From Trueperaceae bacterium (GTDB lineage Bacteria; Deinococcota; Deinococci; Deinococcales; Trueperaceae): a stretch of 36,117 nucleotides of DNA. The position numbers and the translations under genes are program-made. Shown here piece by piece: positions 1-36,117 of this stretch. The notes beneath the pieces are model-generated. The model was not told the DNA's origin. It did no database searches and saw only the letters and a list, made by a program, of their open reading frames with translations. The DNA is taken from assembly GCA_007695125.1 (NCBI GenBank), contig REEJ01000207.1:1-36117 (forward strand), in the 5' to 3' direction. The number at the start of each line of letters is the position of its first letter. The first letter of the stretch is position 1.

Positions 1-348
1 ATCGTCATCGCCATCACCAACAACGGCATGCTCGGCATGGTGCGGCAGTGGCAGGAGATGTTCCACGCCCAGCGCTACTCCGAGGTCTTCCTCGCGGATT
101 CGAACCCCGACTTCGCCAAGCTCGCCGAGGCCTACGGCATCGAGGGCCACAACGTGTTCGACCGCGAGACGGCCGCGCGCATCATCCCCGAGGCGCTCGC
201 GAAGAAGAAGCCGGTACTCCTGAACTTCGTGGTGTACGAGTCCGAGAAGGTCTTCCCGATGATCCCGGCCGGCGCCGGCGTGGACGAGATGATCATCGGC
301 GACCAGGAACCAGACGAGCCCGAGGGCAAGAAGGCGGTGACGCGATGA
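1..348 (+). CDS. ilvB: Acetolactate synthase large subunit, 3' end only
   Basis: This is the last 115 codons of the catalytic (ThDP-binding) subunit of acetolactate synthase, which condenses two pyruvates, or pyruvate and 2-oxobutyrate, in valine/leucine and isoleucine synthesis. The fragment is open from base 1 and begins in the C-terminal ThDP domain: NNGMLGMVRQWQE is the family's conserved loop after the NDN-type cofactor motif, followed by the usual F-x-KLAEAYGI region. Its TGA (346-348) overlaps the ATG of ilvN in an ATGA arrangement, so the two subunits are probably translationally coupled. The 5' part, including the GDGS-type ThDP motif, lies outside the window. The identification is secure because the regulatory subunit follows immediately. 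Confidence 0.95.
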   Translation: MVIAITNNGMLGMVRQWQEMFHAQRYSEVFLADSNPDFAKLAEAYGIEGHNVFDRETAARIIPEALAKKKPVLLNFVVYESEKVFPMIPAGAGVDEMIIGDQEPDEPEGKKAVTR

Positions 349-902
349 GCGCCACACAAGCCGCACAAGTCTTGGACGTCGCCCGGAATCACGTGCTGTC
401 GGTGACCGTGCGCGACCGTCCGGGTGTGCTCGTGCGCATCGCGGCCCTGTTCGCGCGGCGTGGCTTCAACATCGAGTCGCTCTCCGTCGCCCAGTCCGAG
501 ACCCCGGGTATGAGCCGCACCACCTTCGTGGTCTTCGGGGAGGACGCGGCCATCGAGCAGCTCCAGAAGCAGCTCCAGAAGCTGATCGACGTCGTCAAGG
601 TCATCGACCACTCCGAGGGCCCGTACGTCGAGCGCGAGTTGATGCTGATCAAGGTGGCCGTGCGCACGCCCGAGGACCGCGTCGAGCTGCGCCAGATCGC
701 CCAGGACTTCCGCGCCCGCATCATCGACGTCGACCGCCACGCGCTCGTCTTCGAGGTCACCGGCGACGACGGCAAGACGAACGCGTTCATCGAGCAGATG
801 CGCAGCTTCGGCATCCTCGAACTCATCCGCACCGGCCGCGTCGCGCTCCCGCGCAGCGCCGGTCAGCGCGCCTCCAGCGACACCGCCACCCGCGCCGCCT
901 GA
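345..902 (+). CDS. ilvN: Acetolactate synthase small (regulatory) subunit
   Basis: A 185-residue protein with an N-terminal ACT domain (about residues 15-90, with HVLSVTVRDRPGVLVRIAAL and the FNIESLSV motif typical of IlvN/IlvH), followed by the family's C-terminal ALS_ss_C domain (ELMLIKV onward). It binds the catalytic subunit, stimulates it, and usually confers feedback inhibition by valine; the inhibition is family knowledge and cannot be read here. The chosen ATG overlaps the ilvB stop (ATGA). A longer reading of the same frame runs back into ilvB and has no support. Length is normal for the long IlvH-type subunit apart from a short Ala/Arg/Ser-rich tail. ilvC follows after 33 bp. Confidence 0.95.
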   Translation: MSATQAAQVLDVARNHVLSVTVRDRPGVLVRIAALFARRGFNIESLSVAQSETPGMSRTTFVVFGEDAAIEQLQKQLQKLIDVVKVIDHSEGPYVERELMLIKVAVRTPEDRVELRQIAQDFRARIIDVDRHALVFEVTGDDGKTNAFIEQMRSFGILELIRTGRVALPRSAGQRASSDTATRAA

Positions 903-935
903 GCGGCCACACCCACTGAGGAGCGACACCAACGC

Positions 936-1940
936 ATGCCCACCACCATCTACTACGACGACGACGCCAACCTCCAGCACCTGCAGGGCCAGACCATCGC
1001 CGTGATCGGCTACGGATCGCAGGGCCACGCCCACGCGCTCAACGCCATGGAGTCGGGACTCGACGTGGTCGTCGGCCTGCGCCGCGGCTCCAGCTCCTGG
1101 GCCGAGGCCGAGGCCGCCGGCCTGCGCGTGCTCGAGGTGCCCGAGGCCGCCAAGGCCGGCGACCTGGTCATGGTCTTGCTGCCCGACGAAGTCCAGGGCA
1201 CCGTGTACCGGGAGCAGATCGCGCCGAACCTCGAGGCCGGCAACGCGCTGCTCTTCGCGCACGGCTTCAACGTCCACTTCCATCAGGTCCAACCGTCCGA
1301 CGACGTCGACGTGTTCATGGTCGCGCCCAAGGGCCCGGGGCACCTGGTGCGCCGCACCTACACCGAAGGCGGCGGCGTCCCCTGCCTCCTGGCCGTGCAC
1401 GTCGATGCCACCGGCACGGCCATGCAGCGCGGCCTGGCCTACGCCAAGGCGATCGGTGGCACCCGTGGCGGCGTGCTGCTCACGACCTTCAAGGAAGAGA
1501 CCGAGACCGACCTGTTCGGCGAGCAATCGGTCCTGTGCGGTGGCGTCACCGCGCTGATGCAGGCGGGCTTCGAGACCCTGGTCGAGGCCGGCTACCAGCC
1601 CGAGATCGCGTACTTCGAGTGCGTGCACGAGATGAAGCTGATCGTCGACCTCATCTACGAGGGCGGCTTCGAGCGCATGCGCTACTCGGTCTCGAACACG
1701 GCCGAGTACGGCGACTACGTGACGGGGCCGAAGATGGTCACCGACGAGACGCGCGCAGCGATGCGCGAGGTGCTGCGCGACATCCAGACCGGCACCTTCG
1801 CGCGCGAGTTCCTGCTCGAGAACCAGGCCGGCCAACCGCGTCTGAAGTCGCAGCGCCGTGCGACGGGGGAGACGCAGCTGGCCGAGGTCGGGGCGCGACT
1901 ACGGACGATGATGCCGTTCATCGCCCAGAAGAAGGGCTGA
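936..1940 (+). CDS. ilvC: Ketol-acid reductoisomerase, class I
   Basis: 334 residues, the standard length of short (class I) KARI. The enzyme isomerises and reduces 2-acetolactate or 2-aceto-2-hydroxybutyrate with NAD(P)H and Mg2+, the second common step of valine, leucine and isoleucine synthesis. The N-terminal Rossmann domain has GYGSQGHA at residues 25-32. The catalytic His is about residue 109 (AHGFNVHF). The metal ligands D192 and E196 lie in [10 protein letters not shown], and the all-helical C-terminal domain has the [13 protein letters not shown] signature. The ATG is preceded by GAGGAG about 11 nt upstream. It is the third gene of the ilvBNC-leuA-cimA run. Cofactor preference cannot be decided safely from the beta2-alphaB loop by eye. 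Confidence 0.97.
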
Positions 1941-1993
1941 GCGCACGGCGCGCAGCGGCCCCCGCCACGCCCCACCCGGCAACGCGCCGGTCG

Positions 1994-2010
1994 GCTCGGC
2001 TTCGCCGAGC
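1994..2010 (+). other. Hairpin between ilvC and leuA
   Basis: GCTCGGC-TTC-GCCGAGC forms a perfect 7-bp stem with a 3-nt loop, followed by TTCTCCC and then the leuA ribosome-binding site. The downstream run is too short in T for a convincing intrinsic terminator. It may attenuate, protect or process the operon transcript, or have no role. It sits in the largest gap of the operon (89 bp). Confidence 0.4.
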
Positions 2011-2029
2011 TTCTCCCATGGAGGACCCC

Positions 2030-3568
2030 ATGGCGCACGTCCGCATCTTCGACACCACCCTCCGCGACGGTGAGCAGACGCCCGGCGTCGCGCTCAACAC
2101 CGCGCAGAAGATCGAGATCGCCAAGCAGCTCGCGCGGCTGAACGTCGACATCATCGAGGCCGGTTTCCCGATCACCAGCCAGGGCGACTTCGACGCGGTA
2201 CAGCGCATCGCCCGCGAGGTGCGGGGTCCGGTGATCTGCGCGTTGGCGCGGACGGCCGCGGCCGACATCGAGCGCGCCGCCCAGGCGCTCGAGCCGGCCG
2301 CCGCGGGGCGCATCCACGTGTTCACGTCGGGTTCGAAGATCCACCTCGAGCACATGCTCCGCAAGAGCGAAGACCAGGTGATCGAGGCCTCGCTGGAGAG
2401 CGTGCGCTTGGCGCGCCGCTACGTCGACGACGTCGAGTTCTCGGCGCAGGACTGCACCCGCAGCGAGCTCGACTTCCTGGTGCGCCTCTACGGCGCGGCG
2501 ATCGAGGCGGGCGCCACCACGCTCAACATCCCCGACACGGTGGGCTACGGCATGCCCGACGAGTACGCCGCGCTCATCCGCACGCTCCGCGAGCGCATCC
2601 CCGGGGCCGAGGGCGTGCACTTCAGCACCCACTGCCACGACGACCTCGGACTGGCCGTCGCGAACTCGCTGGCGGCGGTCGGGGCGGGGGCCACGCAGGT
2701 CGAGTGCACCATCAACGGCATCGGCGAACGCGCCGGCAACGCCTCGCTCGAAGAGGTGGTGATGGCGCTCGAGACCCGCAAGGACGTGTGGGGCCACCAC
2801 ACCCAGATCGCCACGCGCGAGCTCTACCGCACGTCGCGCATGGTGAGCATGATGACCGGCACGCCGGTGCCGCCGAACAAGGCGGTCGTCGGCGACAACG
2901 CGTTCGCGCACGAGTCCGGCATCCACCAAGACGGCGTCATCAAGCACCTCGAGACCTACGAGATCATGTCGGCCGAGACGGTCGGCCGCGACGCGGGCGT
3001 GCTCGTGATGGGCAAGCACTCGGGCAGGCGCGCCTTCCGCCGCACGCTCGAGGACCTGGGCTACGGCGAGCTCGAGGACGACAAGGTCAACACGCTCTTC
3101 AAGGCGTTCAAGGACCTCACCGACCGCAAGCAGAGCGTCACCAGCGAGGACATCCGCGCCCTCGTCGAGGTCGAGACCGCGCGTGTGCCGCAGACCTACG
3201 TGCTCGAGTCCGTGCAGTTCCAGTCCGGCACCAACATGACGCCGGTCGCGACCGTGCGGTTGACGACCGACACCGGCAGCTACGAGGAGGCGGCCACCGG
3301 CGACGGTCCCGTCGACGCGGTGTATCACGCGCTCGAGCGCATCGCACAGGTGCCGATCGCGCTGGAGGCCTACGAGATCCGCTCGGTGGGCAGTGGCAAG
3401 GACGCCCTGGGCGAGGTGACGGTGCGCGTCTCCAGCGAGGGGCGCTCGGTCCACGGCCGCGGCCTCTCGACCGACGTGGTCGAGGCCTCGGCGCTGGCCT
3501 ACGTCGACGTGTTGAACAAGCTCGCTGCCGGCGTCGCCCGCCAGACGCCCCCCGTCGCCACGCCGTGA
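2030..3568 (+). CDS. leuA: 2-isopropylmalate synthase
   Basis: 512 residues. It condenses 2-oxoisovalerate with acetyl-CoA, the committed step of leucine synthesis. The DRE-TIM metallolyase signature [13 protein letters not shown] is at residues 7-19. The expected metal and catalytic residues are D13, H201, H203 and N237, each one position off the Escherichia coli numbering (D14, H202, H204, N238). The C-terminal third (from about residue 385) is the LeuA regulatory dimerisation domain, with [12 protein letters not shown] and [12 protein letters not shown]. Two in-frame ATGs exist at 2018 and 2030. The second is preferred because GGAGG lies 5 nt before it, while the first has no ribosome-binding site. 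Its stop overlaps the cimA start. Confidence 0.96.
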
Positions 3569-5238
3569 CGATCGCCCTCCCGTCGACGCGCGACGCGCTG
3601 CGAGGCCGCCGTGTGGAGGTCTACGACACGACCCTGCGCGATGGCACGCAGGGCATCGGCGTCAGCTTCACCAGCGACGACAAGATCGCCGTGGCGCTGC
3701 GGCTCGACGCCTTCAAGGTCGACCTCATCGAGGGTGGCTGGCCGGGCTCGAACCCGCGCGACGTCGCCTTCTTCGAGCGCATGCTCGACGTCGAGTTGTC
3801 GCACGCGTGCCTGGCCGCCTTCGGCAGCACGCGACGCAAGGACGCGCTGGTCGAGCATGATGCCAACCTGGCGGCGCTCCTGGCGGCACGCACCCCGGTC
3901 GTCACGCTCTTCGGCAAGTCCTGGACGCTGCACGTGCGCGAGGCGCTCGGCGCGAGCCTGGACGAGAACGTGGCGATGATCGCCTCGTCGGTGGCCTTCA
4001 TGCGCGACCAGGGCCGCCGCGTGGTCTACGACGCCGAGCACTTCTACGACGGCTTCGCCGACGACCCGGACTACGCGCTCGCGACGCTGATCGCCGCCGC
4101 CGAGGCCGGCGCCGAGCGCCTGGTGCTGTGCGACACCAACGGCGGCCGGCTGCCGGAGGAGATCGCGGCGGCCACCAGCCGTGCGCGTGAGCACCTCGCG
4201 GCCGCGGGGGCACGGGTGCCGCTGGGCGTCCATCCGCACAACGACGCCGGGTTGGCCATCGCCAACGCTCTGGCGGCGCTGCGCGAGGGCGCGACGCACG
4301 TGCAGGGGACGATCGGCGGCTACGGCGAACGCTGCGGCAACCTCGACCTGCTCGGCCTGCTGCCGACCCTGGTCCTCAAGCTCGGCGCCGACCAGCCGCA
4401 ACCGCTCACCGAGGCGACGGCGCTCGGTCGCTTCGTCGACGAGCGCGCCAACCTCGCCTCCAACCCGCGCGCGCCCTACGTCGGCGAGGGGGCGTTCGCC
4501 CACAAGGGCGGCATCCACGTGTCGGCCGTCAACCGCCGTCCCGAGACCTACGAGCACGTTCCACCGGAGTCGGTCGGCAACACGCGCCGCGTGCTGCTGT
4601 CCGACCTGTCGGGTCGCGCCAACCTGGTCGCCAAGGCCGACGAGCTCGGCGACGGCGCCCTCGCCGACGAGGCCGCGACGCTGGTCGGTCGCCTGAAGGA
4701 GCTCGAGCACCTCGGTTACGCGTTCGAGGGTGCCGAGGCGTCGTTCCATCTGGTGGCGCGCAAGGTCCGCGGCGATCACCGCCCGTACTTCACCTTGCAC
4801 GGCTACACCGTGATGATCGACAAGCGCGACGGCGACGGCGGGCCGCGCTGCGAGGCCAACGTTCGGGTGCAGGTGGGCGACGTCTTCGAGCACACGGCGG
4901 CCGACGGGGACGGCCCCGTCAACGCGCTCGACCGGGCCCTGCGCAAGGCGCTCGAGGGCTTCTACCCGAGCCTGCGCTCGCTCACGCTCACGGACTACAA
5001 GGTCCGGGTGCTGGCCGGGCCCGACACGGGGACCGCCAGCGTGGTGCGGGTGCACGTCGAGACCAGCGACGGCGAGCGCACCTGGGGGACCGTCGGTGCC
5101 CACACCAACATCATCGACGCGTCGTACCAGGCGCTGCTCGATGCGATCGACTCGAAGCTGCACGCCGACGGGGTGGTGCCGGGCGGTCCGGTCGCCTTCG
5201 GTGCGGAGGCTGCGGCCGAGGCGCCCCTTCGAAGCTGA
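3565..5238 (+). CDS. cimA: (R)-citramalate synthase, CimA type
   Basis: 557 residues and a second DRE-TIM metallolyase. The family (LeuA-related, long citramalate synthase type) condenses pyruvate with acetyl-CoA to citramalate, which LeuCD and LeuB then turn into 2-oxobutyrate for isoleucine. [13 protein letters not shown] (residues 20-32) has T28 where LeuA has Glu, as in the citramalate synthase branch. The metal ligands are D26, H223 and H225, with N259 in GERCGN. An LeuA-type regulatory domain with [12 protein letters not shown] lies near the C-terminus. The GTG start overlaps the leuA TGA (GTGA), implying coupled translation. Homocitrate synthase is a less likely alternative. Substrate choice is inferred from family and from the ilv/leu context. 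Confidence 0.88.
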
Positions 5239-5302
5239 GGCGAAGCGGTCCATCGGCCGACGTTTCGGGCGTGCCAGAGGGTGCTTTCGTGTGGCGCGCC
5301 GT

Positions 5303-5332
5303 TTGACCGTCGGCGCGCCGCGCTGCTATCGT
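5303..5332 (+). promoter_or_regulatory. Candidate promoter of gltB
   Basis: TTGACC (5303-5308) and TATCGT (5327-5332) are separated by 18 bp, about 127 bp before the gltB start. The -35 matches five of six consensus bases and the -10 fits TAnnnT. The -35 lies between two copies of GGCGCGCC (5293-5300 and 5312-5319), which could form an 8-bp stem around it or serve as an operator. This is a sequence match only. Confidence 0.45.
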
Positions 5333-5340
5333 GCCGCCAC

Positions 5341-5395
5341 GGCCGCCTGCCGCCCTCCCGGCGGCCGCCCGTGCCACAGACGGCCTTCGAAGGCC
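5341..5395 (+). promoter_or_regulatory. Structured leader of gltB: two hairpins
   Basis: Within the untranslated leader, GGCCGCC (5341-5347) pairs with GGCGGCC (5360-5366). A 14-bp perfect palindrome, GGCCTTCGAAGGCC, lies at 5382-5395. They could be RNA hairpins or a DNA operator. I do not recognise a glutamine riboswitch or another known leader class. The rest of the 221-bp gap (5239-5459) holds the candidate promoter and, at 5448-5456, the purine-rich GGAAGGGAG ribosome-binding site. Confidence 0.35.
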
Positions 5396-5459
5396 CGACC
5401 GCACGCCCCCCCGGGGCCGCGGTCGCGGGCGTCGACGATCCGTCTCCGGAAGGGAGCGC

Positions 5460-10049
<4,590 letters not shown>

Positions 10050-10052
10050 GCG

Positions 10053-11909
10053 TCAGTGCAAGCAGTGCACGACGCCGTCGAGGGCCGCGACCACGAGCGC
10101 GTCTCCGATCGGCAACGGCCCCGCCTGGATCGGGGCGTGGCTCACCTGATGTCGGCCGGCGGGACGCCCGCTGGTGGCGTCGAAGGCGAGCACGGCGCCG
10201 CCTTCGGTCGCCACGTACACCACGCCCGCCGCGACGACCGGCGGCGCCGTCACGGGCGCCGTCAGGTCCGCGTTCCAGGCGTCGTCACCGCTCTTCAGCG
10301 TGAGCGCGTGCAGCCGCTCGCCCCACGAGGCCACGTAGACGTGCCCACCGGCCGCCGCCGGCGGCGCCCACACCTCGCCCTCGAGGTCGTAGCTCCAGCG
10401 GACGTCGTGCGTCGCGATGTCGAACGCGTGGAGCTCGCCGCTGCGCGCCGTGAGCAGCAAGACGCCGTCGACGGCCACGGGTGGCGCGACGCTCGGCCCC
10501 ACCTCGACCTTGAAGCGCCGGACGCCGCGCTGTAGGTCGACCGCATGGAGCCAGCCGTCGTCGTCGAACACGAAGGCGTGGCCGCGGTGCAGGCACGCGG
10601 CCGTCGCCAGGGCGCGCCCCGCGTCGAAGCGCCAGCGCGGCCGGGCCTGTTCGTCCCAGCGCTCCACGCGGCCATCGCGGCACGTCACCACGAGGTCGCT
10701 GCCGAGCCGGGCGATCCCCACCGCATCGACGTCGTCGCGCGTCCAGACGGGGCGTCCCTGGGGCCATGCGAGCGCCGTCACGACACCGTCTCGCGTCGCG
10801 ACGACCAAGCGCTCGTGCGCGAAGAGCGGCGCCGTGACGACCTCGTCGCTGAGCGCGAAGCGGGCGGTGACGCTGCCGTCGGAGGGATGCAGGATGGCGA
10901 GCTGGTCGCTGCGCTGACCGACGGCGATCCAACCAGCCGCGGCGCCGAGGCCGGCCGGCCACTGGGGTCCCTCGTCCAGCTGACGCTGCCAGCGCAGCTG
11001 CAACGGCCGCGTCGTCGCGGGCCCCCCGGGGTAGGTGCCGCGCAGGCCGGGCCCGGCTCGCGGGGACTCGGGTGCGCGCACGTGGTGCGCGCTCCGCAAC
11101 GCGCGCAGGCGGGCGGCGACCGCCGCGGCCGAGGCGGGCCGATCCTCGGGCCGCTTGGCGAGGAGCCCGTCGACGAGCTCGCCGAGCGCGATCGGCACCA
11201 GCGGGGCGAGTTCCGTGACCGGCGTGGGGTTGCCGTAGACGTGCTGGTACAGGACGGCTTGGTCGTTGTCGGCGTCGAACGGCGCGCGCCCGGTGAGCGT
11301 GCGGTAGAGGACGGCGCCGAAGGCGTAGAGGTCGACCGCCGAGCCGATCGGTGCGCCGCCCGTGGCCTGTTCGGGCGCCATGTACTGCGGCGTGCCGAGC
11401 GTGAACCCGGTGCGGGTGAGCTCGCGCGACGACTCGGTCAGCCGCACCAGCCCGAAGTCCATCACCTTGGGATGGCCGCCGCGCGTCAACAGGATGTTGC
11501 GCGGCGTGAGGTCGCGGTGGACCATGCCGAGGCGGTGCACGTAATCGAGCGCGTCCGCCACGGTGATCGCGGCGGCGAGGAGCGCCTCGACGGCCTCCGT
11601 GTCGCCGTCGTACGGTCCGAGGTCGGTGATCGGACCGCCCTCGACGAGCTCCATCGCGAAGTAGACGTGTTCGCCCTGACCGAGGTCGTAGATGGCCACG
11701 ATGCCGGGATGGTTGAAGCGCGCCAGCGCGCGGATCTCACGGCGGAAGCGCTCGGCGTCGGTCTCGGTCAGGTGCGGTCTGAGGACCTTGAGCGCGACGG
11801 TGCGCTCCAGGCGCCGGTCGTGGGCCCGGAACACGTGCGCCATGCCGCCCTGGCCGAGTGGGCCCAGAACGTCGTAGCGGTCGTCGATGACCTCGCCGGG
11901 TTGGAACAT
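10053..11909 (-). CDS. Ser/Thr protein kinase with C-terminal PQQ-like beta-propeller
   Basis: 618 residues. Residues about 12-275 are a Hanks-type kinase: glycine loop GQGGMAHVF, Lys41 (VALK), HRD at 131-133, DFG at 151-153, an activation loop with TRTGFTLGTP, and APE in YMAPEQ. The catalytic loop reads HRDLTPRN, so Thr replaces the usual Lys. After a Pro/Gly linker, residues about 315-618 are a string of beta-propeller repeats (APPVAVDGVLLLT, PPAAAGGHVYVAS and similar units), as in PQQ/quinoprotein-like sensor domains. I see no membrane segment between the halves, so the propeller is probably cytosolic. It follows the small RHH-like gene by 7 bp and probably shares its promoter. No good ribosome-binding site precedes the ATG. 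The ligand and substrate are unknown. Confidence 0.92.
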   Translation of the reverse strand: MFQPGEVIDDRYDVLGPLGQGGMAHVFRAHDRRLERTVALKVLRPHLTETDAERFRREIRALARFNHPGIVAIYDLGQGEHVYFAMELVEGGPITDLGPYDGDTEAVEALLAAAITVADALDYVHRLGMVHRDLTPRNILLTRGGHPKVMDFGLVRLTESSRELTRTGFTLGTPQYMAPEQATGGAPIGSAVDLYAFGAVLYRTLTGRAPFDADNDQAVLYQHVYGNPTPVTELAPLVPIALGELVDGLLAKRPEDRPASAAAVAARLRALRSAHHVRAPESPRAGPGLRGTYPGGPATTRPLQLRWQRQLDEGPQWPAGLGAAAGWIAVGQRSDQLAILHPSDGSVTARFALSDEVVTAPLFAHERLVVATRDGVVTALAWPQGRPVWTRDDVDAVGIARLGSDLVVTCRDGRVERWDEQARPRWRFDAGRALATAACLHRGHAFVFDDDGWLHAVDLQRGVRRFKVEVGPSVAPPVAVDGVLLLTARSGELHAFDIATHDVRWSYDLEGEVWAPPAAAGGHVYVASWGERLHALTLKSGDDAWNADLTAPVTAPPVVAAGVVYVATEGGAVLAFDATSGRPAGRHQVSHAPIQAGPLPIGDALVVAALDGVVHCLH

Positions 11910-11916
11910 GGGGGCG

Positions 11917-12126
11917 TCAGCCGTCGTCGAGCGACTTCAGCAGCTCCGGGTCGACCTGCCCTGACTCCACGGCGCGGTTGAGCATGGCGATGCCGAGGCG
12001 CACGACTTCCGACTTCGAGATCAGGCGCTCGGGGTTCGACAGCTGGTAGGCGGTCTTCGTGATGAGCGAATCCTGCTCCTCGCTGATCACCACCTGCAGA
12101 CGCTTGCTCTTGTCGCGCTTCGGCAC
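11917..12126 (-). CDS. Small ribbon-helix-helix-like protein
   Basis: 69 residues starting at GTG 12126, chosen because AGGAGG lies 7 nt upstream; longer readings back to 12195 lack such a site. The N-terminus is basic (PKRDKSKR), followed by a short beta-strand (LQVVISEEQ) and two helices, with SKSEVVRLGI resembling the second helix of ribbon-helix-helix proteins. That suggests a dimeric DNA-binding protein, but similarity by eye is weak and it could be an antitoxin-like or structural protein without DNA binding. It is the first gene before the kinase and diverges from murA, so it is well placed to control both. No toxin gene is adjacent. Confidence 0.6.
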   Translation of the reverse strand: MPKRDKSKRLQVVISEEQDSLITKTAYQLSNPERLISKSEVVRLGIAMLNRAVESGQVDPELLKSLDDG

Positions 12127-12150
12127 GATGGGCCCTCCTGGTGAGGCATC

Positions 12151-12156
12151 ATCGTA
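12151..12156 (-). promoter_or_regulatory. Possible -10 box for the RHH/kinase genes
   Basis: On the minus strand TACGAT fits TAnnnT and lies 24 bp before the GTG start. No convincing -35 is seen 16-18 bp upstream of it (TCACGC at best). Tentative. Confidence 0.25.
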
Positions 12157-12188
12157 GCATGTGCGTGTCGAGCGCGTGACGCTTCGTG

Positions 12189-12217
12189 TTGACACACATC
12201 ACGATGCTTCTTACACT
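12189..12217 (+). promoter_or_regulatory. Strong sigma-70-type promoter of murA
   Basis: TTGACA (12189-12194), a 17-bp spacer, then TACACT (12212-12217). The -35 is a perfect consensus and the spacing is ideal, making this the best promoter match in the window. It predicts a start near 12224 and a leader of about 50 nt before the murA ATG. Confidence 0.8.
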
Positions 12218-12236
12218 AGACATGCGCATCATGTGT
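12194..12236. promoter_or_regulatory. Imperfect inverted repeat over the murA promoter
   Basis: ACACAT plus GATGC (12194-12207, interrupted by CAC) mirrors GCATCATGTGT (12226-12236). The arms flank the -10 box, so a dimeric protein bound here would block the murA promoter. The neighbouring RHH-like protein is the obvious candidate binder. This is inference from layout only. Confidence 0.35.
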
Positions 12237-12272
12237 AAATGCCACATGGTAGGCGCGAGGGGGGCGTACCGG

Positions 12273-13676
12273 ATGGACCGCGCGCGAGAGACCATGCACA
12301 TCGAAGGCGGCCGCTCGCTGCACGGAACGCTGGGCGTCCACACCGCCAAGAACTCCGCCCTGTACCTGATCCTGGCGAGCCTGCTCAGCGACGAGCCGCT
12401 CGTGCTGCTCGACGTGCCGCGGCTCGCCGACGTCCTCGTCGAGCTCGAGCTGCTCGAGCACCTCGGCGCCGAGGTGCGCTGGGAGGGTCGCGAGCTGCGG
12501 CTCCACGCCCGCGAGGTGCAGCGCAACAGCGCGCCGTACGCGCTGGTGAGCCGCATGCGGGCCAGCTTCGTCGCGATGGGTGCGCTCCTGGCCCGCACGG
12601 GCGAGGCGCGCATCTCGATGCCCGGTGGCTGCGCCTTCGGACCTCGCCCCGTCGATCGCCACCTCACGGCGTTCCGAGCCCTCGGCATCGAGGTCGACGA
12701 GAGCGGCGGGGCCTTCGCTGCCCGTCGCACCGGCCCGGTCCAGGGCACCGTCGCGTTCGAGGCCCCCACCGTCGGCGGCACGCAGAACGTGCTCCTGGCA
12801 TCCGCCCTGGGCGAGGGCGACGTCACCATCGAGAACGCCGCCCTCGAGCCGGAGGTCGCCGACCTCGCTGCCCTGCTCAACGCCATGGGAGGGCGCGTCG
12901 AGGGCGCCGGCACCCCGGTGATCCAGGTCCAGGGCGTGCCGCGCCTCCACGGCGCCACCTTCCGACCCATCCCCGACCGGATCGAGGCCGGCACCTTCAT
13001 GCTCGCCGTGGCGGCGACGCGCGGCGACGTCGTGCTGCGCGACCTCCGCCCCACGCACGTCCAGGCGGTGCTCGACGCCCTCTCGCAGACCGGCGTGCGC
13101 GTCGTGGTCGAGAGCCCGGAGAGCGTCCGCATCGACGCCACCGGCGACCTGAACGCCACCGACGTCACGGCCACGGAGTACCCGGGCGTGCCGACCGACC
13201 TGCAGGCACCGTTCGGCGCGTACCTCGCGACGCTCCCCGGCGTGAGCGTGGTCCGCGACCGCGTCTACCCGGACCGGTACACGCACGTCGCGGAGCTGCA
13301 GCGCATGGGCGCGTCGCTGGAGCTGACCGATCGCACGCTGGTGATCCGCGGCGGTCAGCCACTGCACGGCGCCGCCGTCCACGCCGCCGACATCAGGGCC
13401 GGCGGTGCGCTGGTGGTGGCGGCGCTGGCAGCACGCGGCACCTCGCAGGTGAGCGGCGTGGAGTTCATCGACCGCGGTTACGAGCGCTTGGCGTCCCGGC
13501 TCGGCTCGCTCGGCGCCTCCGTCTCGCTCGAACGCGTCGGCGACTCCACTGCGGGGGCGTCCGTCGCGGGCGGGTCCGCTGTGGACGCATCCTCGGTGGA
13601 CGCGTCCGGCCGAGGCGCTGGGAGCGCGAGCGGCGCGGGCGGGAACGCGGCCGTCTCGGTGACGCGGACCGACTGA
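12273..13676 (+). CDS. murA: UDP-N-acetylglucosamine 1-carboxyvinyltransferase
   Basis: 467 residues. It transfers enolpyruvate from PEP to UDP-GlcNAc, the first committed step of peptidoglycan synthesis in the cytosol. The fold's landmarks are present: K26-N27 (TAKNSALYLI, matching K22-N23 of E. coli), RMRAS at 94-98, and catalytic C120 in PGGCAFGPRPVD, so the enzyme should be fosfomycin-sensitive in principle. The ATG at 12273 has GAGGGGGG about 8 nt upstream; in-frame ATGs at 12222, 12231 and 12246 are possible but lack such a site. The conserved protein ends near residue 425. The remaining 40-odd residues are Ala/Gly/Ser-rich low complexity, and their DNA is antisense to the end of the next gene. 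Confidence 0.93.
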   Translation: MDRARETMHIEGGRSLHGTLGVHTAKNSALYLILASLLSDEPLVLLDVPRLADVLVELELLEHLGAEVRWEGRELRLHAREVQRNSAPYALVSRMRASFVAMGALLARTGEARISMPGGCAFGPRPVDRHLTAFRALGIEVDESGGAFAARRTGPVQGTVAFEAPTVGGTQNVLLASALGEGDVTIENAALEPEVADLAALLNAMGGRVEGAGTPVIQVQGVPRLHGATFRPIPDRIEAGTFMLAVAATRGDVVLRDLRPTHVQAVLDALSQTGVRVVVESPESVRIDATGDLNATDVTATEYPGVPTDLQAPFGAYLATLPGVSVVRDRVYPDRYTHVAELQRMGASLELTDRTLVIRGGQPLHGAAVHAADIRAGGALVVAALAARGTSQVSGVEFIDRGYERLASRLGSLGASVSLERVGDSTAGASVAGGSAVDASSVDASGRGAGSASGAGGNAAVSVTRTD

Positions 13677-14668
13677 GCCTCGGCAGCGCCGACGCGCTCG
13701 GTGTCGTCGGGCGACGACGGCAGCTCGGACTCATCGATCAACTCGACCTCGGCCGCCGGCCGCACGGTCATCGTCGGCAGCGCCACCGTCACGTACCTGG
13801 CGGGTGGATCGTCGGCCGGGGGCGGATCGTCCCCTACCGTCGCCGCCGCGGCGCGGCGCATGGGGCGCATCCGCAGCACCAAGCCTGCGAGCGCCAGGGC
13901 GATGCCTGCGCCCATCAACCACACCCACGCCAGGCTGCCAGGCGCGATGCCGCCGGCGATGTCCACGCGCGGCAACTCGCCCCGCGCCAACGCCGCCGCC
14001 CGCTCCGCTGAATCGCCAGGGAACACGTCGACCACCGGTGTCTGCTGCTGATCCGAGCTGAACGCCCACGGCGACGGTTCGCGGCTGAGGGGTCGCCAGC
14101 CGTCGGCACGAAACGGGTCGTACACGCCGCTCACCGCGTAGAGGCGGGCCTCTTGCTCGGGCCGCGCGAACGGTGTCAACACGGTGATCGTGGTCCCGTC
14201 GACGACGGCCTCGACGGGAACGGCTGCGGCCAGATCGACGACGCCGTCGGCGGCGGCCTCCCACGCCCATGCCCCGTCACCGGTCACCCGGATCGCGACC
14301 TGCCACCCCGTGCCGAGCGGCATCGCCAGCCCCGAACCCGGCAGCAACGCCTCGGCCCCACCCTCGGCGCTGTCGATGTAGACCTCGAGGATCGGTTGCG
14401 TGATCCCGAGCGCGAGTCCGCCGCTGCCGTCGATGGCGCCCAAGGTGAGCGCGATGCGCACGGGGTCGCCCGCGAGCAGCGTGACGTCGACCAGGTCGTA
14501 CCAGGACGGGTCGGCGAAGCGCGGTCCGGTCGGCGGGCGCAGGCTGCCGTCACCGAAGGCGTCGCCCGACTGCGCCGCCGCAGCGCTCGCTGCCAGGGCG
14601 CAGCACAGCGCCAACGCGCGCAGGAGCGGCCGAAGGCGGCGGCCACGAGCGGCGGTCACGGCGCCCAT
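13478..14668 (-). CDS. Membrane-anchored protein with DOMON/glucodextranase-C-like domain
   Basis: 396 residues. Residues 1-35 are a signal peptide (LLRALALCCALAASAAAA). An exported beta-rich domain follows, with DAFGDGSLRPP, ILEVYIDSAEGGAEALLPGSG and LYAVSGVYDPFRADGW. That layout resembles the glucodextranase C-terminal / DOMON-like module that binds carbohydrate at the surface of some glycosidases; the resemblance is my recognition, not a search result. A membrane segment (about 241-262, LAWVWLMGAGIALALAGLVL) leads to a cytosolic tail of about 130 residues rich in Pro, Ala, Ser, Thr and Glu. Its ATG overlaps the yvcK stop by one base (TGATG). Its 3' end overlaps murA, convergently, by 199 bp. 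Function unknown; an envelope polysaccharide sensor or anchor is possible. Confidence 0.72.
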   Translation of the reverse strand: MGAVTAARGRRLRPLLRALALCCALAASAAAAQSGDAFGDGSLRPPTGPRFADPSWYDLVDVTLLAGDPVRIALTLGAIDGSGGLALGITQPILEVYIDSAEGGAEALLPGSGLAMPLGTGWQVAIRVTGDGAWAWEAAADGVVDLAAAVPVEAVVDGTTITVLTPFARPEQEARLYAVSGVYDPFRADGWRPLSREPSPWAFSSDQQQTPVVDVFPGDSAERAAALARGELPRVDIAGGIAPGSLAWVWLMGAGIALALAGLVLRMRPMRRAAAATVGDDPPPADDPPARYVTVALPTMTVRPAAEVELIDESELPSSPDDTERVGAAEAQSVRVTETAAFPPAPLALPAPRPDASTEDASTADPPATDAPAVESPTRSSETEAPSEPSRDAKRS

Positions 14669-15990
14669 CAGACGGCGTTCCGTTCGTTGGCGAGGCCGAG
14701 CAGGGCGGCGGCCAGGCGCACCGAATCGTGCTGAGCGTGGCGGCCGCCGTCGACGAGCGCGACCGGCAGCAGCCGGATGCCCGCCTCGCGGAAGCGGTCG
14801 GGCTCGACCACCACGACGTCGGCGAACTCCTCGGCGTACGCCGCCAGGCGCTCCTCGTCGATCGGCTCGTCGTTGACGATCACCACCTCGGGATAGCGAC
14901 CGAGGTGGTCGTGGAGCGCCTGCACGTGCTCCCAGGCGCTCATGCCGGTCGTCTCGCCGTCTTCGGTCATGATGTTGCAGACGTACACGAGGCGGGCGCT
15001 CGAGCGCCGCAGCGCCTCCCCGACGTCGGGCACGAGCACAGGAGGCAGCGTCGAGGTGTAGAGGCTGCCGGGTCCCAGGACCACCAAGGTCGCGGCCTCG
15101 ATCGCGTCCAGCACCTCGGGCAGGGCATCGGGGGCGGTTGGGACGATACGGACCTCCGCAATGGCGCCGCCGCCATCGTGCGCGTGGCGCTCGCCTTCGA
15201 TCTCGCGCCCGTCGCGCTTGCGCACGTGCAGCGCGATGGGCCGCGCCGTGGCGGGGTAGACGGCGCCGCCGAGATCGAGCATGCGGTTGGCGGTTCGCAA
15301 GGCGTCGCCGAAGTCGCCCTCGATCTCCGTCAGCGTCGTCAGGAACAGGTTCCCGAAGGTGTGGCCCTGGAGCTCGGCGCCGCGTTCGAAGCGGTAGTCG
15401 AGGAGCCGGCCGAGGGCGACCTCGTCGTTCGACAGCGCCGCCAGGCAGTCCACCAGATCGCCAGGTGCCGGCATGTCGAAGGCCTCGCGCAGCCGCCCCG
15501 ACGAGCCGCCGTCGTCGCTGACGGCCACGATGGCGGTCAGGTTCGACGTGGCGCCGCGCACGCCGCGCAGCAAGCGCGACAGGCCGGTGCCGCCGCCGAG
15601 CGCGACGATGCGCGGCCCCTTGGCGCGTTGCAGCCGGTCGTAGAGGTGCGCAGCGGCCTCCCTCGGCTCCGGGAGCCAGTGCGACAGCAGCGAGCGGTTC
15701 AGGCGCCCCACGGCGCCGGCCGCCAGCCACACGCCGGTCACCAGCGTCGCCAGGGCGACCCAGCCGCCCACGCGTGGCCACGATCCGGACGCCAGCACCG
15801 CCTCGATCGGCTCGCTGGCGGCCCCCCGCTCGTCGCCGAGCAACCAGACCGCCAGCACCGCCATACCGAGCGCGAACACCACGCCACCGGCCACCGCCAG
15901 GACGATGTGGCGCTTCACGCCCATGCCGGGTGCCAGCCAGTAGCGCAGCGTCGTGCGGCGACGCCGCGCTCGTACCTGCCCCCCGCTCAC
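14668..15990 (-). CDS. yvcK: YvcK/CofD-like UDP-GlcNAc-binding protein, membrane-tethered
   Basis: 440 residues from GTG 15990, whose G overlaps the preceding stop (GTGA). The GXG signature ALGGGTGLSRLLRG, the AIVAVSDDGGSSGRLR motif, GHTFGNLFL and LGPGSLYTS identify the YvcK (CofD-like) family. In Bacillus the protein binds UDP-sugars, is needed for growth and normal shape on gluconeogenic carbon sources, and affects PBP1 placement. Two membrane segments precede the domain here (about residues 28-51 and 74-95), with a basic GMGVKR stretch in front. Bacillus YvcK lacks these, so this version should sit at the membrane. B. subtilis and Mycobacterium homologues are Ser/Thr kinase substrates, which makes the kinase 3 kb away interesting. 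Confidence 0.9.
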   Translation of the reverse strand: MSGGQVRARRRRTTLRYWLAPGMGVKRHIVLAVAGGVVFALGMAVLAVWLLGDERGAASEPIEAVLASGSWPRVGGWVALATLVTGVWLAAGAVGRLNRSLLSHWLPEPREAAAHLYDRLQRAKGPRIVALGGGTGLSRLLRGVRGATSNLTAIVAVSDDGGSSGRLREAFDMPAPGDLVDCLAALSNDEVALGRLLDYRFERGAELQGHTFGNLFLTTLTEIEGDFGDALRTANRMLDLGGAVYPATARPIALHVRKRDGREIEGERHAHDGGGAIAEVRIVPTAPDALPEVLDAIEAATLVVLGPGSLYTSTLPPVLVPDVGEALRRSSARLVYVCNIMTEDGETTGMSAWEHVQALHDHLGRYPEVVIVNDEPIDEERLAAYAEEFADVVVVEPDRFREAGIRLLPVALVDGGRHAQHDSVRLAAALLGLANERNAV

Positions 15991-16676
15991 GGCAGTCCGC
16001 GTGCGAACGCGTCCGGGGGGCGACACGCCACGACCGCGTCCGCCCACACGGCGATGGCGACCTCGCCGACCTGCCCGATCAGGCGCCCGGGACAGATCAG
16101 CACGCTCGGCTCGCTGCGATCGTCGAACACGGCGGCGCTGCCCGCGACCTCGCCTTCTCGGTACGGTCGAGCGGGGGCAGCGACGCGCAACGGCGTCGGC
16201 GTGCCCTCGCCCTGCAGGACGATCCAGCGCTGGCCGTCGTGGCGTATGTGGGCGACGTGGCCGGCGAGCTCGACCCGGAACGTCGGCGCCTCGCCCGGCT
16301 CGAACAACGCCTCCCACGACGTCGGCATGAGGAAGCCGATGTCGATCTCGATGCATGCCCGCGGCGACTCGGCGCCGTGCGGCACCACCACGGCCTCGCG
16401 CGCGTGGCCGGCGAGCAGCAGCCCAGCCACGGCATCGGCCCCCTCGCGGGCGCTCCAGCACCCCACCCGCACGCGGACGTACTGCAGACCGTCGGTCATG
16501 GCGAACTCGTTGAACGCCGGGAAGCCGGCGTCGCGCAGCGTCGCCGCGGTGTTCTGCGCTTCGCGCAGATCGCGCAGCGCCACCGTCTGCACCGCCCAGC
16601 CGCCGTTCTGTCCCGCCGCGACACCGACGAGCCACATGGCGAGAAGCCAGGCCGCGACGCGCAGCCGGGCCGTCAC
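15987..16676 (-). CDS. Exported SPOR-domain protein
   Basis: 229 residues. The signal peptide (VAAWLLAMWLVGVAAG, residues 7-22) is followed directly by a SPOR-like repeat (about 25-95): WAVQTVALRDLREAQNTAA and YVRVRVGCWSAREGADAV, the usual pattern of a domain that binds denuded peptidoglycan glycan strands. The remaining 130 residues contain beta-strands and no domain I recognise. Two Cys (in VGCWS and VACRPP) and others could form disulfides. Start (GTG overlapping the hisH stop) and stop (overlapping the yvcK GTG) both use GTGA. It lies between hisH and yvcK, suggesting an envelope job co-expressed with YvcK. Confidence 0.78.
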   Translation of the reverse strand: MTARLRVAAWLLAMWLVGVAAGQNGGWAVQTVALRDLREAQNTAATLRDAGFPAFNEFAMTDGLQYVRVRVGCWSAREGADAVAGLLLAGHAREAVVVPHGAESPRACIEIDIGFLMPTSWEALFEPGEAPTFRVELAGHVAHIRHDGQRWIVLQGEGTPTPLRVAAPARPYREGEVAGSAAVFDDRSEPSVLICPGRLIGQVGEVAIAVWADAVVACRPPDAFARGLP

Positions 16677-17341
16677 GGCGTCGCCCGCGCTGGCGTCGCC
16701 CGCGCTGGCGTCGCCCCGGCCGCGCTCCGGACCAAGGCGCCGAAGTTCTCGAGCACGCGCAGTCCGACCGCCTGGCTCTTCTCCGGATGGAACTGGGTCG
16801 CGTGCAGCCCACCGAGCGAGACCGCGCTCAGGAAGCGTGTCGTGCCGTAGCGCGTCTCGGCACCCATCGGAACGCTGCCCGCAGGGAACGTGACGTAGTA
16901 GGAGTTGGCGAAGTAGACGAACGCGCCGGCCGCCACACCGTCGAGGAGCGGCGAGGCGCCCAACGGCCAGATCTGGTTCCAGCCCATCTGCGGCACGCTG
17001 ACGCCCTCGGCCGGGAAGCGCCGCACCTCGGCGTCGAGGACGCTCAGGCCAGCCACGCCCGGGGCCTCTTCGGAGCCGCGCGTGAGCAGCTGGAGCCCGA
17101 TGCAGATCCCGAGGAACGGCCTGCCGTGCGCGATGTGCTCGGCGACGACGGGGGCGAAGCCGGAACGCTCGAAGGAGCGCATCACCTGGCCGAAGTGTCC
17201 CTGGCCAGGGAGCACCAACGCGTCGGACTCACGCGCCACGCCGGGATCGGCGCTGCGCAGCACGGGCACGCCGGCGGCGAGCAGCGCCTTCTCGACGCTG
17301 TGCAGGTTACCCGCTCCGTAATCGATCAGGACGACTCGCAC
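16673..17341 (-). CDS. hisH: Imidazole glycerol phosphate synthase, glutaminase subunit
   Basis: 222 residues. With HisF it converts PRFAR and glutamine to IGP and AICAR in histidine synthesis. The class I amidotransferase triad is visible: C80 in LGICIGLQLL, and H185 and E187 in FHPEKSQ. The start is taken at GTG 17341 (giving RVVLIDYGAGNLHS, the canonical N-terminus), 5 bp after the hisB stop. The ribosome-binding site is poor (AGGGGA 13 nt upstream), which fits coupled translation. A normal HisH ends at about residue 205; this one adds a short repetitive ATPAR tail. hisF and hisA are not in the window. Confidence 0.95.
   Translation of the reverse strand: MRVVLIDYGAGNLHSVEKALLAAGVPVLRSADPGVARESDALVLPGQGHFGQVMRSFERSGFAPVVAEHIAHGRPFLGICIGLQLLTRGSEEAPGVAGLSVLDAEVRRFPAEGVSVPQMGWNQIWPLGASPLLDGVAAGAFVYFANSYYVTFPAGSVPMGAETRYGTTRFLSAVSLGGLHATQFHPEKSQAVGLRVLENFGALVRSAAGATPARATPARATP
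16677..16716 (-). repeat. 15-bp tandem repeat in the end of hisH
   Basis: GGCGTCGCCCGCGCT occurs twice in full and a third time in part (plus-strand reading), encoding the A-R-A-T-P repeats that end HisH. Since the unit is a multiple of three, changes in copy number would lengthen or shorten the tail without a frameshift. Confidence 0.8.
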
Positions 17342-17346
17342 GGTGC

Positions 17347-17931
17347 TCAGAGCGTCCCCTTGGTGCTCGGCAGCGTGTCGTGCGTGGTCCGGGTCGCCCG
17401 TTGGAGCGCCCGGGCCAACGCCTTGATCGCCGCCTCGCAGACGTGGTGCGCCTCGCCCATCGCGAGGATCCTGACGTGCAGCGTCGCGTGGGAGTGGTTC
17501 GTGAAGCCACGCAGCCACTCGCGCAGGTGGTACGCGGAGAAACCGTTCACGCTGCCCGGCACGTCCTCGGGCTCGAAGGCGAGGAACGCTCGGCCCGACA
17601 GGTCGAGGACGACCTGGACCAGCGTCTCGTCCATCGGGACGATCACGTCGGCGTAGCGCTCGATCCCGTGCGCGTCGCCCAGTGCGGTGCGGAGCGCTTG
17701 GCCCAGGGTGATGCCGACGTCTTCGGCGAGGTGGTGGACGTCGACGTGCAGGTCGCCGGTGGCGCGCACCTCGAGCCCCAGGCGGCCGTGGCGGATCAGC
17801 TGATCGAGCAGGTGGTCGATGAAGCCATGGCCCGTCGCCGCAGACCCCCCGGAGCCGTCGAGGTCGAGCTCGACGAGCACGTCGGTCTCATTGGTGATGC
17901 GGTGCACGCTGGCTCTGCGGTGCTCAGGCAT
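17347..17931 (-). CDS. hisB: Imidazoleglycerol-phosphate dehydratase
   Basis: 194 residues, the length of monofunctional HisB. It dehydrates IGP to imidazole acetol phosphate. The two metal-binding signatures of the duplicated fold are present: DVHHLAEDVGI in the first half and EAHHVCEAAIKALA in the second, with the central GFIDHLLDQL. No phosphatase domain is fused to it. The ATG lies 8 bp inside the end of hisC. Products pass from HisH/HisF to HisB to HisC, so three consecutive late steps of the pathway are encoded together. Confidence 0.96.
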   Translation of the reverse strand: MPEHRRASVHRITNETDVLVELDLDGSGGSAATGHGFIDHLLDQLIRHGRLGLEVRATGDLHVDVHHLAEDVGITLGQALRTALGDAHGIERYADVIVPMDETLVQVVLDLSGRAFLAFEPEDVPGSVNGFSAYHLREWLRGFTNHSHATLHVRILAMGEAHHVCEAAIKALARALQRATRTTHDTLPSTKGTL

Positions 17932-19051
17932 GGCTCTCCTCGGTTCTCTCAGGCGCCGCGGCCGGCGCGCCAGCCGCGCCCGGCTGCGCCGCGAGCGCGG
18001 TCAGCGCCGTGAGCGCGGCGACGAGCGCGTCGTTCTCGTCAGGCGTCCCGATGCTCACGCGCAGGCAGCCGGCCAGGCCGGGCAGGTGGTCTTGGCGCCG
18101 CACCACGATCCCGCGCGCGAGCAGCGCGCCGTGGAGGGCGGCCGCGTCGCCGACGCGCACGAGCAAGAAGTTCGTCACCGAGGGGAACACCTCGATGCCG
18201 GGCAGGTCCCGCAGGGCGGCGCCGACGCGCTCGCGTTCGGCGACGATCAGGTCGACACGCGAGCGCACGTACGCCGGGTCCTCGAGCACGGTCTCGACCA
18301 GCGCCGCCTGCAGCGCGGACACGGTGAACGGCAGCACGGCCTTGCGCAGGTGGACTGCCAGGTCGGGAGCGGCGAGCGCGTATCCCAGCCGGACCCCGCC
18401 CATTGCGAAGGCCTTGGAGAACGTCCGCAGCGACACGGTGTTGGGCACGTCGCGAACGACGCTGGAGAAGTCGCTGGCGGCGAAGGGGCCGTAGGCCTCG
18501 TCGATCACCGTCAGCCACCCGTTCGCTCCGGCGCGCGCCAGCGTCCAGACGTCCTCCGCGCTCACCGCGTTCCCGGTGGGCGCCATCGGCGCCGCCAGGA
18601 AGTGCACGCCGTCGCCCTGGTCGAGTTCGCTCAGGAGTGCCTCGAGCGGGAGCGCGAAGCCCGCTGCCAGCGGCACCTCGCGCAGTTCGGCGTTCAGGAG
18701 CCGGGCCTGCAACGCGTAGAGGGAGAACGACGGGGCGACGCTCAGGACGCGTCGACCGAGGCCGGCGGCGATCACGATCGCTTGGATGAGGACGTTGGAA
18801 CCGTTCGTCACCACGACGCCCTCGACCGGCCAGCGCTCGAGCTCGGCGATCCGCTCGGCGACGCCGTCGGCGTGCATGGCCGGGTAGCGGTGCAGCTCGG
18901 CGCGAGCGACGCGCTCCAAGGCGCGCGAGCGCAGGGGCTCCGGGAGGTCCCATGGGCTCTCGTTCTGGTCGAGTTTCACGGCCGCGTCGAGCGCCTTGAA
19001 GCGGTACGCGGGGAGCGCCTCGACATCGGGTCGGATCGCCATGCGCGCCAT
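17924..19051 (-). CDS. hisC: Histidinol-phosphate aminotransferase, atypical active site
   Basis: 375 residues, a fold type I PLP enzyme that turns imidazole acetol phosphate and glutamate into histidinol phosphate. The PLP lysine is K213 in RTFSKAFAMGGVRLGY, with the phosphate-binding Arg following; VIDEAYGPF supplies the PLP Asp and Tyr; LDQNESPW is the substrate-side N-terminal motif. The usual NNPTG reads MAPTG: Ala157 stands where the conserved PLP-contacting Asn (N157 in E. coli HisC) is expected. The start at 19051 has GAGGG 9 nt upstream; a second ATG at 19042 is weaker. The last residues are an Ala/Pro-rich tail. The overlap with hisB and the his context support HisC over another aminotransferase. 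Confidence 0.88.
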   Translation of the reverse strand: MARMAIRPDVEALPAYRFKALDAAVKLDQNESPWDLPEPLRSRALERVARAELHRYPAMHADGVAERIAELERWPVEGVVVTNGSNVLIQAIVIAAGLGRRVLSVAPSFSLYALQARLLNAELREVPLAAGFALPLEALLSELDQGDGVHFLAAPMAPTGNAVSAEDVWTLARAGANGWLTVIDEAYGPFAASDFSSVVRDVPNTVSLRTFSKAFAMGGVRLGYALAAPDLAVHLRKAVLPFTVSALQAALVETVLEDPAYVRSRVDLIVAERERVGAALRDLPGIEVFPSVTNFLLVRVGDAAALHGALLARGIVVRRQDHLPGLAGCLRVSIGTPDENDALVAALTALTALAAQPGAAGAPAAAPERTEESHA

Positions 19052-19065
19052 GCTACCGCACCCTC

Positions 19066-19084
19066 GGGCACGCTCCGGGTGCCC
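19066..19084. terminator. Weak hairpin between the TPR gene and hisC
   Basis: GGGCAC and GTGCCC form a 6-bp stem with a 7-nt loop in the 87-bp gap 19052-19138. There is no T-run on either side, so termination after the TPR gene is only possible. No clear hisC promoter was found in the gap. Confidence 0.25.
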
Positions 19085-19138
19085 TGTGGGAGCCCTCGTG
19101 CGCGATCCGCTCCGACGCCTCCGACGCTTCGATCGTCG

Positions 19139-21271
19139 TCACTGGCTGCGTCGGCGCGCCTCGGCCAGGAACGGCTCGGCGGTCTGCGCGAGCTCGGGCG
19201 CGAGGTCGACCGCCCGTTCGAAGCTCGCGACGGCGGCCACGAAGCGAGCGACGCCGTACTCGGCCAGGCCCAGGTTGAAGTGGGCCTGGGCGTTGTCGGG
19301 GTTGCGCGCGACGGCGGCCTGCAGCGCCTCGAGCGCCAGGTCGAGGCGACCGAGCTGGAGGTGCGCGAAACCCAGGTTGGAGAGCAGGATGTCGTTGTCG
19401 CCGAGCTGCGCGCGAGCGTCGCCATAGGCACCGATGGCGCCGCGCGAGTCGCCTGCGCGCTGCAGCGCGTAGCCCTGGTAGAAGGCCAGCAGGCCGGCGT
19501 CGGTGACCTCGCGCGCGTTGGCGAAGCTCGTCGCGGCCGTGGTCCACTCGCCCGTCTCGAGCGCCGACAGCCCCTGCTCGAACGCCACGGCGGCGTCGCC
19601 CTCGAGAGACAGGGCTTCGTCGTCACCGATGATGCGCGCTTGCTGCTCGAGCACGCTGAGGGCGCGGTTGGCGAGGCCGAGACCGGGCTCGTCGACCACG
19701 ACGTCCTCGAGCACCGAGCGAGCCTCCGACACGCGGCCGACCCGGCCGAGAGCGATGCCGTAGTAGGTGCGGACGATGGGGTCGCGTTCACCGGCCTCCA
19801 CCAGCGGCGTGAGCGTCGCCAACGCCTGGCGCGCACGACCCGAGGCGAGCTGGAGTTCCACCAGGCGCAGCACGAGGGCCTCGTCGTCGCCGATCGCCTC
19901 CGCCAACAGGGCCTCGGCCTCGTCGAGCCTGCCCGCGCGACCGAGCACGGTCGCCAAGGCCTCGGTGGCGGTGACGTTCGCTGGATCGACGGCGATCACC
20001 TCGCGCAGGATGCTCTCGGCGCGTTCGAGGTCGCCGGCGGCGACCTGGAGGTCGGCCTCGGCGATCGCCAACGTCGTGCTGTCGGGGTAGCGCTCCCGAC
20101 CCTCTTGGACGAAGGCGAGCGCCTGGGGGCCGACGGCATCCGGCAACCCAGCGGCCAGCGCGTAGGTGGCAGGGGCGCGGCCGATGGGGTCGGCGACGGC
20201 CTGCTGGAGCAGCGCCAACGCGCCGCGAGGATCGCCGGAGCCGAGCACGTCGTCGAGCAGCGCCCGTTGGATGGTGAGCGAGTCGGGGACGCGTTCCGCC
20301 GCGCGCCGCAGCGCTTGCAGGCGGCGCTGCGGGTCGGTCTGCAGCGTCGCGTACGCCAAGTGGGCGTCGACGAGCCGGGGAGCGGCGGCGAGCGAGCGCT
20401 CGAGGAGCGCTGCGCGCTCGGCGGGATCGGTGGTGAGACCAGCCAACCCGGCCAAGGCCTGGGCGTGGTTCGGGTTGATCGCCAGGGCGGCACGGAAGGC
20501 GTCTTCCGCAGCGGCTGCGTCGCCGAGAGCGGCGCGCACCACGCCCTCGACCACACGCACCTCGGCCACCTCGGGAGCCAGCTCCGAGGCCTCGCCGACG
20601 AGTCGGAGCGCGAACGCCTCGTCGCCCTCGAGCAGCGCCACGCGGGCGGTCTCGGCGCGCAGCCAGGCGCTGTCGGGGTCGAGCTCGAGTGCCGCGCGCA
20701 TGTCGTCCAGGCGCACCCCGGGAAGCCGCGCGCTGGCCACCGACAGTGGACCGAGCGACGGCAGCGACGGGGCCGTCGTGAGCGCGCCGCGCACCTGCCC
20801 CAGCTCGGCCGGCGGCAGGGTGACGTCGGCGCGGCGCAGCGCCGTCTCGGTCAAGGAGCGCCATAACGCGCTCAGGTCGGTCACGTTGCCGGTCAGCGTC
20901 TCGATGCGATCGTCGTCGCCCACCACCACCACCAGCTCGACCTCGAGCCGGGTCTGGCCGACGATGCGGCCGAGGACGATGGCGTCGGCCCGGAACAGCC
21001 GCTGGGCGGCGGCGATCGGGTCGACGCCGGCCTGGTTGGCTCGTTGCACGACGACCAGCGCGTCGCCCACCGGCGGGGCGTAGAGGCCGTCGACCTGGTT
21101 GATCGCGCGCTGGATGGCGCTGGCGCTGGCCAGGCCGAGCGAGTCGACCGAGCGGCTGGCATCGAACGGGAACACGACCACGCGGGTCGGCGCACCCTGT
21201 GCGAGCGCGCTCGCCGAGACCATGAAGAGCGTGAGGGCCGCGACGAGGGCGGCGCTGAGGTGGCGTAGCAT
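19139..21271 (-). CDS. Exported tetratricopeptide-repeat protein
   Basis: 710 residues. A signal peptide (AALVAALTLFMVSASALA, residues 8-25) precedes a domain of about 150 residues (TRVVVFPFDASRSVDSLG, IVLGRIVGQTRLEVELVV) that resembles TolB-N/CsgG-like nucleus folds found in envelope proteins. From about residue 190 to the end are TPR-type helical repeats; the clearest are near ALGDAAAAEDAFRAALAINPNHAQAL and LGRLDLALEALQAAV. It should act outside the cytoplasm as a protein-binding scaffold. Its partner is unknown. It takes the place where Firmicutes have era after cdd. It has its own probable leaderless promoter, 7 bp before the ATG. Confidence 0.85.
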   Translation of the reverse strand: MLRHLSAALVAALTLFMVSASALAQGAPTRVVVFPFDASRSVDSLGLASASAIQRAINQVDGLYAPPVGDALVVVQRANQAGVDPIAAAQRLFRADAIVLGRIVGQTRLEVELVVVVGDDDRIETLTGNVTDLSALWRSLTETALRRADVTLPPAELGQVRGALTTAPSLPSLGPLSVASARLPGVRLDDMRAALELDPDSAWLRAETARVALLEGDEAFALRLVGEASELAPEVAEVRVVEGVVRAALGDAAAAEDAFRAALAINPNHAQALAGLAGLTTDPAERAALLERSLAAAPRLVDAHLAYATLQTDPQRRLQALRRAAERVPDSLTIQRALLDDVLGSGDPRGALALLQQAVADPIGRAPATYALAAGLPDAVGPQALAFVQEGRERYPDSTTLAIAEADLQVAAGDLERAESILREVIAVDPANVTATEALATVLGRAGRLDEAEALLAEAIGDDEALVLRLVELQLASGRARQALATLTPLVEAGERDPIVRTYYGIALGRVGRVSEARSVLEDVVVDEPGLGLANRALSVLEQQARIIGDDEALSLEGDAAVAFEQGLSALETGEWTTAATSFANAREVTDAGLLAFYQGYALQRAGDSRGAIGAYGDARAQLGDNDILLSNLGFAHLQLGRLDLALEALQAAVARNPDNAQAHFNLGLAEYGVARFVAAVASFERAVDLAPELAQTAEPFLAEARRRSQ

Positions 21272-21277
21272 CGAGCG

Positions 21278-21283
21278 AGTGTA
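21278..21283 (-). promoter_or_regulatory. -10 box for a leaderless TPR-protein transcript
   Basis: Minus-strand TACACT ends six bases before the ATG at 21271, so transcription would begin at or within a base of the start codon. No ribosome-binding site is present and no -35 is evident. The 55-bp gap 21272-21326 holds nothing else. Confidence 0.6.
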
Positions 21284-21326
21284 CCGCGGAGGCAGTGAGA
21301 ACGCTGAGGCGCGTGCTGGTGGGGTC

Positions 21327-21830
21327 TCAGGGCCTGTCGTCGGACGCTTCGACGGCGGCGTCGCCGGACGTGTCGGCGTCGGCCGTCGCCGGGGCGGGGG
21401 TGTGGGCGGCCAGCGTGCGCGGGGGCAGGGTGAAGGCGCCGGGCAGCAACGCGGCGACGGTCGTCGCGACCACGGCCGCTCCGTCGAGGCTCACCAGCCA
21501 CACCCGCGCCTCGTCGTCGAACTCGCTCAACACCTGTCGGCAGGCGCCGCATGGCGCGGCCGGAGGCGCGGTGTCGGTGACGACGACCAACGCGTCGAAA
21601 CGGCGCTCACCGGCGCTCGCCATCGCCTGGATGGCGGACTGCTCTGCGCAGCGGGCCAACCCGTACGAGGCGTTCTCGACGTTGGCGCCGGCGAAGACCC
21701 GCCCATCGACGGTGCGGAGCGCCGCGCCGACGCGGAAACCCGAGTAGGGCGCGTAGGCGTTGCGCCAGGCCTCCCTCGCCGCATCCAGCAACGCAGCGGG
21801 GGGCGTGCTGGCGCGTGCGTCGGCACTCAC
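21327..21830 (-). CDS. cdd: Cytidine deaminase
   Basis: 167 residues. It deaminates cytidine and deoxycytidine in pyrimidine salvage. The zinc site is complete: C61-A-E63 in RCAEQSAI and C94/C97 in PCGACRQ, with the YSGFRVGAAL and ANVENASYGL substrate motifs. The GTG at 21830 overlaps the dgkA stop (GTGA); a longer frame back to 21908 lies inside dgkA and is not needed. The family is about 130 residues; the extra is a low-complexity tail of about 30 residues (AHTPAPATADADTSGDAAVE) after the catalytic domain. It belongs to the phoH-pgpH-ybeY-dgkA-cdd block. Confidence 0.95.
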   Translation of the reverse strand: MSADARASTPPAALLDAAREAWRNAYAPYSGFRVGAALRTVDGRVFAGANVENASYGLARCAEQSAIQAMASAGERRFDALVVVTDTAPPAAPCGACRQVLSEFDDEARVWLVSLDGAAVVATTVAALLPGAFTLPPRTLAAHTPAPATADADTSGDAAVEASDDRP

Positions 21831-22216
21831 GCCAACCACCCGCGCAGCCGATCGAGGAGCGCCGGTCCCATGCTCAGCAGGCCGACCAGCACGGCGGTCA
21901 CGGCGCACACGAGCACGGCGCCCGCGGCCGCGTCCTTGGCGGCGCCCACCAGCGCGTTCGAGTCGGGGTGCAGCGCGTCCGCCAGGCGCTCGAGCGCGGT
22001 GTTGAGCAGCTCACTGCCGATCACCAGGGCGCAGCACAGGGCGACGATGGCCGTCCCGGTCCCGAGCCACAGGCTGAGCGCGAGCGCGGCCACCGCCACG
22101 GCCACCTGGATCCGCAGGTTTCGCTCCTCGGCGAACGAGCGGGCGATGCCGCGAGCGGCCCCTGCGGCGGCGCGTCCGAGGCCGCCGCGCGGCGTGCGGC
22201 GCTGCGCCCCGGTCAC
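21827..22216 (-). CDS. dgkA: Diacylglycerol/undecaprenol kinase
   Basis: 129 residues with three membrane segments (about 40-60, 56-70 in part and 92-118) after an N-terminal amphipathic region. The DgkA signatures are EERNLRIQ (30-37), the active-site helix ELLNTALERLAD (about 69-80) and AAKDAAAGAVL. The family phosphorylates lipid alcohols; in Gram-positive-type clusters such as this one it is usually undecaprenol kinase, recycling the carrier for peptidoglycan. Which substrate applies here is inference. The GTG start overlaps the ybeY stop (GTGA) and the stop overlaps the cdd GTG. Confidence 0.93.
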   Translation of the reverse strand: MTGAQRRTPRGGLGRAAAGAARGIARSFAEERNLRIQVAVAVAALALSLWLGTGTAIVALCCALVIGSELLNTALERLADALHPDSNALVGAAKDAAAGAVLVCAVTAVLVGLLSMGPALLDRLRGWLA

Positions 22217-22671
22217 GCCCGGGCCTCGGGCTTCACGGGGACGACCGCGAGCTCGAGCGCGCGCGCCTGGGCGGCCTCGAAACGCGCCCAGGCGGCACGG
22301 TCGGGGTGGTCGAAGCCGAGCAGGTGCAGCAGGCCGTGTGCGGCGAGCACGACGACCTCATGCCAGGGCGCGTGCCCGTGGTTGCGCGCCTGCCGGGCGG
22401 CCGTGTCGAGGCTGATGACGACGTCGCCGAGGGCCGGGACCGCGGGCATGCCGACGTCGTCGGGCTCGTGCAGTGGATAGGACAGCACGTCGGTCGGTCC
22501 CTCCACCCCGCGGTGGGCGGCGTTCATGGCGGCGATGGTCTCGTCGTTCACCAGCACGATCGTCACCTCGCGTCCCGCCGCGCCGAGTTCGGCGCCGAGC
22601 GCCGCCAGCGCGCGTCGCACCGGTTCACGCCGCCGGAAGCGGCCGGTCTCGTCGAGGATCTCGACCGTCAC
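22213..22671 (-). CDS. ybeY: Endoribonuclease YbeY
   Basis: 152 residues. A zinc-dependent single-strand RNase acting in 16S rRNA 3'-end maturation and ribosome quality control. The metal motif H112-x3-H116-x5-H122 is in AAHGLLHLLGFDH, and GPTDVLSYPL and GDVVISLDTA are family signatures. The GTG start lies 47 bp inside the end of the pgpH-like gene, with AAGGGG 8 nt upstream, so the ribosome-binding site is within that gene. Neighbours phoH and dgkA match the usual ybeY context. Confidence 0.95.
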   Translation of the reverse strand: MTVEILDETGRFRRREPVRRALAALGAELGAAGREVTIVLVNDETIAAMNAAHRGVEGPTDVLSYPLHEPDDVGMPAVPALGDVVISLDTAARQARNHGHAPWHEVVVLAAHGLLHLLGFDHPDRAAWARFEAAQARALELAVVPVKPEARA

Positions 22672-24586
22672 GGCGTAACCCCTTGATCTCCTCGGCGCTC
22701 GGATAGCTGATGCGCCTATGCAGCACGGCCGTCAGCATGCGCTCGAAGGTGTTGGCGATGACCTCCACGTCGCGGAGGTTGAGCGGGCTCTGCGAGAGCT
22801 GGTCGTCTTGCAGGCGCTGGTCGAACAGTCGGTCGATCAGGGCGCGGATGCTCCCTTGCGTCGGCTCGGTCAGCGTGCGCGAGGCGGACTCGACCGCGTC
22901 GGCGAGCAGCAGCACCGCCGTCTCCTTCGAGCGCGGTCGGGGCCCCGGGTAGCGGAAGTTGAGCTCGCTGATGCTGCCGGCGTCCTCGAGCGCGCGCTTG
23001 TAGAAGTACGCCAACACCGTCGTGCCGTGGTGCTCCATCACGAACGGCTCGAGCTCGCGTGGCAAGCGGTACTCGCGCAACAGCTCGACACCGTCGCGAA
23101 CGTGGCTGGTGATGATCAGGTAGGAGAGGTGCGGGCTCACGTGGTCGTGCGGGTTCTCGCCGCTGAACTGGTTCTCGACGAAGAAGTGTGGGCGCCGCAT
23201 CTTGCCGACGTCGTGGTAGAGCGCGCCAACGCGTGCGAGCAGGGCGTTTCCGCCGATGGCGAGCACCGCCTGCTCGACCAGGTTGGCGATGATCTGCGAA
23301 TGCTGGTACGAGCCTGGCGCCTCGAGCAGCAGGCGTTGCAGGAGCGGGTGGCTCGGGCTCGACAGCTCGAGGAGCCGGAAGTCGGTCAGGAAGCCGACAC
23401 CGCTCTCGGCGATGGGCAGCAGTCCGAGCGCCAACACGCCCGCGACCACCCCGGCGGCGACGAAGATCCCGAAGGCCGTCGCGGCCGCGATGGGTGAGAG
23501 GCCGCCGCCGATGAGCACCATGGCGAGGAGCGCCGTGCCGCTGGCCAAGCCGCCGAGGGTCCCGGCGAGCAAGACGCCGGCACGGTTGCGCACCAAGCGC
23601 ACGCTGGCCACAGCCGCTGCCGAGCCGGCCGCGGCGGCGACGAGCGTGAGCAGAGGCGTGGCGGGCAGGAGCACCGCGGTCGCGACGGTGACCCACACGG
23701 CCCACAACACGCCCGTGACCTCGTCGATCAGCACGGCCACGAGCAGGGGGACGACGAGGATGAACACGAAGCTGGGTGAGAGCGTGAAGGCCATGCGCTG
23801 CAGGACCAGCAGTGCCAGCGTGACGCCGAAGATGAACGTGACCTGCCGCGGCGTGAGCCGACCCGCCAAGTGCTCGACCGCGTAGCGCCCCGGCAGCGCC
23901 AGCAGCAGCGCCAGGATGAGGCTACCGAGCGCGACCAGCACGGTGCGGCTGAGCGCGTCGATCTGCGGCGAGTACAGGCCGGCCGCCTCGAGCGTGCGGA
24001 GGTGCTCGTCGGTCAGCGTCTCACCCTCGCGCACCACCACTTGCCCCGCGTCGAGCTGCTGCATCCGCATGGGTACGGCGGCGGCCGCGCCGGCGCGGGC
24101 CGCCTCGGTGAGGCGTTCGTTCGGTGTCGCCGTGGCCACCAGGCGGCGCTCGAGCAGCACCCGCACTTCGCGCTGGCGCTCGGCCGGCGCCGCCTCCACC
24201 GCGGCGTCGATCACGGCGTCGAGTTGCTCGCCGCGCACGCCCGCCGGCGAGCCGTACCGCAGCGCCAGCACCTCCACGCTGGTCTCCGGCAGCCCGACGC
24301 CCGCGAGGGAGCCGAGCACGACCTGCTGCAGCGTCGGGTCGACGGAGTAGATCGTGGGCACCTGATCACGTGCCAGTTGGCGTTCACGCTCGGTCGCGAT
24401 GCGGTCGGGGACGAGCAGGTCGACCGGCGTCACGTACGCCTGGGGGCTCGGATCGCCGATCACGAGGAGGGCCGTGCGGCGCTCGGCGTACACGGAGTAC
24501 ACCAGCAGCGCGAGCGTGACGACGACGGCGAATGCAGCGAGCGCCTCGCGCACCCGATGCCGTCGGGGCGCGACCTCAGCCTTCAC
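22625..24586 (-). CDS. pgpH: 7TM-HD phosphodiesterase, PgpH type
   Basis: 653 residues from GTG 24586. One membrane segment (about 14-32) is followed by a periplasmic 7TMR-HDED region of about 200 residues (DLLVPDRIATERERQLARD, VREGETLTDEHLRTLEAAGL). Six to seven further segments lie between about 225 and 395. The C-terminal cytosolic HD domain has HDVGK at 458-462, with SPHLSYLIITSHVRDG and HHGTTVLAYF supplying the other metal residues. Bacillus and Listeria PgpH hydrolyse c-di-AMP; the same activity is inferred here. The start overlaps the end of phoH by 11 bp and has no clear ribosome-binding site. A shorter start at GTG 24553 is possible. The Arg-rich tail overlaps ybeY by 47 bp. Confidence 0.88.
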   Translation of the reverse strand: MKAEVAPRRHRVREALAAFAVVVTLALLVYSVYAERRTALLVIGDPSPQAYVTPVDLLVPDRIATERERQLARDQVPTIYSVDPTLQQVVLGSLAGVGLPETSVEVLALRYGSPAGVRGEQLDAVIDAAVEAAPAERQREVRVLLERRLVATATPNERLTEAARAGAAAAVPMRMQQLDAGQVVVREGETLTDEHLRTLEAAGLYSPQIDALSRTVLVALGSLILALLLALPGRYAVEHLAGRLTPRQVTFIFGVTLALLVLQRMAFTLSPSFVFILVVPLLVAVLIDEVTGVLWAVWVTVATAVLLPATPLLTLVAAAAGSAAAVASVRLVRNRAGVLLAGTLGGLASGTALLAMVLIGGGLSPIAAATAFGIFVAAGVVAGVLALGLLPIAESGVGFLTDFRLLELSSPSHPLLQRLLLEAPGSYQHSQIIANLVEQAVLAIGGNALLARVGALYHDVGKMRRPHFFVENQFSGENPHDHVSPHLSYLIITSHVRDGVELLREYRLPRELEPFVMEHHGTTVLAYFYKRALEDAGSISELNFRYPGPRPRSKETAVLLLADAVESASRTLTEPTQGSIRALIDRLFDQRLQDDQLSQSPLNLRDVEVIANTFERMLTAVLHRRISYPSAEEIKGLRRDGRDPRRDRPLPAA

Positions 24587-25562
24587 GTTCGTAGGCGCGG
24601 ATGATCCGCGCGACCAAGGGGTGGCGCACCACATCGCCGTCGTCGAACATGACGAACGTCAGGCCCTCGATGTCGGCGAGGATGCGCTCGGCCACCTTCA
24701 AGCCACTCTCGACGTTGCCTGGCAGGTCGACCTGCGTGCGGTCGCCCGTGACCACCACCCGGCTGTTGAAGCCCATACGCGTCAGGAACATCTTCATCTG
24801 CTCGGGCGTCGTGTTCTGGGCCTCGTCGAGGATGATGAAGGCGTCGTTGAGCGTACGGCCGCGCATGAACGCGAGCGGCGCGACCTCGATGGTGCCCGTC
24901 TCCAGCAGCTGATCGACGCGATCCGGTGGGAGCATGTCGTACAGGGCGTCGTACAAGGGGCGCAGGTAGGGATCGATCTTCGCCTGCAGGTCGCCGGGGA
25001 GGAAGCCGAGCCGCTCGCCGGCTTCGACCGCTGGGCGCGTCAGGATCACGCGCTTGACCTGGCGGGTGGTCAACGCCTGGACGGCCATCGCCACCGCCAG
25101 GTAGGTCTTGCCGGTGCCGGCGGGACCGACCCCGAACGTGATGGGGTGGTCGCGGATGGCGTGCACGTAGCGCCTCTGGTTGACGGTCTTCGGCTTGGTG
25201 CGGCCTGGCAGGCCGCTACCGCGGTCGTCCTCGCCACCGTCCTCGGTGGCATCGAAGCGGTGCAGGTCGCCGTGGACGATCTCGGCCGCGTGCACCTCGC
25301 CGCCCGAGCGGATCGTGGCGAGCAGCGAGCGGAACGTGCGCTCGGCCTCCGCCACCGCGTCGGCCTCGCCGCTGAGGCGGACCTCGTCGCCGCGAGCCAC
25401 GACCTTGGCGCTCAGGCGGGCACGCAGCGCGCGCAGTTGCTCGTCGTTCTGTCCGAACAGGCGCAGCGCCTCGTTCGGGCTCCGTAGTTTCAGCGTGACG
25501 CTGGTCGCGATGGCTTCCTCCGGCCCCGGTAGGCGACTGGGCCACTCAGCACCATGTGCCAC
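24576..25562 (-). CDS. phoH: PhoH-like P-loop ATPase
   Basis: 328 residues. An N-terminal KH-like domain (about 20-95) is followed by an acidic linker, the conserved [11 protein letters not shown] entry, Walker A GPAGTGKT at 146-153, [18 protein letters not shown], and Walker [11 protein letters not shown]. These define the PhoH/YlaK family, a helicase-like ATPase linked to RNA metabolism and often encoded next to ybeY. The GTG start at 25562 has GGAAGGGG about 5 nt upstream. It lies 73 bp inside the 3' end of the preceding (frameshifted) gene. The substrate is not known for the family. Confidence 0.94.
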
Positions 25563-26235
25563 ATGATCCCCTTCCGGAAGGACTGGGCGTCGAGCGCCAC
25601 GAGGTCACGAGCCTGCATGCGCGCGACTTCGCGCGAGCGCCGATCCGAGCCACTCAGGCGGGGTCGCACCCGCTCGACCTCGAGCGCCGGCGCGTCGTCG
25701 CTGAGGCTGGCGCGGGAGGCCGTGCGATCCTTCCACGGCGCGGACGGCTTCGCGCGACCCTTCGGGAAGGGGTCGCGCGGCGGTCGCGGCGCACGTGGCG
25801 CGGCGTTGGCGCGCGGGTCCGGGATCGCCGAGGCCATCGGTGCGGGGGTGGCGATGGTGCGCGCGGCGGAGGAGCTGGTGCCAGCGCTGGAACGACCACC
25901 GTCGGTCGCGTCGCGCACGCGCCGCCGTGCCTCGTCGAGGCGCTTGGCGAGCTCCGCGAAGGGATCGTCGTCGCCTTGGTTCCGGGGCGACGTCCGGCTC
26001 GCCTCGGTGGACTCGCCGGACTCGCGCTGCCGCCCGCCGCCTCGCCTGCCGCGGCCCCGCCGCCCGCCGGCCGGCCGGCCTGACCGCCCGCGCCCGGCGG
26101 TCGGCCTGGCGCACCGGACCGACCCTGTCCGGGCGGTGGGGCACCGGTCCGACCGCGTTGCTGCAGGCGGTTCAGCAGGGGCAACCCGATGAACACGATG
26201 AACAGCAGCAAGGCGAAGAGGTCGTCGAAGCTCAC
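25490..26235 (-). pseudogene. Small membrane protein gene, apparently frameshifted
   Basis: The GTG at 26235, 7 bp after floA, starts a frame with an N-terminal membrane segment (MSFDDLFALLLFIVFIGLPL) and a Gly/Pro/Gln-rich linker. Coding character then moves to another frame that reads GDDDPFAELAKRLDEARRR (25918-25970) and ends with [19 protein letters not shown] at 25490. Joining them needs a -1 shift, equal to one lost base, most likely in the G/C runs at 26030-26085, where codon third positions change frame. The joined protein would be about 248 residues: a membrane anchor, a long disordered linker and a conserved-looking C-terminal helix. It may be a sequencing error, a real lesion or programmed shifting. 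Function unknown; Bacillus has yqfB, yqfC and yqfD at this position. Confidence 0.55.
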
Positions 26236-26242
26236 CGTTGGA

Positions 26243-27214
26243 TCACGAGTCCTCGCCGTCCGTGGCCTTGGCGATGTTCTTGCGCATGTCGGTGTCGGAC
26301 TCGATGTTGCGCAGGTTGTAGTAATCCATCACGCCGAGGTTGCCGGCCTCGAACGCCTTGGCGATGGCGAGCGGCACCTGAGCCTCGGCCTCGACGACCT
26401 TCGCCCGCATGGCCTCGACGTGGGCGCGGTTCTCCTGCTCGGCAGCGACCGCCATGGCGCGCCGTTCCTCGGCCTTGGCCTGGGCGACGCGCTTGTCGGC
26501 CTCGGCCTGGTCGGTCTGCAGCTCGGCGCCGATGTTGCGGCCGACGTTCACGTCGGCGATGTCGATCGACAGGATCTCGAACGCCGTGCCGGCGTCGAGG
26601 CCCTTGGAGAGAACCGTCTTGGAGATCACGTCGGGGTTCTCGAGCACCTTCTTGTGCGAATCGGTCGAGCCGATCGACGACACGATGCCTTCGCCGACAC
26701 GCGCGATGATCGTCTCTTCGCCGGCACCGCCGACGAGCCGCTCGAGGTTCGCGCGCACGGTGACGCGCGCCGTGCTGATCAGCTCGATGCCGTCCTTCGC
26801 GACCGCCGAGACGTTCGGGGTCTGGATCACGCGCGGGTTGACCGACACCTTCACGGCGTCGAGGACGTCACGACCCGCCAGGTCGATGGCGGCGGCGCGA
26901 TCGAAGGGGAGGGCGATGCGCGCCTTGTCGGCTGCGATCAGGGCGTCGACGACGCGGTCGACGTTACCGCCGGCCAGGAAGTGCGCCTCGAGCTGGTCTT
27001 GCGAGACGTCGATGCCGGCCTTGTCGGCCTTGATGAGCGGCAGGATGATCCGGTGCGGAGGGACGCGCCGCAGCCGCATCGCGACCAGGCTGATGAGCGA
27101 CACCTTGACGCCGGCCGCGACCGCGGAGACCCACAGGCCGACGGGTACGACGGTGAAGAGGATGAGGAAGAAGAGGACGACCGCGCCGGCGATCAACAGG
27201 ATTCCGATGTCCAT
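26243..27214 (-). CDS. floA: Flotillin-like membrane-microdomain protein FloA
   Basis: 323 residues. An N-terminal membrane hairpin (about 4-28 and further hydrophobic residues to 47) is followed by the YqfA/FloA body: [44 protein letters not shown], a SPFH-like core, and an Ala/Glu-rich coiled coil (about 235-290, [18 protein letters not shown]). Bacillus FloA organises functional membrane microdomains; the same role is inferred here. AAGGAG lies 11 nt before the ATG. nfeD is immediately upstream (30 bp), the partner seen in most genomes. Confidence 0.95.
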
Positions 27215-27244
27215 GTGCTGATGTGCTCCTTCTTGAGACGAGGC

Positions 27245-28660
27245 TCAGGTTGTGGCGTTCGCTCGTTCGTCCGAGGCACTCGCCTCGGCGGTCGCTGCTC
27301 GCACGGTGACACGGTTTCCCTCGACGTGCAAGACCTTGATCGAGGTGCCGTGAGAGATGAAGTCGCCTTGGGTCACGACGTCGACCCGGTCGTCGCCGAA
27401 ACGGGCGACGCCGGCGGGCCTGAGATCGGTGAGGGCGACGCCCGTCGAGCCGATCAGGTCGGCCCGTTCGCGGTAGCGGCCGGGTTCGACGATCCCGTCG
27501 TCCGTGCTCGAGCGCCCGATGCGGGTGTGCAAGCGCAGCCGTTGCGCGAAGCGGCTGTTGGGCAAGAACCACAGCATCAACGCCAGCAGCACGCCACCGA
27601 ACACGCCGCTGTAGCCGAGCACGAACACCCAGCTCTCCTGGAAGATGCGGAACACGGCGAAGGCGAGCACACCGATGCCGAGGACACCGGCGACGCCGAA
27701 GCCTGGCAAGATGAGCGCCTCCACCGCCAACAAGACGACCCCGACCAGTATCAGGAGCACGTCCCAGATGCCCGACGGCGTGGCCACCACCGCCGTGAGC
27801 GCGAGGAGCGACAAGGCGAGCAGGCCGACAGCGCCGGGGATGCCGAAGCCGGGCGTGAAGAACTCGATCACGAGGCCACCGATCCCCAGGACGAGGAGCA
27901 GGCCGGCCACGATCGGCAACGCCAGGATGCCGCCGAGGCGCTCGGTCAGGTTCGGCTCGAGCCGTTCGACGCGGGCGCCGCCGTAGCCGAACAGCTCGAG
28001 GGCGTCGCCGATCGAGCGCGCCTCGACGTCGGCGATGTCGTACTCGACGGCCTGCGACGCCGTGAGCGTCAGCAGCTCGTTGCTGGTGGAGAGCCCGGGT
28101 ATCTCGATGCGCTCGTCGACCATCGCCTCCGCGATGCGCGGGTCGCGCCCGCGCGCCTCCGCCACCGAACGGAACTCGCCGCGGAACGCGCTCGTGAACT
28201 TCTCGTCGACCGGCGCGATGCCCGTCGGCGTGACCTGGATCGGCAGCGCGGCGCCGATGGCCGAGCCTGGCAACATCGCCAGCTGCTCGGTCGCCATCGC
28301 GATCAGGGCGCCCGCCGAGAAGGCGTTGCGCACCACCGCCATCGTCGGCAGCTCGGTGCGGTTGAGGATGTCGTCGACGATCCGTTGCATGGCAGGCACG
28401 GCGCCGCCGGGGGTGTCGATCACGAAGAGCAGCGCCAACGGCCGCTCGCGGTTCGCCCGATCGATGCGCGAGCGCACGAACTGAGCCGTCGCGCTGGTGA
28501 TCTCGGTTTCGATCGGGATGATCCACACCGTGTTGCTCGGCGCCTGGTTCTGCGCCGACGCTCGAGGTGTCAGCGACGCCCATGACATCGCCGCCATGAG
28601 GAGCGCCGCCACGCCGAGCCCGAAAAGTGAGGGTTTCATGACGTGCAGGACGCGTTTCAC
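27245..28660 (-). CDS. nfeD: NfeD-family membrane serine protease (long form)
   Basis: 471 residues. A signal peptide (about 10-36) is followed by a ClpP/SppA-like domain with FVIDTPGGAVPAM, the likely nucleophile S115 in NAFSAGALIAMA, and the likely general base K154 in VDEKFTSAF followed by AEARGRD. Several membrane segments (about 255-375) and a C-terminal OB-fold NfeD domain (IGSTGVALTDLRPAG, KVLHVEGNRVTV) complete the long NfeD1b architecture, which is encoded beside floA and cleaves membrane-associated proteins such as stomatin. GTG 28660 is preferred because an extended -10 box puts transcription start at it; ATG 28639 is the alternative. First gene of the long minus-strand run. Confidence 0.93.
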   Translation of the reverse strand: MKRVLHVMKPSLFGLGVAALLMAAMSWASLTPRASAQNQAPSNTVWIIPIETEITSATAQFVRSRIDRANRERPLALLFVIDTPGGAVPAMQRIVDDILNRTELPTMAVVRNAFSAGALIAMATEQLAMLPGSAIGAALPIQVTPTGIAPVDEKFTSAFRGEFRSVAEARGRDPRIAEAMVDERIEIPGLSTSNELLTLTASQAVEYDIADVEARSIGDALELFGYGGARVERLEPNLTERLGGILALPIVAGLLLVLGIGGLVIEFFTPGFGIPGAVGLLALSLLALTAVVATPSGIWDVLLILVGVVLLAVEALILPGFGVAGVLGIGVLAFAVFRIFQESWVFVLGYSGVFGGVLLALMLWFLPNSRFAQRLRLHTRIGRSSTDDGIVEPGRYRERADLIGSTGVALTDLRPAGVARFGDDRVDVVTQGDFISHGTSIKVLHVEGNRVTVRAATAEASASDERANATT

Positions 28661-28666
28661 CCCTTG

Positions 28667-28675
28667 AGTCTAGCA
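28667..28675 (-). promoter_or_regulatory. Extended -10 promoter, leaderless nfeD transcript
   Basis: On the minus strand TGC-TAGACT is an extended -10 (TGnTAnnnT) ending six bases before GTG 28660. No -35 is evident. This is the probable promoter for nfeD, floA and the genes after them. Confidence 0.6.
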
Positions 28676-28736
28676 CGCCCCCCGGTGCCTCCGACCGTCT
28701 GGTACGACCCGGTCCCAGCGCGGCGACGCCCGGTGC

Positions 28737-28766
28737 TTGGCAGCCACTGGAAGACCGTGGTAGCCT
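28737..28766 (+). promoter_or_regulatory. Candidate promoter of tRNA-Trp
   Basis: TTGGCA (28737-28742), 18 bp, TAGCCT (28761-28766), 16 bp before the mature tRNA 5' end. The -35 matches five of six consensus bases. Confidence 0.5.
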
Positions 28767-28782
28767 CCTTCCTCGGGCGTGA

Positions 28783-28858
<76 letters not shown>

Positions 28859-28863
28859 CCGAT

Positions 28864-28898
28864 CGCAGGCCGGTCGACCACGCGTCGACCGGCCTGCG
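28864..28898 (+). terminator. 15-bp perfect hairpin after tRNA-Trp
   Basis: CGCAGGCCGGTCGAC (28864-28878) and GTCGACCGGCCTGCG (28884-28898) pair perfectly around CACGC, starting 5 nt after the tRNA. The following ACGTTTCGTTCG is only moderately T-rich. A terminator is the natural reading. The rest of 28899-29050 is C-rich and shows no gene. Confidence 0.75.
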
Positions 28899-29057
28899 AC
28901 GTTTCGTTCGTGGGAGCGGTGCTGTCCAGGTGCGCCCGCCCACCGGCGCCCCCGCCCCCACCACCGTGCCGCCCGAGCCGCCGCGCCGCCAGGCGTAGCC
29001 CTCGGCCGCGCCACCAGCCGCGTTCGCGAGTCGGTGCGCGCACGGCCGGCATTCCGA

Positions 29058-29101
29058 TATGATTGGTCGGGATTCGTTCGCGGCCTCCCCCCGAGGCCGC
29101 G
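29058..29101 (+). promoter_or_regulatory. -10 box and leader hairpin of the Fe-S carrier gene
   Basis: TATGAT (29058-29063) is a good -10 with no convincing -35. Downstream, CGCGGCCTC (29079-29087) and GAGGCCGCG (29093-29101) form a perfect 9-bp stem with a CCCCC loop, 14 nt before the GAGAGGA ribosome-binding site (29115-29121). With no T-run after it, it is more likely a leader structure than a terminator. Confidence 0.4.
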
Positions 29102-29128
29102 TGGACAGACTGATCGAGAGGACACGCC

Positions 29129-29569
29129 ATGGACCAGACGACGCGACACGTCACCGAACCGACCCCCGTCGACGCGCGCAGCGTCGCCGACCCACAACAG
29201 CGCATGACGTTCAGCTCCGCCGGAGCCGAGAAGGCCGCTGAGCTGTTGGCGAAGCAGTCGTCGGACGCCGCAGCCATCAGGGTGTTCGTCAAGTCGGGCG
29301 GCTGCAGCGGCTACTCCTACGGCATGGCGATCGACGACGTCGCCCGCGAAGGCGACCGCGTGTTCGTCGATCGCGGCGTGCGCCTGATGGTCGACGTGCG
29401 CAGCTGGGAACTGCTGCGCGGCAGCGAGGTCGACTACGTCGAGAACATGATGGGTGGTGGCTTCTCCGTCACCAATCCGAACGCCACGAGCGCATGCGGT
29501 TGCGGCCACAGCTTCCGCACCGATGGTCGCGCGGCGCCCGACGGCGAGGGCAGCGCGAGCTGCCACTGA
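29129..29569 (+). CDS. erpA: A-type iron-sulfur carrier (ErpA/IscA/HesB)
   Basis: 146 residues. It carries or delivers Fe-S clusters to apoproteins. The three ligand cysteines are present: C59 in [11 protein letters not shown], and C123 and C125 in SACGCGHSF. The N-terminal 25 residues are a non-conserved extension, and after CGCGHSF there is a hydrophilic tail ending in Cys-His. Whether it works as ErpA, IscA or SufA cannot be decided without the rest of the Fe-S genes, none of which are nearby. GAGAGGA lies 7 nt before the ATG. It stands alone, facing the gcv operon. Confidence 0.9.
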
Positions 29570-29570
29570 G

Positions 29571-29588
29571 CGGGGGCGGCTGCCCCCG
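29571..29588 (+). terminator. GC hairpin directly after the Fe-S carrier gene
   Basis: CGGGGGC and GCCCCCG form a 7-bp stem with GGCT loop, 1 bp after the stop codon and without a T-run. It may end the transcript together with the larger palindrome downstream. Confidence 0.45.
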
Positions 29589-29638
29589 ACGACGCTCGGG
29601 CGCGGCCTGCTCGGTGTCGACGCGTCACCAACACGTGA

Positions 29639-29671
29639 GTGCGCGCCGCCCGGTCACCGGGCGGCGCGCAC
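29639..29671. terminator. Perfect palindrome between convergent genes
   Basis: A 33-bp palindrome with 16-bp arms around one central base: GTGCGCGCCGCCCGGT (29639-29654) and its exact complement (29656-29671). It lies between the Fe-S carrier gene (plus) and gcvPB (minus, ending at 29692), so it can serve both as a bidirectional terminator. CACGTG flanks it on each side (29632-29637, 29673-29678). No T-run is present. Confidence 0.75.
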
Positions 29672-29691
29672 GCACGTGATCGTGGGAGCGC

Positions 29692-31191
29692 TCAGGCCTG
29701 CGGCACCTGGTAGCGCAGGATCGGTCGCCGGGCCGCGCCGACCTCGTCGAGTCGCCTGACCGGCGTGTTCCGCGGCGCGTCGTGAGCGAGGGAGGGGTCG
29801 CGCTGTGCGTCGCGCAACACCTGCCCCAGCACCGCGGCGTAGGCGTCGAGCGTCTCGATCGACTCCGTCTCCGTCGGCTCGACCATCATGGCCTCACGCA
29901 CGACCAGCGGGAAGTACACGGTCATCGGATGGACGCCGTAATCGAGGAGCATCTTGGCCAGGTCGAGCGTCTTGAGGCCGTCGGGCGGCCGAGCGACGAA
30001 CTCGTGCATGTTCACGCGGTCGAACGCGATCTGGTAGCCCGCCTCGCGCATGCGCACGCGCAGGTAGTTCGCGTTCAGCACCGCCATGGTGCTCACCCGC
30101 CGCAGACCCTCCAGGCCGAGCGTGCGGATGTAGGCCCAGGCGCGCACCAGGTTGCCGACGTTGCCGTAGTGGGAACGCAGCCGCCCGATGGCGGTCGGCC
30201 GTTGCCCTTCGGCGCCGACGCTGCCGTCGTCACGGCGCACCAGCAGCGGCGCCGGCAGGTACGGCGCCAGGTGCGCCTTGACGCCGACGGGTCCCGTACC
30301 CGGCCCGCCGCCGCCGTGCGGGGTGGTGAACGTCTTGTGCAGGTTCAGGTGCACGACGTCGAAACCCATGTCGCCCGGCCGCGCCCGGCCCACGATGGCG
30401 TTGAGGTTCGCGCCGTCGTAGTAGAGCTGCGCGCCTACGGCGTGGGCGGCCTCGGCGATCGCCAGGATGCGTGTCTCGAACAGGCCCAGCGTGTTCGGGT
30501 TGGTCAGCATGACGGCCGCGACGTTGGGACCGAGCGCCGCGCGGAACGCGTCGAGGTCGACCTCGCCGTCGGGCCCGGTGGGCACCTCGACGACGTCGTA
30601 GCCGGCCATGGAGGCGGTGGCCGGGTTCGTGCCGTGCGCACCGTCGGGGCAGATGACCACGCGGCGCTGTTCGCCCTCGCCCTTCGCCTCGTGATAGGCG
30701 CGGATCATCAGGATGCCCGCCAGTTCGCCGTGCGCACCGGCGGCGGGTTGCAGGCTGACCGTGTCCATGCCGGTGATGCTGGCGAGGTCGTCCTGCAGCT
30801 CGGCGAGGACGGTCAGCACGCCCTGCGCGCTCGCCTCGTCCTGGTACGGGTGCACGTCCTGGAAGCGCTTGGCGACCTCTTCGTGCACCTTCGGGTTGTA
30901 CTTCATCGTGCACGAGCCGAGGGGGTAGACGTTGCCGTCGATCGAGAACTGCCGGTGTGCGAGCTGCGTGTAGTGGCGCACCAGGTCGAGCTCGGCCACC
31001 TCGGGGAGCCCGGGTGGCTGCGCGCGCAGGTGCTCCTCGCCCAACAGCTCTGCCATCGGCGCCCCGTCCACGACGGGCGGCCTGGCGGCGCGGCGTCCCG
31101 GGGCGGCGCGCTCGAAGATCAGCGGGAAGCTCGCGTCGCGAAAGCGGTCGGCCGCGTCGACGCCGACGGGTGGGTGCTGCGAGGGGCTCAC
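29692..31191 (-). CDS. gcvPB: Glycine dehydrogenase (decarboxylating), subunit 2
   Basis: 499 residues, the PLP-carrying half of the two-subunit P-protein. It decarboxylates glycine and passes the aminomethyl group to lipoyl-GcvH. The PLP lysine is K286 in NLHKTFTTPHGGGGPG. YPLGSCTMKYNP, PAAGAHGELAGI and DGAHGTNPATA are family signatures. The GTG start overlaps the gcvPA stop (GTGA). Last gene of gcvT-gcvH-gcvPA-gcvPB; its end is followed by a strong bidirectional palindrome. Confidence 0.97.
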   Translation of the reverse strand: MSPSQHPPVGVDAADRFRDASFPLIFERAAPGRRAARPPVVDGAPMAELLGEEHLRAQPPGLPEVAELDLVRHYTQLAHRQFSIDGNVYPLGSCTMKYNPKVHEEVAKRFQDVHPYQDEASAQGVLTVLAELQDDLASITGMDTVSLQPAAGAHGELAGILMIRAYHEAKGEGEQRRVVICPDGAHGTNPATASMAGYDVVEVPTGPDGEVDLDAFRAALGPNVAAVMLTNPNTLGLFETRILAIAEAAHAVGAQLYYDGANLNAIVGRARPGDMGFDVVHLNLHKTFTTPHGGGGPGTGPVGVKAHLAPYLPAPLLVRRDDGSVGAEGQRPTAIGRLRSHYGNVGNLVRAWAYIRTLGLEGLRRVSTMAVLNANYLRVRMREAGYQIAFDRVNMHEFVARPPDGLKTLDLAKMLLDYGVHPMTVYFPLVVREAMMVEPTETESIETLDAYAAVLGQVLRDAQRDPSLAHDAPRNTPVRRLDEVGAARRPILRYQVPQA

Positions 31192-32534
31192 GCCGTCACC
31201 TCCTGGCGGGACGACTCGAGCACGCCCAGGTCGCTCAGCGCGCTCAACAACGCGGCGATGTCGTCGTCGCTGGTGCGCTCGGTGGTGGCGAGCGTCACGG
31301 CGAAGCCGAGCCCGAACGCCTCCGGCACGCTCACGCCGGCGCGGATCCCACGTTCGGACAGCGCCCGCCGCAGCGTCGCGGGGTCACGATCGATGCACAG
31401 CACGAACTCGTTGAAGAAGCGTGCGCCCGTGCGGACGTCGCCGCCCGCCGCGCGCAGCGCGTCGGCCAGCTGGTGGGCGCGGCGCACGCTCCCCTCGGCC
31501 ATCTCGCGCAGCCCCTGTGGACCGAGCGCGGCCATGTTGATCGTCGCCATCAGCGCCGTCAGTTGGTGGTTCGAGCAGATGTTCGACTTCGCCTTGCTGC
31601 GGCGGATGTGCTGCTCGCGAGCCTGCAGCGTCAGGACGAACGCACGCTTGCCGTCGACGTCGGTGGTCTGGCCCACGAGACGGCCCGGCAGCTGCCGCAG
31701 CAGCGGCTCGCTGACGACCATGAAGCCGAAGCTCGGGCCGCCGAAGCCGACGGGGTTCCCGAGCGTCTGACCGTCGCCGACCGCGATGTCGGCGCCGATC
31801 TCGCCGGGGCTGGCGAGCACCGCCAGGGAGAGCGGATCGACCGCGGCGACGAAGAGCGCCCCCGCGCCGTGCGCGGCGTCGGCGAGCGAGCGCATCGGCT
31901 CGAGCGTGCCGACGAAGCTGGGGTTCTGCGCGATGACGCACGCGACCTCGCTCGACACGTCCGGCACCGGGGTGGTGAGGTCCTCGAGCTCGATCACCTC
32001 GAGCGCGATGCCGAGCGGCCACAGGTAGGTCTGCAACACCTCGATCGTCTCGGGGTGCACGCCGCGTGAGACGAGCACCGTCTCGCGCTTCGTCTGCCGC
32101 ACCGCGAGCAGCGCCGCCTCGGCGACGGCCGAGGCGCCGTCGTACATCGATGCGTTCGACGCCGGCAAGCCGGTGAGCTCGCACATCATGGTCTGGTACT
32201 CGAAGGTCGCCTGCAGGATGCCTTGCGAGACCTCGGGCTGATACGGCGTGTAGGCGGTTACGAACTCGCTCTGGAAGGCCAGGTGCGGCGTCACGGAGGG
32301 GATGAAGTGCGCACGCAGGCCGCCGCCGAGGAAGTCGGGACCGGTCGTGCGGTCGAGCGCCGCGAGCTCGTCGACGCGCTTGAGCAGCGCCGTCTCGTCG
32401 AGCGGCGCGCTCAGCTCGATCGGCGGGTTGCGGAGCGCCTCGGGCACGTCGGCGAACAGCGTCTCGACGTCGTCGACGCCGATCGCTGCCAGCGCGCGGC
32501 GGACGTCGTCGTCGGAGTGCGGTACGTACGGCAT
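31188..32534 (-). CDS. gcvPA: Glycine dehydrogenase (decarboxylating), subunit 1
   Basis: 448 residues, the partner of GcvPB. MPYVPHSDDDVRRALAAIG is the standard N-terminus. YTPYQPEVSQGILQATFEYQ, ASMYDGASAVAEA and GGPSFGFM are conserved P-protein motifs of this half, which lacks the PLP lysine. The ATG at 32534 has GGAGG 10 nt upstream, inside gcvH; a longer frame reaches back further into gcvH and is rejected. The split P-protein is typical of Deinococcota, Firmicutes and archaea, unlike the fused form of E. coli. Confidence 0.96.
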   Translation of the reverse strand: MPYVPHSDDDVRRALAAIGVDDVETLFADVPEALRNPPIELSAPLDETALLKRVDELAALDRTTGPDFLGGGLRAHFIPSVTPHLAFQSEFVTAYTPYQPEVSQGILQATFEYQTMMCELTGLPASNASMYDGASAVAEAALLAVRQTKRETVLVSRGVHPETIEVLQTYLWPLGIALEVIELEDLTTPVPDVSSEVACVIAQNPSFVGTLEPMRSLADAAHGAGALFVAAVDPLSLAVLASPGEIGADIAVGDGQTLGNPVGFGGPSFGFMVVSEPLLRQLPGRLVGQTTDVDGKRAFVLTLQAREQHIRRSKAKSNICSNHQLTALMATINMAALGPQGLREMAEGSVRRAHQLADALRAAGGDVRTGARFFNEFVLCIDRDPATLRRALSERGIRAGVSVPEAFGLGFAVTLATTERTSDDDIAALLSALSDLGVLESSRQEVTA

Positions 32535-32536
32535 GC

Positions 32537-32923
32537 TCAGTCGGCCTCCGCCACGGCCTCGTAACCGGCCGCATCGAGCAGGCCGTCCCATGCCGACGGA
32601 TCGTCGACGCGAAGCTTGAACAACCAGCCCCCCTCGTAGGGCGCCGCGTTGATGGCCTCAGGTGCGTCCTCCAAGCCCTCGTTGACGGCCACGACCTCGC
32701 CGGCCAGCGGGGCGTAGATGTCGGAGGCCGTCTTCACGGACTCGACGACCGCGATCGCCTCGCCTGCTGCCACCTGGCGGCCGACGTCGGGCAACTCGAC
32801 GAACACCACGTCGCCGAGCTGGTCTTGGGCGAAGTCGCTGATGCCGACGGTGACGACACCGTCGTCGGGCGCACTGGCCCACTCGTGCGAGCGTACGTAG
32901 CGCAGGCTGTCTGGCGTATGCAT
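32537..32923 (-). CDS. gcvH: Glycine cleavage system H protein
   Basis: 128 residues, normal length. The lipoyl-carrying lysine is K64 in [20 protein letters not shown] starts the fold, [20 protein letters not shown] is the conserved strand pair, and GWLFKLR ends it. It shuttles the aminomethyl group between P, T and L proteins. GAGGAG lies 7 nt before the ATG. It is 33 bp after gcvT and 2 bp before gcvPA. Confidence 0.98.
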
Positions 32924-32956
32924 GGATGCTCTCCTCGGAGTCTCAGCGTACCCGGC

Positions 32957-34018
32957 TCAACGGCCGTAGAACGGGGGCACGACGACGGTTGCGCGCACGG
33001 CCTGGCCGCGGATCAGGACCTGGACCACGCTGCCGGGTTCGGCGTGGCTCGTGCGCACCCAGGCCATGGCGATCGCCTCGCGCGTCAGCGGGGACAGGGT
33101 GCCTGAGGTCACCTCGCCGAGCGGCGTACCGCGTTCGTCGGTCACCTCGTACCCCTGGCGCGCGATGCCGCGTCCGTCGAGGCGCAGGCCGACCAAGCGC
33201 TTCCCGGGCTCCACGCCCCACATCGCCTCGCGGCCGAAGAAGGGCTTGTCCTTGACCACCCACGCGAACGGCGTGGCCAGCGGGTTGGTGTCGGGACCGA
33301 GCTCGTGGCCGTAGAGCGGGAAGCCGGCCTCGAGCCGCAGCGTGTCGCGCGCACCCAGTCCGCAGGGCGCGGCGCCGGCCTCGACGACCAGGTCCCACAC
33401 CGCGACGGCGTCGGCCGGCGCGACGAAGGCCTCGAAACCGTCCTCGCCGGTGTAGCCCGTTCGGGCGAGGCGCACCGGGCAGCCGCCGACGTGCACGTCG
33501 ACCGTCTGGTTCTTGCGAACGGCCGCGAGGTCGCTGTTCGAGAGCCGTTCCAGGAGCAGCGCGGCACCCGGTCCCTGGATCGCGATCAGCGCCCAGCGCT
33601 CCGACTCGTCCTCGATCACGACGTCGAAGCCCTCCGAGAGGCGGCGCAGCTGGCCATCGACCACGTCGACGTTGCCGGCGTTGGCGACGACCAGGAAGTC
33701 GTCGTCCGCGTCGCGGTAGAGGTAGAGATCGTCGACCAACCCGCCCTGGTCGTTCGGCAGCATCGAGTACTGGCCACGGCCCACGCGCAGCTTGCCTGCG
33801 TCGTTGAGCGTGCTCCAACGCAGGAACGGCACCGCTTCGGCGCCGCGCACACGCAACTCGCCCATGTGGCTCACGTCGAACACGCCGACGTCTTGGCGGA
33901 CGGCCAGATGTTCATGGTTGATGCCGCTCGGGTACTGGATCGGCATCGCCCAACCGGCGAAGTCGACGATCCGCGCACCGAGGGCCTCGTGGGCTTCGTA
34001 GAGCGGTGTCCGTTGCAT
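32957..34018 (-). CDS. gcvT: Glycine cleavage system T protein (aminomethyltransferase)
   Basis: 353 residues. It releases ammonia from aminomethyl-lipoyl-GcvH and gives 5,10-methylene-THF. The start MQRTPLYEAHEALGARIVDFAGW is canonical; the longer frame to 34096 would precede the promoter. VFDVSHMGE, RTGYTGEDGFE, GLGARDTLRLEAG and LYGHEL are family motifs, and a C-terminal OB domain ends in VVVPPFYGR. First gene of the gcv operon. Transcription appears to start within a few bases of the ATG, so there is no room for the glycine riboswitch found before gcvT in many bacteria. Confidence 0.96.
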   Translation of the reverse strand: MQRTPLYEAHEALGARIVDFAGWAMPIQYPSGINHEHLAVRQDVGVFDVSHMGELRVRGAEAVPFLRWSTLNDAGKLRVGRGQYSMLPNDQGGLVDDLYLYRDADDDFLVVANAGNVDVVDGQLRRLSEGFDVVIEDESERWALIAIQGPGAALLLERLSNSDLAAVRKNQTVDVHVGGCPVRLARTGYTGEDGFEAFVAPADAVAVWDLVVEAGAAPCGLGARDTLRLEAGFPLYGHELGPDTNPLATPFAWVVKDKPFFGREAMWGVEPGKRLVGLRLDGRGIARQGYEVTDERGTPLGEVTSGTLSPLTREAIAMAWVRTSHAEPGSVVQVLIRGQAVRATVVVPPFYGR

Positions 34019-34026
34019 CGATAACG

Positions 34027-34035
34027 ACGATAGCA
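34027..34035 (-). promoter_or_regulatory. Extended -10 promoter of the gcv operon
   Basis: Minus-strand TGC-TATCGT ends eight bases before the gcvT ATG. No ribosome-binding site lies between them and no -35 is seen, so a leaderless or nearly leaderless mRNA is predicted. Further upstream, ACGCGT occurs twice as an inverted pair (34056-34061, 34067-34072), perhaps a weak terminator or operator. Confidence 0.55.
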
Positions 34036-34110
34036 CGCAGGGGAGGGCGCTCCTGACGCGTTCCGGACGCGTGTCGGATGCCGGGCGGCGGTACACCGGG
34101 GAGCGCTGGG

Positions 34111-34851
34111 TCAGCCGCGCGTGTTCGCGGTCGCGGTCGCCCGGTCGCGCTCACGCGCGTGGCGGCGCCGCAGCCACGAGGCCAGCGTCAGGCTGAGCGC
34201 GAAGAGCCCGAGCGCCGGCACCAGCGTCATGAGGTCGACAGAGAGGGTCGTGTCGCGGAGGTTGCCCTCGACCGACGCGCCCGCGAGCACCGCCGAGGTC
34301 ATGGTCAGCGCGTTGCCGACGGCGATGCCGGCCAGGAAGATGGGGAAGCGGATGCGCATCAGGCCGGCTGGCAGGTTGACGGCGTCCGCGTGCAAGTACA
34401 TCAGCCCGCCAGCGGCGACGCTCGCGAAGGCGTTGCGGCGCAGCATGCCCAGGAACGACCAGCGTTCCGGCAGCGCCTTGGCGAGCCGCGGCGACCCGAG
34501 GAGCCGACCGATCCCGTACCCGATCGAGGCCGACGCGAGGGTGCCCGCGAGCGCGAGCACCACGCCGGGAAACACGCCCAGGACGAACCCTGACGCCAGG
34601 TTCACGATCGTGATCGGTACCAGCAGCACGGGCCGGGCCAGGTACAGCGCCAACACCCCAACCGCCGCCCAAGGGTGGGCGGCGATCTGCTCGATCCCGA
34701 CCAACAGGAAATCGAGCGGACCCAGGTCGGCTTGGCGGGCGCCGTACCAGAACGCGACGAGCACGACCGCCCACACCCCGATCGCGGTCGCACGAAGCAC
34801 GGCGCGCGTTCGGCGCGAGCGCTCGCCGATGATCGTGTCGGGTGTCGGCAT
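34111..34851 (-). CDS. VTT-domain (TVP38/DedA-like) membrane protein
   Basis: 246 residues with about six hydrophobic segments, between residues 20 and 232. The VTT signature GFVLGVFPGVVLALAGTLASASIGYGIGR is near residues 85-115, and GLMRIRFPIFLAGIAVGNA follows. Members of this superfamily (YdjX/TVP38, DedA) are membrane proteins linked to lipid scrambling or undecaprenyl-phosphate recycling; the exact role here is unknown. It starts 21 bp after the PCS gene on the same strand, which suggests co-expression with a phospholipid synthase. The tail is Arg-rich and cytosolic. No clear ribosome-binding site. Confidence 0.85.
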   Translation of the reverse strand: MPTPDTIIGERSRRTRAVLRATAIGVWAVVLVAFWYGARQADLGPLDFLLVGIEQIAAHPWAAVGVLALYLARPVLLVPITIVNLASGFVLGVFPGVVLALAGTLASASIGYGIGRLLGSPRLAKALPERWSFLGMLRRNAFASVAAGGLMYLHADAVNLPAGLMRIRFPIFLAGIAVGNALTMTSAVLAGASVEGNLRDTTLSVDLMTLVPALGLFALSLTLASWLRRRHARERDRATATANTRG

Positions 34852-34872
34852 CGCTCGCTCGGGCCCCCGCCG

Positions 34873-35610
34873 TCAGTCGTTCACGTCGGCCGGCCGCAAG
34901 GGCCGCGACGCGCGCTCTCGCCGGCTCTGCACGTCCAGGACGACTGAGTGCACGACGTAGAAGGCCACGTAGGTCAACGAGGCGTAGGCGAGGCCGCTCC
35001 GCAACGGGCCCGCCTCGACCAACAACGCGGCCAACGCTGTCGCACCCCACACGCTCCCCAAGACGAGGTGGAGCGTGCGTCCGCGGGGCAGGCGAGTGAC
35101 GTACAGGAACCGGACGCCCGTGAAGACGAGCAGACTGAGGCCGACGACCAGCGCCGTCGTGAACGCGGGCGTGAAGTCGAGGAGGAAGGCGTAGAACACC
35201 ACGACGTTCCAGTACGACGGGAACCCCACGAAGAAGCCCTCGTCGCTCTGCTTCGCGGTGGTCCGTGAGAACCCGTACGCGGAGCTGAACGCCAGGAGCG
35301 TGGCGAACGCCGTGACCGGCTGCAGCAGCAACTCGGCGTGGATGAGGAACAGGAGCGGCAGGAACACGTATGACACGAAGTCGATGACGTTGTCGAGCAA
35401 CGAGCCATCGATGTTCGGGACGGTCTGAGCGACGCGATGCTTGCGGGCCAGGGCGCCGTCGGTGGCGTCGATCACCACCGTGATCGCCAGCGCGATGAGC
35501 GCCCACTCGTAGCGACTGTCGAGGATCCACTGCACGGCTAGGACCACGAAGAACAGGGTCGACGTCGTGTAGAGGTGAACGAGGTAGCCGCGGGCTGTGG
35601 AAGAGGACAT
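34873..35610 (-). CDS. pcs: Phosphatidylcholine synthase (CDP-diacylglycerol + choline)
   Basis: 245 residues, about eight membrane segments. The CDP-alcohol phosphotransferase motif is present as D48-x2-D51-G52-x2-A55-R56 ... G69-x3-D73-x3-D77. The gap after AR is 12 residues instead of the usual 8 or 9, as in bacterial Pcs. FFVGFPSYWNVVVFYAFLL and LLDNVIDFVSYVFLPLL are also characteristic of Pcs. The enzyme joins choline to CDP-diacylglycerol in the membrane. AGGAG lies 5 nt before the ATG. Substrate specificity for choline is inferred; another head group is possible. No choline uptake gene is in the window. Confidence 0.87.
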   Translation of the reverse strand: MSSSTARGYLVHLYTTSTLFFVVLAVQWILDSRYEWALIALAITVVIDATDGALARKHRVAQTVPNIDGSLLDNVIDFVSYVFLPLLFLIHAELLLQPVTAFATLLAFSSAYGFSRTTAKQSDEGFFVGFPSYWNVVVFYAFLLDFTPAFTTALVVGLSLLVFTGVRFLYVTRLPRGRTLHLVLGSVWGATALAALLVEAGPLRSGLAYASLTYVAFYVVHSVVLDVQSRRERASRPLRPADVND

Positions 35611-35767
35611 GGATCTCCTGTGCGAGCGGATCTTGACGATCGCGCCGACGGCTGCAGCGCCGTCGTGCGTCGCGATCCGTCAGGATAGCCGGGATCGGCC
35701 CGTGCGGGCGTCGGCTCGGACCGCATGACCCTACCGTGACGGCTGCTGGTCATGGCGCACATGGCGA

Positions 35768-35815
35768 GGTGCTGGTCTCCGGAGCGCCGTTCGGCACGTG
35801 ACACCGACCAGCACC
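35768..35815. promoter_or_regulatory. Inverted repeat between divergent genes
   Basis: GGTGCTGGTC (35768-35777) and GACCAGCACC (35806-35815) are perfect 10-bp inverted arms with a 28-bp spacer, just upstream of the promoter at 35825-35853. The placement suits a regulator binding two helical turns or more apart. The rest of 35611-35860 holds only that promoter and the pcs ribosome-binding site. Confidence 0.35.
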
Positions 35816-35824
35816 CGCCGTGGA

Positions 35825-35853
35825 TTAGAAGCGCTGGGCGACGGTGGTAAACT
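35825..35853 (+). promoter_or_regulatory. Extended -10 promoter before the short ORF and GNAT gene
   Basis: TGG-TAAACT (35845-35853) is an extended -10, with TTAGAA 17 bp upstream as a poor -35. The -10 ends seven bases before ATG 35861, predicting a leaderless transcript. Confidence 0.6.
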
Positions 35854-35860
35854 CGCAGCC

Positions 35861-35923
35861 ATGAGCGTCGATGCCGTCGAGCCACGCATCCTCAGCTGTT
35901 TCGCTGCCGTGGTCGCACCGTGA
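35861..35923 (+). CDS. Short leaderless upstream ORF (20 codons)
   Basis: An ATG seven bases after the -10 opens a 20-residue peptide (MSVDAVEPRIL, then SCFAAVVAP). Its TGA overlaps the GTG of the acetyltransferase gene in a GTGA arrangement. Since leaderless mRNAs are read from the 5' ATG, ribosomes would translate this peptide and re-initiate on the main gene. It has no run of one amino acid of the kind seen in attenuation leaders. It may matter only as a way to load ribosomes. Confidence 0.5.
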   Translation: MSVDAVEPRILSCFAAVVAP

Positions 35924-36117
35924 CGACGCCCGAGGCAGTCTCGGCGTCGGCCCGCGCTGCCGCGTACGCCGTGCGCGACCTGACCGCCGACGACGTCGGC
36001 GCGTACCGGGCGCTGCGCGACCACTCCTTCGGCTTCCCCGACAATGCGGAGACCGACGCTGCCTTCCGCGAGCGCATGCCCTCGACGATCGGCGCCTTCG
36101 ACGGCGCCGGGCGGCTG
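35920..36117 (+). CDS. GNAT-family acetyltransferase, 5' end only
   Basis: The first 66 codons of a gene that runs off the window. After a 15-residue Ala-rich start, VRDLTADDVGAYRALRDHSFGFP resembles the first helix of GNAT acetyltransferases, in particular the Eis-like group whose N-terminus reads R-x-L-x-x-D-D ... FGFP, and TIGAFDGAGRL matches the start of the next strand. The acetyl-CoA motif is not yet reached. The GTG overlaps the stop of the short upstream ORF. Substrate unknown. Confidence 0.6.
   Translation, partial: MTTPEAVSASARAAAYAVRDLTADDVGAYRALRDHSFGFPDNAETDAAFRERMPSTIGAFDGAGRL

Follow-up and report, generated by a model that had tools for sequence, protein, structure and literature searches.

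A clade-wide variant of a probable Deinococcota histidinol-phosphate aminotransferase, with alanine in place of the PLP-contacting asparagine

The hisC locus and its altered motif

The window (the whole 36,117-nucleotide stretch of contig REEJ01000207.1, from a Trueperaceae bacterium, that was analysed) carries on its reverse strand a hisC gene with hisB directly after it and hisH next (Table 1), an order that recurs across the phylum Deinococcota, to which Trueperaceae belongs. hisB and hisC overlap by 8 bases at the end of hisC, and hisH proper starts inside its open reading frame, the match to the TIGR01855 profile beginning at residue 62. A gene for a long TPR-repeat protein (19139-21271, reverse strand) lies directly upstream of hisC, as it does at many loci within the window's family.

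Table 1. Coordinates of the genes, motifs and residues considered in the window
Feature	Position	Strand	Remarks
hisC, histidinol-phosphate aminotransferase, fold type I PLP enzyme	17924..19051	-	Open reading frame, 375 aa
APMAPTG motif, HisC residues 154-160	18572..18592	-	Ala157 where Asn157 is expected
HisC Met156, codon ATG	18584-18586	-	
HisC Ala157, codon GCG	18581-18583	-	
DEAYGPF, HisC residues 184-190	18482..18502	-	Asp184 and Tyr187 retained
Lys213, Schiff-base lysine (E. coli Lys214)	18413..18415	-	Present in 103/103 distinct Deinococcota rows
Arg318-Arg319-Gln320-Asp321	18089..18100	-	Arg318 is the conserved arginine (E. coli Arg322)
hisB, imidazoleglycerol-phosphate dehydratase	17347..17931	-	NCBIfam HisB models, best 2.4e-63
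Open reading frame containing hisH	16673..17518	-	TIGR01855, 8.6e-53, 179.1 bits vs cut-off 105.4

In HisC of E. coli, the PLP 3'-oxygen is presumably bonded by Asn157 and Tyr187 and the pyridine nitrogen paired with Asp184, and we take Asn157 to correspond to Asn194 of aspartate aminotransferase. An earlier note on this DNA had reported MAPTG in place of the NNPTG motif, with alanine standing for Asn157 and with the PLP lysine (K213), Asp and Tyr remaining. These observations were confirmed: the motif reads P-M-A-P-T-G at 18572-18592, alignment with E. coli HisC (1FG3 chain, residues 46-353) places Ala157 on Asn157 and Met156 on Asn156 without a gap, and Asp184, Tyr187, Lys213 and the arginines are retained. 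The accompanying description of the motif as nearly invariant holds, as regards the asparagine, for HisC outside the Ala-type clade, where position 157 is Asn in 67, Ser in 3 and Thr in 1 of 71 distinct rows, a set selected by similarity to the query.

The window enzyme has the same fold as E. coli HisC (1FG3, 1GEW, 1GEX, 1GEY) and shares with it Asp184, Tyr187, the Schiff-base lysine and the equivalents of Arg222, Arg322 and Arg335. It differs by the replacement of Asn157 with Ala, Asn156 with Met, and Tyr110 and Tyr243 with Phe, as well as in the residues after the conserved arginine (E. coli Arg322), where Arg-Gln-Asp stands against Asp-Gln-Asn in E. coli. Among solved structures, the closest in sequence (7.4e-54) is 3EUC, 'histidinol-phosphate aminotransferase 2' of Ralstonia eutropha JMP134, which shares the DEAYxPF pattern (as DEAYQPF) but, unlike the window, keeps Asn-Asn-Pro-Thr-Gly. 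DEAYGPF itself, flagged earlier as a deviation from DEAY-x-EF, proved to be ordinary variation, as DEAYxPF also occurs in L064, L068 and L118. The site of Pro189 is variable within the Ala group (Gln, Glu, Pro, Ala, His or Val) and, judged from these alignments, DEAYGPF needs no explanation.

Family assignment and genomic context

The best family in the profile library for the window protein is TIGR01141 (1.6e-80), with 270.6 bits against a curated cut-off of 276.55; the next-best family, TIGR01140 CobD, gives 190.6 bits, and two named relatives likewise fall below the TIGR01141 cut-off (271.2 and 273.5 bits). The structure model (pLDDT 92.6) had as its input alignment A1, which held 66 of 80 possible rows (L070, L086, L099, L107 and L111 were dropped for stops inside the given range, and nine others for brevity). 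It matches 1FG3 with Z 45.0 and 1.4 Å over 343 residues, the first two matches lying at 1.4-1.5 Å over 342-343 residues. The top eight structural matches are all HisC entries (Z 42.5-45.1), and the ninth is the Mycobacterium aromatic-type aminotransferase ArAT (Z 41.5).

Scans of the window's genome (a metagenome-assembled genome, MAG, about 90% complete) with PF00155 and TIGR01141 yielded no second HisC of comparable score, the runner-up to hisC reaching 132.4 bits with TIGR01141. Because an assembly of such completeness might lack a second HisC, the scan of relatives provides the stronger test. It covered 111 Deinococcota genomes and gave a HisC match in 107, the four exceptions being G002, G049, G064 and G084 (the last 92% complete), while HisD was matched in 107 of the 111 and lay above its cut-off in 106. 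A single HisC match at 1e-20 was obtained in 103 of the 107 genomes, including the one-contig genomes G013, G022, G038, G056 and G091; in three of the others a second HisC match exists at 31-32% identity, and in one the gene is in two pieces. Furthermore, hisB lies directly downstream of hisC in 99 of the 103 Deinococcota loci with enough flank (all except L051, L133, L137 and L144) and hisH within 2 kb of hisC in 96 of them, a count from which L157 (too little flank) and L161 (another HisC) were left out.

Distribution of the substitution in Deinococcota

The named Trueperaceae assemblies L052-L055 represent near relatives of the window's genome, and two of them, L053 (97% identical in HisC) and L052 (87%), carry the same APMAPTG. 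Ala157 is therefore not a base error, and the error at the Ala157 and Met156 codons envisaged by the earlier note is contradicted by these assemblies. Among 12 other PF00155 matches in the window's genome, the motif was readable in 7 (and not readable in 5), and all 7 retain Asn ahead of Pro (SNPTG, NNPTG, HNPTG, NNPTA); thus, the loss of Asn is a property of HisC and not of a genome-wide bias. The window's hisC is under purifying selection, with Ka/Ks values of 0.16, 0.22 and 0.33 against relatives of 97%, 87% and 66% identity, respectively.

Across the phylum, residue 157 is Ala in 100 and Thr in 5 of the 105 readable orthologues, and Asn in none. Two of the 107 matched genomes stand outside this count, G065 offering a fragment that lacks the motif and G036 a distantly related HisC of the Asn type; also uncounted as orthologues were the second distant matches L207 (G023) and L208 (G007), both with Asn, and the fragment L210, and in L209, the second match of G018, the motif was not readable. 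All Thr157 rows (L149, L150, L151, L155 and L187) come from one genus (g23, family f3) and read PHTPTG or PHTPSG. Families f2-f5 (f4 being, at a guess, Thermaceae) have His at the neighbouring position 156, where the window's family has Ala, Met, Leu or Thr. Of the 107 distinct Ala-group rows, 14 carry Ala rather than Gly at position 160, and the motif of L135, read directly, is ANPAAPTG. All 103 distinct Deinococcota rows have Pro158, Asp184, Tyr187, Ser212, Lys213, Arg221, Arg318 and Arg331. No named Thermus or Deinococcus HisC was found in the plasmid collection (23 records, best identity 35.6%).

The genome G036, which belongs to the window's family, has as its only HisC match the Asn-type L161, at 35% identity. 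L161 (66-4547) stands first in a compact cluster, hisC-hisA-hisB-hisF-hisIE, and the genome yielded no HisC of the Ala type; this arrangement may reflect operon replacement or a contaminant contig.

Origin and occurrence outside the phylum

A quick tree was computed with the motif columns 153-160 excluded, from 45 of the 107 Ala-group and 48 of the 71 other distinct rows (thinned at 72% identity), to which E. coli HisC and L161 were added; one Anaeromyxobacter row, L056, was included. Without the motif columns, the Ala-type HisC rows form one group (SH-aLRT 100), inside which L056 sits among the rows of family f4, at a fork drawn open. The same tree requires at least four changes between Asn and not-Asn at position 157.

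A Deinococcota-type HisC (PHAPTG) occurs in Anaeromyxobacter and its classmates (L056-L059, L231-L243): 13 of 77 genomes of the class carry the Ala-type enzyme, three further matches are of a distant Asn-type and 61 genomes gave no match at 1e-40. Neither hisB nor hisH lies near L056-L059, and an inositol-monophosphatase-family gene is located upstream in L056. On the simplest reading, Anaeromyxobacter would have acquired its HisC by transfer from within the Ala clade. Four Anaeromyxobacter genomes (G111-G114) also hold an Asn-type HisC (PDNPTG) above the TIGR01141 cut-off, so that either enzyme could serve histidine there; in the single Anaeromyxobacter case examined (L212), the Asn-type gene lies between accA and cmk.

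Serine is found at position 157 in all six matches from a Neomarinimicrobiota class (L272-L277; 30 genomes, 24 of them without a match at 1e-40), as well as in L060 and in L061 and L074, the latter two being likewise of Neomarinimicrobiota and lying near hisB and hisH. The Neomarinimicrobiota enzymes resemble that of the window in being without Asn157, but they have Ser instead, keep Asn156, form a separate branch and lack the signature residues of the Ala clade. In the genus Prevotella, 25 matches from 30 genomes comprise 22 with Asn, 2 with Asp and 1 with Thr at this position; a Prevotella enzyme with Thr157, L088, has hisH adjacent and scores 328.2 bits against 178.6 for the next TIGR01141 match.

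In G111-G114, in G115 (the genome of L060) and in G116 and G117 (Neomarinimicrobiota, the genomes of L061 and L074), a HisC-like enzyme of the Asn type is also present and outscores the Asn-less copy on TIGR01141; the latter therefore need not be the histidine enzyme in these seven genomes. Hence, the Ser157 enzymes and the Ala157 enzymes of Anaeromyxobacter are weaker support for the dispensability of Asn than is apparent. It is only in Deinococcota and in Prevotella L088 that the Asn-less enzyme is the sole good HisC candidate and, since an Asn-type copy coexists elsewhere, the case for dispensability rests mainly on Deinococcota.

Probable function and alternative explanations

The substitution with its clade-wide conservation, the his context, the purifying selection and the intact remainder of the catalytic set, as read from sequence, are best explained by an ordinary functional HisC of the Deinococcota (Trueperaceae) type, in whose ancestor a small residue took the place of Asn157; we regard this explanation as highly probable, the activity of the enzyme being a prediction from genomics. 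The exchange (to Ala, and to Thr in one branch) probably predates the divergence of the sampled Deinococcota families, and the contact made by Asn157 is probably dispensable in HisC. The expectation in the earlier note that loss of the asparagine would cripple the enzyme found no support, given that the substitution is phylum-wide, the hisC-hisB-hisH order is kept and selection is purifying.

On the other side of the balance stand the TIGR01141 score below the cut-off and the 4 of 111 genomes without a HisC match, together with two points from the literature. PMC4703992 lists Asn157, in a structure-based alignment, as conserved across the subfamily along with Pro158, Asp184, Tyr187, the lysine and two arginines, and PMC12429042, which deals with fold type IV enzymes, describes one or two hydrogen bonds as typical for the PLP 3'-oxygen, with impaired catalysis when they are broken. 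Among open-licence papers, neither a report of a HisC without Asn157 nor an assay of a HisC of the Deinococcota clade was found. The earlier note had asked whether relatives share the motif in a HisC proven to be normal: the substitution is indeed shared across the phylum, and none of the enzymes bearing it was found to be experimentally proven.

As an ordinary HisC, the enzyme would catalyse transamination between histidinol phosphate and 2-oxoglutarate/glutamate by the usual ping-pong mechanism. Lys213 would form the Schiff base, Asp184 would contact the pyridine nitrogen, Phe109 would stack against the ring, and Arg318/Arg331 would bind the substrate. Tyr187, the second donor to the 3'-oxygen and one kept in all Deinococcota rows, would hold this oxygen alone, perhaps with the help of a water filling the space of the Asn side chain or of another residue. 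The cost would be a shifted internal-aldimine pKa and pH profile, not a loss of activity. Asn194 mutants of aspartate aminotransferase, in the 1993 work of Yano and colleagues on Asn194 and Tyr225, reportedly stayed active and showed a raised aldimine pKa.

Some structural accommodation of the missing side chain is plausible, and to this extent the suggestion of an altered or compensated enzyme in the earlier note survives, shorn of its crippled and paralogous variants. Another residue of the Ala clade may stand in for Asn157 by forming a hydrogen bond to the PLP 3'-oxygen or to the substrate phosphate, with Arg319-Gln320-Asp321 beside Arg318, or Trp74, as candidates; such compensation, which we entertain tentatively, would refine the best explanation and not exclude it. 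Trp74 is found in 104, Gly148 in 99, Arg319 in 103, Gln320 in 102 and Asp321 in 105 of the 107 distinct Ala-group rows, these residues are not the usual ones outside the group, and all of them are kept in the Anaeromyxobacter-type rows (17 of 17, three being duplicates). However, the signature residues come from one ancestral branch and their joint presence is without statistical weight, they are not shared by the Ser157 enzymes of Neomarinimicrobiota, and the His156 common in the clade is itself replaced in the window's family. Covariation was accordingly dropped as a proof of compensation, the Ala clade having one origin and the Ser clade sharing no signature. Compensation by His156 or Asn154 is ruled out for the window's HisC, which has Met156 and Ala154.

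It is very improbable that the gene is a functionally distinct paralogue, such as an aminotransferase for aromatic or other amino acids, whose place in the his operon is incidental. The score just below the TIGR01141 cut-off would suit such an enzyme, as would Phe109 and Phe242, which match aromatic-type residues of Mycobacterium ArAT in PMC4703992 (its pocket residues Val86, Phe110, Leu112 and Phe246 corresponding, by our own reading of the alignment, to Asn86, Phe109, Leu111 and Phe242 of the window). Nevertheless, Phe is common at both positions in other HisC (45 of 71 and 27 of 71 rows), and at position 86 the window enzyme has Asn, like the HisC of PMC4703992, where the ArAT has Val. The gene is, moreover, usually the only HisC match in a genome while HisD is kept, and it retains the conserved hisC-hisB-hisH order, so that the paralogue proposed in the earlier note is not supported. 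A degrading or dead gene, a sequencing error or an assembly artefact, although suggested by a substitution at a residue usually held important, is practically untenable, being contradicted by Ka/Ks values of 0.16-0.33 and at odds with a motif that recurs in other assemblies and phylum-wide and with a full-length frame in which the remaining catalytic residues are present.

Implications

The HisC of the window represents a known enzyme in a variant form that extends through its clade, and damage to the gene or a paralogous origin is most probably not the cause. It is conceivable, though we put it forward with reserve, that the whole phylum, in an enzyme of an essential biosynthetic step, lost the contact between Asn and O3' once, early in its history, that the rim of the site was rewired (Trp74, Arg319-Gln320-Asp321), resetting the cofactor pKa and substrate binding, and that the trait was then transferred to Anaeromyxobacter. 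If true, the rewired HisC would be nature's equivalent of the Asn194 mutants constructed in aspartate aminotransferase. The scores below the TIGR01141 cut-off imply that automatic annotation may miss the HisC family in this lineage. Furthermore, a natural series of replacements is available, with Ala and Thr in Deinococcota, Ser in Neomarinimicrobiota and L060, and Thr and Asp in single Prevotella. In this family, Asn157 (Asn194 of aspartate aminotransferase) is regarded as an invariable element of the PLP site, and its absence invites the verdict 'inactive'. An old lineage that seemingly does without this asparagine in a biosynthetic enzyme makes the necessity of the contact testable and cautions against such verdicts.
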